A stretch of DNA of 64,000 nt from Armatimonadetes bacterium Uphvl-Ar1 (lineage in GTDB: Bacteria; Armatimonadota; Fimbriimonadia; Fimbriimonadales; Fimbriimonadaceae). A model generated the notes under the pieces. It had not been told where the DNA came from, did not search any database, and was given only the letters and a program-made list of their open reading frames with translations. The translations under genes and the position numbers were made by a program. The stretch lies in NCBI GenBank assembly GCA_002162075.1, contig CP021423.1, positions 1,550,001 through 1,614,000 of the forward strand, written 5' to 3'. This document shows positions 1-64,000 of this stretch, piece after piece (position 1 is the stretch's first letter; each line of letters starts with the position of its first letter).

Positions 1-307
1 CTTACCACAACTCATCCCGAGACTTTTCAACGTCTATGAGTTCGGGCCTCCATGAAGTGTTACCTTCACTTCACCCTGGCCATGGCAAGATCACGCAGTT
101 TCGGGTCTACTGATACCGACTTGACGCTCTGTTCAAACTCGGTTTCCCTCCGGCTTCGTCGCTAAACGACTTAACCTTGCCGATACCAGTAACTCGCAGA
201 CTCATTCTGCAAAAGGCACGCCGTCACCCTTGACTGGATTACTCCAGACATGGGGCTCCGACTGTTTGTGGGTGATATGGTTTCAGGTTCTATTTCACTC
301 CCCTCCC

Positions 308-340
<33 letters not shown>

Positions 341-526
341 ATGCACTATCGGTGACAAGTTGTACTTAGCCTTTCCCGGTGGTCCGGGATGATTCACGCG
401 GAATTCCTCGTGCTCCGCGCTACTCGGGTACATCCTGAATCTGATTCGTATTTGGAGTACGGGCCTATCACCCTCTATGGAAACGCTTTCCAACGTTCTT
501 CCTCTATACTCTTCTAGTCTTCTTTT

Positions 527-596
527 CTTTATCTCTCTAACTTTAGGTGAGAATCGAATTATAAATTCAACTCGTCCCAAAGTTAGGGAGATAAAG
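527..596 (-). other. Hairpin insertion (IVS-like) in the 23S gene
   Basis: Arms 527-546 and 577-596 are inverted copies giving 18 Watson-Crick pairs, one G-U pair and one mismatch over 20 bp, around a 30-nt AU-rich loop. It sits in the part of domain I corresponding roughly to E. coli 23S nucleotides 270-330, where E. coli has a much shorter helix. Long AU-rich terminal hairpins of this kind are the classical form of intervening sequences excised by RNase III. Excision here is inference; it could simply be an extended variable helix. Confidence 0.7.
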
Positions 597-612
597 TGGA
601 TGCCCCACAACC

Positions 613-632
613 CCAGCCGGCATGCCGGCTGG
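613..632. repeat. 20-bp perfect palindrome in 23S gene
   Basis: A GC-rich perfect palindrome with 8-bp arms around CATG lies beside the hairpin insertion, in the variable part of 23S domain I. It would form a short tetraloop-capped helix in the rRNA. Confidence 0.75.
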
Positions 633-1028
633 TTTAGGCTGATCCGCGTTCGCTCGCCGCTACTGACGGAGTACCTTCGGTATCTTTTCCACTGGTTACT
701 AAGATGTTTCAGTTCACCAGGTGCCCTTGCCATGAGCTATGTATTCACTCATGCATGACGCGGCATTACCCACGCCGGGTTTCCCCATTCGGAAATCTGC
801 GGATCATCGGTTCTGTGCACCTTCTCGCAGCGTATCGTCGCTTACACGTCCTTCTTCGGCAACTTGTCCCTAGGCATTCACCATACACCCTCATTAGCTT
901 TCTTGAACTAAACTGTTCTTGAGTAGCTTCCGGTGTCTTTTACGCGCAGTCAACAAACCGCTATTCAGCTTTCAAAATGCTCTCGGCCTTTCCGGCCCCG
1001 CTTAACTTTCGTCCAGCGGCGAAGAGGA

Positions 1029-1057
1029 ACTATACCAGCCACCCCCCAGGGTGTCAA
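1029..1057 (-). promoter_or_regulatory. Sigma-70 promoter of the 23S rRNA gene
   Basis: On the minus strand a consensus -35 TTGACA (1057-1052) and a -10 TATAGT (1034-1029) are separated by exactly 17 bp. Transcription would begin near 1022 and give a leader of about 115 nt before the 23S 5' end, with a small GGCC/GGCC hairpin in the leader. It is the best consensus promoter I found in the window, as expected for a stable RNA gene. Confidence 0.9.
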
Positions 1058-1243
1058 GGACCCCCAGGAACTTTTCGGAAAACCGGGACCACTAGCTCAG
1101 CCCCCTCACAAACAATTCTACAACAAACCCGCACAATCACCAAACTTCTAGTTCAAACTTGCACTCAGACATTTAAAAGAACCCAAAGGACTATTCTTTT
1201 ATTTCCCCGTCCAAGGGACCCGACTCCAACCAACCACCTCCCA

Positions 1244-1441
1244 ATGCCCACATTTCCCGAACCGCCCGATCTCACCCAAACAACTATCTTTATCTATGTC
1301 ATTGGGATCGCCATTACCGCAGCTTCGTTGCTTTCCGGCATCAAAGACCCTTCTCAAGCCTCAAAATACATCGCCATCGGACTCGCCGCCCTGATCATCA
1401 CATATTTCATTGCCCGAGCCGTAAGTAAATCCGAGTACTAA
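1244..1441 (+). CDS. Small membrane protein (65 aa), unknown function
   Basis: This 65-aa protein has two hydrophobic segments, about residues 14-30 and 43-59, joined by a short hydrophilic loop (SGIKDPSQASKY), and a short charged C-terminus. The reading frame stays open upstream to 977, but that part is Pro/Arg/Thr-rich, overlaps the 23S promoter and looks non-coding, so ATG 1244 is chosen. There is no clear Shine-Dalgarno sequence. The gene is divergent from the 23S gene and 6 bp before the end of a convergent membrane protein. I do not recognise the family. Confidence 0.6.
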   Translation: MPTFPEPPDLTQTTIFIYVIGIAITAASLLSGIKDPSQASKYIAIGLAALIITYFIARAVSKSEY

Positions 1442-1447
1442 CCAAAC

Positions 1448-1927
1448 CTAAAAGTTTTCTTCCCAGCTCCCCTTTGGCCCCTTAACTCGCCCCCAACCCT
1501 TCTTGCGAACAAACAAAATTAAGCCGGGAACAATCAGGGCCCCCGCGACCACCGACAAAGGTGCCATCACCATCGCCCAAACATTCAGCACGCCAAACAC
1601 CGCCGGAATCAAAGCCAAAGGCAGTCCCAACAAAAGTAAACTCACCACAACTGCCCGGCGAGTCCAAGATTCATGTATCGCAAACACCAAACCGGTCAGC
1701 GTCGCCCCACCCACCATCCCTGGGATCAGACCCATCAATAACACCCCCCGAAAATCCATTTCCCCGCCCATGCCCTTGGCAAACCACAACCCGGTGATAT
1801 AGAAAGACCCGGTCAAGAGTAAACCGACCAAAAACGCCATCACCCAAAGAACCCCACCCGGAATATCATCCCCCACTAACTCCGCCACAACCTGATCCTC
1901 TGGTGATAACTCCGTTTTTTCGTCCAT
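1448..1927 (-). CDS. Four-helix membrane protein, unknown
   Basis: The 159-aa protein starts with an acidic cytosolic stretch (MDEKTELSPEDQVVAEL) and then has four predicted transmembrane helices, followed by a short basic C-terminus (VRKKGWGR). I chose ATG 1927 over the in-frame GTG at 1945 and ATG at 1936 because a TAGAAT -10 box (1940-1935) lies 7 nt upstream, fitting a leaderless transcript. It may be followed on the same strand by nothing related: the next feature left is the convergent 65-aa gene. Family not recognised. Confidence 0.7.
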   Translation of the reverse strand: MDEKTELSPEDQVVAELVGDDIPGGVLWVMAFLVGLLLTGSFYITGLWFAKGMGGEMDFRGVLLMGLIPGMVGGATLTGLVFAIHESWTRRAVVVSLLLLGLPLALIPAVFGVLNVWAMVMAPLSVVAGALIVPGLILFVRKKGWGRVKGPKGSWEENF

Positions 1928-1951
1928 CGCCTTCATTCTACGCACTCCATC

Positions 1952-2419
1952 TCAATGCATAACAAAATCACCCAGTGCCGTCTGGATCGCGTTCACCTGT
2001 CCCAAATGGTAGGTCATGTTCCAATAGTGCTGACTCACAACATCCGCCATCGACATCGTCATCCCGCCACCAAACGGCAAAACAACTTCATCATCCAGTC
2101 GATCTTCCGGAAAGTCCATTACCGCCGAACAAAGCTGCATCGTATTCACTTGCGCCAAATCAATACACTCCCCAACCGTCCGCAACCCCTCAGCCTTTTC
2201 TCGCAACTCTGAATGAAAACCAGGTGACAAAACCCCACCCCGCAACAAATGAATATGAAATTCAGGCGCAACCGCCACTTCTTGCATCATGCTGAGAGCC
2301 GAGCGCATACCCTCCGCCGGAACCCAATCCTCCTTCCCCACTGGCAAAGCCTCGACCGAGCGCACAAGATCAAGCAACGCCTTCTGTGTCTGCCGCACCA
2401 CAAAATCCTGGAGCTTCAT
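1952..2419 (-). CDS. DinB-like four-helix-bundle protein
   Basis: The 155-aa length, all-helical character and the C-terminal motif WNMTYHLGQVNAIQTALG are typical of the DinB/YfiT superfamily. In this family three histidines usually bind a divalent metal; here H131 and H138 near the C-terminus are candidates. Members include thiol-dependent transferases and stress-induced proteins, so no substrate can be assigned. A TATACT -10 box lies 8 nt before the ATG (2433-2428) without a Shine-Dalgarno sequence. A second DinB-like gene is at 29784. Confidence 0.8.
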   Translation of the reverse strand: MKLQDFVVRQTQKALLDLVRSVEALPVGKEDWVPAEGMRSALSMMQEVAVAPEFHIHLLRGGVLSPGFHSELREKAEGLRTVGECIDLAQVNTMQLCSAVMDFPEDRLDDEVVLPFGGGMTMSMADVVSQHYWNMTYHLGQVNAIQTALGDFVMH

Positions 2420-2468
2420 CGCCCATCAGTATATCTATCCCAATCCGAAAAGATGAATAATCACTCAA

Positions 2469-3089
2469 GTGTTAATCCCCCTGCTGCACTTAGTCACCAT
2501 CCAAGAACCCGATCAAACTGGCCTGCCCGTCCTCCGTCGAGTGAATGAACTCCTTTCAAGCCCAGAGAATCTGAAAGTAAACGCCATCCGCTACACCGAG
2601 TTCGCCGATGGTTCAAGAGACTACGAAGCCGAATTCATCACTTTTCGCCACAAATCAACCCACTTCCGGTTTGACTACGCAAGCTATTGGGGCGATACCC
2701 AAACTACCTTCCGCAACCCCAGTCAAACCATAAACCTCATTGATGGTCTAGAAGTCCGACTCGACTACCAGTCAACCCCATTGACCGATTTCGGAGGACT
2801 TGCCGCATCTCTACAATCCCCCATCAAAGAAATCGCTCAAATCACTGATGCGAAAAAACCCGTAATTACAATTGCGAATTCTGAATACACCAACGTTTCG
2901 TTCTCTGACTCCAAAGGTGAGCCGCTCGAAATCAGAATCCTCAAAAATGGTCAAATCGAAATCCGCTACCCCAACCCCGGATTCCCAGGCTTTCAAGAAC
3001 CAAGTTCAGCCGTTGACCTCCTCACCCTCACAAAACTAAAATCGCGCCCAAGCCTCAGCCTCTTTGAAGCCCCAAAATCAACAAGGTAA
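2469..3089 (+). CDS. Hypothetical exported protein (206 aa)
   Basis: The only start giving the full open frame is GTG 2469, which yields a very short hydrophobic leader (about residues 2-11) with no basic residue, a style repeated in several other genes of this window. The rest looks like a beta-rich periplasmic or surface protein with many alternating polar and hydrophobic residues. No catalytic motif is visible. The stop is 18 bp before tRNA-Met. I do not recognise the family. Confidence 0.65.
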   Translation: MLIPLLHLVTIQEPDQTGLPVLRRVNELLSSPENLKVNAIRYTEFADGSRDYEAEFITFRHKSTHFRFDYASYWGDTQTTFRNPSQTINLIDGLEVRLDYQSTPLTDFGGLAASLQSPIKEIAQITDAKKPVITIANSEYTNVSFSDSKGEPLEIRILKNGQIEIRYPNPGFPGFQEPSSAVDLLTLTKLKSRPSLSLFEAPKSTR

Positions 3090-3107
3090 CATCAGCCCCG
3101 TAGCCGC

Positions 3108-3183
3108 GGGAGTGTAGCTCAGTGGTTAGAGCAGGAGGCTCATAATCTCTTGGTCGTGGGTTCGAGTCCCACCGCTCCCACCA
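3108..3183 (+). tRNA. tRNA-Met (CAT), elongator type
   Basis: A full cloverleaf of 76 nt with encoded CCA: acceptor GGGAGTG/CGCTCCC, D-arm GCTC/GAGC, anticodon loop CTCATAA (anticodon 3141-3143), and T-arm GTGGG/CCCAC. The first pair is G-C, which argues against initiator tRNA, since that usually has an unpaired first base. A CAT anticodon can also belong to tRNA-Ile2 (lysidine-modified), which I cannot exclude by eye. Confidence 0.93.
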
Positions 3184-3669
3184 TCAATACTCAAGCTTGA
3201 ATTTTCTCAAATCTTCTTCATCTGACTCAATTTCTTCAAAACCTGTGCTGAGCAACAAATGTCCAGATCGAACGTTTTCAACTGAGCAATTTGCCTCTAG
3301 GCGGTCGACCACAGAACCGCGCAAATCTTCGATCATGGCAATCAACGCCTCGCGTGCAAACCCAAAACCCTGAAACTCTGGCAACAACGCGTACCAAACT
3401 GTTGCGCCACCATTCTCATGCACAAACCCAATTCTTCCCAAAAACACTCCGTCCTTCACAATCGCAAACTCTTGCCACTTCGGGAACGATTCAGAACTCC
3501 AACTCTCCTCTGATTCATCACAATACGCCTTTGCCTTTTCCAGGGTCATCGGAGGATAGTCCTGATAACGATTCACTTCTAAGTCCGATTCAAGCCGGTA
3601 GAGTTCATCAGCATGGTCAACCCCGAGAGGGGTCAAAAAGATGCGTTCGCCAACAATCCTTCTCTTCAA
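3184..3669 (-). CDS. GNAT family N-acetyltransferase (RimJ/RimL-like)
   Basis: The 161-aa protein has the GNAT layout: an N-terminal strand with TPLGVDHADELYRL, a central strand pair (FAIVKDGVFLGRIGFV) and an acetyl-CoA-binding motif A region around PEFQGFGFAREAL (Q-x-x-G-x-A type). The end (ENVRSGHLLLSTGFEEI) matches the usual motif B (N-x-x-S-x-x-L-x-x-x-G-F-x). It probably transfers an acetyl group to an N-terminal or small-molecule amine; the substrate is unknown. Its first codons overlap the upstream SUFU-like gene by 4 bp, so the two are translationally coupled. Its stop abuts the CCA end of tRNA-Met. Confidence 0.88.
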   Translation of the reverse strand: MKRRIVGERIFLTPLGVDHADELYRLESDLEVNRYQDYPPMTLEKAKAYCDESEESWSSESFPKWQEFAIVKDGVFLGRIGFVHENGGATVWYALLPEFQGFGFAREALIAMIEDLRGSVVDRLEANCSVENVRSGHLLLSTGFEEIESDEEDLRKFKLEY

Positions 3670-4322
3670 ATCAACAAACTTCCCCGCCCGACATCAACCA
3701 CAAACAACTCCTCCAGCCGAGCCCCTCGCCTCCCCAATTCCGCCCAGAACCCATGCGCATCCGGATGGTGGATTTTTAACTCTGTTTCATCCGGCAAAAG
3801 CGGAACCAAAAGCATCGGCAAAATCTCCTCCCCACTCGAAACCCGGATCGATCCAAATTCTTGCCCCAAAACTCCTATGTCCAAGCTCATCAATGCATCA
3901 AACCGAGTCCCCGGCGCCGGGGATCCTTCCGCGCTAAACGGCATTGACAAGAAAGGTCGAACTGAAAACCCATCCGTCACATGAACCCTTGCCCACATTT
4001 TCAAATTCCGGATCGGCCAATAGTTTTCCTCCTCTTCCAAATCTTCCAAATTCCAATCCGACTTCAAGAACATCACCATCTCCCCAAAAGGAATCTCGCC
4101 CTTCATTCTCTTCATCGACATCCCCGTCGTAAAGAGCACAATATGATCACATTTCTCATTGGGCATGATTCGATGAACATCAATATGAACTTCATCAGAT
4201 ACAAGTTCGTGGAATACGTAATCAACTGGCCCGAACCGTTCCTCATAGTAAGCTGGAACGTCCTCCATCAAAACTTCAAGTGCAACCCCTTTTTTGCCAA
4301 ACAGCCTCGACAGAAATCCCAT
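3666..4322 (-). CDS. Suppressor-of-fused-like domain protein
   Basis: The 218-aa protein contains the bacterial SUFU-like signature: an N-terminal helix/strand section with VDVHRIMPNEKCDHIVLFT-like sequence, followed by TTGMSMKRM, and later LPLLPDETELKI. Bacterial relatives are cytosolic proteins often found in immunity or toxin-neighbour clusters and in operons with small enzymes; no catalytic function is established. It is the first gene of a pair with the GNAT gene (4-bp overlap). The residues FLSRLFGKKG at the N-terminus look basic and may contact membrane or nucleic acid. Confidence 0.7.
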   Translation of the reverse strand: MGFLSRLFGKKGVALEVLMEDVPAYYEERFGPVDYVFHELVSDEVHIDVHRIMPNEKCDHIVLFTTGMSMKRMKGEIPFGEMVMFLKSDWNLEDLEEEENYWPIRNLKMWARVHVTDGFSVRPFLSMPFSAEGSPAPGTRFDALMSLDIGVLGQEFGSIRVSSGEEILPMLLVPLLPDETELKIHHPDAHGFWAELGRRGARLEELFVVDVGRGSLLI

Positions 4323-4353
4323 ATCCCGTCATACCAAAGTTACGATTCAAACG

Positions 4354-4815
4354 TCAACATTCGCACGAAACTTGTGGGGGCACATCTGGCAATATCTCCG
4401 CCAATGCTCCAACCCCGCTGCGGATCAAATCCGCTCTATCCTTTTCAATCCCGAGTAACCGACTATCAACCACCTGGTTGATCGCCTCCACACCAATCCG
4501 CAAGGCTTCCTCACCCTGCTCCGTCCTTGATAGCCGAAACCGTCGTCGATCCAACTGATCAACCCTTCGTTCAATAAGCCCCGAATCCTCCAAATCCTTG
4601 AGCATGTGGCTAACCGTAGGCGATGGTGCCCGCATCACATCCGCCAAGCCCGCTGGAGTATCAACAACGTCCAGCAATGCCAAAAGTACAATTCGTTTCT
4701 GATGTAATCCCATCGGCTCCAAAACCCCATCAACTTCGTCAAATACCACCGTCAGAAACGTCCAGACCACTCGGATCATATCCCAACCAGTATTTTCGTC
4801 TTGAATCTTTTTCAC
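4354..4815 (-). CDS. MarR family transcriptional regulator
   Basis: With GTG 4815 as start, the protein has 153 aa, the usual MarR length. The start is supported by an AAGG sequence 7 nt upstream and by its position just short of the divergent gene. The winged-helix core is visible: helix-turn-helix TPAGLADVMRAPSPTVSHMLKDLEDSGL and wing RRVDQLDRRRFRLSRTEQG (D-x-R-x-x-x-L-T type). It is separated by 39 bp from the divergent SDR-type gene at 4855, the standard arrangement for a MarR protein controlling its neighbour. The ligand is unknown. Confidence 0.9.
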   Translation of the reverse strand: MKKIQDENTGWDMIRVVWTFLTVVFDEVDGVLEPMGLHQKRIVLLALLDVVDTPAGLADVMRAPSPTVSHMLKDLEDSGLIERRVDQLDRRRFRLSRTEQGEEALRIGVEAINQVVDSRLLGIEKDRADLIRSGVGALAEILPDVPPQVSCEC

Positions 4816-4854
4816 AATGAAACCTTTTGGGGCACTCCCACGTTTATTTTCATT

Positions 4855-5853
4855 ATGAAGATATTCATCACAGGCGCAACCGGACTCCTCGGAACTAACA
4901 CTGTCAAATCCGCTCTTGCCCACGGTCACGAAGTCATCGCCCTCGCTCGCGATCCCGAAAAAGCCCGCCGCGTCCTCCCCCAAGTGCCAGAAGTCACATT
5001 CGTTTCCGGCGACATCAGCGATCCTGAGCCATGGCTTACTGAGCTAAACAATGCAGACTGGGTCATTCATGCCGCCGCATATTTCCGGGAATACTTCCAC
5101 CCCGGAGACCATTCCCAAACCCTCAAAAAGCTCAACGTGGACTTTCCTCTCCAACTCATTCGAGCCTGCGAAAAATCGGGAGTGAACAAGATCCTCGTAG
5201 TATCCAGTTCTGGCGCCCTATCCCCCTATCCAGACGGCAGGCCCGCCGACGACCAAGGTCACATCGCCAGCCGTATTCCCGGTCAGCTCTACTTCGAAAG
5301 CAAGGCCGAAATGGAAATCGCTATCTCATCCCTCAACCCCAAACCCGCCCTCCCCGTCATCATCGCCCGACCCGGCTGGATGTTCGGACCCGAAGATTCC
5401 GGCCCAACCACTGCCGGAGAAATGGTCACCCAGATCTTCAACACCAAAAAGTTTCAGATGATCGCCGGTAAGCCCCAACACATCGCCGACGCCCGGGATG
5501 TCGCCGAAGGACTGATCCGCGCCCTCGAAACGTATGAGGAGTCCACCGCCATCAACCTCGTCGGTAAAGAAATTTCGGTAATCGAAGCCATCAAAGAAAT
5601 TGCCAAGAATGTCCCTGGCGCCAAAGTTGAAGAAGTTCCCTACCCCGCCGCAATGTTCCTGAGCACAATTCTTGAACCTATTTGCAAACTCCAAGGCAAA
5701 TCCAATCCCATCCCAAAAGCAGGGCTCATCACCTTGAACTCCCCTCATCCTATCGAATCAAAGAAGTACAAAGAGCTCGGCATCTCATGGCGACCATTTT
5801 CCGAAACCGCCCGGGACACGGTCGCCTATTTTGGCGCTAAGAATTCAATGTAA
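4855..5853 (+). CDS. NAD(P)-dependent epimerase/dehydratase (extended SDR)
   Basis: The 332-aa protein begins with the Rossmann motif MKIFITGATGLLGTN (G-x-x-G-x-x-G). Catalytic residues of extended SDRs follow: SSSGAL for the serine and YFESK for the Y-x-x-x-K pair, then ARPGWMFGP, typical of the nucleotide-sugar epimerase/ dihydroflavonol reductase-like branch. Substrate unknown. A frame open to 4801 exists, but ATG 4855 begins exactly at the conserved N-terminus. It is divergent from the marR-type gene 39 bp away, which likely regulates it. Confidence 0.9.
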   Translation: MKIFITGATGLLGTNTVKSALAHGHEVIALARDPEKARRVLPQVPEVTFVSGDISDPEPWLTELNNADWVIHAAAYFREYFHPGDHSQTLKKLNVDFPLQLIRACEKSGVNKILVVSSSGALSPYPDGRPADDQGHIASRIPGQLYFESKAEMEIAISSLNPKPALPVIIARPGWMFGPEDSGPTTAGEMVTQIFNTKKFQMIAGKPQHIADARDVAEGLIRALETYEESTAINLVGKEISVIEAIKEIAKNVPGAKVEEVPYPAAMFLSTILEPICKLQGKSNPIPKAGLITLNSPHPIESKKYKELGISWRPFSETARDTVAYFGAKNSM

Positions 5854-5888
5854 CCACGAAAATCTTCGCCACCGTCTCATCACCACCG

Positions 5889-7550
5889 ATGAAATGGATT
5901 CTCCTTGGTCTCGCTCTTCTCACTCAAATGGCTCTCGCCCAAGGGGGAAGCATCGCTGGACAAGGAAACTCCATTGGCTCCGAGCCAGCCGTCGGCGATA
6001 CCCAAACCTACAATCTCATTCTCACACCCGGACAAAAGGGAGAACTTCCAATTGAGGCCGAACCAAATGACGTGATCATCGCCGACGTGAACAGTCAATC
6101 ATTCGACCCTGCCGTCGAACTCGTTGACGAATCCGGGAAAGTCTTAGCCACAAACGACGACATTGCCAACGGAAATCAATCGGCTCGCATCCTCAAGCGT
6201 CTTCCGGTCAAAGGCAAATTCAAAATCCTCGTCAGCGGGTTCAAAGGTGCCGCGGGTGGGAGTTTCTCCCTGACCGTTCGAAAATTCAATGCACCGCTTA
6301 TGGCCTCATCAAGCGAATCATCCCGATTCGCCCGCGACACGGCAACCTGGCGAGCAGTTTTGATCAAGAAAGACGTGCCCACGGTAATCAGCTACTTCAA
6401 TGCCAGTCGCACTGTCCCGACAGGATTCGATTCAAACGGGCTTCCCCTCAATAATCGCCCAGACTCTCGGCTCGTCCCCAGCGGCGGACGCTTTACCGTA
6501 ACCTCTCCCATAGATCAAGAAATTTACGTTCTCATTCCTCAAAGTGGTTGGGAAAACTTCACCTTGGATGCACTTCCCGTGGAGGTTCGAGACATCTCAA
6601 TCGGATCAACCAGCGAAGGATCTCTCCCCCGAAGTCAATCAATCTCTTACCGATTTCGCGCCGAAGCGGGAGCCCTGCTCAGATCAATCGCTGGTTCCCG
6701 AAGCACCAAGTTCAATGTCAGCCTGCGACCAATTCAATTTGACAATCCCGACCAAGCCATGCCGCCTACGTTTCTCCCCGCTCAATCCAAAAACACCAAC
6801 CTCAGCACATTCTTCATCCACCACTCCGGAACTTATGAAGCCGTCGTTTCGCACGACGAACAGGCACCTCAGCCCATCGAATTCCAAGTGATCAACTTTG
6901 CCCGCCCTTGGACAACCAACTCGATTTCAGAGTCCTTACCCATCGGCGAAAATCTCTATTACCGCTGGACTCTTCCCATCGGAGTTCTCCTAGACCTCAC
7001 TGCCGTCAGCAACACATTTGATGCGGATATCACTCTTTATTCCCCCGAGGGTTTTGTCATCGCCGACGAGGACGATCAGAGCGACTCTCTCAATCCCTCC
7101 CATCAACGACTCATTACCCAGCCCGGTGACTACATCGTAAGAATCGGGTCACACGGAAACGGCGGTGGCGGAGAATTCACCCTGACCCAATCCATCACTC
7201 GCCCAACTGCGTTTTCATCTGGCACCGAATTTGGCGTTCTCACTGCAAAGCCTGAACTCCAGTTGATATCTGCAACCGCCGGTGAATTCTTCTACTTAAC
7301 CTTAGAATCATCGAACCCCAACACCGCGATTCAAATTTTTCAACCTAACGGCGAGCAACTCCAAACAACGACAATCACCGAGCCAACCGGACGACGACTG
7401 ATCCTCGTCAATCCTCGTGCGAGCGGAGACCATCTCATCCTCATCTCAAGTCGCGAGTCCAACGCGCAAGTCAAGCTAACAAAGGTCAAGATCGGTTCGT
7501 TGAGCGAATTCGCAGACCTGCCGCCGCCATCTCAGACTTCAAGTCACTAA
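5889..7550 (+). CDS. Secreted protein with PPC-type beta-sandwich domains
   Basis: A 553-aa protein with a normal signal peptide ([18 protein letters not shown]). At about residues 40-133 and again at 345-440 it has pre-peptidase C-terminal (PPC)-like domains: both carry the pattern of F/DADI-x-L-Y-x-x-x-G-x-x-x-A-x-x-D-D followed by G-x-Y/F-x-I-x-V/I-x-G/S. No protease domain is seen, so it is probably a surface or secreted binding protein. Its last 65 bp overlap the 3' end of the convergent hisF gene, which may restrict both sequences. It starts 35 bp after the SDR gene and could share its transcript. Confidence 0.8.
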
Positions 7551-8253
7551 TCCGAGCAACTCCATCGTGAAGAATCCCGGCTAACAAGACCGCATCGGCT
7601 CGCCCTTCTCTCACCGCGTCCACCATGTGCCCTGCGTGCCCTGCTCCACCGCTCGCAATCACTGGGACGTCAACCGCTTCGCTGACTGCTCGGGTCAGGT
7701 CTAAGTCATAACCTGCACGTGTCCCATCTCCGTCCATAGAAGTCAGCAAGATTTCTCCCGCCCCTAACTTAACAACTTCCTGAGCCCACTCAATCACGTC
7801 ACGGCCCGTATCTTTTCGTCCTCCGTGAACAAACGCATTCCAAGATTCCCCACATTGCTTCGCATCAATCGCCACGACCACACATTGAGCACCGAACATT
7901 TCCGCCGACTCTCGAACTAGTTCCGGACGTGCGACTGCCGCCGAATTCAAGCTCACTTTATCTGCTCCCACCAAGAGCGCCGCTCGGATATCTTCTACCG
8001 TCTGCAATCCGCCCCCTACCGTGAATGGAATAAAGACTTCCCGCGCCACTTTCTCAGCTAAATCAATCACCGCTGGGCGCCCTTCATGACTCGCTGTAAT
8101 ATCAAGAAAGACAAGCTCATCTGCGCCTTCCGTATCATAAAAGCGCGCCAGTTCAACCGGATCGCCCGCGTCACGAATGCCCACAAAATTCGTTCCCTTA
8201 ACGACTCGGCCATCCCGAATATCCAAGCAAGGAATCAAACGCACACTCGTCAA
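7486..8253 (-). CDS. hisF: Imidazole glycerol phosphate synthase subunit HisF
   Basis: The 255-aa TIM-barrel protein has the HisF landmarks: [14 protein letters not shown] with the catalytic Asp11-type residue, [31 protein letters not shown] with the second catalytic Asp, and ASGGAGH for phosphate binding. HisF uses ammonia delivered by HisH to make imidazole glycerol phosphate and AICAR in histidine biosynthesis. No hisH or other his gene is nearby. It is the last gene of a three-gene minus-strand operon with 4-bp overlaps, and its 3' end overlaps a convergent gene by 65 bp. Confidence 0.97.
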
Positions 8254-9098
8254 GAAACCACCATCCGCCGGGTCACACTCACGCGACGGCCAATCGCATC
8301 TCGATTCCCAAAAGACAAAACGAAGACGTCCCCATATTCATCAAATTCAAACGGCCCCTCGTCTTCCGGATTCCGGAATAAATGAAAAGCAAGCCGGGTC
8401 AACAACCCTACCATCAACACTTCTCGGTCGTCCTCCTGCGGATCAGTCCGCAACTCATCAAATCCAATCTTTCGCAAACCGAACGTTCGAGCATAGCTAC
8501 CCTCTTCATCCGACTTCCATCCCACCCGCAAATGGAATTCCGGTCGCTCACAATTTCCCTGTTTCTCCAACATTTCGCGATACTCCTCCGCAAGCCATAA
8601 CTTCTCAGAAACATGATCAAACACCACCCGCCCCCCCATTTTCTCGCTCAATGCATCCACCATATGCGGCACAAACTGCAAATGGCGCAAATCCTTCAAC
8701 CGCGCTTCACTCGCATACCGCACCTTCACCAAGCTCGCACAACTCGCTAATCGCGACAGAATCTCCTTCGTTGGCTCCACATCCTCTTCAAACAAATCGG
8801 GTCGGAAGAATGTAGGATTCTTTTCCTTGAGGGCAACTGCCGTATGCACTCGAACATCGGTGAAGAGCAACCCCTCTCTCGCGCCAATGCAAGGTCTCCC
8901 CGGCTTGTTGTGCGGATTACTGCTGATCATCCGATCCATAAGCTCCGCTTGGTCAGGAAGTTGACGATCATTCGTAAAAACCCAATATTCAGTCAACGAG
9001 AGGAACCCTGCTTCACGTCGACCAACAAAAGCCCGCCAAGCCAGCAACCCCACAATCGACCCTAACGTTAAGAGAACGACTGCCCAGACCCAGATCAT
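8250..9098 (-). CDS. Single-pass membrane-anchored protein, unknown
   Basis: A 282-aa protein with one N-terminal transmembrane segment (about residues 3-21) followed by [10 protein letters not shown] and a long soluble domain rich in charged residues. The soluble part has no recognisable motif; it is probably cytoplasmic by the positive-inside rule, since the basic residues follow the helix. It overlaps hisF by 4 bp (ATGA) and the upstream 73-aa gene by 4 bp, so the three are cotranslated, but the link to histidine synthesis is unclear. Confidence 0.75.
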
Positions 9099-9316
9099 TC
9101 AGGCATAACTCCAGTTGACCAATTTGTTGCAAGTTCAACTTCTTCCGGGGTCAAATAAGTCCAACACACTCCACAAATTCCTGCCTCATTAACTGCCGGA
9201 TCGCGGCACAGCAAACACCGATCAATCCTGACTGCATCACGCACCATTTTTGCCTGAGTCAAAACCCAGGTCAACTGCTCGCGAGGAACCCCCTCCGGAT
9301 TGATGCGCCCATCCAC
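9095..9316 (-). CDS. Small protein with paired CxxC motifs (possible zinc ribbon)
   Basis: The 73-aa protein holds CLLC and CGVC separated by ten residues, a spacing that suits a small treble-clef or zinc ribbon. The start is GTG 9316: a TAGAAT -10 box (9328-9323) lies exactly 6 nt upstream, consistent with a leaderless mRNA. It opens the operon with the membrane-anchored gene and hisF. No family recognised; protein-protein or nucleic-acid binding is possible. Confidence 0.7.
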   Translation of the reverse strand: MDGRINPEGVPREQLTWVLTQAKMVRDAVRIDRCLLCRDPAVNEAGICGVCWTYLTPEEVELATNWSTGVMPE

Positions 9317-9344
9317 CGTTCGATTCTACTCCCCACCGTATGGG

Positions 9345-9350
9345 TAACCT
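9345..9350 (+). promoter_or_regulatory. -10 box of leaderless xth transcript
   Basis: TAACCT sits 6 nt before ATG 9357 and there is no Shine-Dalgarno sequence between them. Only 28 bp separate this start from the divergent start at 9316. Confidence 0.5.
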
Positions 9351-9356
9351 GCCCCA

Positions 9357-10130
9357 ATGCGCATCGCGACCTTCAACGTCAACTCCATCCGGGCCCGCAT
9401 GCCCCGACTCATCGAATGGCTCGATTCCGCGCAACCTGACCTCGTCGCCATCCAAGAGACCAAAGTTGAAGACGCTAAATTCCCTTTCGCCGATCTGGAA
9501 TCAACGGGTTACGAAGTCACAATTCACGGTCAACCGCGTTACAACGGGGTGTGCTTTCTCTCCCGGGGGCCAATTTCTGATGTCAAGACAGGGTTTGGCG
9601 ACCCGTCAATGCCCGAAGACGCCCGCATCATCCGATGCGTTTACCAAGGTATTCAAATCATCAACACTTACGTCCCAAACGGAACCCAGGTGGGGATCGA
9701 CAAGTGGGATTACAAGCTGGCATGGCTTGATCGCTTTGAGCAGTTCTGCCGTGAAATCGGTTCCCCAGATGACCCAATGGTCTGGCTGGGAGATATCAAC
9801 ATCGCCCCGACTGCCGACGATGTTTACGAAGCCGAGAAGAAGCTGGGTCAAGTGGGGCACCACCCCGACGAATTCGAACGACTCAAACGAATCATCGACT
9901 GGGGATGGACAGACTGCTTCCGCCGACAAACCCCGGGCCCCGGACACTACACGTTCTTTGATTTCCGCATTCCAAACAGCGTTGACCGCAACCTCGGCTG
10001 GCGGATTGATCACATCTATGCATCCCCGGCGATCAAGAAAGCGTGCAAAAAGGTCTGGTGCGATATCGACGCCCGCAAACAGGAACGTCCGTCAGACCAC
10101 GCCCCCCTCATTGCCGACTTCGAGCTCTAA
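9357..10130 (+). CDS. xth: Exodeoxyribonuclease III (AP endonuclease family 1)
   Basis: The 257-aa protein has all the exonuclease III landmarks: N-terminal ATFNVNSIRARMPRL, the metal ligand in AIQETKVED, NTYVPNG, the GDINIAP motif with Asp/Asn, and SDHAPL at the end with the catalytic Asp-His pair, plus RIDHIYASP. It cleaves at abasic sites and removes 3'-blocking groups in base excision repair. Length is normal. It is divergent from the hisF operon and followed by the convergent anti-sigma gene. Confidence 0.97.
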   Translation: MRIATFNVNSIRARMPRLIEWLDSAQPDLVAIQETKVEDAKFPFADLESTGYEVTIHGQPRYNGVCFLSRGPISDVKTGFGDPSMPEDARIIRCVYQGIQIINTYVPNGTQVGIDKWDYKLAWLDRFEQFCREIGSPDDPMVWLGDINIAPTADDVYEAEKKLGQVGHHPDEFERLKRIIDWGWTDCFRRQTPGPGHYTFFDFRIPNSVDRNLGWRIDHIYASPAIKKACKKVWCDIDARKQERPSDHAPLIADFEL

Positions 10131-10137
10131 AAGAACG

Positions 10138-10164
10138 TGAAAAAGCCCGGCGATCAAGCCGGGC
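10138..10164 (-). terminator. Rho-independent terminator of the sigma/anti-sigma operon
   Basis: On the minus strand a 7-bp perfect stem GCCCGGC/GCCGGGC with a 6-nt loop is followed by a T run, just downstream of the anti-sigma gene. On the plus strand there is no T run. Confidence 0.8.
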
Positions 10165-10195
10165 CAATTCATCGGAGAGGAGAAGGAAAGAAAAT

Positions 10196-10918
10196 CTACT
10201 TCATCATGTCTTGGGCCAACGCCACAAGCTCGTCAGTTGGTCGTTCTCCGAATAAAATGCAGGTGTTTCCTTGCACTGGCCATGTCACTGCATTGACTTC
10301 ATTCAACCGTCCTGCGCGAATGACCGCATGACTCGTCGGCTGGTCAAGTCCTTCAATCCGATCTGCCCCCTGGATCATTACCACGGCGAGCCCGCCCAAT
10401 CCAAGCTGATCCCGCAATCCAAACCGAACGAACGGCCGATTGTCAAGGTAGCCCGTGATTCTGCTCGTCGGAGTAAATCCAGACAAGCTCACAAAATCTG
10501 CGGTCTTCACTTCCGGAGCTGCTCGCTTTGCATCAACGAGGCCCGCTCCCGTAGGATCAAGCAATCCCGCAATCTGCGTCGAAGAAACCGTGCGCGAACC
10601 CACCGTTCGGCTCACAATTCCTCCCGCGAAGATCATCAGCAACAACGCACCACAAAAAACCCACGCCCACTTCCCAACAAAACTCTCTGCTTTGGCAACT
10701 CGGTCAAGATCATCAAGACGACCTACGCATCGCTTCCAAGCCTCATCGTTCGCAATCGGTTTGCAATTGGCAACCATCGAAGACTTCAACGCCTTCGCCC
10801 ACTCGAATTCTGCCCGGAGTTTGGGATCAGATTCGACCAGTCGCTTTGCCTCCGCCTCTTCAACCGGAGTAACTTCTCCGTCCGCCAAGGCGTGCACCAA
10901 CTCCACTTCTCGATTCAT
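10196..10918 (-). CDS. Putative membrane anti-sigma factor
   Basis: The 240-aa protein begins with VHALADGEVTPVEEAEAKRLVE, the typical helical anti-sigma N-terminus, has a single transmembrane helix at about residues 87-104, and a periplasmic C-terminal half. The N-domain lacks the H-x3-C-x2-C zinc site. It follows the ECF sigma gene by 3 bp, the usual order for a membrane anchor holding its cognate sigma factor. The sensed signal is unknown. Confidence 0.8.
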   Translation of the reverse strand: MNREVELVHALADGEVTPVEEAEAKRLVESDPKLRAEFEWAKALKSSMVANCKPIANDEAWKRCVGRLDDLDRVAKAESFVGKWAWVFCGALLLMIFAGGIVSRTVGSRTVSSTQIAGLLDPTGAGLVDAKRAAPEVKTADFVSLSGFTPTSRITGYLDNRPFVRFGLRDQLGLGGLAVVMIQGADRIEGLDQPTSHAVIRAGRLNEVNAVTWPVQGNTCILFGERPTDELVALAQDMMK

Positions 10919-10921
10919 TTT

Positions 10922-11485
10922 CTAGCTTTCCTGTTTCAGATAACCCTCTTCACGGGCGTATCGTTCCAATTCCCGGCGAAGAATTGCTCGGCCTCTTGCA
11001 ATTCGGGACCGAACCGTTCCCACCGGTACTTCTGTAGCAAGCGCAATCTCGTCATAAGTCATCCCTTCAAGATCACTCAACAAGACTGCAACCCGGAAAA
11101 TCTCCGGCACTTGCAACAAGGCTTCCTCAATCTCCGCCCCAAGCATCTCGTCCAAAAGCTGCCGATCCGGCAACTCTTCAGCTAAACCCACTGGTTCGTA
11201 GCTGGACTCTTCGTCATCAAGCGAAACCGAATGGCCGACCCGCTTCTTGCGCCGATACTTGTTGATGTAGAGATTCGTCAGAATCCGCAATATCCACGCC
11301 TTGAAGTTTTCACCGTCAAACCGGTCAAAAGCTTCATAGGCCCGCACAATCGCCTCCTGCGCCAAATCCTCCGCCTCTTCACGATCACGGGTGAGACGCA
11401 ACGCTGTCCCAAAAAGCGACGGATACACCGCTTCAGCTTGAGATTGGAATCGATCGCGAGAATTTTTGGCCCTGGAAAAGAGCAT
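10922..11485 (-). CDS. RNA polymerase ECF sigma-70 factor
   Basis: The 187-aa protein has region 2 (ALRLTRDREEAEDLAQEAIV...AYEAFDRF and WILRILTNLYINKYR) and region 4 (EGMTYDEIALATEVPVGTV with the helix-turn-helix), separated by an acidic linker. That is the two-domain layout of extracytoplasmic function sigma factors. The following gene is its likely anti-sigma factor. Target promoters are not evident in the window. Confidence 0.95.
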   Translation of the reverse strand: MLFSRAKNSRDRFQSQAEAVYPSLFGTALRLTRDREEAEDLAQEAIVRAYEAFDRFDGENFKAWILRILTNLYINKYRRKKRVGHSVSLDDEESSYEPVGLAEELPDRQLLDEMLGAEIEEALLQVPEIFRVAVLLSDLEGMTYDEIALATEVPVGTVRSRIARGRAILRRELERYAREEGYLKQES

Positions 11486-11577
11486 GAATGCTGCGCGAGT
11501 CTACCTCTGGACCCTTCAACAGACGCCTATGCAAAAGCGTTCCTTGGTCACCAAAACCCCGTATATTTACGACCCCC

Positions 11578-12402
11578 TTAGGCCGCAATGCTAAACGAAG
11601 ATTGAATCTTCTCGATTTCTTGGGTGACAACTTGCCGAATAATTGGCATCTGCTCGGGCGGCAATCCAATCGAAGCCGCAAGCTCAGCTTCACTCGGAAC
11701 TTTCGCCACACCATGCCCCGGAAACCCACAGAGTCCCGCAATCTGGTTCGCCCAGCCAACAACCTGAGTCGTCTCGAAATAGCTACCATCTGATTTCGGA
11801 TCCAAGTGATACCGAATCGCATTTCTCATCAAATCATTCAGTGCCCATTTCTGAGCCAGGATGCCCCCGACTTCTGTGTGGTCAAATCCCAAAACTTCTT
11901 TCTCCGCATCCGGGAGAGACTTGCCCGAACGATTACTCAGCTCAATCGCCTCGTCAAGTTCCTTCGGTACAAACCGCTCAAAAATCAAAATCCCAATGTC
12001 ATGCATCATCCCGGCGCAGTAAAGCTCTTCGCCCTTTGCTGGAACTTTCAACTTTGCCAGCACGCGCGAGCCAATCGCCGTCGCCAAAGAGTTCTGCCAA
12101 AAGACCAATTTATCAAAGTGGCGCGATTCCGACCGGTTCATCGACATTTGCTGAAAACTAATCCCCACAACCATACTTCGGATGGCACTCATTCCCAAAA
12201 AGCTAATCGCCCGTCCAATTGTCGGAACGTTTGCGCCACCGTAATACGCACTATTGGCAACTTTCAAAATCTTCGCCGTCATCGCGGGATCTTGCTCAAA
12301 AGCCTTCTCCATCTCGCGCTGATTCGCATTCGGATCATCCGCCAAGCGCATAATCTCCCCCACCGCCTGAGGCAATACAGGAAGATTCTCGCTCCGCGCC
12401 AT
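11578..12402 (-). CDS. HDOD domain protein
   Basis: The 274-aa protein starts MARSENLPVLPQAVGEIM and contains the HDOD pattern: DPAMTAKILKVANSAYYGG, IGRAISFLGMSAIRSMV, then YCAGMMHDIGILIFE and GFDHTEVGGILAQKW. HDOD domains are HD-like domains usually lacking activity and acting in signalling or c-di-GMP-linked control. An in-frame TTG at 12435 would add 11 residues, but ATG 12402 starts at the conserved N-terminus; the choice is not certain. It is monocistronic between the sigma gene and dnaJ. Confidence 0.88.
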   Translation of the reverse strand: MARSENLPVLPQAVGEIMRLADDPNANQREMEKAFEQDPAMTAKILKVANSAYYGGANVPTIGRAISFLGMSAIRSMVVGISFQQMSMNRSESRHFDKLVFWQNSLATAIGSRVLAKLKVPAKGEELYCAGMMHDIGILIFERFVPKELDEAIELSNRSGKSLPDAEKEVLGFDHTEVGGILAQKWALNDLMRNAIRYHLDPKSDGSYFETTQVVGWANQIAGLCGFPGHGVAKVPSEAELAASIGLPPEQMPIIRQVVTQEIEKIQSSFSIAA

Positions 12403-12542
12403 CCGTATTTCAAGACTAGCCAGTTGCACAATCAAATACTAGGAATTCCAATGAAGTTTCTCCACCCCATCCCTCAGAAATTCTGCAAACATTCTCCCAC
12501 GTCCCACTATCCATGAAACGAAATTTCAACCGAAACTGTCTA

Positions 12543-12571
12543 CTTAAGTGTGGGAGGCTCAAGTGCTTGAG
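12543..12571. promoter_or_regulatory. HAIR-type HspR operator upstream of dnaJ-hspR
   Basis: The sequence shows CTTAAGT, 7 bp, GCTCAAG (12543-12563), two mismatches from the HAIR consensus CTTGAGT-N7-ACTCAAG of actinobacterial HspR. It is followed by TG and a third half-site CTTGAGC (12566-12572), so the last two form a near-perfect inverted repeat. It lies 15-44 bp before dnaJ, whose downstream partner encodes HspR. Autoregulation is inferred. Confidence 0.78.
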
Positions 12572-12586
12572 CCTGTAAAGCTGAAG

Positions 12587-13540
12587 ATGGACTACTACAA
12601 GACCTTGGGAGTTTCAAAAAAAGCCGACGAAAAAGAAATCAAGTCGGCCTACCGCAAACTCGCCCGCCAATACCATCCAGACCTGAATCCAAATAATCCC
12701 GAAGCGGAGCGCAAATTTAAGGAAATCAGCCAAGCCCACGAAGTCCTCTCCGATCCCGAAAAGCGCAAAAAATACGACCAATTCGGCGAGAACTGGGATC
12801 AAGTCCAAACCGGATCCAGCGGCGCACGAGCCGAGGACATCGGCGACTTCGGAACGATATTTGAAACGTTCTTTGGCGGTTTCGGAGGCGGAAATCCCTT
12901 TCAACAATCTGCCCCGTCTGCTCCACCCGCTAACGTAGAGCAATCCATCACCGCAACCCTTGAAGAAATTGACTCCGGAACCAAGCGCACACTCACATAC
13001 AGCGTCAACGATGCATGCGCCCAGTGCCGGGGCACCGGACAAGTCCTTCTCACCAACCGGGGAATGGCTCCCTGCCCCAACTGCAAAGGATCAGGTCTAA
13101 CCCCACGCTCCCGCCGAGTCGAAGTCAAGATTCCCGCCGGATTTCCCGAAGGCAAAAAACTCCGTGTCTCAGGTGGTGGTGCCCGCGGTGGCAATAACCA
13201 AACTGGCGACCTCTATGTCACCGTGACAATGACGCCCCACCCAAAATTCACCCGCAAAGGCAACGACCTTGAAGCCGAAGTTGAGGTGGACTACCTGGAC
13301 GCAATTCTGGGCGGAGAAATCAAAGTTCCAACCTTGCGTTCCTCCGGCACCCTCAAAATTCCCGCCGGAACCGCTTCCGGGCGCACTTTTCGCCTCAAAG
13401 GCCAAGGCATCACGGGCTCCAACAACTCCAAAGGGGATCTCCTCATCAAAACCAAAATCACTGTCCCCACTGATTTGACGAAAGACGAAGAAAAAGCCTT
13501 GCACACCATCCGAAAAGCGCGGAGCAAATCCACCGTATGA
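12587..13540 (+). CDS. dnaJ: DnaJ-type chaperone with reduced zinc region
   Basis: The 317-aa protein has a J-domain (residues 1-70, with the HPD motif in [10 protein letters not shown]), a G/F-rich linker (about 85-107), then a central region with only two C-x-x-C-x-G-x-G motifs (CAQCRGTG and CPNCKGSG) where classical DnaJ has four, and two C-terminal substrate-binding domains. It would bind at most one zinc. ATG 12587 matches the conserved family start; the frame continues upstream through the HspR operator. The stop overlaps hspR by 4 bp. It is a cochaperone for DnaK, which is not in the window. Confidence 0.92.
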
Positions 13541-13938
13541 GAAACACCAAACAACCCGTGTATATGATCGGTGTCGCCGCTCAGCTCTGCGGTATCCACC
13601 CCCAAACCCTTAGGCAGTATGAAAAACTCGGCCTTGTCATCCCCGCCCGTGTCGGCGCAAAAAATCGTCTCTACAGTGAAAATGATATCGCCCGGGTCAA
13701 ACAAATTCAGCGCCTCACCCAAGACCTCGGAGTCAATCTCGCCGGAGTGGACATTATCCTCAAACTCCTCGACGATATGGAGGACATGCGCTATGAATTT
13801 GAACAGCAGTTCATCGAGTTTGCACGCGACGCCGAACTCCGCATGACCGCAATGAGCAAGAACTCAAATGCGCCTGTTCGTCAAGACACACCACTTGTCC
13901 CCGTTCCCAAAATCAACATCAAACGGCGATTTGAGTAA
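13537..13938 (+). CDS. hspR: MerR-type heat-shock repressor HspR
   Basis: The 133-aa protein has the MerR helix-turn-helix at the N-terminus: [20 protein letters not shown] and [11 protein letters not shown], followed by [17 protein letters not shown], then a coiled-coil-like segment. This is the HspR branch, which represses dnaK or clpB operons at HAIR sites. It overlaps dnaJ by 4 bp (ATGA), and a HAIR-like site lies upstream of dnaJ, so autoregulation is likely. No dnaK or grpE gene is nearby, unlike the actinobacterial operon. Confidence 0.9.
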
Positions 13939-13941
13939 AGA

Positions 13942-15174
13942 TCATTCCATTCGGGGCGGCAATCCGAGTGTCTCGGGCCGAGTCTCGGGCTGAGCGTGTC
14001 GTGATCCAAAATCGCCCAGCGTCATCCTCCGCCAGACAAACTCCACCGGACCCATCGAATAACGGCGAGTGATTAAGTGAGCGATACCAATCAGCAGAAC
14101 CCAAACCCCAATCGTAAATCCGAGCATTCCAAAGTAATTCAGCTTGCCAAAGAGGCCCCCTCCCCAACTGTAAAACGCCGCCGTACAGATCACGCTTGTC
14201 AGCAGATAACAAGTGAGAGCAACTTTTCCAACTGGAGCAAGGAGTCGCGAGAACATTCCCCCCGGATTCCGCTCCACCATCACCGCTCCAAAGATCGCAT
14301 AACCAATACAAAGAGGTGCATTGAGCCCAAACTCCGCCAAAAGGTCAACATCATGATTCCCCGTTACGCCAATTGATGCTCCCAGAAGCAAGTTCAATAG
14401 CAAACCAACTCCACCCACAACCATCAGATTCCTGGTCAATGTCGGATTCGCCGACGGCTTCGCCAAAACCCCTGACCGCATCAAATACATTCCGATAAGC
14501 ATCAACCCGCCCAGTTCCAGCCCAATCATCGGCAAGTTAAACAGCATGAAGACAAAGGTCATCCCCCGCATCTGCAACTGCTCCAAATAGGTTCCCGCTC
14601 CAAACACGGCGAGTTCTCGTTGTGAATTCAATCCAAAATCCATTCCGCCCGCTCCACCGGCACCCATATCACTCCCGATTGCAGACATCGCCCCAACTAT
14701 TCCTGCTCCACAGAGGAAACAAGCCCCAATCATGGCCGATCCCGTAATTAACAAAGTCTTGTTTGACGCTCGTGTAAACCACATCGCCCCAAAAGCAATC
14801 ATCGAGTACATAAACAAAATATCTCCGTACCAGATAAGGAGAGCATGGATCAACCCAATTCCCGTGAGGATCAGATTCCGCTTGATATAGGTTCCTGGCC
14901 ACCCACCACGAGCCTCTAATTTCGTGAACTGCAAATACATCCCTGCCCCAAAAAGCAGACAGAACAACCCCCGGAATTTCCCCGTCACCAAAGCCACCCG
15001 CAGCCCCTCAACCCAGTCATTCATCCCGGGAATCGGAATCCCCGCTCCCATCATTTCGCCAAGTTGAGGCCAAGCAAATGCAAAGATATTAGCAAGCAAA
15101 ATTCCAAGAATTGCCGCGCCGCGCAAGACATCCAAACTTTCAATCCGATTCTTCAGCGTTGGGGAAATCGCCAT
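13942..15174 (-). CDS. DUF418 domain membrane protein
   Basis: About 410 aa with roughly ten transmembrane segments. The N-terminus (NRIESLDVLRGAAILGILLAN) and the C-terminal region (GPVEFVWRRMTLG) are hallmarks of DUF418 proteins such as YeiB. Function is unknown, though transport or acyl transfer is suggested. Two ATGs are 6 nt apart (15180, 15174); a TAGTTT -10 box at 15186-15181 lies exactly 6 nt from the second one, so 15174 is chosen as a leaderless start. It is convergent with hspR. Confidence 0.9.
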   Translation of the reverse strand: MAISPTLKNRIESLDVLRGAAILGILLANIFAFAWPQLGEMMGAGIPIPGMNDWVEGLRVALVTGKFRGLFCLLFGAGMYLQFTKLEARGGWPGTYIKRNLILTGIGLIHALLIWYGDILFMYSMIAFGAMWFTRASNKTLLITGSAMIGACFLCGAGIVGAMSAIGSDMGAGGAGGMDFGLNSQRELAVFGAGTYLEQLQMRGMTFVFMLFNLPMIGLELGGLMLIGMYLMRSGVLAKPSANPTLTRNLMVVGGVGLLLNLLLGASIGVTGNHDVDLLAEFGLNAPLCIGYAIFGAVMVERNPGGMFSRLLAPVGKVALTCYLLTSVICTAAFYSWGGGLFGKLNYFGMLGFTIGVWVLLIGIAHLITRRYSMGPVEFVWRRMTLGDFGSRHAQPETRPETLGLPPRME

Positions 15175-15211
15175 CGCCATAAACTACCCCCACAAACTCG
15201 AAATCGTTGCG

Positions 15212-15900
15212 CTACTTTTTGATCAGGATATCGCTCACAAACGGCTTCCCCACAATCTTGACAAGTTCACCTTTCCAAATGACAACCCATTCCCCCGCAT
15301 CCAACCCCAATGCGCGGTTATGTCCAACCTGCTTCAACCCATCTTTCAACCGCGCTTCTCGATTCCTTTCGCGGTAGTGCGTATCTACCAAACCACCAAA
15401 CAGCCCAATTCCCGGGCGGATTTCAACTGTCCCTTCTGCTTCACCTGGGCCGGCAATCATCGGGTTACTCATGATCATGGCCCCCGCGCTCGTACCAAAA
15501 AAATTCGTTCCTCGTTTGAGTGCCGATCCAAATTCCTCCCGGAGCCATTCCGGTGACCACCGATCAACGAACAGCCGCTGATCTCCTCCTGGTATCCAGA
15601 CCCCTTTAGCTTCCCGAAGTTCCTTCGCCGCCGCCGCCCGCTCACCGTCCGAGACCTTATCAACCGAGATCAAGGCGACATTCTTCGCCCCATTTTCTTG
15701 CAGCAGTTCAACGCTACTGATCCCACGGGCCGGGTCTTCCCGTGTCTGAGCCATAACGACTAATCGAGCGTCTTCTCCACCGCATTCCTCGATGAATGCC
15801 TTTGTCACTTCAACTGTCGTACTGCCGCCCCCATCAGAAAAAGCTTGCCCGGCTCCGGTTCAACACCAATCACCGCCCCCACAATCAGGCTAGCAATCAT
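15212..15900 (-). CDS. Cyanophycinase-like peptidase S51, frameshifted in this sequence
   Basis: The C-terminal part is clearly a peptidase S51/cyanophycinase: KGVWIPGGDQRLF, then GTSAGAMIMSNPMIAG with the nucleophilic Ser, and TVEIRPGIGLF. The expected N-terminus (MIASLIVGAVIGVEPEPG then KLFLMGGGSTTVEVTKAF) is present in another frame. One extra C in the run of five C at 15828-15832 would join them to a 229-aa protein. ATG 15900 overlaps the stop of the upstream esterase (TGATG), which supports this start and the break being an artefact or a recent mutation. A very short hydrophobic leader suggests export. Such enzymes cleave aspartyl or alpha-aspartyl bonds. Confidence 0.82.
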
Positions 15901-16742
15901 CACATTTGACCTGAATCTTTCAGTGACTCCGACAAGAACTTCATGGCATCTTCAACCGCTTTCACCATTTCTGGAATCTGCAAGTTAACTTCATGCCCCA
16001 TTCCCGGGATCAACCGCATCTCGTGCTTGACCTCTGATTTCTTCAACGACTCATCCAATCGCTTAGCCTGCATCACTGGCACCAACGTGTCCTTTTCACC
16101 GTGAATCGTGAACACCTCAGCCGACTTCTTATCAATAAAGCTAATCGGGCTAAATGAAGCCGTATCCTTGCTCATCGGGTCATACTGCTTCCCCGTCACT
16201 TGCATACTCAAGAACCCCGCAATCGTCTTATCAAAGTCATATCGCAGATCAGTCGGTCCGAACAAATTCACGACGTACTGAATCCGGCTCGACTCGCCAG
16301 CGAAATCCTTTGATTCTAATTCCCGTGTATCCGTGAAGCCAAGGAGTAGCGACAGATGCCCACCTGCACTCGCCCCAATCGCCCCCATCTTTTCCGTCTT
16401 CAACCCAAACTTTTCTTTATTGGCTCGGAAAAACCGTACCGCCGCCTGAACATCATCAAGCTGAGCCGGATACTTATGCGTAGGAGCCAACCGGTATTGA
16501 ACCGTTGCCGAAGAAATCCCAACTTTCGCCAGCTCCACGCATATCTGCGCCATATCTTCTTTTTTGCCGCCTGTCCAACCCCCGCCATGAACGACCAATA
16601 CAAAAGGATCACCCTTGGGATTCCGAATCGCCGGAGAATAAAAGTCCGCTTTGACCTGAACTCCTTCCACAACTCGATAAACCAAGTCCGTCTGAACCGT
16701 ATCCAGCGAGATCGCCAATCCAAGCAAAAGCGTTGAAATCAT
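15900..16742 (-). CDS. Secreted alpha/beta hydrolase (BD-FAE/HSL-like esterase)
   Basis: The 280-aa protein has the oxyanion motif VVHGGGWTGGKK, the nucleophile elbow GASAGGH, an Asp in HGEKDTLVP and the catalytic His in GMGHE. This is the esterase/lipase branch related to hormone-sensitive lipase and feruloyl esterases. The short leader MISTLLLGLAISLDTVQ suggests export. A TAGAAT -10 box (16755-16750) lies 7 nt upstream. Its stop overlaps the start of the S51 peptidase gene by 1 bp, so the two are coupled. Confidence 0.9.
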   Translation of the reverse strand: MISTLLLGLAISLDTVQTDLVYRVVEGVQVKADFYSPAIRNPKGDPFVLVVHGGGWTGGKKEDMAQICVELAKVGISSATVQYRLAPTHKYPAQLDDVQAAVRFFRANKEKFGLKTEKMGAIGASAGGHLSLLLGFTDTRELESKDFAGESSRIQYVVNLFGPTDLRYDFDKTIAGFLSMQVTGKQYDPMSKDTASFSPISFIDKKSAEVFTIHGEKDTLVPVMQAKRLDESLKKSEVKHEMRLIPGMGHEVNLQIPEMVKAVEDAMKFLSESLKDSGQM

Positions 16743-16815
16743 TGTTTCTATTCTAACGCCTCAAAGGGCCGAAACGTGTTAATTCATTCCGCCCTATGCC
16801 AAACTATCGTCGCAA

Positions 16816-17250
16816 ATGCCAACAAATCCAAATCCCCCAATTGTCATTGGTTGGCTCGAGAAAGTCGCATTTCCGGTTTGGGGCATCAAAAGAATCGTTG
16901 CAAAAATCGACACCGGCGCAAAAACCAGTAGCATCCACGCCGAGAATATTGTCGAACGAGAAGACGGCCAGATCGAATTCGATGTCGTAACAAGCCAATC
17001 CGAGCGCAAAAAGGACGACAAGCTCGTCCACATCGTCACGCCTTATATCCGCAAAACCTCCGTCCGATCAAGCTCCGGTCGAGCCCAAAACCGATATGTT
17101 GTCAAAACCGTAATGACCCTCGGTGGAGTGGAAAAAGAAATCGAAATCACCCTCAGTTCACGTAAGAAAATGCTCCGAAGAGTCCTGATCGGGCGCACAA
17201 CCCTGAGCGGATCTTTCATCGTCGACGTCTCCCAAAAACACATCGCATAA
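16816..17250 (+). CDS. RimK-associated retropepsin-like protease (RimB family)
   Basis: The 144-aa protein contains IDTGAKTSSIHAENI, the D-T-G-A-x-T-S motif of a single-domain aspartic protease, and IRKTSVRSSSGRAQNRYVV, then VLIGRTTLSG. This pattern is the ATP-dependent zinc protease/RimB family, in which a retropepsin-like enzyme trims or controls polyglutamate tails added by RimK. It lies 4 bp before rimK, the standard pairing. A TATCGT box lies 5 nt upstream of the ATG, a weaker leaderless candidate. Confidence 0.88.
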   Translation: MPTNPNPPIVIGWLEKVAFPVWGIKRIVAKIDTGAKTSSIHAENIVEREDGQIEFDVVTSQSERKKDDKLVHIVTPYIRKTSVRSSSGRAQNRYVVKTVMTLGGVEKEIEITLSSRKKMLRRVLIGRTTLSGSFIVDVSQKHIA

Positions 17251-17254
17251 GTCC

Positions 17255-18432
17255 ATGAAAATCGCCATCCTGAGCCGCAACCGCAATCTCTATTCCACTC
17301 GCCGACTCCGCGAAGCCGCAATGGATCGAGGCCACAATGTCAAAGTCCTCGACACCCTTCGGTTCAGTCTTCTCATCGAACAAAACGAACCCGAACTGTT
17401 CTTCCGAGGAAAACGCCTGAGCCACTACGACGCGATCATTCCCCGAATTGGTGCCTCAATCACCGCCTACGGATGTAGCGTCGTCAACCAATTTCAACAA
17501 ATGGGAGTTTTTTGCGCCAATACGTCCAGCGCAATCCTAAACACCCGCGACAAACTCCGCTGTCTCCAAATTCTCTCAAAACATGACATCGGCCTTGCCC
17601 CGACCAGCTTTGTCCGAGATCGAAAAGACATCCTTACTGCCATCAACCTCGTCGGCGGAACCCCGATCATCATCAAGCTTCTCGAAGGAACCCAAGGCGT
17701 TGGCGTCATCCTCGCCGAAAACCAAAAAGTCGCCGAAGCAATTATCGAAACCCTTCATGGCGCTAAACAAAACGTCCTCGTCCAAAAGTTTGTCGCTGAA
17801 TCAAAAGGCAAAGACATCCGCGCATTTGTCGTCGGCGACCGAGTCGTTGCCGCCATGCGCCGTGTCGCCCAAGGCCAAGAGTTTCGATCCAACATCCATC
17901 GCGGCGGAAAGGCAGAACCCGTTGTCCTCTCCAAAGAGTACGAAAGAACCGCCATTGAAGCCTCTCGCATCCTCAATCTCCGGATCGCCGGTGTTGACAT
18001 GCTTGAATCCAAAGACGGCCCCCAAGTCATTGAAGTCAATTCCTCACCCGGGCTGGAAGGCATAGAAACCTGCACCGGAATCGACGTTGCCGGGCAAATC
18101 ATTGACTACATTTCTGACCAAATCGCCTTCCCTGAACTCGATATTCGCGAGAGGCTGAGCCTGTCCGCCGGATACGGAGTCGCCGAACTCATCGTCCCGA
18201 ACACACCAGATTTCGATAACGTCCCATCCGAGAATCCGGAATGCGCGAACGCGACATCATCGTCCTCAGTGTCGAGCGAAATGAAGATGAACTCATTTCA
18301 AACCCCAAGTCAACCTTCCTGCTCCAAGCGGGCGACCGGATCCTTTGTTTCGGCAAACATGAATCTATGCGCGACCTCATCCCGAATAAACCCCGAAAGC
18401 GAAAGCGTAAAAAGATTTCCACCGAACAATAA
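17255..18432 (+). CDS. rimK: RimK ATP-grasp ligase with TrkA-C-like tail; one frameshift
   Basis: Residues 1-290 form a RimK ATP-grasp enzyme: MKIAILSRNRNLYSTRRL, IIPRIGASITAYG, TQGVGVILAE (nucleotide binding), DIRAFVVGD, FRSNIHRGG and VIEVNSSPGLEGIE. It adds glutamate residues to a ribosomal protein or other target. The C-terminal part (LSLSAGYGVAELIVPN, then MRERDIIVLSVERN and LQAGDRILCFG) resembles the TrkA-C/RCK-C domain. The two parts are in different frames; adding one C near 18223-18225 gives one 392-aa protein. The unrepaired frame runs to 18445 with nonsense sequence. Operon with the RimB-like gene and probably with the HIT gene. Confidence 0.88.
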
Positions 18433-18451
18433 TCAGCCAAAATGAAACCCG

Positions 18452-18949
18452 ATGGCCGAACAACTCTGGGCTCCGTGGCGATTCGAATACATCAAATCCG
18501 CCGACCAAACCAATAAGTCCGGCTGCATTTTCGTCGACCTCCCCGCTCAGAACAACGACCCCGAAAACCTCATCCTCCACCGTGGAGAAACCGCTTTCGT
18601 CATTCTCAATCGCTACCCGTATACGAGCGGACACCTGATGGTCGCCCCATATCAGCACACCGCCAATCTCAGCGACCTGAGCGACCAAGAACTTCTGGAA
18701 ATCAACCAACTCATCCGCGACGCAACAACCTGGATTCAAACTGTCTTCAACCCCGACGGATTCAACATCGGGGTAAACATGGGCTCTGCTGGAGGAGCCG
18801 GAATCCCTTCCCACCTCCATTGGCATATCGTTCCCCGATGGAACGGCGACACCAATTTCATGACGAGCACCGCTAATACCCGAGTCATTCCCCAAAGCCT
18901 CGAAACAACCTACGACCTCCTCCTCCGGGCCAAAAATGACCTCGCTTGA
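18452..18949 (+). CDS. HIT family hydrolase/phosphorylase
   Basis: The 165-aa protein has the histidine triad HLHWHIVPRW near residue 125 and earlier TSGHLMVAPYQHTANL, typical of the branch of HIT proteins related to Ap4A phosphorylase. It probably hydrolyses or phosphorolyses dinucleoside polyphosphates or nucleotidyl conjugates. It begins 19 bp after rimK and overlaps the next gene by 14 bp, so it is likely part of the same run of genes. Confidence 0.93.
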   Translation: MAEQLWAPWRFEYIKSADQTNKSGCIFVDLPAQNNDPENLILHRGETAFVILNRYPYTSGHLMVAPYQHTANLSDLSDQELLEINQLIRDATTWIQTVFNPDGFNIGVNMGSAGGAGIPSHLHWHIVPRWNGDTNFMTSTANTRVIPQSLETTYDLLLRAKNDLA

Positions 18950-19547
18950 TCAGCTCAAACAAGTCGCTTCTATTTGTACTAAATGTGGGCTTCATGAACG
19001 CCGCACGAACGTTGTCTTTGGCGAAGGCGATCCCAACAGCCCGCTTGTAATAGTCGGAGAGGGCCCTGGCGACCAAGAAGACAAAACTGGTCGCCCATTC
19101 GTTGGACGCTCTGGTCAACTCCTCGACCGCGCCCTCGCCGATAACGGACTCTCTCGCTCTGACATCTATATTTGCAATACCGTCAAATGCCGCGCCGCCG
19201 ACTGGAGCACTGGCAAACCCCAAAACCGCCCCCCTACACCTCAAGAAACCGCTACATGTCGAGACTGGCTTATCCCCCAACTCGCCGAAATCAAACCGTG
19301 GGTCATCCTCGCAATTGGCGCCCCAAGCGCAAAGAATCTCATCAAAAAGGACTTCAAAATCACAAAAGAACGCGGACTCTACTTCCCGTGCGAATTCGCA
19401 AAAACCGCAATCGCCACATTGCATCCGAGCTACATCCTCCGCCAGCAGAACATTTCCGGTGACGGAGGCTATAGCCTCCTTGTCGCCGACATCAAACGGG
19501 CATGGGAAACCGCCCTCGAACTTCGTAGGAAACATGAATCGCTCTGA
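18936..19547 (+). CDS. Uracil-DNA glycosylase, family 4 (Fe-S)
   Basis: The 203-aa protein has ICTKCGLHERRTNVVFGEGDP, VGEGPGDQEDKTGRPFVGRSG (catalytic GE-P-G-x2-E/D motif), NTVKCR...CRDW, and ATLHPSYILRQ. Four cysteines (residues about 14, 17, 85, 101) bind a 4Fe-4S cluster in this family. It removes uracil from DNA, including in thermophiles and many environmental bacteria. It overlaps the HIT gene by 14 bp and the nanEK gene by 14 bp. Confidence 0.94.
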   Translation: MTSLDQLKQVASICTKCGLHERRTNVVFGEGDPNSPLVIVGEGPGDQEDKTGRPFVGRSGQLLDRALADNGLSRSDIYICNTVKCRAADWSTGKPQNRPPTPQETATCRDWLIPQLAEIKPWVILAIGAPSAKNLIKKDFKITKERGLYFPCEFAKTAIATLHPSYILRQQNISGDGGYSLLVADIKRAWETALELRRKHESL

Positions 19548-20987
19548 CATCCGCGCTCTCCTCAATTGCTGCCCGATCGTCGCCAGTGTTCAGGCTAGCC
19601 ACAATTCACCGCTCGAAGACCCCCAAATCCTCCTCGCATCCGCTCTAGCCAGCATTCAAGAGGGTGTTCATATCCTCCGCCTCCAAGGTGTTGAAAACAT
19701 CCGAACCATCAAGCAAGCCGTCTCCACCCCCGTCATAGGCCTTCTCAAAATCAGCTACCCCGGAAGCGAAATCTACATCACACCCACCAAGAAGGAAGTC
19801 CTTCAACTAATAGAACTCGGCTGTGAGATAATCGCCCTCGACGCAACTCAGCGCGTCCGACCAAACAATGAAAACCTCAAAGACCTTTTGAACCTCATCC
19901 ACTCAAACGGTCGTCTCGCGATGGCCGACTGCGACACATTTTCAAATATCACAAATGCAATTCAACTTGGGTTCGACATCGTTAGCACCACTCTCAGTGG
20001 ATACACACCCGACTTCATCGCCACATCTGGCCCGAACCTTGACCTACTCCGCGCGATCCCTGAATCTGAATCAATCATCCTCGCCGAGGGCCGATTCGCC
20101 GAACCCTGGGAAGTTTCTGCCGCCTTGAGGATTGGTGCAGAAGGTGTCGTGATCGGCGGCGCAATCAACGACCCTATCAAACAAACCCATCGATTCATCC
20201 AAGCCACTGCCCGCATCCAAGAAAATGTTGTAGGTATTGACCTCGGTGGAACTTGGCTCCGAGCCGGGCTCTTTTCGCCACAGGCTCAGCTCATCAATTC
20301 CGATCGCATTCCCGCCCCCAAAACTCACGCCGAGAGAATGGAGTTCCTCCGCTCGTTCGCCACTCTGCACGAAGCAAACCAAATTGGCATCTCTGCTGGC
20401 GGCACGATTAATCCCGATACATCAACCGTCATCGAAACCAAAGGATTCATCCCCGACTACCTTAATCAGTCCTTTTTTGATTTCGACAATATGATTCTCC
20501 GAATTCGAGCCATCAACGATGGCCTCGCCACGGCATGGGGTAATGCCTGCCATCCACAGTTCGCTGGTACTCGCGTGGCCACTCTTGCTCTCGGTACCGG
20601 AGTCGGTGCCGGAGTCGTCGACCGGAACCGAATCCTCACTGACCAGTACGGGAACTACCCCCGCATCAATGACGCCTATCTTCCAAGCGGCAAAACCATC
20701 GAACAAACCCTTGGCGGAATGAACCTCGACGGCCCCCCTAAAACAACTGAAGACATGCGAGAACTCCTGAGAGCCGCACAAATTGCCCTCAACCTCATCA
20801 ACGACCAATTCCCCGAGCACATCGTCATCTGCGGAGGCGTTGGCCTAAGCGACTGGTTCCAAAAGTTCATACCATCTCTATCATCACACGCCCCAATATC
20901 AATTTCCCCTACGGCTCGGATGCGGGCATAACCGGAGCCGCCCACCTCGTCCTCAATCCTCCCGATAACTTTCGAACAAATCTCTAA
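19534..20987 (+). CDS. NanE-NanK fusion: ManNAc-6-P epimerase + ROK kinase; one frameshift
   Basis: Residues 1-225 form a NanE-type TIM barrel (CCPIVASVQ, EGVHILRLQGVENI, IALDATQRVRP, IVSTTLSGYTPD, LAEGRFAEP). Residues about 230-484 are a ROK kinase (VVGIDLGGTWLRAGLF, AINDGLATAWG, LALGTGVGAGVVD, HIVICGGVG). The enzyme would phosphorylate N-acetylmannosamine and epimerise the product to GlcNAc-6-P. The last segment (FPYGSDAGITGAAHLVL to stop 20987) is in another frame; adding one C in the run 20891-20894 restores it to 484 aa. ATG 19534 overlaps the uracil glycosylase gene by 14 bp. No nanA is visible. Confidence 0.85.
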
Positions 20988-20997
20988 AACCAAACCG

Positions 20998-21003
20998 TAT
21001 AAT
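20998..21003 (+). promoter_or_regulatory. -10 box of leaderless transcript
   Basis: A perfect TATAAT lies exactly 6 nt before ATG 21010. With no room for a ribosome-binding site, transcription would start at or within a base of the A of ATG. This is the cleanest -10 of the leaderless set. Confidence 0.75.
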
Positions 21004-21009
21004 AAACAC

Positions 21010-21252
21010 ATGGCTGATCCCAACGACGTTGCCGGTACCAAACTCCTCCGCCAAGAGCTTTCCAAGCGTGGACTTGACACCACCCGCGCCGATATGCGCG
21101 TAACCCACGGCGTAGCCTACATCCGAGGGAGCGTCGGCACGATCAAAGGTGGCCCCCAAGATGTTCGCGCTGAACTTGAAATCATCGCGAAAGTGCTCCG
21201 TAGCCGCCCCCAAATCAAAGACGTCATTATCGACTGCACAATGCGCGGCTAA
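21010..21252 (+). CDS. Small BON-like protein (80 aa)
   Basis: The 80-aa protein shows the pattern of a short BON-like fold: TRADMRVTHGVAYIRGSVG, then an amphipathic helix (DVRAELEIIAKVLRS) and IKDVIIDCTMRG. BON domains bind hydrophobic or periplasmic partners, but here no signal peptide is visible. Leaderless start with a perfect TATAAT (20998-21003). It ends convergently with acuC with overlapping stop codons at 21249-21252. Confidence 0.75.
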   Translation: MADPNDVAGTKLLRQELSKRGLDTTRADMRVTHGVAYIRGSVGTIKGGPQDVRAELEIIAKVLRSRPQIKDVIIDCTMRG

Positions 21253-22313
21253 CCAAGCTTTCTACGCCAAAATTCAATAACTTCCTGAGCTGAAGCCAAC
21301 CCAATTCCGCGCTCGGTCGGCTCAGGATCAAATACTGATCCCACGCCCCACTCCACCGGAATGTCTGCCGGAGCCAGTTTTGGCACTTCAATGTTCGCCA
21401 AAGTCATCACTGCCGCCGCCCACATTCTCGGCACATTTGACATTTCATATCCCCCACCCCCACACGCCAAAATCGGCAAGCCCGAGTCTCGAACCAATTC
21501 CACCGCTCCCAACCATTCCTGAACCGTCACCTGCAAGTGCCCAAGCGGATCGTGGATATGTGGGTCACACCCCATCTGCAGCACAATCGCGTCCGGTCGA
21601 AACCGATCCAACACCCTCGGAAAAATCTCCCGAAACGCCTTCAACCAAACATCCCCCGTCGTGTAAGCATCCAAAGGAATATTAACCGCCGAACCATCCG
21701 CTCCTTCTTCGTCAACAAATCCCGTCCCCGGGTAGAGCGTCTTGCCGCTTTCGTGAATCGAGAGAGTAACTACATCTGGGTCATCCATCCAAATCGCCTG
21801 CACCCCATCCCCGTGGTGCAAATCAATATCAACATAAAGCAGTTTCCCAAATCGCTCCTTCAATATTGACAAGCTGATCGCCGGATCGTTAAACACACAA
21901 AATCCACTCGCTCGATTTCTCTGCGAGTGGTGCAATCCCCCACCAATATTATAAGAAAGGTGAGCACCACCAACCAGTGCTCGAGCTGCCGCAACTCCGC
22001 CCCCACAATAGCCAAGCGATGCCTCCCAAATTCCATCAAAAGGTGGAGTATCAACCGAACCAAAACCAAAGGTGAAGAGTTCTACTTTGCCAACGCCTCG
22101 GCCACCAATCCGACGGACAACTTCTACAAACTCCTCGTCGTGGACTCGTAGCAAATCATCTTCCGTCGCCAAACCCGGATCCAAAAACTGAACCGATGGC
22201 ACCATCGCCCGCAACAAGCTCATCGTCCGAGCCAACCGCACCGGCTTCAACGGATGCTTCGGCCCAAAATCGTATTCCATCATTCGGGGATGGTAATAAA
22301 AGTGCGGAATCAT
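21249..22313 (-). CDS. acuC: AcuC-type histone deacetylase family protein
   Basis: The 354-aa protein shows the class I/II deacetylase core: LHHSQRNRASGFCVFNDPAI with the catalytic His pair, VDIDLHHGDGVQ (zinc ligands Asp/His), LQMGCDPHIHDPLGH, and GGGGYEMSN with the catalytic Tyr. It removes acyl groups from lysines (acetyl-CoA synthetase in Bacillus AcuC). A TATTCT -10 box (22327-22322) lies 8 nt before the ATG. It is convergent with the BON-like gene with overlapping stops. Confidence 0.92.
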   Translation of the reverse strand: MIPHFYYHPRMMEYDFGPKHPLKPVRLARTMSLLRAMVPSVQFLDPGLATEDDLLRVHDEEFVEVVRRIGGRGVGKVELFTFGFGSVDTPPFDGIWEASLGYCGGGVAAARALVGGAHLSYNIGGGLHHSQRNRASGFCVFNDPAISLSILKERFGKLLYVDIDLHHGDGVQAIWMDDPDVVTLSIHESGKTLYPGTGFVDEEGADGSAVNIPLDAYTTGDVWLKAFREIFPRVLDRFRPDAIVLQMGCDPHIHDPLGHLQVTVQEWLGAVELVRDSGLPILACGGGGYEMSNVPRMWAAAVMTLANIEVPKLAPADIPVEWGVGSVFDPEPTERGIGLASAQEVIEFWRRKLG

Positions 22314-22339
22314 TCAAAAGGAGAATAGCACCCCATCAC

Positions 22340-22376
22340 AAAAAAGGACACCCCCGCCATGACTGACGGGGGATCC
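22340..22376 (-). terminator. Rho-independent terminator of the 39-aa gene
   Basis: On the minus strand the stem CCCCCG/CGGGGG, extended by GGA/TCC across a small bulge, is followed by a run of six T. It lies downstream of the small gene at 22406-22525 and upstream of acuC. Confidence 0.8.
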
Positions 22377-22405
22377 ATCCAGGGTTGTTTGCTGAGAGGG
22401 CTGGG

Positions 22406-22525
22406 CTAAGAACCCCGTTCTGCGGGGCTCCGGTCAAAATCGTCTTTCAGGGCATCTTTCGCCAGGCCAATTGCGCCCGCTACTGCCGCCATTCCAATCG
22501 TTACTGCTACGAGGGTCATCATCAT
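22406..22525 (-). CDS. 39-aa membrane microprotein
   Basis: A small frame encodes a hydrophobic N-terminus (MMMTLVAVTIGMAAVAGAIG) followed by an amphipathic, charged tail (LAKDALKDDFDRSPAERGS). AGGA lies 9 nt before the first of three consecutive ATG codons and a strong terminator follows the stop, so this is a complete transcription unit. Function unknown; it resembles small stress or phage-shock-like membrane peptides only in layout. Confidence 0.6.
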   Translation of the reverse strand: MMMTLVAVTIGMAAVAGAIGLAKDALKDDFDRSPAERGS

Positions 22526-22631
22526 TCAAAAGCATCCTGCACCAACCGGTGACACCAGATATGTTCCCCATCCCTGCCGCAATTTCCTATGCCATTGCCA
22601 CTGCATTTACCAGGCTTTATCTCACTTCTCG

Positions 22632-22691
22632 CACCCTTACCTGTAGCACACTTACTAGCCCAAAACCCTACTAGCCGTACCCTTACCAGCC
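22632..22691. repeat. Four imperfect direct repeats, about 16-nt period
   Basis: Copies at about 22632, 22648, 22664 and 22679 follow the pattern ACCCTTACTAGCC with small changes. They lie directly upstream of the -10 box (22709-22714) of the secreted protein gene at 22722, where iterated operator sites would be placed. Their copy number and length are too small for a CRISPR array. Confidence 0.5.
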
Positions 22692-22721
22692 AGTAAAATC
22701 CCCCCGGGTATCCTGGAAATT

Positions 22722-25341
22722 ATGCTGACTTCTTTAATCGCCACTTCCATTCTCTTGTCTCCAAAAATCACAACTTGGCAATCCGGCTCACTTACTCTTG
22801 AAGTCAACCAAACCAATCAATCAATTTCAATTCGGACCGGCGAATCTGCTCCACTTCTGCAATTTGCGGAAATCGAATCCATTGCGTACGTTTTGAGCAA
22901 GAAAGACCAGCTGAGCATCTCCGGCCGTAAACAGGGCCGAACATTCCTTACAAATTTCACTCCCGCATCTGACCTCTCAATCCACGTTGAAACCTCGTTC
23001 CTTGCGGAACAAAACCCATCCGCCTCATCACTCTTGGATCAATTTGAATTTCCAAATTCCACCCCAGTCTCCTCCCAAACCGGCCCCGCACCCAGTTGGG
23101 CCATACCGCACATCCTCAATTCAAACGGGGAGTCCTTCATTGGCATAACTCCCAACCTCTCAGAATTTAACTTGACCGCACCGATGCCCGCCGTCCTCAC
23201 CCAGAATGCAATCGGATACCAAAACGCAATCCCCACTGCAACCGGTCATTGGCAAACTTCAAACCACCCCCGCCAACTAAGCCGATCCACTTCAATTGCG
23301 TACTTCATCTCTGCGGGCCAAGAGACATCCGATAAACCGGGCCTCCAACATCTGCTCACCGAATTCTGGAATCGTGAAGCAGACCGAAGGCGCGCCCGGG
23401 CTTATCCCCAGCAAGTCCCCATGATCATCGGTGCTTATTCGACCTTCCAATTTCGCCGAAGCCCAACGCCCGGATCATTCGACCCCAATGACCCATCTCC
23501 CGCTTTCGAAGGACCATCTCGCTGGATCACGGGCAAGGTTGGCGAAGAATCGTTTGGTTATCCAGACGATCAACTCGACACAATCCAATACCGTACAAAT
23601 GCAAATGCCCTCAAGGTCGCCTACACCATGAAAAGCTGGGGCACCGCCTACCGACAACCCGCGTGGATCAAACACGCCGAAGAACTTCTCGCCACCACCT
23701 TGCTCGGTGCCCCAGAATCCGGGTTTGCAACAGAAATCGTCGTTTCGGATTCTGGCCCGGAACCAATCACCCCCAAAACCGAATTAGCTACTCCCGATGA
23801 AGCCGCCACCGCTCTCGCCGCCCTCCGGTGGATTTCCGAATTCCCCGCCGATCCAAAAGCTTCCGAACTCTCAGCGCGGATCATTCAGACAATTTCCCGG
23901 TTTCCAGATTCCAAACTAGAACCGGAATTTGCCGCCCTCATCGCCGCCGCGTCCGTTCTGCCGGAAGTACCTCCCCAACTCCGTCAAGCCGCCGCAGAGC
24001 ACCAAGTGCAACTCATCGCGTCCTTTTCCGTCACCCCTGAAAACGCCAAAAACTCATCAACCCTCGAAACCCTTTACTGGCTCTCAATTCTCAACCCCAG
24101 CGTTTACGCCCCCATGGCGGAGTCCTTGATCAATCAAATCATCTTGAATCAAAAACTCGTTGATCTGACCCCATCCGACGCCCTTACAAGCTTTGGTGCG
24201 TTCCAGTCTGAGTCCGAGGAAGTGACTAGCCGGACACCCCAAATCGCTGCTCTCCTCGGTCGGTTTGCCATTGCATTGAATCGACCTGAATGGCTCGATC
24301 GATCTGCCTTCGCCCTCCGCAGCCTCTACGCTCAATACCAAACCCTCGCCAACCTCGATCTCCCCGTAACTCCTCAAATGGAACCCGGAACCGCGTCCAT
24401 CGGTTTCGGAGGTCTAACGCCCGGACAACCTAATCCTCGTTTGAGCTTCGAATCGGGCGAAGGTCTAATCAATACCGCAATCTGGGAAGTTCTTCGCCTC
24501 TCTGGCGGTGCCTATACTTTTCCCAATGGACAAATAGTTGGTGTCGATGGTCTAGCTGTCTCGCAAGGCACAATCCGCAACTCGCTTTTCAGCAACCCAT
24601 CTCCGTTCAACCGACCCTTTCAAGACCCAACCAGGATGGCCAACTCCGCCGAGCGACTAAAAACAGATGACTTCAACGGTTGGCCTTCGGTCAACTCGCT
24701 TACAATTCAACAACTTAACGGTCAATGGATCGCCCTCGCGACAACTGGCCTCAGCATCAACACCCCCAAAAACCACCAACGGGAGAATTTAAGTTCGGCA
24801 CCAAGATCGTCCGCGCCAAGATCACCCTGAAGGGTTCCAGGCTGCCATCCCTGCCGACACGACGTCCGGCCCGCTCGCATTTAATGGAAAAGTAGGCGAT
24901 GAATCGTTCTCAAAATCTCTCCCCCTTCCCACCGGATCACCTCTCTCTTGGGCTATCAAAGATATCCAATCTTGGTCAAGGACAGGAATCTACCGCTGGC
25001 TCGGCCCACCAAGTCTGATCCACAAAGGAGCCACCCAGTTCAGCACCGGGGATCAAGGTGATGGCAAAGAGAATCTCAGCTTCCAAGGCACAATCACATC
25101 TCCCGTCCTCACGGCCGAGGGCAAAATCCTTGAATTTGAGGCGTCCGGAATGGGTGACTGCGCTATAAACCTCATAGACATCGAAACTAACGCTTTGGTC
25201 GAAACCTGGTTCCCAACCGGGAATGACTCCAAAGTGAGATTCGACGTTTCAGCTCTGAATGGTCGTTTGATTCAGATTCAAATCACTGACCAAGATCCTG
25301 ATGGATTACTCCGATTCTGGAACCTCAAGCTGATCCGTTAG
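22722..25341 (+). CDS. Large secreted protein (about 873 aa), two frameshifts in this sequence
   Basis: The frame 22722-24830 encodes a short leader (MLTSLIATSILLSPKITTW) and about 690 residues, with a helical region (residues about 275-560) that could be an alpha/alpha toroid of a glycosidase-like enzyme. The continuation occurs in two further frames: GEFKFGTKIVRAKITLKG (about 24782-24836) and then AAIPADTTSGPLAFNGKVG onward to stop 25341, ending in a beta-sandwich-like domain. Two single-base insertions, one near 24765-24775 (C5A5 run) and one near 24831-24840, give one protein. The function is not established. A TATCCT -10 box is 7 nt upstream of the ATG and ends convergently with the outer-membrane protein gene. 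Confidence 0.7.
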
Positions 25342-28300
25342 AAGCGGACGCTGTAGTCAAACCGCATCTTCCAATCTCGCAAGAACGGATTGTTTTCCGG
25401 TCGTCCCTGACCCCATTGCAAATGCTCAAGGCTAAAGCTCATGGTCTGGTTTGGCCCCGGCCGTTGGAAGAAAGAGATTCCGTAACTGTGGGCCAAAGAT
25501 GACTGACCATTTCGCCTCCATTGCTGAAGCGAGTAGGTCAGGTCAATCGGCGACGGACTATCCGCCAAAATCGTTGCGTTGAACCGAGCTTCTCGACGCA
25601 ACTCATCCCGAACGTTGTCCCGCTTGATCTCATTCCAGCTCAAGTCAAATTTCATCCGGGGATCGTTTTGGTACTTCGCTCCCCAAGTGCTCCGGCGCTC
25701 ATCCAGCGGAACCGATCCGAGCAACACGCCGCCGCGATCCTGCAAAGGATTAGTGACGAGTTTGTGCTCAACCGAGAGGAAGTTGTTTGCCCGGTAACTC
25801 AACGAATAATCTCGAATGAACATCGAGTCGTCGTTCGGCATTGTTCGGACGCCATATTTCAAAGCCGCTTGGAACGGAGCTTTTCCAGTCTTATCAGTCG
25901 TCAAGAGGAAGGCCCGGTCAATGGCTCGCACTCCATCGGTGTGTACCTGGCTTCCGTACTCCCACCCAAATCCGATGTTCCCCAAAGCCGCCGAGAAGCC
26001 CATATCAATGAGTTCCTTTTGCCACCGGAGCATGTCCCGCTGAGTGTCCGTCTTGTACCGGAACTTGATGTCGCTCACGCCACCAAGCCGGAACGGAACT
26101 GCATTCGCAAAACTCACATTGCCAAAGTAGTTTTGGCGCTGACCATCCCACCGGTTCGTTTTGTAACTTGCACCACCGAAATCTAATCCCGCAAACTTGC
26201 CCCCGCTCAGGCCAACATTTGTGTTCATAGTTCCATGATAATCCCCTTGAATATCTCGGTTGTAACCGTAGTCCAGGCGGATCCCACTCCCAAAATCAAC
26301 CCAAATGCCGTAGTTCCGCCGAACTTCATCCGGCTGATCACCGTCTCGCCGAATCTGCTGATCTTCCACACTCACCCCGACCCGACTGGTCAACTCAGTC
26401 GAAATCTTGTTGCGTGACTCGGTCGTCCGGGTGCCATCATCAAACTTAGTCTCACTTTGCTCTGTTCGGAAGGTCGTCTTATTGTTGATTTGTTTTTCGT
26501 ATGCAACCGTTCGCTTCTCTGCACTCGGCAAAGTCTGTTCGTCACCCGCAAATTTGTGATTCTCTTGCCGGACCATCACGGAACCTGCCGCACCAAGATT
26601 CTGGTTGACCGAGAATGACTGGTACTGGCTTGAAAGGGCATCAATTCCATTCTTTGCCGTCAGTTCTTGAACAGTCTCATAGGAGAGCTGAGTGTTTGGG
26701 GAAAGGCTCAAAGCTGCCGTGAATTGCCAAAAATCTCGAAGCTCATCAAAGAGCGTGCTGCTTGCGGTAGACCGTCGGTACCCCAAATCCCATCCATTTT
26801 TCGGACGGTAATTCGCATTAATTTCCGTCTGGTCAAAACCAAGCAGACCGGCAAAAAGCTCGCGCTCTGGATCTACCAAACGCATCACGTCGGAAAATCC
26901 TTCATCCGCACCCCGGCGCGCATAGTTAAAATCCAAGTTCGGAACCGCAAATTCAACTCTCTGTCGGAACGCACCACCGACCGGAGAATTTGCCACCATG
27001 GATTCAAAGTCAAATTTTCCGTTTGCCCCAATCGGTGTATTAAAATTCCAATTCGTTTTGTTCAACCCGTCAATCGTTCCGTACTTCTTCTGCTCGGATT
27101 CCATCAGGTTGCGCGTACCGCTGAAACCATCGGATGCGGATTGCGATGAAAAGCTCAAATTTGACTTACCCCGACTCACTGCAAATTCGTTGAACCGCAA
27201 TGTCCCAGACTTGTTATCAACCGTAACCCTGTTCCACATGGTTTTGAAGTCGCCAAATGCTCCGGCAACTCTCAATCCATCCCGATCAATCCCCGCCTGG
27301 TTCACCCCACCCAAATCGTTGTTCGTAGGATTGCCGTCCGGATTGAACATTTTCACAACTCCGCCTGCGAAGTTGTTCCGATCTTCACCCGTCAAAGACC
27401 CCTGAGAGCCAAATCCTTCATCCATCCGCCGGGTGAAGTGACTCATGTTCCAGCCGCCAAAGCCGAATTCAAAGTCGGTTGACCGCATCTCCCCAAGCCC
27501 TGACATCAAAGTCTTTGAAGCGTACTGCGATTTAAGCCAACTGGTGGACATCGCAAGCGTAAAGTCATTTCGATCAAGGCCCCGCTCCTTGGCAAGTTGA
27601 CCACGATCTCCTTCTCGCAGATCACCAAAACGGGTGAACCCATCGTCCACCGACTGCCGCATCCAGCTGGCATTCAACCACTCATTTTTGAGGCCGAATT
27701 GAGATCGCCACAGCCCTTGCTCATCATCGCTGTTTCGCACCGAAAGCATCGTGAAGTTCGATTCAAGTTTTCCGCCCTTGAACCCCATAGCGATGTTCTC
27801 ACGCTCCATCCCCCGCTCTTTTTGCAGCTGACCCCGATCTTGCTCCCGCAATCCACCAAATTTTGAAAAGCCCGGATCAACCACGGTGGAATCCCAAGCC
27901 ATGCTCACTCCCGCAAAATTAGCCTGAGCTGATCGCCAAGTGATTGCGCCAGCTTCGTCACCAACCGTTTGCAGACCTCCGCCAAAGCCCATCGCACCGA
28001 CCTTGGCCCCCTGCAAATTGAATCCAGACCGCTTGAGCCCCTTCTCGCCTTCAAAGGCCTTGATGTCAGCCTGCGAGAACCCCGCTCCCGCAAACCCACC
28101 AAATCCGGCAAAGCGATCATCAATATCCTGGTAGCTCAGCTGGAGGCTACCGCCAAGCGCATTGGTTTTAAAATTCTGAACAATCGCCTGACCCGTCCCC
28201 TCCTCAATATCTGTCTGCTGAACGTCATCCCCAAGAACACTCATCGTCGTGTTCTTTTTTCGCTCGTTCATGAGCATGACCCCCTGAAGATTCCCACCGC

Positions 28301-28823
28301 CAAACTTCATCGAACTCGCTAGCCCAAAGAGATTTCCGCTAATGATCGTTCCGTCCGAAAGCCGCTCCGTATAACCCATCCCCATCATCGCCGACATTCC
28401 CGGAGCAAGCTGAAACTGGAATCCACTTTGCCCCGATGTCCCTGCAGAGCCAAACACCCCTTCTTGCTGCTTCGTATCGTCATACCGATAGGAAACATTC
28501 ATGCTCTGACCCTCACGGTATTGAACTTTCAGGAAGATAGTCCCCGCCGCATAGTCCATCGAATAATCGCGCTCACGATGAAGAGTGCGTCCGGCCAAAA
28601 CAACTGTTTCCGACCGCTCAACAATATTCCCAAATCGCATCGGAATTGAAACCGTGCCTTCCGACAAACGAACTATATCGAACGAAGATTTTCCAACGAG
28701 CTTAGGAGCCTCAGCTTCTTTGTTCCCTTCAGCAAGCTTTGGCACGAGGGGAGCCTGCCCGCTTCCGATGTACGGAAAAGCGAGTAACGTGAGTCCAAAT
28801 GCTAGCCCTCGATGTGCCCTCAT
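25338..28823 (-). CDS. Outer-membrane beta-barrel protein with internal repeats
   Basis: The 1161-aa protein has a signal peptide (MRAHRGLAFGLTLLAFPYIGSGQA), beta-strand-rich sequence with alternating hydrophobic residues, and a C-terminal phenylalanine (FDYSVRF), the signal for BAM-assisted insertion. Six imperfect copies of a motif (D-x-G-F-x4-G-x-L-x3-DR-x7-RG-x-x-R-x-x-F) occur around residues 234-267, 316-344, 393-424, 468-487, 565-595 and 640-670. The promoter TATAAT (28839-28834) is 15 nt upstream and AAGGAAGG gives a ribosome-binding site. Function unknown; the size fits a porin or large adhesin-like barrel. Confidence 0.78.
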   Translation of the reverse strand: MRAHRGLAFGLTLLAFPYIGSGQAPLVPKLAEGNKEAEAPKLVGKSSFDIVRLSEGTVSIPMRFGNIVERSETVVLAGRTLHRERDYSMDYAAGTIFLKVQYREGQSMNVSYRYDDTKQQEGVFGSAGTSGQSGFQFQLAPGMSAMMGMGYTERLSDGTIISGNLFGLASSMKFGGGNLQGVMLMNERKKNTTMSVLGDDVQQTDIEEGTGQAIVQNFKTNALGGSLQLSYQDIDDRFAGFGGFAGAGFSQADIKAFEGEKGLKRSGFNLQGAKVGAMGFGGGLQTVGDEAGAITWRSAQANFAGVSMAWDSTVVDPGFSKFGGLREQDRGQLQKERGMERENIAMGFKGGKLESNFTMLSVRNSDDEQGLWRSQFGLKNEWLNASWMRQSVDDGFTRFGDLREGDRGQLAKERGLDRNDFTLAMSTSWLKSQYASKTLMSGLGEMRSTDFEFGFGGWNMSHFTRRMDEGFGSQGSLTGEDRNNFAGGVVKMFNPDGNPTNNDLGGVNQAGIDRDGLRVAGAFGDFKTMWNRVTVDNKSGTLRFNEFAVSRGKSNLSFSSQSASDGFSGTRNLMESEQKKYGTIDGLNKTNWNFNTPIGANGKFDFESMVANSPVGGAFRQRVEFAVPNLDFNYARRGADEGFSDVMRLVDPERELFAGLLGFDQTEINANYRPKNGWDLGYRRSTASSTLFDELRDFWQFTAALSLSPNTQLSYETVQELTAKNGIDALSSQYQSFSVNQNLGAAGSVMVRQENHKFAGDEQTLPSAEKRTVAYEKQINNKTTFRTEQSETKFDDGTRTTESRNKISTELTSRVGVSVEDQQIRRDGDQPDEVRRNYGIWVDFGSGIRLDYGYNRDIQGDYHGTMNTNVGLSGGKFAGLDFGGASYKTNRWDGQRQNYFGNVSFANAVPFRLGGVSDIKFRYKTDTQRDMLRWQKELIDMGFSAALGNIGFGWEYGSQVHTDGVRAIDRAFLLTTDKTGKAPFQAALKYGVRTMPNDDSMFIRDYSLSYRANNFLSVEHKLVTNPLQDRGGVLLGSVPLDERRSTWGAKYQNDPRMKFDLSWNEIKRDNVRDELRREARFNATILADSPSPIDLTYSLQQWRRNGQSSLAHSYGISFFQRPGPNQTMSFSLEHLQWGQGRPENNPFLRDWKMRFDYSVRF

Positions 28824-28999
28824 CGTTCCTTCCTTAGTATTATAGGCAATCTACAGTTCAAATGAACCAGAAATTCCATTAAATCTCCGGTTTTTGTGCC
28901 CTGTTGCCCAAAACCTGTAGCAATGACGCCCGAACAAATACCGGGTTTCATTCCCTGGGACTAAACACCACGATTCGAATCCCCAAACATAACACTCGG

Positions 29000-29173
29000 A
29001 TGAGAGACGAAGAACGCCCAGTAGTCGTCAGCCTCACCGTTGACGAGGCGTACGAAATACTGAACCGTTGCTTGAGCAGTGCCGGGGATGACACCCCCCT
29101 GTTCCGGGACGCTCTCCGACGTTTCGCCTGGGCCATCGAAAAATCAAGTCAGCTTGAAGACGAAGCCGCCTGA
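29000..29173 (+). CDS. Small acidic protein (57 aa), unknown
   Basis: A 57-aa frame starting at ATG 29000 (MRDEERPVVVSLTVDEAYEIL) is mostly helical and acidic with an ending ...EKSSQLEDEAA. Its 3' end overlaps the convergent aat gene by 25 bp. The upstream region of 175 bp from 28824 contains no other gene that I can see. No family recognised. Confidence 0.55.
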   Translation: MRDEERPVVVSLTVDEAYEILNRCLSSAGDDTPLFRDALRRFAWAIEKSSQLEDEAA

Positions 29174-29748
29174 CGAACACCCCAATCCGTTAACAAACTC
29201 ATACTCTCCTGCCGAATCTGAACATATTCATCCCAAGAAACTTCAATACAACCTAGACTCTCTGTGTGTGGATTCAAAATCTGTGCATCTAAAGTGACAA
29301 AACCTAACTCTTTCAATTTCAAAGATAATCCAACTAGCGCAACCTTGCTCATATCCGTAACGCGATAAAACATACTCTCGGCACTAAAGTAGCCACCAAG
29401 CGCAAGTCCATAAACCCCACCCACCAAATCCCCTTCAATCCAAACCTCACAGCTATGCGCCCAACCTTCATCAAACGCCCTCAAGAAGACTTCAACAATT
29501 TCCTCCGACAGCCAATTATCTCCCGGACGAAAACATCCCCGAATCACATCCTCAAAAGCCTGATCAAAGGTCACATCAAACCCGCCTCGTCTAATCAGCT
29601 TCCCCAAGCTCCGGCTCACCTTCACCTGACACCCCGGAAAAATCGCCCGAACTGGCGGCAAATAGAACTGAACAACCCCATCATCATCCGTCATCGGGAA
29701 TGCCCCCTCCCTATAAGCATTCCAAAGCAAATCGGTTGTCAAACTCAT
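29149..29748 (-). CDS. aat: Leucyl/phenylalanyl-tRNA-protein transferase
   Basis: The 199-aa protein matches Aat throughout: YREGAFPMTDDDGVVQFYLPP near the N-terminus, FDVTFDQAFEDVIRGC, WLSEEIVEVFLRAFDEGWAHSCEVW, GGVYGLALGGYFSAESMF and LDAQILNPHTESLG. It attaches Leu or Phe to N-terminal Arg/Lys of proteins, marking them for ClpS-ClpAP degradation. ATG 29748 is chosen over the TTG at 29766. The 3' end overlaps the small acidic gene and the 5' end faces the DinB gene at 29784. Confidence 0.95.
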   Translation of the reverse strand: MSLTTDLLWNAYREGAFPMTDDDGVVQFYLPPVRAIFPGCQVKVSRSLGKLIRRGGFDVTFDQAFEDVIRGCFRPGDNWLSEEIVEVFLRAFDEGWAHSCEVWIEGDLVGGVYGLALGGYFSAESMFYRVTDMSKVALVGLSLKLKELGFVTLDAQILNPHTESLGCIEVSWDEYVQIRQESMSLLTDWGVRQAASSSS

Positions 29749-29783
29749 CCCGTAACCAGTCCTCAAGTATAGTGAGAATCAAG

Positions 29784-30200
29784 ATGAGCACATCCGCCTT
29801 CCTCAAAAATCAACTCGATACCGTTGGCAAACAACTGCAATCCGTATTCAATGAATTCCCCGATGGCAAATGGGACGAAAAAGCAACCCCAGTCAGCTTC
29901 TCCGCCGCAGAAACTGCCGAGCACCTCGCCGAATGCTATCAAGCCTTTCTCGTCCACGCTGAAGGCAATGACTACGAGTGGGGAACTTATCAAATCGAGG
30001 ACAAATCACCCGAAAATCTCGTCAAAACCATGTTCGACCAACGCTCAAAAGCAGCTGCCGTCGCCGCAAGCTCCGACGATCCGAAAATTCACAATTTCGC
30101 CACCGATTACATCCTTCTCCACGATGCGTATCACGTCGGTCAAATTGTAACTTTAAGACTTACAATTGGCGATTTCGATCCATATAGCCTTTACCGATAA
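29784..30200 (+). CDS. DinB-like protein
   Basis: The 138-aa protein is all-helical, with the metal-site-like HLAECYQAF and LLHDAYHVGQIVTLR near the C-terminus, typical of the DinB/YfiT superfamily. A TATAGT box (29768-29773) lies 10 nt before ATG 29784. Enzymatic role unknown; related to the gene at 1952 by fold but not obviously by sequence. It is followed by a strong hairpin. Confidence 0.82.
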   Translation: MSTSAFLKNQLDTVGKQLQSVFNEFPDGKWDEKATPVSFSAAETAEHLAECYQAFLVHAEGNDYEWGTYQIEDKSPENLVKTMFDQRSKAAAVAASSDDPKIHNFATDYILLHDAYHVGQIVTLRLTIGDFDPYSLYR

Positions 30201-30207
30201 GAGTTAT

Positions 30208-30239
30208 CGGCCCAACTTAAATAAATATAAGTTGGGCCG
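30208..30239. terminator. 12-bp hairpin between convergent genes
   Basis: A perfect 12-bp inverted repeat (30208-30219 with 30228-30239) around an 8-nt AT-rich loop lies 8 bp after the DinB stop and 15 bp after the end of the convergent pseudopilin gene. Neither side has a long T run, but it is placed to end both transcripts. Confidence 0.7.
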
Positions 30240-30253
30240 ACCTAATCTATATT

Positions 30254-31015
30254 TTAGTCACAAGCCCAATACCACGTTCCATCCGTCGGATGCGGATCAC
30301 CCGACTTGTGCCCGGAGGGGTGAACGACCGTATTGTCAAATTGACCGGCGCCCGTCACGAACTTCGCGTGTCCATCGGCAAAAATCAGCGAACCTCCTCG
30401 CCCCGACCATTGCTTATAAAAGTTGTTCGGCGCATCACAGTCATACCCATAACGAGAGCAGTCCGGAAGCTCAAACCCCTTCTTGCGGTCAAAGAACGGC
30501 AACATTTCGCTCCGCATAATCCGCGAATTAGCCGGATCCTCCATCGCCGTTTCTGTCACCGTCCAACTGACCGCCGCCCCTGGATCACCTTGGTAACTTT
30601 TGCTGTAGCCCGCGACCAGAGTATGCAAGCATTTTGTAAATCGATAAGAACTCCCATAGGCTCCCCAATAAGTGTCCTTTCCAGTATCCGAAACCGTAAA
30701 AGGTCCCCCACTATCAAGTGGACTCCGGAAAATGTCATTGTTCTTTGTGTATGGCAGTAACCAAACTTCAACTCCCTCATGACCCTGTGTGAAGGGCGCC
30801 GGAGAACTTTGATATGCCATGAAAATTGGCATCGTATCGTCATAGTCTGCTAAGTACATCTTTGACGAAAGTGCCACCTGACGGGCATTGCTGAGGCATA
30901 CCGTGTTCTTTGCCGCTTCTTTCGCTTGGGCAAAAACCGGGAACAAAATTGCCGCCAAAATCGCGATGATCGCAATGACCACCAAAAGTTCAATGAGCGT
31001 AAATGCTTTCTTCAT
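30254..31015 (-). CDS. Pseudopilin (DUF1559/type II secretion prepilin-like)
   Basis: The 253-aa protein has the class III prepilin signal [18 protein letters not shown] with the cleavage site before Phe and the +5 Glu, then [12 protein letters not shown], and an H-X9-DG-like feature (GGSLIFADGHAKF) near the C-terminus. This is the DUF1559 type common in Planctomycetota and Armatimonadota. GGA is 7 nt before the ATG. Upstream, on the same strand, lie a TPP riboswitch (31189-31092) and a terminator (31070-31037), so expression may be controlled by thiamine diphosphate; that would be unusual for a pilin-like gene. Confidence 0.9.
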   Translation of the reverse strand: MKKAFTLIELLVVIAIIAILAAILFPVFAQAKEAAKNTVCLSNARQVALSSKMYLADYDDTMPIFMAYQSSPAPFTQGHEGVEVWLLPYTKNNDIFRSPLDSGGPFTVSDTGKDTYWGAYGSSYRFTKCLHTLVAGYSKSYQGDPGAAVSWTVTETAMEDPANSRIMRSEMLPFFDRKKGFELPDCSRYGYDCDAPNNFYKQWSGRGGSLIFADGHAKFVTGAGQFDNTVVHPSGHKSGDPHPTDGTWYWACD

Positions 31016-31036
31016 CTTACATTCCATTGCAAAAAC

Positions 31037-31070
31037 AAAAAACCTGACTCCGCATTCAATCGGAGTCAGG
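31037..31070 (-). terminator. Rho-independent terminator linked to the TPP riboswitch
   Basis: A 10-bp perfect stem (31070-31061 with 31052-31043, arms CCTGACTCCG and CGGAGTCAGG) with an 8-nt loop is followed on the minus strand by a run of six T. It lies 21 nt after the riboswitch core and before the pseudopilin start, the standard place for the expression platform. Confidence 0.88.
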
Positions 31071-31091
31071 TCTCAAAAGATGATCTCTAGC

Positions 31092-31189
31092 CTCCGCATT
31101 CCCTCCGCCGGCATGACCCGGATCAGGTTCAAGGGGATCGGACGACCATTCTCGCCACATCTCAGCCAAACAAGGCACCCCCTGCGAGC
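31092..31189 (-). promoter_or_regulatory. TPP riboswitch (THI element)
   Basis: Read on the minus strand the sequence contains the conserved blocks of the THI box: GGGGGTGCC near the 5' end, GGCTGAGATG, CCTTGAACCTGATCCGGGT, and CATGCCGGCGGAGGGAA near the 3' end. The P1 stem can form between CTCGCA and TGCGGAG. These are the known TPP-binding motifs, so the family identity is firm. A terminator follows and the only downstream gene is a pseudopilin, not a thiamine gene. Confidence 0.95.
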
Positions 31190-31207
31190 AAATTTTTTCT
31201 TTGCAAT

Positions 31208-31236
31208 TCAATATTACGTTAAATCTATCAAGTCAA
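31208..31236 (-). promoter_or_regulatory. Promoter of the riboswitch transcript
   Basis: TTGACT (31236-31231) and TATTGA (31213-31208) are 17 bp apart on the minus strand, and the riboswitch begins about 19 nt downstream of the -10. The -10 is weak (three matches). Confidence 0.55.
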
Positions 31237-31300
31237 TCCCAATTTCAGCCCATTTCACTAAAGTTTCCCCCGTAAAAATACCAAAATAGAACCACACATC

Positions 31301-32314
31301 ATGGGAAAACACCAAATCGCAATCCTCCCTGGCGACGGCATCGGACCAGAAATTATGGATGCGACTCTCGCCATCCTCGACCAAATTGGATTCGAAGCGG
31401 ACTACTTCCCTCTTGAAGCCGGACTGTCAGCCGTTGAAAAAGGCCTTGCCCCCATGCCAGATTCAACCGTTGAACGCATCCGCGAAATCGGTATTGCGCT
31501 CAAATCCCCAACGACCACGCCGTCCGGCGGCGGTCACACCAGCGCCAACGTCACCCTCCGGAAAAAGCTGGATCTCTTCGCCAATGTCCGCCCCGCAAAA
31601 ACTCTGCCCGGCGTCAAAGGGCCATTCGCTGACAAAAATCTCGACATCATCATTGTCCGCGAGAACACCGAAGACCTCTATGCTGGAATCGAATACATGG
31701 CTCATCCCGATGTCGCCCAATCGATCAAGGTGATCACGCGCCAAGGCTCTGCTCGCTTGTTTGAATATACATTCAAAATGGCCATCGCCCAGCAACGGAA
31801 GAAAGTCACTGTCGTCCACAAAGCCAACATCATGAAGCTCTCCGATGGGCTATTCCTGGAAGAATTCTACAAAGCCGCGAAAAACTACCCTGACATCGAA
31901 TCCAACGACATTATCGTCGACAATTGTTGTATGCAACTCGTCACCAAACCTCAGCAATTCGATGTCCTCGTGACCGAAAACCTGTACGGTGATATCATCT
32001 CCGACCTCTGCGCCGGACTCGTTGGTGGCCTCGGGCTCGCTCCCGGAGCAAATATCGGCACCAACTGCGCCGTGTTCGAAGCCGTCCATGGATCCGCCCC
32101 CGATATCGCGGGCAAAGGTGTCGCTAACCCCACCGCGCTCCTCATGAGTGCCGTAATGATGCTGCGTCACCTTGGCGAGCACGAAAAAGCGGACAAAATC
32201 CAAAACGCCGTCATGCGCGTCTGTCAAGACGGAAAGTGCCTCACCATCGACCTCGGCGGTCAAGCGTCAACAAACGACTACGCCAAAGAACTGGTACACG
32301 TCGCTGTAGGTTAA
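31301..32314 (+). CDS. NAD-dependent isocitrate dehydrogenase family protein
   Basis: The 337-aa protein has ILPGDGIGPEIM, the substrate-binding TTPSGGGHTSANVTLRKKL, VRENTEDLYAGIE, VDNCCMQLV, TENLYGDIISDL and GSAPDIAGKGVANPTALL. The NTEDLYAG version and short length point to isocitrate dehydrogenase of the NAD type rather than isopropylmalate dehydrogenase, but homoisocitrate dehydrogenase cannot be excluded by motif alone. It acts in the TCA cycle in the cytoplasm. It is followed 17 bp later by an AHSA1 gene and lies divergent from the riboswitch promoter. Confidence 0.9.
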   Translation: MGKHQIAILPGDGIGPEIMDATLAILDQIGFEADYFPLEAGLSAVEKGLAPMPDSTVERIREIGIALKSPTTTPSGGGHTSANVTLRKKLDLFANVRPAKTLPGVKGPFADKNLDIIIVRENTEDLYAGIEYMAHPDVAQSIKVITRQGSARLFEYTFKMAIAQQRKKVTVVHKANIMKLSDGLFLEEFYKAAKNYPDIESNDIIVDNCCMQLVTKPQQFDVLVTENLYGDIISDLCAGLVGGLGLAPGANIGTNCAVFEAVHGSAPDIAGKGVANPTALLMSAVMMLRHLGEHEKADKIQNAVMRVCQDGKCLTIDLGGQASTNDYAKELVHVAVG

Positions 32315-32331
32315 AAAACACTGCATCAAAA

Positions 32332-32826
32332 ATGGAAAACATCGACGCAAACTTCATTCTCAAACCGTTCCGAACTCGCATCTGGATCAAAGCCAAACCG
32401 GAAGACATCATCCTCGGCTGGACTCAATCCAGCCTCGTCACAAAGTGGTTCGTCAATCAGTGCGAATTCCTCCAAAACGGCCTCGCAACACCAGATGCCC
32501 GTCCCGGCGGATCATACAAGTGGACATGGCTCGATGGTTCTGTCGATGAGTCTAACATTCTCGAAGTCGAACCAACCCGCATCGTCTACGGCTGGTACCA
32601 CAACCAGGGCCAAATCGAAGTCACCGCAACCCCCGATGCCGATGGCACCCTTCTCGAACTCACCCAAACCATGTCCAGCAAGATGGAACCCCAAGAAATT
32701 CTTAAAGCCCAATACGGATGCCGCATCGGCTGGACTTTCTTCCTCACCAACCTCAAGTCCATAATTGAAGGAGGAATCGATCTCCGTGAACACAACCCCA
32801 ACCGAAGCGACGTCGTCAATATCTAG
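32332..32826 (+). CDS. AHSA1/SRPBCC domain protein
   Basis: The 164-aa protein has the START-like fold pattern of bacterial AHSA1 proteins: VTKWFVNQCEF, PGGSYKWTW, RIVYGWYHN, ELTQTM and GWTFFLTNLKSIIEGG. It probably binds a hydrophobic ligand; no catalytic role is known. It begins 17 bp after the dehydrogenase gene and overlaps the following rfbD-like gene by about 40 bp, so the three are likely cotranscribed. Confidence 0.85.
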   Translation: MENIDANFILKPFRTRIWIKAKPEDIILGWTQSSLVTKWFVNQCEFLQNGLATPDARPGGSYKWTWLDGSVDESNILEVEPTRIVYGWYHNQGQIEVTATPDADGTLLELTQTMSSKMEPQEILKAQYGCRIGWTFFLTNLKSIIEGGIDLREHNPNRSDVVNI

Positions 32827-33709
32827 CCCAAAAATCCTGCTCATCGGGAGCCAAGGAATGCTGGGAACGGATCTCCTTGCCGCGCTCCTGCGGCGGAATT
32901 GGGCCGTGGATTCCCCGTGGATGAACGATCTCGATATCACCAATCCCCAGCACCTGGAAAAAATCCGCCGACGAGACATCGGCCCATACACCCATATCAT
33001 CAACTGCGCTGCCTACACCGCCGTGGATAAAGCCGAATCCGAGACCATGGCTGCAATGCGGATCAATGCGGTAGCCCCCGGACTCCTCGCCTTCGCTGCT
33101 CGTGAAACCGGCGCAGAGTTCATCCATATCTCCACTGACTTCGTCTTCGATGGCTTCGCCCAAACCCCTTACTCCGAAACCGATCCCCCCAATCCCCTAG
33201 GCGTCTACGGAAAATCCAAACTCCAAGGCGAGCAAAATGCTATCAAAGAAAACGACCAGACCATCATTTTTCGCACATCATGGCTCTATGGCGCGCACGG
33301 CCCTTGCTTCCCTCGCACCATGATCACCCATTTCCTCAAAGGAACTGATCTCAAAGTCGTCAACGACCAAACTGGGTGTCCTACCAGCACTGTTGATCTC
33401 AGCGAATCCATTTGCCAGGCCATTGAACTGAGTATCCCCGCCGGAATCTATCATGCCACTAGCAACGATCAAGCCACTTGGTTCCAGTTCGCCCAGCTCG
33501 CTATTTCGACTTACAAAGAAATGCACCAACTTCCGAACGAGATCAAACTCGCCCCGTGCACCACGGCCGACTATCCCACTTCCGCCCGACGTCCAGCCTA
33601 CAGCGTCCTCAACACATCCAAACTCGAATCCACCGGCGTCTCCCCTCATCGTCCTTTCCCTGAATCTCTCCTGGAATACTGCTCGCGTGTCGATTTAACA
33701 CCACAATAA
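32786..33709 (+). CDS. rfbD: dTDP-4-dehydrorhamnose reductase (RfbD) family protein
   Basis: The 307-aa protein begins a Rossmann domain (KILLIGSQGMLGTDLLAAL), with ISTDFVFDGFAQTPYSETD, the active-site YGKSKLQGEQ, and WLYGAHGPCF, all typical of RfbD/StrL. It reduces dTDP-4-dehydrorhamnose to dTDP-rhamnose, used for cell-surface sugars. GTG 32786 is preceded by AAGGAGG; an upstream TTG (32765) is also in frame. Overlap with the AHSA1 gene indicates coupling. The other rml genes are not in the window. Confidence 0.85.
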   Translation: MNTTPTEATSSISSPKILLIGSQGMLGTDLLAALLRRNWAVDSPWMNDLDITNPQHLEKIRRRDIGPYTHIINCAAYTAVDKAESETMAAMRINAVAPGLLAFAARETGAEFIHISTDFVFDGFAQTPYSETDPPNPLGVYGKSKLQGEQNAIKENDQTIIFRTSWLYGAHGPCFPRTMITHFLKGTDLKVVNDQTGCPTSTVDLSESICQAIELSIPAGIYHATSNDQATWFQFAQLAISTYKEMHQLPNEIKLAPCTTADYPTSARRPAYSVLNTSKLESTGVSPHRPFPESLLEYCSRVDLTPQ

Positions 33710-33739
33710 TCTTCCTCAGGGAGTAATATAAGTAAATTA

Positions 33740-34732
33740 ATGATCAAAACTAACCTTTCCCTCCCGGTTACCGCCTTGAGTCTTTTCTTCCTATTTGGTT
33801 GCGGCGGGTCGGCGAGTTCTGAGAATAGTTCTTGGACAGTTACTTTGATACCAAATCACACGCTGATTGCACTCGCAAACGACGGAAGCATCCTCTCTGC
33901 AAGCGGATCAGGAGTATTTCTTACTCGACCTGGTACGTCGCCAATGCAGTTGTTGACAAGAGCTAACCCGAACTTGCCTCAACTAGCTTATTTCTCCCCT
34001 TCATCCCGGTTCTTTTCGTACGATGGCTATACAGGATCAGTCGAGTACTTCGATGGAGCTACCAAAATGAATCCTGTATTTCCAACTAATTTTAGGGGAA
34101 ATTTACCGATTGATGACGATGGGACAATCTATGGGGTTTATTCGTATCCAACTTCTTCTGACACCGAAATAGCCCGAGTGAAAGATGGAATATTAGAAAT
34201 ATCCTATAAACTTGGTGACTCTTCGTCATTTTTTTCTTCCCACCTTGGTTCTGTTCCGTCTGCAGTTACTTATTCGCTAAACAACGAATATTACTACGGC
34301 TACTTTGTTGCTGGTGAACCATTGCAAGCACGAATAAATACAACGTCCTCCAACCTGTCAGGCATAACGACTGAAGGTGCGTCTGGTTTTCTTCTTGCCA
34401 ACCGTACCAATTCCGGGCCAAACTCATCCCGCGGAGTTATTTTGAATTCAAACAATAACGAAACGATTATTGAACCATTACCTGGTGATACTTTCTGTTA
34501 TGCCATCGGACTTCTTGGTGACAATTCCGTTGTTGGGTACAGTCAAAATGCTAACAATTTACAAACATATTTCATCCAATCTGGGTCAGTCAAAACAGAT
34601 ATCTACACCATTACGCCAAGTTTGGCAAACCAAATCGATTCCGTACTCGCCGCTAGAGGAAAGGCCATTGCTGCACAATATACGAATAGAGTCTCTAGAG
34701 AAATTGGTTTGGCAGTTATAAAGAAACAATAA
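33740..34732 (+). CDS. Lipoprotein, unknown function, AT-rich
   Basis: A 330-aa protein with lipobox FLFGC. Its beta-propeller-like sequence contains repeated S/G-rich loops and D-G-S/D-G-T turns but no recognised domain. The base composition is much richer in T and A and lacks the C-rich codons of its neighbours, which suggests recent acquisition or a different evolutionary history. No enzymatic motif is visible. Confidence 0.7.
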   Translation: MIKTNLSLPVTALSLFFLFGCGGSASSENSSWTVTLIPNHTLIALANDGSILSASGSGVFLTRPGTSPMQLLTRANPNLPQLAYFSPSSRFFSYDGYTGSVEYFDGATKMNPVFPTNFRGNLPIDDDGTIYGVYSYPTSSDTEIARVKDGILEISYKLGDSSSFFSSHLGSVPSAVTYSLNNEYYYGYFVAGEPLQARINTTSSNLSGITTEGASGFLLANRTNSGPNSSRGVILNSNNNETIIEPLPGDTFCYAIGLLGDNSVVGYSQNANNLQTYFIQSGSVKTDIYTITPSLANQIDSVLAARGKAIAAQYTNRVSREIGLAVIKKQ

Positions 34733-34767
34733 CTCTTATTCCTCACAATTTCCTCACTGCCGTCCCC

Positions 34768-34773
34768 TATCAT
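34768..34773 (+). promoter_or_regulatory. -10 box of leaderless transcript
   Basis: TATCAT lies exactly 6 nt before ATG 34780 and the intervening CCCTCT is not a ribosome-binding site. Confidence 0.55.
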
Positions 34774-34779
34774 CCCTCT

Positions 34780-35619
34780 ATGCTCACTAGCCTAACCTTC
34801 CTCGCCCTCCACCAACTCGCCAACCCCACCATCACGATCGAAACTCGCGGCGAATACAAATACATCTCCGCTAACGGCATCCCCAACCACACCCCCGGCC
34901 AATTCCCAAACCGAGGCAACCCCAACTCCATCCAACCCCAATCGTACAACTACCGAATCCCGGCAAACCCCAAAGAAAACCCCGAAAAGCTCACCCCCCT
35001 CACCATGAGCAATTTCGGCATCGCCATCAACGGTGTCCCGTTCGACCCCTTCACCAATGAATGGTGGAACCGAGATCGCAGCTCTGGCTGGAACTACGAA
35101 GCATTCCAGAACGGTCAAGGAACTCTCGGTATTGACCACGCCAACGCCCATGTTCAGCCCACCGGCGCTTACCATTACCACGGCGTTCCCAGCCCCCTCA
35201 TCCCATCAAAAAGTCAAATGACCCTAATCGGCTGGGCCGCAGATGGCTTCCCCATTTATGGCCCCCACGCCCCCACCGACCCACTCAACCTCAAATCCCC
35301 AATCAAGGAGCTAAAAGGCTCTTACCAGATTAAATCTGGCACCCGCCCATCTGGCCCTGGCGGACAATTCGATGGCAGTTTCGTCCAAGACTGGGAATAC
35401 AAGTCGAAATCAGGCGACCTCGATGCCGCCAACGGACGCTTCGGCATAACCCCCGAATTCCCCGATGGAACCTACTATTACGTCGTCACAAATACCTACC
35501 CCTGGATTCCCCGGTACTACGTTGGCACCCCCGACCCAAGCTTCAATCGCCGACCCGGCCCGCCCCGCCGGGGTGGCGAATCGACCCACACCCACGACGG
35601 ATCAACCCACACCCACTAG
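34780..35619 (+). CDS. YHYH domain secreted protein
   Basis: The 279-aa protein has a short leader (MLTSLTFLALHQLANPT), then the YHYH signature HANAHVQPTGAYHYHGVP and GWAADGFPIYGPH, with a tail ending in THTHDGSTHTH. The YHYH domain is found in putative secreted or cell-surface proteins of planctomycetes and bacteroidetes; function is unproven. The His-rich end could bind metal. The leaderless -10 TATCAT is at 34768-34773. Confidence 0.82.
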   Translation: MLTSLTFLALHQLANPTITIETRGEYKYISANGIPNHTPGQFPNRGNPNSIQPQSYNYRIPANPKENPEKLTPLTMSNFGIAINGVPFDPFTNEWWNRDRSSGWNYEAFQNGQGTLGIDHANAHVQPTGAYHYHGVPSPLIPSKSQMTLIGWAADGFPIYGPHAPTDPLNLKSPIKELKGSYQIKSGTRPSGPGGQFDGSFVQDWEYKSKSGDLDAANGRFGITPEFPDGTYYYVVTNTYPWIPRYYVGTPDPSFNRRPGPPRRGGESTHTHDGSTHTH

Positions 35620-35626
35620 AAAAAAG

Positions 35627-35656
35627 AGCCCCCAAAAGAAAATTCTCTTGGGGGCT
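35627..35656. terminator. Bidirectional rho-independent terminator
   Basis: Stem arms 35627-35635 and 35648-35656 (AGCCCCCAA/TTGGGGGCT) with a 12-nt loop separate the YHYH gene (plus) and the lipoprotein gene (minus). A-rich sequence on the left gives T runs for the minus-strand transcript. Confidence 0.8.
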
Positions 35657-35673
35657 TATAAATTCAACCTAAT

Positions 35674-37383
35674 TTAGTCGTCGTCAAGCTTAGCCTTGAC
35701 TCCTGTCATTGCCGATCCGGTTACCGTGCCATCCACTTCAACCAGAGGGCTTGTAGCCAATGCCGCAAAGAACTGCTCCTTGGTCATCGCGCTGCCATCG
35801 TCATTCCGATAGGTCGCCCCGGATGTCATCGTCACACTCACCACTTGACCATGTGATCCGCCAAAGCCAAACCAATTCACCAACGTCACCTTAAAGGTTC
35901 CCGCCGATTCATTGATATCACTAATCGTCCCGTTCACTTCGTGAGGATCATTCCCAGCACCACCTCCGCCACCATTGTTGCGAAGTTCAAGCCGTTTGGC
36001 CTGCATTGTCGTGCCCGAGAACGTCCCCTCAACTTTGACCAAAGTCGCCGATGCAAGACCCGCAAAGAACTGCGTCTTCGTAATTGTTTGACCATCCGTT
36101 CCCCGATAGTCTGTGCCTCCAGTGGTGGAAATGTTCAGCGTTCCGCCCGGGCTTCCCGCAAATCCTTCCCACTCCGTCATCGCAATGCTCAAGGTTCCCG
36201 CTCCCTCATTTGAGGTGATCAAAGTTCCCTTTGCTTCTTGGTAATCGTCACCGCCAACACCATCTTCAAGCTTGACTTTGGTCGCGACCAGCGTGTTGTT
36301 ACCAGAATTGTAAACACCTTCCGCCTCCGCCGAACCAGAGGTCAGAGCCGCATAAAACGCCGTCGAAGAAATCACCGCACCAAGTCGGTTAAAGTACTTC
36401 GTCGTGCTCGATGTCTGCACATTCACCCAGAGTTGAGCCGGCAAAAATCCGCGAACGAATTGAGACTTCACCTCAAAAGTTCCGGCCGAAGCATTGGCAT
36501 TTCGAACCAATCCCTTCACCTTGTCCTCGTCGTCACCCACGCCATTCGAATCTTCAACTTTCACAACACTTGCCGCAAAAGACTGGCTGCTGGTTGCAAA
36601 CCGACCGCGTACTTCAACTCGCTTGCCATTCGCAACTACCGGCGAAGGTGCGCCATTTGAGTTCAAAAACACGGTTGAAGCACTTGTCGTTACCTTCACG
36701 ACTTGACCATTGGCTCGCGTCACGGCAAAATTCAAGGTCGGAACCGTTCCCGCCAAATCACTTACAGTTCCCGAAAAATCTTCATCAACATGGTTCGCCG
36801 GATTGCCCAACCCAGAGCCTGCGAAAACGGCGCCAACTGGGGTAACAAAACCACTCGCAAGCGTCCAAGCCGAAAGATCGAAGTCAAACGCAACCGCCCC
36901 GCCGGGAGCAACTGTCAGAGGTGTCGAGGGAGTCACCTCAAATCGGCTCCGACCATTCGACAAATTGAAAGCCGTGGCAAATTGTGCGTTCGTCCCTGTC
37001 GTTGCGCCCGTTGTGAACAGAACCAAATTTCGCGCTACGGTGAACTTGATTTTGGTGATCGGCTTACTCGGAAAACTCGCCGCACCCAAAAATTGGAAGA
37101 GATTCCCCGAACCAGTGTTCAACGCCCTCAGGTCAATCTCAACCCCGGTATCCGAGTTGTAGACTTTGCTACTGCCTCCGGCATATTCCAATTCAACTTC
37201 ATGGAATTTCACCCAGACATGATCATAAGCCGTGCTCAAATCATCCGTCACGAAGAAGGAGACTTGCTGACTCGTATCAACAGAATTCGACGAGCCACCT
37301 CCCCCTCCACAACCTGCCATCAACGCCGCAATGGTCGCCAAAATCAGCGACACGATCAACCACTTCATTCGATTCATCATCAA
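35674..37383 (-). CDS. Lipoprotein with DUF4382 and DUF5666 repeats
   Basis: A 569-aa protein with lipobox LMAGC followed by a Gly/Ser linker. Residues about 37-200 look like DUF4382 (SFFVTDDLSTAYDHVWVKFHEVELEY). The rest contains about four DUF5666-like repeats with the signature V-x-G-x-V/F ... K-x-x-x-L-E/D followed by an acidic loop (KVEDSNGVGDDEDK, KLEDGVGGDDYQ). Surface-exposed; the repeats have a small-ligand or metal-binding look but no known function. It is 33 bp before the divergent position of no gene; its promoter region is 37384-37493. Confidence 0.78.
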   Translation of the reverse strand: MMMNRMKWLIVSLILATIAALMAGCGGGGGSSNSVDTSQQVSFFVTDDLSTAYDHVWVKFHEVELEYAGGSSKVYNSDTGVEIDLRALNTGSGNLFQFLGAASFPSKPITKIKFTVARNLVLFTTGATTGTNAQFATAFNLSNGRSRFEVTPSTPLTVAPGGAVAFDFDLSAWTLASGFVTPVGAVFAGSGLGNPANHVDEDFSGTVSDLAGTVPTLNFAVTRANGQVVKVTTSASTVFLNSNGAPSPVVANGKRVEVRGRFATSSQSFAASVVKVEDSNGVGDDEDKVKGLVRNANASAGTFEVKSQFVRGFLPAQLWVNVQTSSTTKYFNRLGAVISSTAFYAALTSGSAEAEGVYNSGNNTLVATKVKLEDGVGGDDYQEAKGTLITSNEGAGTLSIAMTEWEGFAGSPGGTLNISTTGGTDYRGTDGQTITKTQFFAGLASATLVKVEGTFSGTTMQAKRLELRNNGGGGGAGNDPHEVNGTISDINESAGTFKVTLVNWFGFGGSHGQVVSVTMTSGATYRNDDGSAMTKEQFFAALATSPLVEVDGTVTGSAMTGVKAKLDDD

Positions 37384-37493
37384 TTTGCTCCCGCGACCTG
37401 GAAACCTCCAAACCGCGTGTAACCAATGTTACGACGGTAATTATGCAATTAAACGATCATGAGTTCCCTGTAAATATTGCGAGGCAGTAAAAT

Positions 37494-38372
37494 ATGAGCA
37501 TCGTGCCAGAGCAATCAACCAACTCAATTCTTGTGATTCGGCCTGCAACTGCCGCTTCAAATCCTGAGACTCAGGCGACAAACTCCTTCCAATCGCAACA
37601 AATTTCCTATTTTTCACTGCATGATATTCAGTCGGAATTTGATCAATTTGTTGAGATTTTAACTGCCCATGGAGTCACTGTTCATGTAGTCCAAGATACG
37701 GCCGAACCACAGACTCCCGACGCCCACTTCCCCAACAACTGGTTTTCCACCCATGAAAATCAAACTCATGTCCTCTATCCAATGCTTGCCCCCTCTCGCC
37801 AAGCCGAAGCCAAACCAATCCCGCTCGAATTGATTCAAACAATCTATCCAAACCAATTTGATCTCCGCTCCCTGCCACCGTTGGAAGGCACTGGTTCACT
37901 CGTACTCGACAGAGTCAACCGCCATGCCTTCGCTGCGATCAGCCCAAGAACATCGGTCACCACTCTCAGCCATTGGGCACAAACCCTCGACTTCGGGTTC
38001 ACCTCATTCCAAACTACAAATGATATTTATCATACAAACGTCATGATGGCAATTGGCACAAAATGGGCAGTTATCACACCTGAAGTTATCCCAAACCCTG
38101 AAGATAAACTTGCGATCTACGAAAATTTAGACTCCCACGAAATCATTGAAATCACCCCCGACCAAATGAAGAACTATGCCGGGAATATGCTTGAACTTCA
38201 AAGCAAAGAAAGGGACAAACTCATTATCCTGTCTGAATCGGCCCGAACCGCCCTCGCACCCGACCAAATCAGAAAACTCGAAGGGCACGGAACTCTCGTT
38301 CCGTGCCCCATTCCAACCATCGAACTGATTGGCGGCGGTTCTGTCCGCTGCATGATCGCCGAATTAATCTAA
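37494..38372 (+). CDS. CtlX-like amidinotransferase/citrulline hydrolase
   Basis: The 292-aa protein shows the pentein-type pattern of guanidino-modifying enzymes: DAHFPNNWFSTHENQTHVLYPM, GTGSLVLDRVNRHAFAAISPRT, NDIYHTNVMMAIG and IELIGGGSVRCMIAEL, with the terminal Cys likely the nucleophile. This matches the CtlX/citrulline-utilisation hydrolase branch rather than arginine deiminase itself. Substrate is inferred. It ends convergently with the dienelactone hydrolase gene with overlapping stops (38369-38372). Confidence 0.85.
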   Translation: MSIVPEQSTNSILVIRPATAASNPETQATNSFQSQQISYFSLHDIQSEFDQFVEILTAHGVTVHVVQDTAEPQTPDAHFPNNWFSTHENQTHVLYPMLAPSRQAEAKPIPLELIQTIYPNQFDLRSLPPLEGTGSLVLDRVNRHAFAAISPRTSVTTLSHWAQTLDFGFTSFQTTNDIYHTNVMMAIGTKWAVITPEVIPNPEDKLAIYENLDSHEIIEITPDQMKNYAGNMLELQSKERDKLIILSESARTALAPDQIRKLEGHGTLVPCPIPTIELIGGGSVRCMIAELI

Positions 38373-39133
38373 CGCGCAAAAACTTCTTGCAAGAAGTTTG
38401 TCATCGCCGCCCAACTCCGCCGATCCGCTTCTGCATTGTAAGCTGCACCGCGCGAATTGTCATTCCCCGCTTCCACTTCGGTAAAGCTATGCACCGCGTT
38501 ACCGTAGCTGATCAACGAATAATCCACTTTCCCGGCCCGCATCTCGGCATAAAACTCATCAATTTCTTTTGCCGGAACGAACGGATCGTCTGCTCCATGC
38601 AAAACCAAAATTGATGCCTTGATCCCCGATGCTTCCTCAATTTTGCCCTGTCCAATCCCACCATGGAAGCTGACCGCACCCCGAATATCCGCCCCCGATC
38701 GAGCCAACTCCAATGCCCCCGTCCCGCCAAAACAATAGCCAATCACCGCGATCCTGTCCGTATCAACTCCCGGCGTCCGTCGAATCTCATCCAGGCCTGC
38801 CTTAAGCCTTGACCGATAAAGCGTCCGATCGCCCTTGTATTTCCCCGCAAATTGTCCCCTGTCGTTCCCAGTTGGTCGAACGCCTTTGCCATATATATCC
38901 ACGGCAAAAGCAACATAACCCATCTTCGCCAGCATATCGGCCCGACGCTTTTCATACTCCCCAAGGCCACCCCATTGATGAACAATCATGACCGCCGGAG
39001 CAACTACATCTTGGTCTGGTTTGGCCAAATAGCCTTCCAAAACCACGTCTCCATCCTTGTAATCCACCGAAATTCCGTTCAAATCCGCCGTTGCAATCGC
39101 ACCCGCCAAAATCATTGTCAGCATATGATTCAC
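38369..39133 (-). CDS. Dienelactone hydrolase family protein
   Basis: The 254-aa protein has the DLH nucleophile motif GYCFGGTGALE (Cys), HGADDPFVP (Asp) and NAVHSFTE (His), and the short leader MNHMLTMILAGAIATADL. It is probably a periplasmic alpha/beta hydrolase acting on esters or lactones. No associated catechol or aromatic pathway is visible. It ends convergently with the CtlX-like gene. Confidence 0.9.
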   Translation of the reverse strand: MNHMLTMILAGAIATADLNGISVDYKDGDVVLEGYLAKPDQDVVAPAVMIVHQWGGLGEYEKRRADMLAKMGYVAFAVDIYGKGVRPTGNDRGQFAGKYKGDRTLYRSRLKAGLDEIRRTPGVDTDRIAVIGYCFGGTGALELARSGADIRGAVSFHGGIGQGKIEEASGIKASILVLHGADDPFVPAKEIDEFYAEMRAGKVDYSLISYGNAVHSFTEVEAGNDNSRGAAYNAEADRRSWAAMTNFLQEVFAR

Positions 39134-39234
39134 TACGATTCAAATCTGCGATCTGTCTCTATTTCAAATCAAATGTCCGTGATTGTGATGCAGGTCACAT
39201 CAAAATCCACCCGAACAACGACTGATACAATTAG

Positions 39235-39711
39235 ATGAAAAAACTCCTTTCACTCATCCCCCTTTTTGCCCTGATCATTGCCGGATGCTCGACTACTGAT
39301 ACAGCCGACTCCAAACCGAAGGACAGTGCTTCCGCCTCCAAAGAAGCCGTAAAACGATCGCCCATCGTCGGAAGTTGGACTGCCATTCCTGAAGACAAGT
39401 CAGACTCAACTAAAGCCGAATTTGATTTCACTAAGGATGGAAAGTACACAATGTCCATCTTCCCGGAGAACTCAGAAATAAAAATCCAAGGCACATATTC
39501 ACTCGCCGACAAGGACCTCAAGCTCAATCCTGAGTCTGTAGAGCTACTCAATCTTCCCCAAGAAGCGGCCGCCAACAAAGCCGACATCGAAAAAAGCATG
39601 TTGGAAGATCTCAAAAAAGAAACCGAACCTAACAAGTTTGAATCAACAGGAGACAAAACCGCGAAGCTCAACACGGGCAAGAACGGTGTTTTGCTCCTGA
39701 CTCGAAAGTAA
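39235..39711 (+). CDS. Small lipoprotein (158 aa), lipocalin-like
   Basis: Signal peptide with lipobox IIAGC, a low-complexity linker, then a short beta-rich domain with VGSWTAIPED, KAEFDFTKDGKYTM and IQGTYSLADKDLKL. This is the layout of small periplasmic lipocalin-like or META-type proteins. Function unknown. A TACAAT box lies 3 nt before the ATG. Confidence 0.7.
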   Translation: MKKLLSLIPLFALIIAGCSTTDTADSKPKDSASASKEAVKRSPIVGSWTAIPEDKSDSTKAEFDFTKDGKYTMSIFPENSEIKIQGTYSLADKDLKLNPESVELLNLPQEAAANKADIEKSMLEDLKKETEPNKFESTGDKTAKLNTGKNGVLLLTRK

Positions 39712-39743
39712 CTTGCACGACCAAATCAATTCTCGAAAACCCA

Positions 39744-39776
39744 AGTGGCCCGTTTAATTTGGAGAGGCGGGCCACT
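39744..39776. terminator. Terminator hairpin between convergent lipoprotein genes
   Basis: A 9-bp stem (39744-39752 with 39768-39776, AGTGGCCCG/CGGGCCACT) lies between the genes. The minus-strand side is followed by GGGTTTT. Confidence 0.7.
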
Positions 39777-39786
39777 AATCTTCAAC

Positions 39787-40236
39787 TTATTGCCTCGTCA
39801 GAGTGAACTCCATCGCACCAGTTCCCCCGCCCGCAAAGCTGGTCGGGATTCGACGATCCGTCGTCGCCCCCTGCAGGAAGTTCCCATTGATCCTGATCTC
39901 GCCTCGGGTCTCCCGGTCATTCGTGTTGTTCCACCGCCACACATACCGGAACAAGCGATCACGATCAACAAACCCGTTATTGAAAACCTGAGTCTGGTTA
40001 TTGGAGTCCGTCCGCACCATTGTAATCTGGGCCCCGCCAAACGAATCAAACACCACCGTCATCGTGCCAGAACTCTCAACATTGCTCCCACCACCCGGGT
40101 TGTAAACCTGGAAAGGACCACTCCACGTTCCCTGAAACTGACTGAACGTGCTCCCACTCCCGCCACATCCGCTCAACACGACCATCGTTGCCGCTCCTGC
40201 TACCACCAAGCTCAATAGACCAGTTTTCATAGCCAT
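39787..40236 (-). CDS. Small lipoprotein (149 aa), unknown
   Basis: Signal peptide with lipobox VLSGC, then a beta-rich domain containing FQGTWSGPFQVYN and WNNTNDRETRGEIRINGNFLQG; it resembles small lipocalin or META-like domains in shape, but no family is recognised. It is convergent with the previous lipoprotein. Confidence 0.65.
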   Translation of the reverse strand: MAMKTGLLSLVVAGAATMVVLSGCGGSGSTFSQFQGTWSGPFQVYNPGGGSNVESSGTMTVVFDSFGGAQITMVRTDSNNQTQVFNNGFVDRDRLFRYVWRWNNTNDRETRGEIRINGNFLQGATTDRRIPTSFAGGGTGAMEFTLTRQ

Positions 40237-40460
40237 TCAGACGAGGGAGAATCAAAATGATTTCACCCACGCACAAAATTCCATATCGTTTAACATTGTA
40301 ACAAGTTCGATAGCCCCACTAAGTCCCCCCGTATTTCTGCTTGCATTTCTTGCACATCTAACTCAGTTTCCTTATATGAGGGAATTTAGGAACATACAAA
40401 TATGCAGTCTCGGTATCTTACTTCCGTGTATTGCCGCACTAGCGGCGATCATAGGAACAC

Positions 40461-41258
40461 ATGAAAATGCGAAACATTGCGCTTTTGACAATGGTGGGGA
40501 TGTCAGCTTTCGGCTTGGCCGTAACCTTGCCCTACTCGACCTCATTTGAAAATACGGAAAGCCCCGCTTGGCCCCTCGCCAACGGACTTGCTAGCAACGC
40601 CAATTGGTCCAGCATGGCCAACTGGCGGATGAGCACCGCTCAAGTCTTCTCCGGTGCCCAATCTCTCAACGCGGGTGCAACCACAACCAGCCTCCCCGCA
40701 ACGGTCATCAACCCGTCCAGCGTTCCAAGTGCTGATGGTCTCGGGGTACTGGTCGCCAATTCCAAGATGTTTATGAGCAGCACGTTCAACACTGCTCCGA
40801 CCGGTGCAAACGCCGTCTACGGAATCGCTAGCCGCGTGACCTACGGATCATTCAGCAGTACGCTCAACCGTTTTGGTGTTCAAAACAATGGCAACGTCGT
40901 TCTCCAAAACAACCTTGCCTACACCACGCTTGGAACGATCTCTGGATTCCAAAATCAATGGCTCGACATCAGCCTGGTTCTGGATGCAACGAACCCACGC
41001 ATCGGCTACACGTTAACCGTCAAAGATGCCGCTAACGCAACATTGTTCAACGGCTCCGGGAATCTCCGTGCTGCCAACGAAACCAACGTCAAAATTGACT
41101 ACATGGGCCTGTTCTATGCAAACAACGGCGGCTCCGGTAGCGCGTTGACCGGAAACGTCTACTTCGATGACTTCAGCATCGAAGCTGTACCGGAACCAGC
41201 AACTCTAACCGTTCTTGGTCTAGGTGCCGCTGCTCTTCTGCGACGCCGCAAGAAATAA
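40461..41258 (+). CDS. PEP-CTERM sorting-domain protein
   Basis: The 265-aa protein has a signal peptide (MRNIALLTMVGMSAFGLAV) and ends with VPEPATLTVLGLGAAALLRRRKK, the PEP-CTERM motif plus membrane helix and basic tail cut by exosortase. The middle is a beta-sandwich-like domain of unknown function. ATG 40461 or the ATG two codons later could be the start; AGGA lies upstream. A terminator follows at 41282. Exosortase is not in the window. Confidence 0.88.
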   Translation: MKMRNIALLTMVGMSAFGLAVTLPYSTSFENTESPAWPLANGLASNANWSSMANWRMSTAQVFSGAQSLNAGATTTSLPATVINPSSVPSADGLGVLVANSKMFMSSTFNTAPTGANAVYGIASRVTYGSFSSTLNRFGVQNNGNVVLQNNLAYTTLGTISGFQNQWLDISLVLDATNPRIGYTLTVKDAANATLFNGSGNLRAANETNVKIDYMGLFYANNGGSGSALTGNVYFDDFSIEAVPEPATLTVLGLGAAALLRRRKK

Positions 41259-41281
41259 ACGACAATCCTGTCAAGAAAAAA

Positions 41282-41313
41282 GCCGCCAGCTCTTGGAAAG
41301 ACTGGCGGTTTTT
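41282..41313 (+). terminator. Rho-independent terminator after the PEP-CTERM gene
   Basis: A stem CCGCCAG/CTGGCGG (41283-41289 with 41302-41308) and a 12-nt loop are followed by five T. Confidence 0.88.
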
Positions 41314-41331
41314 CTTTGCCCATCCAAAGGC

Positions 41332-41337
41332 TAAAAT
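41332..41337 (+). promoter_or_regulatory. -10 box of leaderless hutU transcript
   Basis: TAAAAT lies exactly 6 nt before ATG 41344, close to the preceding terminator, so hutU has its own promoter. Confidence 0.6.
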
Positions 41338-41343
41338 AAAAGC

Positions 41344-43028
41344 ATGACCACAACCTTGGGCAACGCCGCCCAACCGCGCACCGTACGCGCTCCGCGAGGG
41401 TCAGCCCTCACATGCAAGAACTGGCAAATTGAAGCTGCCTACCGCATGATCCAAAATAACCTCGACCCCGAAGTCGCCGAACGGCCTGAAGACCTCGTCG
41501 TCTATGGCGGAATCGGCAAAGCCGCCCGCAACTGGGAATGCTTCGAGGCCATCCTCAAAGCCCTCATAGACCTCAACCCAGATCAAACCCTCCTCGTCCA
41601 GTCCGGCAAACCCGTCGCCGTATTCCACACGCACACCGACGCTCCAAGAGTCCTCATCGCAAACTCCAACCTCGTGCCCAAATGGGCAACCTGGGAGCAC
41701 TTTCACGAACTCGACCGCAAAGGCCTCATGATGTACGGTCAAATGACCGCCGGCTCCTGGATCTACATCGGCAGCCAAGGCATCGTTCAAGGCACCCACG
41801 AAACCTTTGTCGAACTCGGTCGCCAACATTACAATGGCGATTGGACGAACAAGTGGATTCTCACCGCGGGCCTGGGCGGAATGGGGGTGCTCAACCTCTC
41901 GCCGCAGTCCTCGCCGGAGCCCACTGCATTGCCATCGAATGCCAAGAATCTCGCATAGACTTCCGAATCAAAACGCGCTATGTTGACCACAAAGCCACAA
42001 CTATCGGTGAAGCAATCGAAATCATTCAACGAGCTACAGCACCAACCAGCGTCGGCCTCCTCGGTAACGCCGCCGAACTCATGCCCCAGTTCGTCGAACT
42101 CGCCAAACGTGGCGGCCCAAAACCCCACGCCGTCACCGACCAAACTTCCGCCCATGACTTGATCAATGGTTACCTCCCCGCTGGCTGGACTCTCGATCAG
42201 TGGGAGTCAGCCCGCAAAGGTCCACCCGAAGCTCAAATCGCCCTCACTCAAGCCTCCGCAAAATCCTGCGCCACTCACGTGCAAGCCATGCTCGATTTTC
42301 ACCACATGGGCGTCCCGACAATCGACTACGGCAACAATATCCGCCAAGTCGCAAAAGACGAAGGAGTCACCAACGCCTTCGACTTTCCCGGATTCGTTCC
42401 TGCCTGTGTCCGCCCCCTATTCTGCGAAGGAAAGGGCCCGTTCCGCTGGGTGGCCCTCTCTGGCGATCCGGAAGACATCTACAAAACGGACGCCAAAGTC
42501 CGCGAGCTTTTCCCCGAGGATAAGCCTCTCCACCGATGGCTCACCCAAGCCCGCGAGCGAATCGCCTTCCAAGGTCTCCCGGCCCGAATCTGCTGGCTCG
42601 GACTCGGCGACCGTCACCGTGCCGCCCTTGCTTTCAACGAAATGGTCGCGTCCGGAGAACTATCCGCCCCTATCGTCATCGGTCGCGATCACCTTGATAC
42701 CGGCTCTGTCGCAAGCCCCAACCGCGAAACCGAAGCGATGCTTGACGGAAGCGATGCCGTTTCCGATTGGCCGCTCCTCAACGCTATGACCGCCGTCGCA
42801 GGCGGCGCAACCTGGGTCAGCCTCCATCACGGAGGCGGAGTCGGCATGGGTTATAGCCAACATTCCGGCGTCGTCATCGTTGCGGACGGAACTCCGGAAG
42901 CGGCTTCACGAATCGAAAGAGTCCTGTTCAACGACCCCGCAATCGGAGTCATCCGCCACGCCGACGCTGGCTACGAGATCGCCAAGCAATCCGCAAATGC
43001 GCACAACCTCATCAAGCCGATGAACTAA
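41344..43028 (+). CDS. hutU: Urocanate hydratase (hutU), one frameshift in this sequence
   Basis: The protein carries the urocanase landmarks: [39 protein letters not shown], then [40 protein letters not shown] and [21 protein letters not shown]-dependent hydration of urocanate to imidazolonepropionate. Adding one G to the run of five at 41883-41887 joins the two frames into a 561-aa protein, the normal length for the family. The break is therefore likely a sequencing error. The first gene of the hut cluster. Confidence 0.93.
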
Positions 43029-43039
43029 CCAAAAACCAT

Positions 43040-43107
43040 CCCTCCTATGAATTCTCTCCCCAAACTTGGGGAGGGTGGTTTCCAAAAGGGAAACCGGGCG
43101 GGGTTGA
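43040..43107. repeat. Intergenic hairpin repeat (copy A)
   Basis: The segment holds two adjacent hairpins, CTCCCCAA/TTGGGGAG (43056-43073) and GGTTTCC/GGAAACC (43077-43095), followed by GGGCGGGGTTGA. The end and the CTCCCCAAA-TGGGG core recur at 48916 and 53489. Confidence 0.6.
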
Positions 43108-43123
43108 CTCAATCAAGGAAAGA

Positions 43124-44646
43124 ATGACACTCATCACTCCCGGCTCCCTCACCCTCGCTGAGATCAAAACCCTCAGTGACACCCACGTCGCAATCCAAAT
43201 CCCTGAAAACAACTGGGCCAGAGTCCAAGCGGGAGCCGAAACCGTCGCCCGGATCGTCGCCAAAGGTGAACCCGCCTACGGAATCAACACCGGATTCGGC
43301 AAACTCGCCAAAGTCCATATCCCCGACGACCAACTCGCCCAACTTCAAACCAATCTCGTTCGCTCCCATGCCGTCGGCGTCGGCCCGATCCTTGACCCCG
43401 AAACAACTCGCCTCATTGCCATCCTCAAAATCGCCTCCCTCGCGCAAGGCTACAGTGGAATCCAGTCTGAATCGCTCCGAACCGCTATCGCGATCCACAA
43501 TGCGGGAATCCTCCCATGCATTCCAAGCCAAGGCAGTGTCGGTGCTTCCGGCGATCTTGCCCCATTAGCTCACTACACTTTGGCGCTGATGGGAGAAGGT
43601 GAAGTCATATACAAGAACCAAGTCCAGCCCGCCGCCAAAGCCTTACATGATGCAGGAATCAACCCCCTCGAACTCCATGCCAAAGAGGGCCTCGCCTTCC
43701 TCAACGGTACACAAGTCAGCACCGCAATTGCCCTGAGGGGTCTGTTCAAGACTAAGCAAGTATTTCGTGCTGCCATCCTCGCCGGAGCCCTTTCCGTCGA
43801 TGCCGCCAAAGGCTCTGACGCCCCCTTTGATCCCCGAATCCACGAAGTCCGGGGGCATCTCGAACAAATCGAGGTCGCCAAGATGTACCGTGACCTCCTC
43901 AGTGGTTCAGAAATCCGTGCCAGTCACCTCGAAAACGACGACAGAGTCCAAGACCCTTACTCACTCCGGTGCCAACCCCAAGTCATGGGCGCAATCCTCC
44001 AGCAAATTAACGCCCAATCAAATATCCTGCATACCGAAGCAAACGGCGTCACCGATAACCCCTTGTCTTCCCCGAGTCGGGCGATGTCCTCAGTGGCGGC
44101 AACTTCCACGCCGAACCCGTCGCCCTCGCCGCCGACAGCCTTGCCATCGCATGCGCCGAAATCGGTGGCCTTGCCGAACGCCGCATCGCCCTCCTCATTG
44201 ACAGCACCCTCAGCGGTCTCCCTTCATTTCTTACGCCGAACCCAGGCCTCAACAGCGGCTTCATGATCGCTCATGTCACCGCCGCCGCGCTCGTTAGCGA
44301 AAACAAAACCCTTGCCCACCCCGCAAGCGTTGACAGTCTCCCGACATCGGCAAACCAAGAAGACCACGTCAGCATGGCTACCTTCGCTGCCCGAAAACTC
44401 TGCATCATTGCCCAGAACGTCGAAACCGTTGTCGCCATCGAACTCCTCGCCGCTGCCCAAGGCATCGAATTCCACCGCCCACTCCGCACAAGTCAACCTC
44501 TCGAATCTCTGCACACCCAAATCCGCAATCTCGTTCCTCCGTACAACGAAGATCGCTACTTCGCCCCCGATATCGCAAAAATCGGCCTATTAATGAGCAC
44601 AAACCATTGCAACTTGGATTCCTTGGATCTTTTTCCAAGCTCATAA
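43124..44646 (+). CDS. hutH: Histidine ammonia-lyase (hutH), one frameshift in this sequence
   Basis: The protein has [13 protein letters not shown], the MIO prosthetic-group triad in [25 protein letters not shown] and, in the second frame, [16 protein letters not shown] and [15 protein letters not shown]. It deaminates histidine to urocanate. One added C in the run 44059-44062 joins the frames to a 507-aa protein of normal length. AAGGAAAG just upstream of ATG 43124 gives a ribosome-binding site. Between hutU and hutH lies a hairpin repeat. Confidence 0.94.
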
Positions 44647-44698
44647 ATTGATTCTGAAGGGAGAACAATGAACAATCATCCAATGTATACTTCACCAT

Positions 44699-45592
44699 AT
44701 GAGAATTCTAGTTGGAATTGACACCATGCAGGCATGGCAGGGTGCTGCAAATCTCTTGGTCAGGTTGTTTCCTGACGGATTTGAAGCTGAACTGGTGCAC
44801 TGTATCGAATCACTATTGCCAGATTCATCATTCCCCTCAGTCAGTCTTGATCACCCTATAGCAACCATCTACCAAGAGTTTCGACGGCAAGGTCAAGAAG
44901 CACTCGACTTAGCAACCGCCTTCCTATCCCAACACAATGTTCAGTGTCATCAATCGATCCGCGAAGGCAACGTCAGGAATGTATTTACGGAGATTGCCGA
45001 GAAGTCAAACTGTGACCTCATCGCCATCCGGTCTTCCATCAAATCACCTTCTGAATCTCTGATTTTTGGCAGCACAGCGAAAGCACTTGTCCTCTCCGCA
45101 AATATCCCCCTCCTCATCGTCAAAAATGAACATAAAAACTTGGGTTCGATTACGGCTCTTCTTTCAACTGATCATTCACCATACATGGTCAAGTGCATCG
45201 AACGTCTAAAAGATATGAAGGGCTTATCACTTGGCAGACTTATAGTTTTCACAACCAACGAATCGCAAAAAGAAACTATGTCGTTTGCCCTTAAAGATTT
45301 ACCCGACATGGCCGAGATTGCCCCAATATGGATAAAGGAAAAACTTGAGCAAACTAATCTTCAAATAGCCGATGGTCTGGCTCCACTCGCAACCGAATTG
45401 TCTGTTCTAGTTTCTCAAGATAACTTACGAGTCGCTTTGCCCAGCGCTCTCAAAGAAACTCAATCAGAACTCCTAATCATGGGGTCTCAAGGCCACAATT
45501 TCTTTGAAAGACTCATGATAGGGAGTCAATCCTTGCACCAAGTACTCCATGAAAGGACTTCCGTCTTGCTCCTCAAGGCAGGAAAGATTTAA
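44699..45592 (+). CDS. Tandem universal stress protein
   Basis: The 297-aa protein starts MRILVGIDTMQAWQG and contains two UspA-like halves; the first ends LIFGSTAKALVLSANIPLLIVK and the second ends LIMGSQGHNFFERLMIGSQS..VLLLK, each with the nucleotide-binding G-x2-G-x(9)-G-S pattern. The role is cytoplasmic stress tolerance. The sequence is more AT-rich than the flanking hut genes. A TATACT -10 box is 7 nt upstream (44686-44691). Confidence 0.88.
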   Translation: MRILVGIDTMQAWQGAANLLVRLFPDGFEAELVHCIESLLPDSSFPSVSLDHPIATIYQEFRRQGQEALDLATAFLSQHNVQCHQSIREGNVRNVFTEIAEKSNCDLIAIRSSIKSPSESLIFGSTAKALVLSANIPLLIVKNEHKNLGSITALLSTDHSPYMVKCIERLKDMKGLSLGRLIVFTTNESQKETMSFALKDLPDMAEIAPIWIKEKLEQTNLQIADGLAPLATELSVLVSQDNLRVALPSALKETQSELLIMGSQGHNFFERLMIGSQSLHQVLHERTSVLLLKAGKI

Positions 45593-45629
45593 GATCATTT
45601 TGCTGACGCCCTTTTGGTGCCAGTTCGGA

Positions 45630-45635
45630 TAAAGT
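45630..45635 (+). promoter_or_regulatory. -10 box of leaderless hutG transcript
   Basis: TAAAGT lies 6 nt before ATG 45642. Confidence 0.5.
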
Positions 45636-45641
45636 GCTCAC

Positions 45642-46577
45642 ATGCTCGTCGAACCAACCAAACAATCCTGGCAGGGTCGCCACGACCCGCTAGACGGCTC
45701 CGACGGCCACCGCTGGCATCACATTGTCGAAATCGGCCCATCCCCCAACCCCGGCGCAATCAACCTCCTCGGATTCGCCTGTGACGAAGGTGTATTCCGC
45801 AACCAAGGCCGCGTTGGTGCCAAGCAAGGCCCCCAGCAACTCCGCCAAGCCCTGTCGAACCTCGCCATCCACCAACCCCTTCCCCTCCACGATCTGGGCG
45901 ACGTTGCCTGCCACGATAAAAACCTCGAACTCGCCCAAGGGGAATATTCCGGACTCGCCGCCGCGGCACTCAAAAAATCTCAACTCGTCGTCGGCCTCGG
46001 TGGTGGTCACGAAATCGGATTCGCCTCGTTTGCAGCTCTGAACGCCGCCCGCCCTCAAGGCACAATCGGCATCCTCAACTTCGACGCCCACTTCGACATG
46101 CGCCGAGACAATCAACGCACCAGCGGAACCTGGGCCGCCGATGCATTCGAAATTGCTGGCCCGCGAATCAAATACGCATGCTTTGGAATCTCATCTGCGT
46201 CGAACACCGCCGCTCTTTTCCGCACTGCCCAAAAACACTCCGTCCACTTCCGCCTCGATGAACGCCTCACCCTGCTCCATCTCGATGAAGCTAAACAAGA
46301 CCTCACGAACTGGCTCTCTGGAATCGACCACCTCTATCTCACCATCTGCTTGGATGTCTTTCCTGCCGCCTCTGCGCCGGGAGTCTCCGCACCCGCTGCG
46401 CTCGGACTTGCCCCCGAAGTCGTCGAACCTCTCCTCAAAATCGCCGCCAAATCCGGCAAACTCGCCAGTATGGATATCGCCGAACTCAACCCCACCCACG
46501 ACATTGACCACCGCACCGCCCGCATCGCCGCCCGCCTCATTTACCAAACCGTAAATTCTCTGGCCCCCTCTCACTAG
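45642..46577 (+). CDS. hutG: Formimidoylglutamase (hutG)
   Basis: The 311-aa protein belongs to the arginase/ureohydrolase family: GGGHEIGFASF, ILNFDAHFDMR (metal-binding D-A-H-x-D), ICLDVFPAASAPGVSAP and MDIAELNP. Within a hut cluster this family hydrolyses N-formimidoylglutamate to glutamate and formamide, the last step of histidine breakdown. The Mn ligands are intact. A -10 box lies 6 nt upstream. Confidence 0.9.
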   Translation: MLVEPTKQSWQGRHDPLDGSDGHRWHHIVEIGPSPNPGAINLLGFACDEGVFRNQGRVGAKQGPQQLRQALSNLAIHQPLPLHDLGDVACHDKNLELAQGEYSGLAAAALKKSQLVVGLGGGHEIGFASFAALNAARPQGTIGILNFDAHFDMRRDNQRTSGTWAADAFEIAGPRIKYACFGISSASNTAALFRTAQKHSVHFRLDERLTLLHLDEAKQDLTNWLSGIDHLYLTICLDVFPAASAPGVSAPAALGLAPEVVEPLLKIAAKSGKLASMDIAELNPTHDIDHRTARIAARLIYQTVNSLAPSH

Positions 46578-46678
46578 ATTCTTCTTGGCAGGGGCAAATC
46601 CTCGACCTTATCAGGCAGGGGCCAGAGAGTGAGGTCATTTGAGCAATGGCACCAATCTGAACAGTTCTTTACATTTCC

Positions 46679-46707
46679 TTGAACGGTTAGATATCCCGAT
46701 TTACAAT
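46679..46707 (+). promoter_or_regulatory. Promoter of leaderless pseudopilin transcript
   Basis: TTGAAC (46679-46684) and TACAAT (46702-46707) are 17 bp apart, and the -10 is 7 nt before ATG 46715. It is the one case in the leaderless set where both boxes are clear. Confidence 0.75.
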
Positions 46708-46714
46708 CCAAACT

Positions 46715-47611
46715 ATGAAGAAACTTGCTTTCACCCTCATCGAACTTCTTGTTGTCATCGCAATCATTGCAATAATCGCTGCAATCCTGTTCCCCGTATT
46801 TGCCCAAGCGAAGGAGTCGGCAAAAAAAACTGCATGCCTCAACAACGAAAAACAACTTGGCCTGGCTGCCCAACTCTACATGGCCGACTACGAAGGACAG
46901 CTCTTTCACCATCACGAGGATTGGGTGCTTGATGACGGTTCGCTAACCGTTAACCTACCAACGGATCCAAACGACTGCACCGGCGGCGGATTTGGCAATA
47001 GCCAAGCCGAGAAACCGTGGGCAATCTTTTTCCAGCCCTACATGAAGAGTCGACAGATCGCGTTTTGCCCAGGCGACCATGGACCAAAATCACAAAAACT
47101 CGCAACAAACTTGTTCGACTTTAACGGAAACACAGAGATCGTCGGTGAGGAATGCACCATCAATCCCCAAAGCGAAAGCTGTCTCGCCCAAGCCTCAAAT
47201 ACCATCATGTATAGCTATCTGATAAACTCCATTTTTACCCACAAATCGTGCCGCTACGGAGTCGAGGGAGTCCTTGACGGATTTGCAACAGAATCTGCTA
47301 TTGCAAGCCTCGAAGACCCGAACATCATCATGTTTTCAGAACGAAACTCCGAGGGACTGACTGATCCCACCAGCGACTTCTACTATGTGCCCCAAGACGA
47401 CTACGACGCGTGGGCTGGTGAAGGAGCTATGGTCAACTGGGGATCTGGGAGTCGTCCAAACGAAGGTTGGATCAAATACAATCGGCACAACGGCGGAGCC
47501 AACTACATCTATGCTGATTCTCACGTGAAATGGATGCGATGGGGTCGAGCCAAATTCGACCATTTCCCCGACCATGTCGTGCGATATCCCCTGGCCATTG
47601 ATGTGAACTGA
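46715..47611 (+). CDS. Pseudopilin (DUF1559/prepilin-like)
   Basis: The 298-aa protein has the prepilin signal [18 protein letters not shown] with Glu at +5, [24 protein letters not shown], and [18 protein letters not shown] near the end (H-X9-DG-like). It is a paralog of the genes at 30254 and 62524. It lies inside the hut cluster between hutG and hutI but has its own promoter, so it is probably not functionally linked to histidine use. Confidence 0.92.
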
Positions 47612-47651
47612 GCGTCCGGTGGTCACTTCAATCCAGCTAAACTAGGTTGAA

Positions 47652-48878
47652 GTGACCTCAATACTCATCCGCAACGCCAACCTCGCAACGATGACGAACG
47701 ACAGGATCGGTCATCTCCCCAACCACGCCCTCATCACCCAAAACCAGCGCATCGCCTGGATCGGCCCCGACTCGGAAGTCCCCACCAAAACAAACCCCAC
47801 CGAAGAAATCAACGCCCAAGGAGCGTGGCTCCTCCCCGGATTCATTGACTGCCACACCCACCTCATCTACGCCGGATGCCGGGCGCATGAGTTCGAAGCC
47901 CGACTCGAAGGCAAATCCTACCAAGCAATCTGCGCCGAAGGCGGCGGCATCCTCTCCACCGTCAACGCCACCCGCTCCGCAACCGAAGCCCAACTCACAG
48001 AAGAAGCCACCAAACGAGCCCAAGATTTCATCGCCCAAGGAGTCACCACCCTCGACATCAAGTCCGGCTACGGCCTCACCCTCGAATCCGAACTGAAAAT
48101 GCTCCGCGTCGCCCAGAAACTCGGCGAAACCCTCCTCCTCCGCATCACCAAAGGACTCCTCGCCGCCCACACCCTCCCCCCTGAATTCACTTCCAAAGAC
48201 GACTACATTGACCACATCATTGCCGTCATCCTGCCCGAAGTCGTCAAAGAGAACCTTGCAGAATATGTGGATTGCTTTACCGAATCGGTCGGCTTCACAC
48301 CCGAGCAAACCCGCCGACTCTTCCAAGCCGCCCGAGACAATAACCTCCCGATCCGGCTCCACGCCGATCAACTCTCAAACCTCGAAGGGGCCGGCATCGC
48401 CGCCGAATTCCACGCTCTCTCGGCAGACCATGTTGAATACACTTCAGAGTCATCTGTCAAAAAAATGGCCCAGAGTGGCACCGTCGCCGTCCTCCTCCCC
48501 ACTGCCTTCTACTACCTCCGCGAAACCCAACTCCCTCCGATCCAGACATTCCGTGACCATGGAGTCCCGATGGCGGTCAGCACCGACTGCAACCCCGGCA
48601 CAAGCCCTTCCACCAATTTCCTCCTGGCCCTCAACATGGCAAGCACACTTTTCGGCCTAACTCCTACCGAATCCCTGCTCGGCGGAACAATTAACGCCGC
48701 CCGCGCCCTCGGTCTCCAAAACGAAATCGGCACTCTTGAAGTCGGCAAATCCGCCGACCTTGCCCTTTGGGCCATAGACCATCCAAGCCAACTCGTCGCC
48801 CGCCTCCAATCCCCACCCCTTCTTCAATCTTGGTCAAGTGGAAATAGAGGTTTACCTCAGCAATGCTCATCCATTTGA
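47652..48878 (+). CDS. hutI: Imidazolonepropionase (hutI)
   Basis: The 408-aa amidohydrolase shows LLPGFIDCHTHLIYAG (metal His pair), DIKSGYGLTLESELKMLRVAQ, LADQ-type RLHADQL, SADHVEY and STDCNPGTSP (metal Asp). It opens the imidazolone ring in step three of the pathway. The C-terminal 30 residues do not look like other HutI ends; a missing base near 48810-48816 would give a different ending, so the last residues are uncertain. GTG 47652 has TAAACT 8 nt upstream. Confidence 0.92.
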   Translation: MTSILIRNANLATMTNDRIGHLPNHALITQNQRIAWIGPDSEVPTKTNPTEEINAQGAWLLPGFIDCHTHLIYAGCRAHEFEARLEGKSYQAICAEGGGILSTVNATRSATEAQLTEEATKRAQDFIAQGVTTLDIKSGYGLTLESELKMLRVAQKLGETLLLRITKGLLAAHTLPPEFTSKDDYIDHIIAVILPEVVKENLAEYVDCFTESVGFTPEQTRRLFQAARDNNLPIRLHADQLSNLEGAGIAAEFHALSADHVEYTSESSVKKMAQSGTVAVLLPTAFYYLRETQLPPIQTFRDHGVPMAVSTDCNPGTSPSTNFLLALNMASTLFGLTPTESLLGGTINAARALGLQNEIGTLEVGKSADLALWAIDHPSQLVARLQSPPLLQSWSSGNRGLPQQCSSI

Positions 48879-48915
48879 ATCAAGATATGAAAACTGGAGT
48901 GAGATGGCGTTCAAT

Positions 48916-48954
48916 CCCCTCCACGAAGTCCGGGGACGGGAAGGGGTGGGGTTG
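48916..48954. repeat. Intergenic hairpin repeat (copy B)
   Basis: CCCCTCCACGAAGTCCGGGG and a following GGGAAGGGGTGGGGTTG match the core of the copies at 43040 and 53489. Confidence 0.5.
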
Positions 48955-49001
48955 TTCTTGTTCAACCTACTAAATTCCCGTGTCTCGAGCCAGCAGATCC
49001 G

Positions 49002-50266
49002 CTAATTCCGCTCTAACTCCGACAAGCTCAAAACCCCCGCCCAAACACTTGTCACCCCATCCTTCACCCCTGTCCAAACCGGAACAACTCGCCCCGATTG
49101 CGCCGCGATATTGTTGTAATCGCCAAAGAATCCCTTGGGCTGCATATCAATCATCTCCCGATTCACTCGCCGCTCCCGCCAAGTCACACCCCCATCGCGC
49201 GACCACGCCACAAACACATTCGTTTCAAATCCCGAAAGCCCCCGCCGGTCATAGTAAACCGCAAATAAATCCCCGTCGCCTGATCAACCGCCAACCAAGG
49301 GAAAAATTGATGTGCTCCCGCCCCATCTTGATTCACCCTCTTAGCTGCCGACCAAGTCGCTCCCTTATCCGTCGAGTGAATCATAAAAATATCCGTGTCC
49401 CTCTCGCCCGCCCGCTGATCCGCAAACAAGCAATAGAGATTCCCATCGTTCAACCCACCGGAATTGTCCGACATTAAAACAGGCATCCCGTTTGCCCGAC
49501 CAATCCCTGGAATTTCTTGATCCCATCCCCCAAACTGGCGTGCAATTGCCCGGTCATTCCCCCAAGTCTTCCCTCCGTCGACTGATTTATCAAACCAAAT
49601 CACCCCATGCGCACTCCAGGTCACATAAACCGTCCCGTCTTTCCCCACCGCCGGAACCGCCCCCTCCGTAGTGTCATCCCCATCAACACAATCCCCAGAT
49701 ACATCATTGATTTCAACGGGAGAACTCCACAACTTCCCACCATCCACCGACTTTGAGAACAAAATATTCGATTCAAACTTCAAATCCTTCTCCCCGTACT
49801 TGTCGAATTGCGTCCACGTCAAATCAATCTCATCCTTTGTTGGATGAACCGCTGGCCACTGCTTGTCCTGATGCTTCGGCGGGTTGTGCCCAACGCCACT
49901 CGTTGTCACCCAACTCTTCCCACTGTCCATAGATTTCTGGCAAACCAACCGCTCCAACCACCGATCCTGCGGCCCCGGATTAGCCAAATGAAAATAATAA
50001 AACTCTCCCGCCGCATTACTAATCACCGTCGGATCACCATAAACTCCAAACTCCGATTTCAACCGACTCTGTTGCCAAGTTTTCCCACCATCCTGGCTCA
50101 CCATCACATTGTCTAGTACCGCTCCCGCCACAATCACATCCGGGTTCGTCCGGCTGATCGCTACGCTAGGCTCACAAGGCGAAAACCCGCTCCCCTGCTT
50201 CACCGCAATTTCAACATTCGCAAAGGGAACATCTACCGCCAAAGCAACAAGCGCGAGCGAAATCAA
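49002..50266 (-). CDS. Sialidase/BNR-repeat secreted protein, one frameshift in this sequence
   Basis: The protein has a short leader (MISLALVALAVDVPFANV) and six Asp-box (BNR) motifs, such as SQDGGKTW, SMDSGKSW, SVDGGKTW, STDKGATW and SRDGGVTW, typical of sialidase-fold beta-propellers. The last two repeats continue in another frame; adding one base to the C run 49271-49274 gives 421 aa. Many such proteins are not sialidases, so the activity is unproven. It overlaps the upstream Gfo/Idh/MocA gene by 4 bp. Confidence 0.8.
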
Positions 50267-51267
50267 ACTCGTGTGGCCCCCGCCATGAGCACCCTAGGAT
50301 CAACCGGGCGTCCCTCCACCGCACTTTGAATTGCCGCCTCAGCTATCGCAACCGCCTTCATCCCCTCTTCTCCACTGATCGGCATCTCGGTTCCCAAACG
50401 CACCGCATCCACCACCGCTGAGAGGTGACGATAGTAAGGGTCGTCCACTCCATCCATCTGACCACCCGCCATGGAACCAGAATCTGTATGAACCCGCCAA
50501 GCCGGATTCTGGCGAGAATCAAACTCAATCATCCCATTCGATCCTGTCACTTCAAGCGTTGACCGGAACCCACTGGGATCCATCCAAGTCGTTTCCACAT
50601 TTGCAACCAAGCCCGATTCAAATCTCAACGTTGCCACCGCATAATCTCCTTCAAATTGAGCCTCGGGCACCGTTTTTCCGAGCCGAACCGACCGAGCAAA
50701 AACCTGGGTCACTTCACCAAACGTCCATCGCAACCAATCGTAATCGTGAATCGCCAAATCCAAAATCACCCCGCCCGACTGCTCTAAATCTCTGAACCAC
50801 CCTTCACTCCCCAGCGGACAGCGACCTCCTCGACGCATCCTGCAACTCGCAGGAGTCCCAACTTCCCCGGCCAAAACAAGCTCATGAATCTTTCGGTGCT
50901 CGGGAAAAAATCGCACAACATGGCCCACCCCCAGTTGAACTCCTTTTGCGTTCGCCGCATCAATCATTCGTCGGCATTCATGAAGCCGCCGTGCCATCGG
51001 TTTCTCGACCAATGTCGCGGTACCTGATTCTATGGCTTGAAGTACAAAATCCAAATGCAATGGCGTTGGCAAACAAATATCGACGAGGTCAACCTGATTC
51101 AATAAATCCTCATAGCTAGTCGCTTTCGCCGCCCCGTGATGCTTGGAAAAAGCCCCTAACTTGTCTGAATCGCGATCCCAGGCCACAAGTTCAACCCCCG
51201 AAATATTCGCGTAATGACGCGCATGAACATTCCCCATCCCACCCGTGCCAAGAATCCCAACTTTCAT
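50263..51267 (-). CDS. Gfo/Idh/MocA family oxidoreductase
   Basis: The 334-aa protein has the Rossmann motif GILGTGGMGNVHARHYA, VEKPMARRLHECRRMIDAA (the E-K-P motif with the conserved Lys), VGHVVRFFPEHRK and GGVILDLAIHDYDWLRW. These enzymes oxidise or reduce sugars and inositols with NAD(P). The substrate is unknown. A TAGGAT -10 box (51281-51276) lies 8 nt upstream. Its last 4 bp overlap the sialidase-like gene, so they may act on the same glycan. Confidence 0.93.
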   Translation of the reverse strand: MKVGILGTGGMGNVHARHYANISGVELVAWDRDSDKLGAFSKHHGAAKATSYEDLLNQVDLVDICLPTPLHLDFVLQAIESGTATLVEKPMARRLHECRRMIDAANAKGVQLGVGHVVRFFPEHRKIHELVLAGEVGTPASCRMRRGGRCPLGSEGWFRDLEQSGGVILDLAIHDYDWLRWTFGEVTQVFARSVRLGKTVPEAQFEGDYAVATLRFESGLVANVETTWMDPSGFRSTLEVTGSNGMIEFDSRQNPAWRVHTDSGSMAGGQMDGVDDPYYRHLSAVVDAVRLGTEMPISGEEGMKAVAIAEAAIQSAVEGRPVDPRVLMAGATRV

Positions 51268-51288
51268 ACCCCTCTATCCTATCCGATC

Positions 51289-52200
51289 TTAAACCCCAAT
51301 CGGCTCAGTCGGCTCGACTTTCTTACCCTTTACGCTGGCCAAACCAACCCCAAAAAGCACAAGCACAACCCCCGCAATCTGCAAAGCATTCAGCGAATCT
51401 CCTCTGAGCACCCAAGCTGATATTGCCGCAACCACCGGTACGAAGTAAGCAACCATCGAAGCCTTCGCTGGTCCAACTTCCCGAACCCCCACATAATAAG
51501 CCGTGAACGCCCCGGCACCCGCAATCAAAGTCAGATAAGCCAACCCCATCCATCCCCAAAATCCGATCGTACTGTAATCAAACTGCAATGTCGCCATTCC
51601 ACCATAAGGGAGCAAAACGAACGCCGCCCCCGCGTAAGTCGCCAGATAAACCCCGATCGCCGGACGGTCTTTCAAGAGTGGCTTCATCAGCACAACACTT
51701 GTCGCCCACACCAATGCACTCGCCAAAACTAAGCCAAGCCCAAGCGGAGTCCAAAACCGCTCACCTGATCCCATCAAAATCACCCCTGCCACCCCGGCAT
51801 AGGCAATCCCTCCACCAACAAAAAGTTGCCACCGTCCCATTTCCTGCCCGACAACTACTGAAATGATAGAAACCCAAATTGGTGCTGTTGCCAGACAAAC
51901 CGCACCCTGGGCTGCTCCAACGCGACTCATACCTTCCAAAAAGAGAACCATGTAAAGTCCCGTACTCAAAAACCCAGCAAACAAAAATCGAAACCATTCT
52001 TTTCCAACCGGCTTGTAGGTCTGCTTCACTGCAATTGCATAGGCCCCCATCACCGGAACCATCAGCAAATAACGCAGTACCATCACCACTTGGACGGGCC
52101 ATGCTTCAAGGGCAAATTTCACCACGACAAAGTTCAAACCCCAAGCCAAAACCACAAAAACTAAAGCAGGATGAGGAAGCCACAGGGGCCAACGCGACAT
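51289..52200 (-). CDS. EamA family drug/metabolite transporter
   Basis: The 303-aa protein has ten predicted transmembrane segments in two homologous halves (ALVFVVLAWGLNFVVVKFAL in the first; the second starts near AIGVYLATYAG). This is the DMT superfamily, which exports amino acids, nucleosides or drugs. A TAGACT -10 box (52213-52208) lies 7 nt upstream without a ribosome-binding site. Confidence 0.93.
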   Translation of the reverse strand: MSRWPLWLPHPALVFVVLAWGLNFVVVKFALEAWPVQVVMVLRYLLMVPVMGAYAIAVKQTYKPVGKEWFRFLFAGFLSTGLYMVLFLEGMSRVGAAQGAVCLATAPIWVSIISVVVGQEMGRWQLFVGGGIAYAGVAGVILMGSGERFWTPLGLGLVLASALVWATSVVLMKPLLKDRPAIGVYLATYAGAAFVLLPYGGMATLQFDYSTIGFWGWMGLAYLTLIAGAGAFTAYYVGVREVGPAKASMVAYFVPVVAAISAWVLRGDSLNALQIAGVVLVLFGVGLASVKGKKVEPTEPIGV

Positions 52201-52287
52201 TAGGTTCAGTCTAACCCACAGACCATAAGGACTAGGACGGATTTGGCGGATTCCCCCCCATGGCGCAAACTATGCGTCTAACGCGAC

Positions 52288-53013
52288 ATGGCATTGATCT
52301 CGCAAGAAATGATCTCCACCATCGGCCGAACCTACATCAAGGGCCAAGAGTGGATGAACGAGAACGGGATTGACCATTGCGAATCCGTGGATGTCGCCCT
52401 CGCTGCCGAAACATATCGCTATTTTTGGAAACCAAAACCTGTCAAAACGGTTCTTCTCCTTCCAAGAGACTCCCAAACATGCTCCCCCGACTTGGGCCAC
52501 AAAGTCAAATCGGCCTGGCTCAAACTCGGAGAGCACACGTCTCCTAACGCATTTGTCCGAACCCCCTACTGCCTTGGTTACGGCGAACCGGAAATTGTCC
52601 CTACCCTCGACAACATAATCGCCGAGAAAAACTCTCCCATCTGGCATACCCTCGCCGAGCTCGTCCAGCGTAACTACTCTCCGAGCCTTGACCTTGTGCC
52701 TCGGCTAGAACACAAAGCCCGCATCCTCCACGAACTTCATCGCCTTGGAATCTGGATCACCCATCCATCACTATTCGGCGATCACGCCGAACGCCCCCTA
52801 ATCCAACAGTGGTGGAACGGCCCTGGCCAATTTCTCCAAACCGAAGCTCCAGATGCCCTGCTGATTGCATTCGGACGTGGTCTCTACGACGACCTCATTG
52901 CTTGCAACGTCCCCGTTGCCGATTACCTTTATCATCCACAAGGCTTACAATCCGATGAACATCACGCCCACCAACGACGCATTGTCGAACGCGTTCTTAA
53001 GTTCAATCACTAA
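52288..53013 (+). CDS. Hypothetical protein (241 aa)
   Basis: A globular 241-aa protein with IVPTLDNIIAEKNSPIW, RLEHKARILHELHRLGIWITHPSLFG and DALLIAFGRGLYDDLI. The last motif and the helix-rich layout recall uracil-DNA glycosylase-like or pseudo-enzyme folds, but I cannot support that. It ends with a His-rich tail (DEHHAHQRR). It is divergent from the EamA gene. Unknown function. Confidence 0.6.
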   Translation: MALISQEMISTIGRTYIKGQEWMNENGIDHCESVDVALAAETYRYFWKPKPVKTVLLLPRDSQTCSPDLGHKVKSAWLKLGEHTSPNAFVRTPYCLGYGEPEIVPTLDNIIAEKNSPIWHTLAELVQRNYSPSLDLVPRLEHKARILHELHRLGIWITHPSLFGDHAERPLIQQWWNGPGQFLQTEAPDALLIAFGRGLYDDLIACNVPVADYLYHPQGLQSDEHHAHQRRIVERVLKFNH

Positions 53014-53039
53014 TCCCCAAAGGTAACCTCGCCGGACTT

Positions 53040-53402
53040 ATGTCCACGATCATCATCGGAATAGTCACCGGGCTCGCCGCCGGCGTGCTGAGCGGGCTTT
53101 TTGGCATTGGTGGCGGAATTGTCATCGTTCCAGCACTCATTCTTGCCCTCGGATTCTCACAGCACAAAGCCCAGGGAACTTCCCTTGCCGCTCTCCTCCT
53201 TCCCGTCGGCGCATTAGGGGCATACAAATACCACCAAGAAAAGAACATTGACATCAACGCCGCGCTGGCCCTGTCCGTCGGCCTATTCGCAGGTGCTCTC
53301 GCGGGAGCCAATATCGCTACGTCCCTTGACCCTGTCACGATGCGCAAGATATTCTCCGTCTTCCTTGTCTTGATCGCCTGTTACCTCTGGTTCAAAAAGT
53401 AA
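53040..53402 (+). CDS. Half-size TauE/SafE-type permease
   Basis: The 120-aa protein starts with GLAAGVLSGLFGIGGGIVIVPAL, the conserved motif of each half of TauE/SafE sulfite/organosulfonate exporters, and has four transmembrane helices. Full-size members have about 250 aa in two halves, so this one would have to dimerise. It follows the hypothetical gene by 26 bp. Confidence 0.85.
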   Translation: MSTIIIGIVTGLAAGVLSGLFGIGGGIVIVPALILALGFSQHKAQGTSLAALLLPVGALGAYKYHQEKNIDINAALALSVGLFAGALAGANIATSLDPVTMRKIFSVFLVLIACYLWFKK

Positions 53403-53488
53403 GTTGTCCCCACTCTCCGATGTAAAGGAGAAAACCTGTAGCTCCGAAGGCAGCGTGAGCTAGGGGGCGAGGTAACTCTAACAAAAAT

Positions 53489-53529
53489 CCCCTCCCCAAA
53501 GTCTGGGGATTGGCAAGGGGTGGGGTTGA
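53489..53529. repeat. Intergenic hairpin repeat (copy C)
   Basis: CCCCTCCCCAAAGTCTGGGG and GGCAAGGGGTGGGGTTGA recur in copies A and B; a degenerate fourth copy may be at 62221-62250. Confidence 0.6.
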
Positions 53530-53642
53530 TTGAGAGGCCACTGAACCCTCACAGTGTCTAACGCAAAGCCTAAACAGTGGCGAACTGAAGTCAATTTACT
53601 TGCCACAAAACCCCAGAACAACTTCCTCCGTCTAAACAATTG

Positions 53643-54188
53643 ATGCTCGCCGTGCTCATCGCCACCACAATCCTCAATCCCCTCACAATTCCGGTCATAG
53701 GCGGCAAACCTATACCTCTCACTGGACACAAAGCCCTCACCATCGTTTTCCTCACCAACGATTGCCCGATTGCCAACGATTCTCAACCGGACCTGGAACG
53801 AATCCATAAACAATTCAACTCAGCCCAAACACCTCTCATCGGCGTCTACATCAACCCCAAACTAACCGAATCAGAAGCAAGAAAACACAAAACTGAATTT
53901 CAATTCACTTATCTCCAATCCATTGACCGAACCCATGCCCTCGTCAAACACCTCAAAGCCACCACAACTCCCGAGGCATTCGTGCTTGACCACACGGGCA
54001 AAGTCCAGTACCGGGGTCGAATTAACAACATGTATTCCGACCTTGGTGTCCGCCGAAAATCCGTAACTGAGAACGATCTCGCCGATGCAATCCGCGCTAT
54101 CAGCCGAGGACAAAACCCAAAAACCAAAGAAACCAAACCATACGGCTGCTTGATCCCAGACCTCGCCGACTTTGACGACCTAGAATGA
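53643..54188 (+). CDS. Secreted redoxin/thioredoxin-fold protein
   Basis: The 181-aa protein has a short leader (MLAVLIATTILNPLTIPV), FLTNDCPIANDSQPDLERI in the position of the CxxC motif of thioredoxin-like proteins, TPEAFVLDHTGKVQYRGRINN, and KPYGCLIPDL at the end. This Cys-Pro-Ile-Ala variant is typical of periplasmic redoxins of planctomycetes and relatives. The active-site pair would be the CPIA cysteine and the C-terminal one. It follows copy C of the repeat. Confidence 0.82.
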   Translation: MLAVLIATTILNPLTIPVIGGKPIPLTGHKALTIVFLTNDCPIANDSQPDLERIHKQFNSAQTPLIGVYINPKLTESEARKHKTEFQFTYLQSIDRTHALVKHLKATTTPEAFVLDHTGKVQYRGRINNMYSDLGVRRKSVTENDLADAIRAISRGQNPKTKETKPYGCLIPDLADFDDLE

Positions 54189-54223
54189 CCCCTGTCCGCT
54201 CCGGGTATATTTTCCGAACTCCC

Positions 54224-54299
54224 GGGCGCTTAGCTCAGTTGGTAGAGCACCTCGCTTACACCGAGGCTGTCGGGGGTTCGAGTCCCTCAGCGCCCACCA
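54224..54299 (+). tRNA. tRNA-Val (TAC)
   Basis: A 76-nt cloverleaf with encoded CCA: acceptor GGGCGCT/AGCGCCC, D-arm GCTC/GAGC, anticodon stem CCTCG/CGAGG with loop CTTACAC (anticodon 54257-54259), and T-arm GGGGG/CCCTC. UAC reads valine codons ending in A or G. Confidence 0.97.
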
Positions 54300-54304
54300 T
54301 AAAA

Positions 54305-54335
54305 AAGTCCTCCCGGTTTTAAACCGGGAGGACTT
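54305..54335. terminator. Bidirectional terminator between tRNA-Val and clpC
   Basis: A 15-bp inverted repeat (54305-54319 with 54321-54335) with T runs on both sides separates the tRNA gene and clpC, which are convergent. Confidence 0.88.
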
Positions 54336-54356
54336 TACTTTTTACGAACCTCAGTC

Positions 54357-56867
54357 TCAGTTGTTAACCAATTCCGGCTCTTCGTCGCTTGCCGGAGGCG
54401 CATCGCTCTTTCGGAAGAACACATTGCCATCGCCATCCACGTCCGCGACAATGTGGTCGCCGTGAGCGAATGTCGTCATGAGCAATTGCTCGCTCAAAGG
54501 ATCTTCAATGAATCGTTGAACCGCCCGGCGCAACGGTCGGGCTCCTAGATTCGGATCGTAACCCTTCTCTACGAGAAGATTTTTGACCGCATCACTCAAC
54601 TCAATCGTAATGCCAAGCTCTTTCGCCTGCTCATTAACTCGCTTGAGATAGAGGTCGGCAATCTCCAAGATTTCGTCTTTCTTGAGGTGCTGGAAGACGA
54701 TGACTTCGTCCACCCGGTTCAAGAATTCGGGCCGGAACAACTTCTTCATTTCGTCCAACATCTTGTTCTTCATCGCCTCATAAGTGCGCGGATCATTGAT
54801 GTCCATCTTGGCATCGCGGAATCCAAGCCCCTTTTCAAGCTCAATTGGGCGTACCCCGACGTTCGAAGTCATGATGATGATCGTGTTGCGGAAGTCCACA
54901 TGACGACCCTGCGAGTCTGTTAAGTGACCATCTTCCATCACTTGAAGCAAAATGTTGAAGACTTCTGGATGCGCTTTCTCAATTTCATCAAGAAGCACAA
55001 CGCAATACGGGTTCCGGCGAACTTGCTCAGTGAGCTGCCCACCTTCATCGTATCCGACATATCCCGGAGGAGCCCCAACGAGCCGACTCACCGCGAATCG
55101 CTCCATGTATTCGGACATGTCAATCCGAACCATTGAACTTTCCTTCTCATAAAGGTACTCCGCCAAGGTTTTGGCAAGTTCTGTCTTACCAACCCCTGTC
55201 GGCCCCAAGAAGATGAAGCTTGCAATCGGTCGTTTCGGATCTTTCAAACCGCTTCGACTTCGGCGGATCGCCCGTGCAACCGCACTAACCGCTTCAGCTT
55301 GACCCGTAATCCGCTTGTGCAAGTCGTCTTCCATTCGCAACAACTTCTGCGACTCTGCTTCGACGAGTCTGGTCACCGGAATACCTGTCCAACTTTGGAC
55401 AATGCCCGCAATTTCGGTTTCGCCAACGACTGCGTCCGGCTTTTCTTCCGCCCGCCAGGCCTCTTCTCGTTCAATGATCGATGAACTCAATTCATCGTAA
55501 GCCTTGTCCAGCTTTTCAATTTCGTCTGGCTCACCGTGTCGCCGAACGTGTTCCAGATCAGCGCGCATTTTTGCCAACTGCTGTTTGTCCGTTCGGACAT
55601 CTGCCGGTGGCAAACTTTGTTGCAAACGAACCCGACTGGCTGCTTCATCAATCAAGTCAATCGCCTTGTCCGGCAAAGTTCGATCAGTGATGTAGCGCAT
55701 CGAAAGTTGAACCGCGCTGGTCAAAGCTTCGTCCGTAATTTCTACGTTGTGGTGGGCTTCGTACCGCTCTCGGAGTCCGCGCAGGATTTCAACTGCTTCT
55801 TCCTCATTCGGTTCCCGAACCTTAACTGATTGGAATCGCCGTTCAAGGGCCGCATCTTTCTCAATGTACTTGCGGAATTCGTCTTGCGTCGTTGCGCCGA
55901 TGCATTGGAGTTCACCTCGGGCGAGTGCCGGCTTCATGATGTTCGAGGCATCAATCGCCCCTTCGGCCGCTCCTGCACCGACCAAAGTATGAAGCTCATC
56001 AATGAACAGGATGACTTCACCATCCGCCTTGCGGACTTCCTCCATCACCTTTTTCATTCGCTCTTCAAACTCCCCTCGATATTTCGTTCCTGCGACTAGG
56101 CCCGCCATATCAAGGGCAACCAATCGCTTATCCATCAAAATTTCTGGGATGTCTCCGCTCACAATGCGGAGGGCCAAACCTTCAGCGATTGCCGTTTTCC
56201 CGACTCCTGGGTCACCGATGAGACACGGATTATTCTTCGTCCGCCGAGCCAAAATCTGCATGACTCGCTCAATCTCTTGCTGGCGACCAACTACCGGGTC
56301 AAGCTTCCCTTCTCGAGCAAGTTCGGTCAAATCACGACCAAACTCATCAAGCGTCGGGCTTTTTGCTGTATTCCCCGACCCGCTGTTTGAGTTAGAAGAC
56401 TTGCTTCCTTTCTCGCTCGAACTGGACTGAACTTCATTGTCCTGCAGGGCCATCACCTCGCGACGCGCCCGATCAAGTTCAACTCCAAGCCGGCCAAGCA
56501 CTCTGCCCGCCAGCCCATCCCCTTCTCGAATCAAACCGAGAAGGAGGTGTTCAGTTCCAATATAGTTGTTATTCAAGTTGCGCGCTTCGTCATAAGCCAA
56601 GTCGATGACCCGCTTCGCCCTCGGCGTCAGCGTCATATCCTGGCTCGGTCTAGATTCGCCTCGGGGAAGTTGTTTCTCAACTTCGTTCCGGATCTTCCCA
56701 AGACCAACTCCGAGCTTTTCCAGAACTCGCGCCGCAACACTATCGCTCTCACGAACGAGGCCCAGCAACAAATGCTCGGTCGAGACGTATCCCTCGCCAA
56801 ACTTTTGCGCTTCCTCTTGGGCAAAGAAGACAACCTTCCTTGCGCGTTCCGTAAACCGTTGCCACAT
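54357..56867 (-). CDS. clpC: ClpC AAA+ unfoldase
   Basis: The 836-aa protein begins [21 protein letters not shown] and has an N-domain with two Clp_N repeats ([28 protein letters not shown]), AAA+ module 1 with Walker [10 protein letters not shown], a middle domain ([17 protein letters not shown]), and AAA+ module 2 with GPTGVGKTE and [12 protein letters not shown]. It unfolds substrates for ClpP. A longer frame reaches 56969, but the conserved start and GGAG upstream favour ATG 56867. It is alone on the minus strand after tRNA-Val; clpP is not in the window. Confidence 0.96.
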
Positions 56868-57224
56868 GTTCTGTTTCGTGCTCCTTGATGACAACTCCCG
56901 GAGGAATTGCCGTACTTGCTTAGACGAGTAATCCCGTGGTCTTGTGCCCGCAGACCCAAAGCCCGGCATCGGTCAAATCAACCGATAAACTCATTCTCGG
57001 AAGAAACCCTTAATCTTCCTAGCAATTTTTCTAGGCTGATTCTACCGCCCGCGAACCTAACCCAACTCAGTCCCGCCCGTCATTTCCATGTAAAATTACC
57101 AGTATCTTCACCTGTTAGAAAAAATACTATGTCAGATTTGCCAGGAACCCTTTACACTATTCAGAAGTCAAACCCGACTTGTGGCTGTCCCTTGCGACCG
57201 CCCAACCTGCAATCAAACAACATC

Positions 57225-58604
57225 ATGCGACACTACCTCCCTCTTCTCGCCGCATTCGCCGTACTCCCCGGACTCGCAAACGCGGAACCCGGCCCCATCT
57301 CTGGAGAGATGACCATTGCATATGGCTGGTCAAAAGACGCCAACGGAAATAAAGTCGACCTAAAGGGCCGCAAGGTCAAATACCGCGGGTGGCCCGTCCA
57401 AGCTAGTCCAATTGTTCCCACCAAAGCATCATTCAATTGGCTTGGTCGGATGCTCAAAAAATCTAGCCGAGAAAAGCCGTCCTTTTCTCCTCCACAAAGC
57501 GTTCAGGAGTCAAACAACTATGTATATTTTGCCGACGCAGGAGCTGGCTGGGGGTACGTGGAGGGTAACCCAAGTTCACTGGACGATGTCGTGATGACCT
57601 CTGCCGGAATTGGAAAACCCTGGACTCAACTACGATTTGGCTTCAACTATGTTCCGACCAGTTTTGAAAGATGGTTGTTCAGAATAAGGGTTTGGGGAAC
57701 TAACCAAGATAACCCTGCTCCACAAAATGACTTTGTCAGCGAATACGCTGACTTTGGACTCTACTGGACAGCATCCGTGCCATCAGGGCAACACATTTTT
57801 GAAATAGATATTACAGCGGCAGCAGTAGCAACAACTGACACATCCCTTTACATTGCTTATCAAGCAAGAACTCCAGCAGCATCGCCAATTCTTGAGGATG
57901 GAGAAGGCGCCTTCAAATTTGGAGAAGTTGACTTCCTGTTTAATGCCGCTGCCCCTCCGTCCATAGGATCAAGTGAAGATCAGTTCTGGTACGACTGGGA
58001 TCCGGTTCCGGACGGACGCTATGAAAATACTGAAATTGACGTGTTCGAAGGTTCAAGAGCAGACCACGTGGGAGGAATCCAAGTCAGCGCAACTGGTGCT
58101 GTCCAAGAGTTAACTTCAATCTCTGCCGTCATGGGGAATGGACGCTTCGTGTCCGGCAACCTGCTTTCCATTCTCAACGGCGGTGATAGCAATCTCTTCC
58201 GCATGAATGAAGCTTACAACGTTGCTCGCGATACTAGCGTTGGTGAAGTCATCGTTGATTTCTTTAACCCTGTTTCGAACATAAATTCAATCCGAATCAA
58301 CGGTATTGGAGGGACTACAATCAACAGCACTATCCGCCGGATTCACCTGTTTAACTTCGCTACCAACACTTGGGTATTGATGAACCAGGCAAACACGCCC
58401 ACACCAGGACTGTTGAGCTTCAGTGAAAGCTACGGGGGCCCCGCATCGAGCATTCCGAACTTCATTGGAACCGTAAATAACCCTCTTTTCGGACCAGTAC
58501 CCGCTATTCGCGCCCGAGTCGGTTGGCAGAACACCACGTTCAACAACGACCGAAGCTGGCAAATGCAACTTGACTTGCTAGAGTGTTTTGTAACAACACC
58601 TTAG
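57225..58604 (+). CDS. Secreted protein, unknown, AT-rich
   Basis: The 459-aa protein has a signal peptide (MRHYLPLLAAFAVLPGLANA) and then a beta-rich sequence with no recognised domain; it may be a two-domain jelly-roll-like surface protein. The frame is open further upstream (57129 and beyond), but the signal peptide begins at 57225. The AT content is higher than that of neighbours. A terminator follows at 58625. Confidence 0.75.
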   Translation: MRHYLPLLAAFAVLPGLANAEPGPISGEMTIAYGWSKDANGNKVDLKGRKVKYRGWPVQASPIVPTKASFNWLGRMLKKSSREKPSFSPPQSVQESNNYVYFADAGAGWGYVEGNPSSLDDVVMTSAGIGKPWTQLRFGFNYVPTSFERWLFRIRVWGTNQDNPAPQNDFVSEYADFGLYWTASVPSGQHIFEIDITAAAVATTDTSLYIAYQARTPAASPILEDGEGAFKFGEVDFLFNAAAPPSIGSSEDQFWYDWDPVPDGRYENTEIDVFEGSRADHVGGIQVSATGAVQELTSISAVMGNGRFVSGNLLSILNGGDSNLFRMNEAYNVARDTSVGEVIVDFFNPVSNINSIRINGIGGTTINSTIRRIHLFNFATNTWVLMNQANTPTPGLLSFSESYGGPASSIPNFIGTVNNPLFGPVPAIRARVGWQNTTFNNDRSWQMQLDLLECFVTTP

Positions 58605-58624
58605 TCTGAAGATGCACGAAAAAA

Positions 58625-58656
58625 GCCGGGAGCGCAAACCGCTTCCGGCCTTTTTT
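58625..58656 (+). terminator. Rho-independent terminator
   Basis: A 10-bp stem (58625-58634 with 58640-58649, one G-U pair) with a 5-nt loop is followed by C and six T. Confidence 0.88.
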
Positions 58657-58689
58657 GGCCCTGTGGAACCATCCAGGTAATTCAAACAG

Positions 58690-58695
58690 TACAAT
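58690..58695 (+). promoter_or_regulatory. -10 box of leaderless mlaD-type transcript
   Basis: TACAAT lies exactly 6 nt before ATG 58702, between a terminator and the gene. Confidence 0.6.
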
Positions 58696-58701
58696 ACACC
58701 T

Positions 58702-60123
58702 ATGCCTGCCGCCTGGAAAGTCGGAGCCCTCGTCCTGATCTTTGTTGGACTGATCTTAGGAATCTTCGCAGCTCTTGGTGCCAGTATCTTCGCCGAACCA
58801 AAAGAACTGTATTACGCCAAATTCGCTGACGCCGGCGGACTCGATTCCGGAGCTGATGTCCTCCTCGCTGGCGTTTCCATCGGACGAGTGGACAAAGTCG
58901 AACTCACGTCCACCGGTGAAGCAATTGCCACCCTCGCAATCGAGCAAGGCCGAAAACTCGACAAATCGCTTGTCGCTGTCCTCCCCACCAGCTTCATTTC
59001 CCTTGGCGACAAACAAGTACTCCTTCGCCCCTTGGCCCAAGCCAGCGGAACCTACACCGCCGGAGATCGATCCGACCCCATCCCCGGAATCCTTCAAGGT
59101 CCGCTCGACGAAATCTTCCCCGATACCGAAGAAACCATGGCCGAGCTCAACAAAACCATGGTCGCCTTCCGCTCCCTCCTCGAAGATAAAGAACTCAAAG
59201 ATGGGCTCGTTGGCATCATGAAATCCGGTGAAACAACCGCCACAAAATTCGGCAACCTTGCCGATAACTTCAACTCAACCCTCACTCAAAACTCCGACGA
59301 AATCAACACCCTCATGAAAACCATGGTCGCGACCATGAAAAACGTCCAAAGCGTGAGTGCAGAAATTGAAGAATTCGCCGCCAGCGGAACACTCCAAAGT
59401 CAAACCGAGCAGCTTCTCACCACCATGAATGCCGCCGCCACAGAAGGCAAGGGCCTCATGGAAGACCTGAGAGCCTACACCGCCGACCCTGAACTCCAAG
59501 ATAGCCTCAAATCAACCCTCAAAAATTTTGAGTCCATGAGCGCATCTGGCGTCAACATCGCCGCCGATACGGAAGTCATGACCAAAAACGGGATCGAGAT
59601 CAGCCAGCAAACCAAAGAACTCATGACCAAAGCCAATAAACTGGCCGATGAAGTCGAAAAACTCATCGAAGATGTCAAAGGTGCGGTCAAGAAATTCGAT
59701 CCCACCGGAGCCGGGGCCGGCGGACTTCTCCCAAAAGTCGAAGTGGAATCCGATCTCACCTACAACACCGAAGCATCTCGCATTCGCACCGACCTCAACC
59801 TGAAAATCCCCGCCGGAAAAGAAAAACTCATTTTTGGCCTTTACGACGCCTTCGAATCCAACAAACTCAACATTCTCCTCGAGCGATCAATCAACGACCG
59901 AACGGACCTTAGGTACGGGGTCTATGCAAGCAAACCAGGTGCCGGGGTATCTTATCGCTTCGCGCCGAACACCTGGCTCCAAAGCGAGGTATTCGGACTC
60001 AACGATCCACAGCTTGATCTACGCCTCAAGCATCGGTTCAACGAAGCCCTCCACGGTTGGGTCGGAATTGAACGGGTGTTTGATCGAAATTCTCCGGCGA
60101 TCGGCATCGGGATTAAGCGCTAA
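58702..60123 (+). CDS. MlaD-type MCE protein with helical core and C-terminal barrel
   Basis: The 473-aa protein has an N-terminal transmembrane helix (residues about 8-29), an MCE domain (KELYYAKFADAGGLDSGADVLLAGVSIGRV, residues about 35-130), a long coiled-coil region (about 140-335) and a C-terminal section of about ten amphipathic strands (about 345-473). This matches the fused MlaD layout described for Veillonella and other diderm Terrabacteria, in which the barrel reaches the outer membrane and lipids move between membranes. The MlaE/MlaF partners are not in the window. The start has TACAAT 6 nt upstream. Confidence 0.85.
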   Translation: MPAAWKVGALVLIFVGLILGIFAALGASIFAEPKELYYAKFADAGGLDSGADVLLAGVSIGRVDKVELTSTGEAIATLAIEQGRKLDKSLVAVLPTSFISLGDKQVLLRPLAQASGTYTAGDRSDPIPGILQGPLDEIFPDTEETMAELNKTMVAFRSLLEDKELKDGLVGIMKSGETTATKFGNLADNFNSTLTQNSDEINTLMKTMVATMKNVQSVSAEIEEFAASGTLQSQTEQLLTTMNAAATEGKGLMEDLRAYTADPELQDSLKSTLKNFESMSASGVNIAADTEVMTKNGIEISQQTKELMTKANKLADEVEKLIEDVKGAVKKFDPTGAGAGGLLPKVEVESDLTYNTEASRIRTDLNLKIPAGKEKLIFGLYDAFESNKLNILLERSINDRTDLRYGVYASKPGAGVSYRFAPNTWLQSEVFGLNDPQLDLRLKHRFNEALHGWVGIERVFDRNSPAIGIGIKR

Positions 60124-60141
60124 ACAAAACGAGGTTTTTTG

Positions 60142-60675
60142 ATGAAGGTCATTCTTAAGCAGGCTGTGCCCAAATTGGGCAAAGAGGGTCAAGTGGTAAA
60201 CGTCAAGGACGGTTACGCACGCAACTTCCTTTTCCCCCAACACATGGCGGTTATCGCCGACAAGAAGCAATTGGAAGTTCTCGGACGCCAGCAAGCCAAA
60301 ATCGCTGCGGAACTCGAGCAAACCCGAGCCGAAGCCCAAGTCATTGGCGAAAAGCTGAATGGCGTCACGCTGAAAATGGAAACCAAGTCCGGCCCGGACG
60401 GTCGCCTTTTTGGTGCTATCACAAGCCAGGACATCGTAGACATGATCAAATCGGAACTCAAAACCGAAGTTGACAAGAAAGCCGTACTTCTGCTCCGACC
60501 GATCAAGCGCGTCGGCAAGTATGACGTCGAGATCAACATCCACCGAGACGTCAACATCGAAATGAAGCTCAACGTTTTCGATCCTGAATTCGCTGAACTT
60601 GATGAAAAACTCCCCGAAGTCGAAGAAGTCGTCGCCGAAGAATCTGACGAAGTCGAAGCCGACGAAACCGAATAA
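60142..60675 (+). CDS. rplI: Ribosomal protein L9
   Basis: The 177-aa protein starts MKVILKQAVPKLGKEGQVV and contains VKDGYARNFLFPQ, the L9 signature, an alpha-helical linker and the C-terminal domain. An acidic extension of about 28 residues (EEVVAEESDEVEADETE) follows the normal C-terminus. GAGG lies upstream of ATG 60142. A terminator follows. It sits 18 bp after mlaD and may share its transcript; rpsF, rpsR and ssb are not adjacent here. Confidence 0.96.
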   Translation: MKVILKQAVPKLGKEGQVVNVKDGYARNFLFPQHMAVIADKKQLEVLGRQQAKIAAELEQTRAEAQVIGEKLNGVTLKMETKSGPDGRLFGAITSQDIVDMIKSELKTEVDKKAVLLLRPIKRVGKYDVEINIHRDVNIEMKLNVFDPEFAELDEKLPEVEEVVAEESDEVEADETE

Positions 60676-60690
60676 TCGTTTCAAAATCCA

Positions 60691-60726
60691 AACGCCCCCA
60701 GGTGCCAAGTGCTCTGGGGCGTTTTT
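60691..60726 (+). terminator. Rho-independent terminator after rplI
   Basis: An 11/10-nt arm stem (AACGCCCCCAG with CTGGGGCGTT, one bulged C) is followed by five T. Confidence 0.88.
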
Positions 60727-60814
60727 AGTTCAAATTCTGCCGATTTGACCTAACTTTTCGACCAATTTCAGCCAATCACTTACCTAGAAACGAACTCGTT
60801 TCCGGAATGACAAC

Positions 60815-62161
60815 TTGTTGAACGGCGTCCATCCCTGGCTCTTTGGACTTGCCATCCTCGCGGTGGTAAGTTTTATTGCCATTGCTGGCTGGACATTCAA
60901 AACCAAACGATCCCCAAAAATTCTGCCCGTATTGTTCCTGCTCATTCTCACAACCCTCGTCATCGGATATCTCACTGCCGACAGCGCATCAAAGCGAGAC
61001 ACCCAGCGATATCTCCACAATAATATCGAACTTGCAAACCTCATCGCGATCAGTACTCAAAACGAGAATCATGCCCAAATCCGGCTTGACGGTTCGTCCA
61101 CAAACGCAATCCAAAATATTGAATCAAGCTACGCGGAAATGTTCAAGCGAAGATCGTCAATCACGGGTATCCAAACAATTCGCAAGACCCCCGATGGCAA
61201 GTTCCAACCCATCACTCGCTCTGGCGACAATAAAACTGCTAACGAAGTCATCGAAAATCCCAGTACGTTCGCCAAATCCTGGGAAGGTTCGGGTCAAATT
61301 CTCCTCCTCGATGACAAGGATTCCGCCTCCGTTGCCGCTGTGCCAGTGACCAATTCTGCTGGAAAAGTAGAGGCCCTTCTGCTCGCAACCTTCAGCGGCG
61401 ATTCATATCGATCCAGTCAGTTCGATGCTCAAAAAGGCGTCATCACAATGACTGCGATCCTGCTCCTTCTCACGATCTTCGGCGGCATCACCGGAATCCA
61501 ACTCATCCAAACCCTCGCCGAAGCCCGAGTCGCCCGAGCCGAACTGCTCCTCCAAGGCGATCGCATCCGCGAGCAAATGGACACCATTGCCGAGAAAAAC
61601 CAACTCATGGCCGCATCCCACGATGCTCTCGCTCAGGCCAACGCCAAATTGCAGAGTCTTGCCACACTTGATGGTCTGACCGGTGTTATGAATCACCGCG
61701 CCCTCATGGAATTCCTGAGCGTTCACATGAAGAGAAACGGCGTCATCGGATCACCGAGTAGCGTTATCCTCCTCGACATCGATAATTTCAAACAACTCAA
61801 TGACCAATACGGACACATGGCGGGTGACGAAGCCCTCCGAACTATTGCCCAAGTCCTCAAACAATCCTGCCCGAAAGATGCCGGTGTCGGTCGCTATGGC
61901 GGTGAAGAATTTATGATGGTTCTCCCCGGCGCATCTGAATCAGCCGCATTTGCTGTCGCCGAAGAACTCCGCCGACGCATCCAAATGGCCAAAACAAGCT
62001 CTCGAGCCGTCACCGCAAGCGTTGGAGTTTCCACCGTCTATTCCCTCTCCAAATCCGAGCAAACCCTAATCGATGAAGCCGACAAAGCTATGTACCACAG
62101 CAAGCAGAACGGCAAAAATCGAGTCACTCATTACGGTCACGGAATGCTTGAGTCAGCGTAA
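60815..62161 (+). CDS. Membrane diguanylate cyclase (GGDEF)
   Basis: About 448 aa with two transmembrane helices (residues about 7-26 and 36-55 and again near 208-232), an extracytoplasmic sensor region between them, a coiled-coil and a C-terminal GGDEF domain with the RYGGEEFMMVLPG motif and DGLTGVMNHRALMEFL. The active-site is intact, so it likely makes c-di-GMP. The TTG start is inferred; an ATG further in cannot be excluded. It begins 139 bp after rplI. Confidence 0.88.
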   Translation: MLNGVHPWLFGLAILAVVSFIAIAGWTFKTKRSPKILPVLFLLILTTLVIGYLTADSASKRDTQRYLHNNIELANLIAISTQNENHAQIRLDGSSTNAIQNIESSYAEMFKRRSSITGIQTIRKTPDGKFQPITRSGDNKTANEVIENPSTFAKSWEGSGQILLLDDKDSASVAAVPVTNSAGKVEALLLATFSGDSYRSSQFDAQKGVITMTAILLLLTIFGGITGIQLIQTLAEARVARAELLLQGDRIREQMDTIAEKNQLMAASHDALAQANAKLQSLATLDGLTGVMNHRALMEFLSVHMKRNGVIGSPSSVILLDIDNFKQLNDQYGHMAGDEALRTIAQVLKQSCPKDAGVGRYGGEEFMMVLPGASESAAFAVAEELRRRIQMAKTSSRAVTASVGVSTVYSLSKSEQTLIDEADKAMYHSKQNGKNRVTHYGHGMLESA

Positions 62162-62220
62162 TCCGTCAGCACCGTAGATCAAATCACATCCGGGAAACCT
62201 CGGGCCAGGTCCATGTCAAA

Positions 62221-62250
62221 CTCCCTTTCTAAAGTCTGGGTAAGGCAATA
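62221..62250. repeat. Degenerate copy of the intergenic repeat
   Basis: CTCCCTTTCTAAAGTCTGGGTAAGGCAA resembles the core of copies A to C. The region 62162-62523 otherwise holds no gene I can support; it is AT-rich. Confidence 0.35.
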
Positions 62251-62403
62251 CGACCTAGACAAAATTCGGATGAACCAACATTCCGAACGATTAAGAATGT
62301 TAAGAAGCCAATTCTGTATGAGTCCCAACTTCAACTCAATATTGCAACAAAATTGATACTTATGTTAAGGATGTCATTAAAATTTGTTTAAGGAGGAATC
62401 TGT

Positions 62404-62427
62404 ATGCTAAAGCAAAAGAATTATTAA
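62404..62427 (+). other. 7-codon ORF with strong ribosome-binding site
   Basis: ATGCTAAAGCAAAAGAATTAT-stop encodes MLKQKNY, with a perfect AAGGAGG exactly 7 nt upstream (62390-62396). It lies 97 nt before the pseudopilin ATG. A leader peptide is possible, but chance is not excluded. Confidence 0.4.
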
Positions 62428-62523
62428 CATTCTCTTAATTTTAAGAATCGCAATATTCCGCAATAATCGTGGTGCGAGTCTGCATGTCAGACACGAAATC
62501 TCTTGGAGAACCCAAAAGAAATC

Positions 62524-63555
62524 ATGCGAAAAGCGTTTACCCTCATCGAACTCTTGGTCGTTATTGCGATCATTGCCATCCTGGCTGCCATCCTCTTCCC
62601 TGTCTTCGCCAAAGCCAAGGAAGCCGCTAAGAAATCCTCCGACCTCAGCAACGTCAAGCAGTTGAGCCTCGGGATGACCATCTACACCACTGACTACGAC
62701 GATGTCTATCCGTCCGCTTACTTCCACCGCGCCTTCAATCCGGCAGCTGGCGGAACGACGGCAGGTTACATTCACTGGTCCTGGATGATCACTCCGTACG
62801 TCAAGAACCAGCAAATCTTCGTGAGCCCCGGCGACAACAGCCGAGGTCAAGCTCCGACGTGTTTCGCAAGCTCCGACAACAACAGCGGTGCTGGCATCCC
62901 GGCCAACAACAACCCCAACGTCTGCCCTGCCGGTAGCCCGTTGACCCCGCCCGAGTGGATTCGAGGAGGCGCCATCGTTGACCAACAAGTCCCGCGATTG
63001 AGCTACACCGTTAACGGTGCTGTTATTCCGCGACTGCGCAACATCAACGACGTCAACCGAGGAATCAGCGTTGTCAGCCAAACCGCAATTGACAACGTCT
63101 CCAACACCATTCTTTTGACGGGTATGACCGACGTGTTCAGCTGCTTGGCCAGCGCGTCCATCACCGCAACCGTTCGAAGCGCGTCACACCGCTCCACCAA
63201 CGGCCTCTCACGAGATGCAAACAACACAACTGCATACTTCGGTTCTGCAGAAGATCCAGGTGGAGTTCGCCCAACACAGGTTTTTGCTCTGAACTGGAGC
63301 CGAATCAGCACAGGCTCCAACCAAATCTTCAACCTCTGCCGAACCGCCCCGTCCACGAGCTACCCGCTCGCGGTCTACCAAAGCTGGAACCGATGGAGCG
63401 AAGGCGACAACTACGGCATGAGCGACGGATCAGCGAAGTACCGCAAGTTCAACCAAACGTTGAACCCGGCGAGCTTCATGTGGGGCCCCAACGTCTACAC
63501 CGACGGTGGTTTGCAGGTCACCGATCCGATCTCAGGTCAACCGGTTCGCAACTAA
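62524..63555 (+). CDS. Pseudopilin (DUF1559/prepilin-like)
   Basis: The 343-aa protein has [18 protein letters not shown] with Glu +5, FPVFAKAKEAAKKSSDLSNVKQLSLG, and a globular C-terminal domain with MSDGSAKYRKF (H-X9-DG-like). It is a third paralog of the genes at 30254 and 46715. The upstream 360 bp is AT-rich and carries a small leader ORF; two hairpins follow the gene at 63570 and 63630. Confidence 0.92.
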   Translation: MRKAFTLIELLVVIAIIAILAAILFPVFAKAKEAAKKSSDLSNVKQLSLGMTIYTTDYDDVYPSAYFHRAFNPAAGGTTAGYIHWSWMITPYVKNQQIFVSPGDNSRGQAPTCFASSDNNSGAGIPANNNPNVCPAGSPLTPPEWIRGGAIVDQQVPRLSYTVNGAVIPRLRNINDVNRGISVVSQTAIDNVSNTILLTGMTDVFSCLASASITATVRSASHRSTNGLSRDANNTTAYFGSAEDPGGVRPTQVFALNWSRISTGSNQIFNLCRTAPSTSYPLAVYQSWNRWSEGDNYGMSDGSAKYRKFNQTLNPASFMWGPNVYTDGGLQVTDPISGQPVRN

Positions 63556-63569
63556 ACCAATTAGAACCA

Positions 63570-63605
63570 CTAACTTTGAACGGGCAACCGCTCAGCCAAA
63601 GTTAG
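63570..63605 (+). repeat. Hairpin after the pseudopilin gene
   Basis: A 9-bp stem (63570-63578 with 63597-63605, CTAACTTTG/CAAAGTTAG) with an 18-nt loop. Its arm resembles the arm of the 23S insertion. Confidence 0.55.
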
Positions 63606-63629
63606 CCAGGTCTCTGGTGAATGCACATC

Positions 63630-63657
63630 GCAAGGCTCCCCTCCGGGGGAGCCTTGC
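63630..63657. terminator. 12-bp perfect hairpin
   Basis: Arms 63630-63641 and 63646-63657 around TCCG; no T run follows, but the strength and place suggest transcript 3'-end formation. Confidence 0.6.
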
Positions 63658-63672
63658 TCATAATTGAAAGCA

Positions 63673-64000
63673 ATGAACATCCTCTTCGTCTGCATCGAAA
63701 ACAGCAACCGCTCCCAAATGGCCGAAGGCTTTGCCAAACATTTCGGCAACGCCTCCAGTTACTCCTCCGGCTCCCGTCCCTCCGGAAAAGTCAACCCCAA
63801 AGCCATCGCCGCCATGGCCGAACTCGGCATCAATATCTCCCATCATCAGTCGATCGGCCTCGATGAACTTCCCAAACTCGAATGGGATTGGGTTATCACA
63901 ATGGGTTGTGGCGACGCATGCCCCCACCTCCCCGCCAAAAATCGCGACGACTGGGCTCTCCCCGACCCCCGAGACCTCCCCCCCGAAGAATTCAACATCG
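63673..64000 (+). CDS. ArsC/LMW protein tyrosine phosphatase family, 3' end missing
   Basis: The first 109 codons are present: MNILFVCIENSNRSQMAEGF has the C-x5-R-S loop, followed by SSGSRPSGKVNPKAIAAMAELGINIS and ITMGCGDACPHLP with further cysteines and an ending DPRDLPPEE. The layout, with a C-terminal Cys pair, suits a thioredoxin-dependent arsenate reductase; a plain LMW phosphatase is the alternative. The window ends within the gene. Confidence 0.85.
   Translation, partial: MNILFVCIENSNRSQMAEGFAKHFGNASSYSSGSRPSGKVNPKAIAAMAELGINISHHQSIGLDELPKLEWDWVITMGCGDACPHLPAKNRDDWALPDPRDLPPEEFNI

Follow-up and report, generated by a model that had tools for sequence, protein, structure and literature searches.

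The known targets of TPP riboswitches are genes for the synthesis, phosphorylation or transport of thiamine or HMP. In contrast, the riboswitch described here has a pseudopilin gene as its first or only target, which raises the question why a sensor of a vitamin cofactor should precede a gene for a pilin-type protein. The element lies in a stretch of 64,000 nucleotides from Armatimonadetes bacterium Uphvl-Ar1 (the window), for which a first-pass annotation had offered two readings: either the pilin-like protein is regulated by thiamine, or a thi gene has disappeared, leaving the pilin gene under riboswitch control by position. The comparative analysis presented here indicates that the element is probably a TPP-off riboswitch acting on a pseudopilin that specifically serves thiamine salvage and may do so by binding the solute or capturing it at the surface. 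The name thiamine-salvage pseudopilin is put forward for this protein.

The aptamer, previously annotated as a canonical THI element on the minus strand, was recovered with a high score by a covariance-model search, exceeding the RF00059 gathering score of 54.3 bits by about ten bits over the whole length of the model (Table 1). Its core motifs CTGAGA, CCTGATC and GGGTCATGCCGGCGGAGG are kept in 41 relatives. Sequence and structure of the aptamer, the position in the 5' leader and the presence of a terminator with a possible antiterminator are all shared with TPP riboswitches of RF00059. The window riboswitch is an ordinary member of this family, and the novelty lies in its target. RNAalifold recovered only part of the aptamer from the alignment, because the variable P3 arm was misaligned by MAFFT. 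According to the RF00059 search, the source genome contains no other TPP riboswitch. The promoter annotated upstream of the riboswitch was not recovered by a scan of positions 31193–31300 for the sigma-70 consensus, and the sequence TTGACT at about 31236 is a candidate promoter element only.

Table 1. Features of the riboswitch-pseudopilin locus in window coordinates.
Feature	Position	Strand	Remarks
TPP riboswitch aptamer (THI element, RF00059)	31082..31192	-	cmscan 64.8 bits, E 1.9e-10, full model 1-105
P1 helix, 3' strand	31092..31098	-	TGCGGAG; possible antiterminator strand
Intrinsic terminator hairpin	31039..31074	-	between aptamer and start codon; 14 pairs, then T-rich tail TTGTTTTT
Pseudopilin gene	30254..31015	-	253 aa, ending TWYWACD; sole gene directly under the riboswitch; PF07963, TIGR02532
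Palindromic hairpin past the pseudopilin gene	30207..30240 (about)	-	probable shared terminator; TCGGCCCAACTT...AAGTTGGGCCGA
Convergent gene (ORF)	29700-30200	+	across the hairpin from the pseudopilin gene

The rho-independent terminator claimed for the region behind the THI element is borne out by its predicted folding energy (–23.5 kcal/mol; z-score of –7.0 relative to shuffled sequences). The segment CGGAG of P1 (31096–31092) can pair with CTCCG in the 5' arm of the terminator (31065–31061) and would thereby act as an antiterminator. This pairing is seen in folds of growing transcripts at lengths of 144–150 nt, before the terminator is complete. Across relatives, pairing between the P1 3' strand and the terminator 5' arm amounts to a mean of –8.0 kcal/mol compared to –7.4 kcal/mol with permuted arms, and values as low as the real one occurred in 2 of 200 permutations, a modest antiterminator signal. 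The leader structure itself is conserved across relatives and under selection, with a mean z-score of –4.1 against shuffles for the stretch from aptamer to start codon (below –2 in 57 of 66 cases) and of 0.06 for a control inside the ORF. A hairpin below –10 kcal/mol is present in 54 of 68 leaders; a stable hairpin in combination with at least four T in the tail is found in only 24 of them. Since many leaders thus lack the T-tail, some relatives may act on translation instead. For the window, the predicted expression platform, composed of a terminator and a competing antiterminator, would be able to switch. Under scarce TPP the P1 3' strand would pair with the terminator 5' arm and the pseudopilin gene would be transcribed, whereas bound TPP would lock P1, so that the terminator forms and transcription stops. 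From these folds we infer TPP-off control by termination.

The pseudopilin gene starts 66 nt after the aptamer and is the next gene on the minus strand. It is separated from the convergent ORF by the palindromic hairpin and therefore appears alone in its unit, in agreement with the earlier description as the only gene before a hairpin at 30208. The encoded protein is of the prepilin type, with an N-terminal cleavage and methylation motif (PF07963: 2e-7, 30.7 bits, cut-off 21.2; TIGR02532: 8e-8, 31.8 bits, cut-off 16.3) followed by a hydrophobic helix. Its original designation as a DUF1559 protein is only approximate, since the match to PF07596 (DUF1559/SBP_bac_10) is confined to residues 30–64 and reaches 15.0 bits, below the Pfam cut-off of 23.3; membership in PF07596 was accordingly rejected. 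Pseudopilins of PF07596 in Planctomycetes and Armatimonadota share with the window protein the prepilin methylation motif and a C-terminal ADGH-type motif, and a solute-binding role has been ascribed to this family (PMC2754498). The window protein, however, represents a separate, well-conserved family, whose members align over their full length with an identity of 44–99%. About 48 columns are invariant among 51 aligned members. Many of these are aromatic or acidic, and would suit the binding of a ligand like thiamine, which is cationic and aromatic.

AlphaFold2 predicted the full protein with a pLDDT of 94.6 and a pTM of 0.88 as a 51-residue N-terminal helix (residues 7–57) followed by a compact globular domain; the ectodomain alone was predicted with a pLDDT of 87.0. 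A Foldseek comparison with the PDB found nothing significant, whether for the full model or for the ectodomain alone. VIA-align retrieved pilins only for the full model, among them PilA4 with a Z-score of 5.2 over 122 residues, and no match for the ectodomain. The N-terminal helix and the general pilin layout are common to the window protein and PilA4 of Thermus thermophilus (6xxd), but the globular domain of the window protein is larger and lacks an informative match. This missing match is no evidence of a new fold; it does mean that thiamine binding is unsupported by the fold.

Among related genomes, 85 of 101 contain an RF00059 match. In the family of the window (f1), the same pseudopilin comes after almost all of the riboswitches despite flanking genes that vary between genera, and the pairing recurs in families f3, f5, f8, f12, f16 and f17. 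Judged by record titles, it is found in Fimbriimonadaceae, Fimbriimonadales, Chthonomonadales, Chthonomonadia and Armatimonadaceae, and the pseudopilin family occurs in no fewer than three lineages of the Armatimonadota, a poorly known phylum. An alignment of the pilin ectodomain served as a query for relatives that is blind to the RNA. Searching genome contigs with this profile yielded 64 loci, the names of which are of Armatimonadota type or uninformative, save one titled Methanoregulaceae. At all 33 scanned loci that had been picked by protein alone, a TPP riboswitch precedes the pilin gene on its own strand; at one of them (L171) the distance is 1.6 kb and a first pilin copy intervenes. 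A same-strand riboswitch is likewise present upstream at 19 of 19 further family loci.

Applied to 291 genomes of the phylum, the pilin profile gave a bimodal score distribution, with the family above 145 bits and the background below 80 bits; family members score 227–378 bits compared to at most 49 bits for the paralogs scored from the source genome. In a tree of family and paralogs, the latter sit on very long branches with rough support, which leaves monophyly unsettled, and the gap in profile scores was therefore used to delimit the family. At 112 of the 114 family loci (110 genomes), an RF00059 match on the same strand precedes the gene by less than 1.2 kb; the remaining two loci are second tandem copies. 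Accordingly, the first family copy is closely preceded by a TPP riboswitch on the same strand in all 110 genomes in which both were searched; these genomes are related and do not represent 110 independent events, but the pairing extends over several families in which the neighbouring genes have been reshuffled. The same pair is carried by genome G161. In none of the relatives read does a thi gene lie between riboswitch and pilin. Taken together, the comparison strongly supports the first of the two initial readings, a pilin-like protein regulated by thiamine.

Several individual loci deserve mention. L124, titled Methanoregulaceae archaeon (SJ84), carries an armatimonad riboswitch-pilin unit, and its name is probably wrong. 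At L063 (G032), a second TPP match (contig position 51556–51665; 53.6 bits, below the cut-off) lies ahead of a frame that looks like part of the pilin ectodomain and may be a pilin duplicate in decay. Second TPP riboswitches at L045 (G013) and L055 (G023) precede proteins of 231 and 580 aa, respectively, without a Pfam match, whose genes might be additional, so far overlooked members of thiamine metabolism. In the one f4 genome that was read (L073, G063), a 227-aa protein lacking a Pfam match takes the place of the pilin behind the riboswitch.

In Chthonomonadia, thiamine genes are located 3' of the pilin gene, which comes first: it is followed by thiamine pyrophosphokinase (TPK), identified by PF04263 and PF04265 with TIGR01378 above its cut-off, and by a sodium:solute symporter (PF00474). 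This order is found, for example, at L145, L146, L153, L156, L161, L164, L169, L170, L226, L228 and L244, and the three genes apparently share one transcript. Thus, thiamine-salvage genes follow the riboswitch in Chthonomonadia, and in the window the pilin gene alone does. Where the TPK-symporter pair sits elsewhere, as in Fimbriimonadia, the riboswitch stays before the pilin gene. The pair occupies a separate locus in G001 (f1), G066 (f5), G062 (f3) and G091 (f8), and the coordinates of TPK and symporter are equally close in many other f1 and f5 genomes. In the source genome, TPK is encoded away from the pilin (G000:C1:2910339-2910614), and a search of this genome for the TPK-linked sodium:solute symporter revealed no recognisable copy. 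In G008 (L039), an NMT1/THI5-like gene and one for an APH-type phosphotransferase come after the pilin gene, an arrangement that may represent a variant operon for the salvage of thiamine precursors.

TPP riboswitches that precede genes for transport and thiamine pyrophosphorylation are found with OMthi and pnuT-tnr3 of Bacteroides thetaiotaomicron (PMC5613172) and with ThiV of SAR11, a sodium:solute symporter proposed to carry HMP (PMC11452348). Like these salvage operons, those of Chthonomonadia hold TPK and a sodium:solute symporter. Unlike them, they are led by a pilin-type protein, and no TonB-dependent receptor is present in the operons read.

The f1 genomes, with the exception of G020, are devoid of complete ThiC, ThiG and high-scoring ThiE, and most of them contain TPK, so that the family of the window looks thiamine-auxotrophic. 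The exceptional G020 is an atypical f1 genome that also has neither a TPP match nor a family-level pilin match. In line with this, Fimbriimonas ginsengisoli has been reported to lack all enzymes of thiamine synthesis and to keep TPK alone (PMC4072686). Family f2 does possess ThiC; there, the riboswitches that were read are located before thiC (G061, G065, G069, G073) and the pilin profile gives background only. A few Chthonomonadia carry both the pilin and ThiC. One of these, G143, combines the riboswitch-pilin-TPK-symporter operon with a ThiC that has its own TPP riboswitch close by, and the riboswitch-pilin pair is therefore no strict bar to synthesis.

Could the arrangement nevertheless be a relic of a lost thi gene, with the riboswitch standing before the pilin gene by chance? 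The position of the TPP riboswitch before thiC in families with thiamine synthesis (G061, G065, G069) would be compatible with such a history. However, the pairing is kept in 110 of 110 genomes and in at least three lineages among unrelated neighbours, the pilin gene is first even where thiamine genes come after it, and the leader structure is under selection. Loss of a thi gene followed by control by position was therefore rejected, and the probability left to it is negligible. Nearly as improbable is an altered ligand, that is, a TPP-like aptamer which senses a related compound. Conserved positions are altered in a few members, such as those at L063 and L064, but the window aptamer has a canonical core and scores above the cut-off, and TPK, the operon partner, makes TPP itself.

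The remaining alternatives accept the regulation by TPP and assign the pilin a different task. Low TPP could induce a pilin that handles no thiamine itself and instead alters adhesion, biofilm formation or contact with thiamine-producing neighbours. Riboswitch control of pilins has a precedent in Clostridioides difficile, where c-di-GMP riboswitches sit before pilin genes; there, however, the ligand signals surface behaviour and the targets are the main type IV pilus genes, whereas the ligand class in the window is a vitamin cofactor. A role in attachment would also agree with the 59 pilin-type genes of the source genome, with the ectodomain lacking a match to known binders, and with the attachment function attributed to type IV pili in Fimbriimonas ginsengisoli (PMC4072686). 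On the other hand, the family consists of one specific, highly conserved pilin and not of the main pilus genes, it shares operons with TPK and the symporter, and its many invariant aromatic and acidic positions are more readily explained by a site for binding or catalysis than by adhesion. Starvation-triggered attachment is thus unlikely, though the strongest of the alternatives. As an accessory of secretion, the pseudopilin might aid a type II secretion-like machine in exporting an enzyme that frees bound thiamine. The N-terminus does resemble GspG/GspH and ComGC, but this likeness is restricted to the shared N-terminal helix, and with neither a secreted enzyme nor a secretion gene in the operons read, such a role is quite improbable.

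For the thiamine-salvage pseudopilin, regulation and association with thiamine appear well supported by the genomic comparison. The same applies to a part in thiamine salvage, as suggested by conservation, by the operon partners TPK and symporter and by gene content. Its gene is apparently transcribed together with those for TPK and the symporter in Chthonomonadia and stands by itself in Fimbriimonadia that lack thiamine synthesis, and it would be switched off by the transcription-terminating riboswitch once cellular TPP suffices. In the least certain step, the ectodomain, positioned in the inner membrane or on a short pseudopilus, may capture thiamine or a form of it and pass it to an inner-membrane uptake system. 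More tentatively, the pseudopilin could represent an extracytoplasmic receptor for thiamine or a form of it, in place of the binding protein or outer-membrane receptor that normally fills this role, and might typify a wider use of the many pseudopilins of these bacteria as substrate-specific capture proteins.

No report of a TPP-controlled pilin was found in the open-access literature. Since TPP riboswitches reliably mark thiamine genes, a pilin family accompanied by one in every genome in which both were searched points strongly to a hitherto unrecognised step of vitamin uptake, and suggests that these bacteria obtain vitamin B1, which they cannot make, via a pilin-type protein. If true, proteins of this type, usually associated with adhesion, motility, DNA uptake and secretion, would be tied to nutrient acquisition. 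Armatimonadota and Planctomycetes possess dozens of pseudopilins per genome with obscure roles, one of which now has a testable function, and cultured hosts exist.

A further pilin-type gene of the window (46715–47611, plus strand) is situated between a formiminoglutamase-like gene (45642–46577) and an imidazolonepropionase-like gene (47652–48878). It thus sits in an apparent cluster for histidine use and possibly encodes another pseudopilin of a nutrient pathway. Also on the plus strand, a urocanate hydratase-like ORF (41538–43028) displays an odd, low-complexity N-terminus and a histidine ammonia-lyase-like ORF (43124–44266) an odd C-terminus; both look frameshifted, by assembly error or decay.
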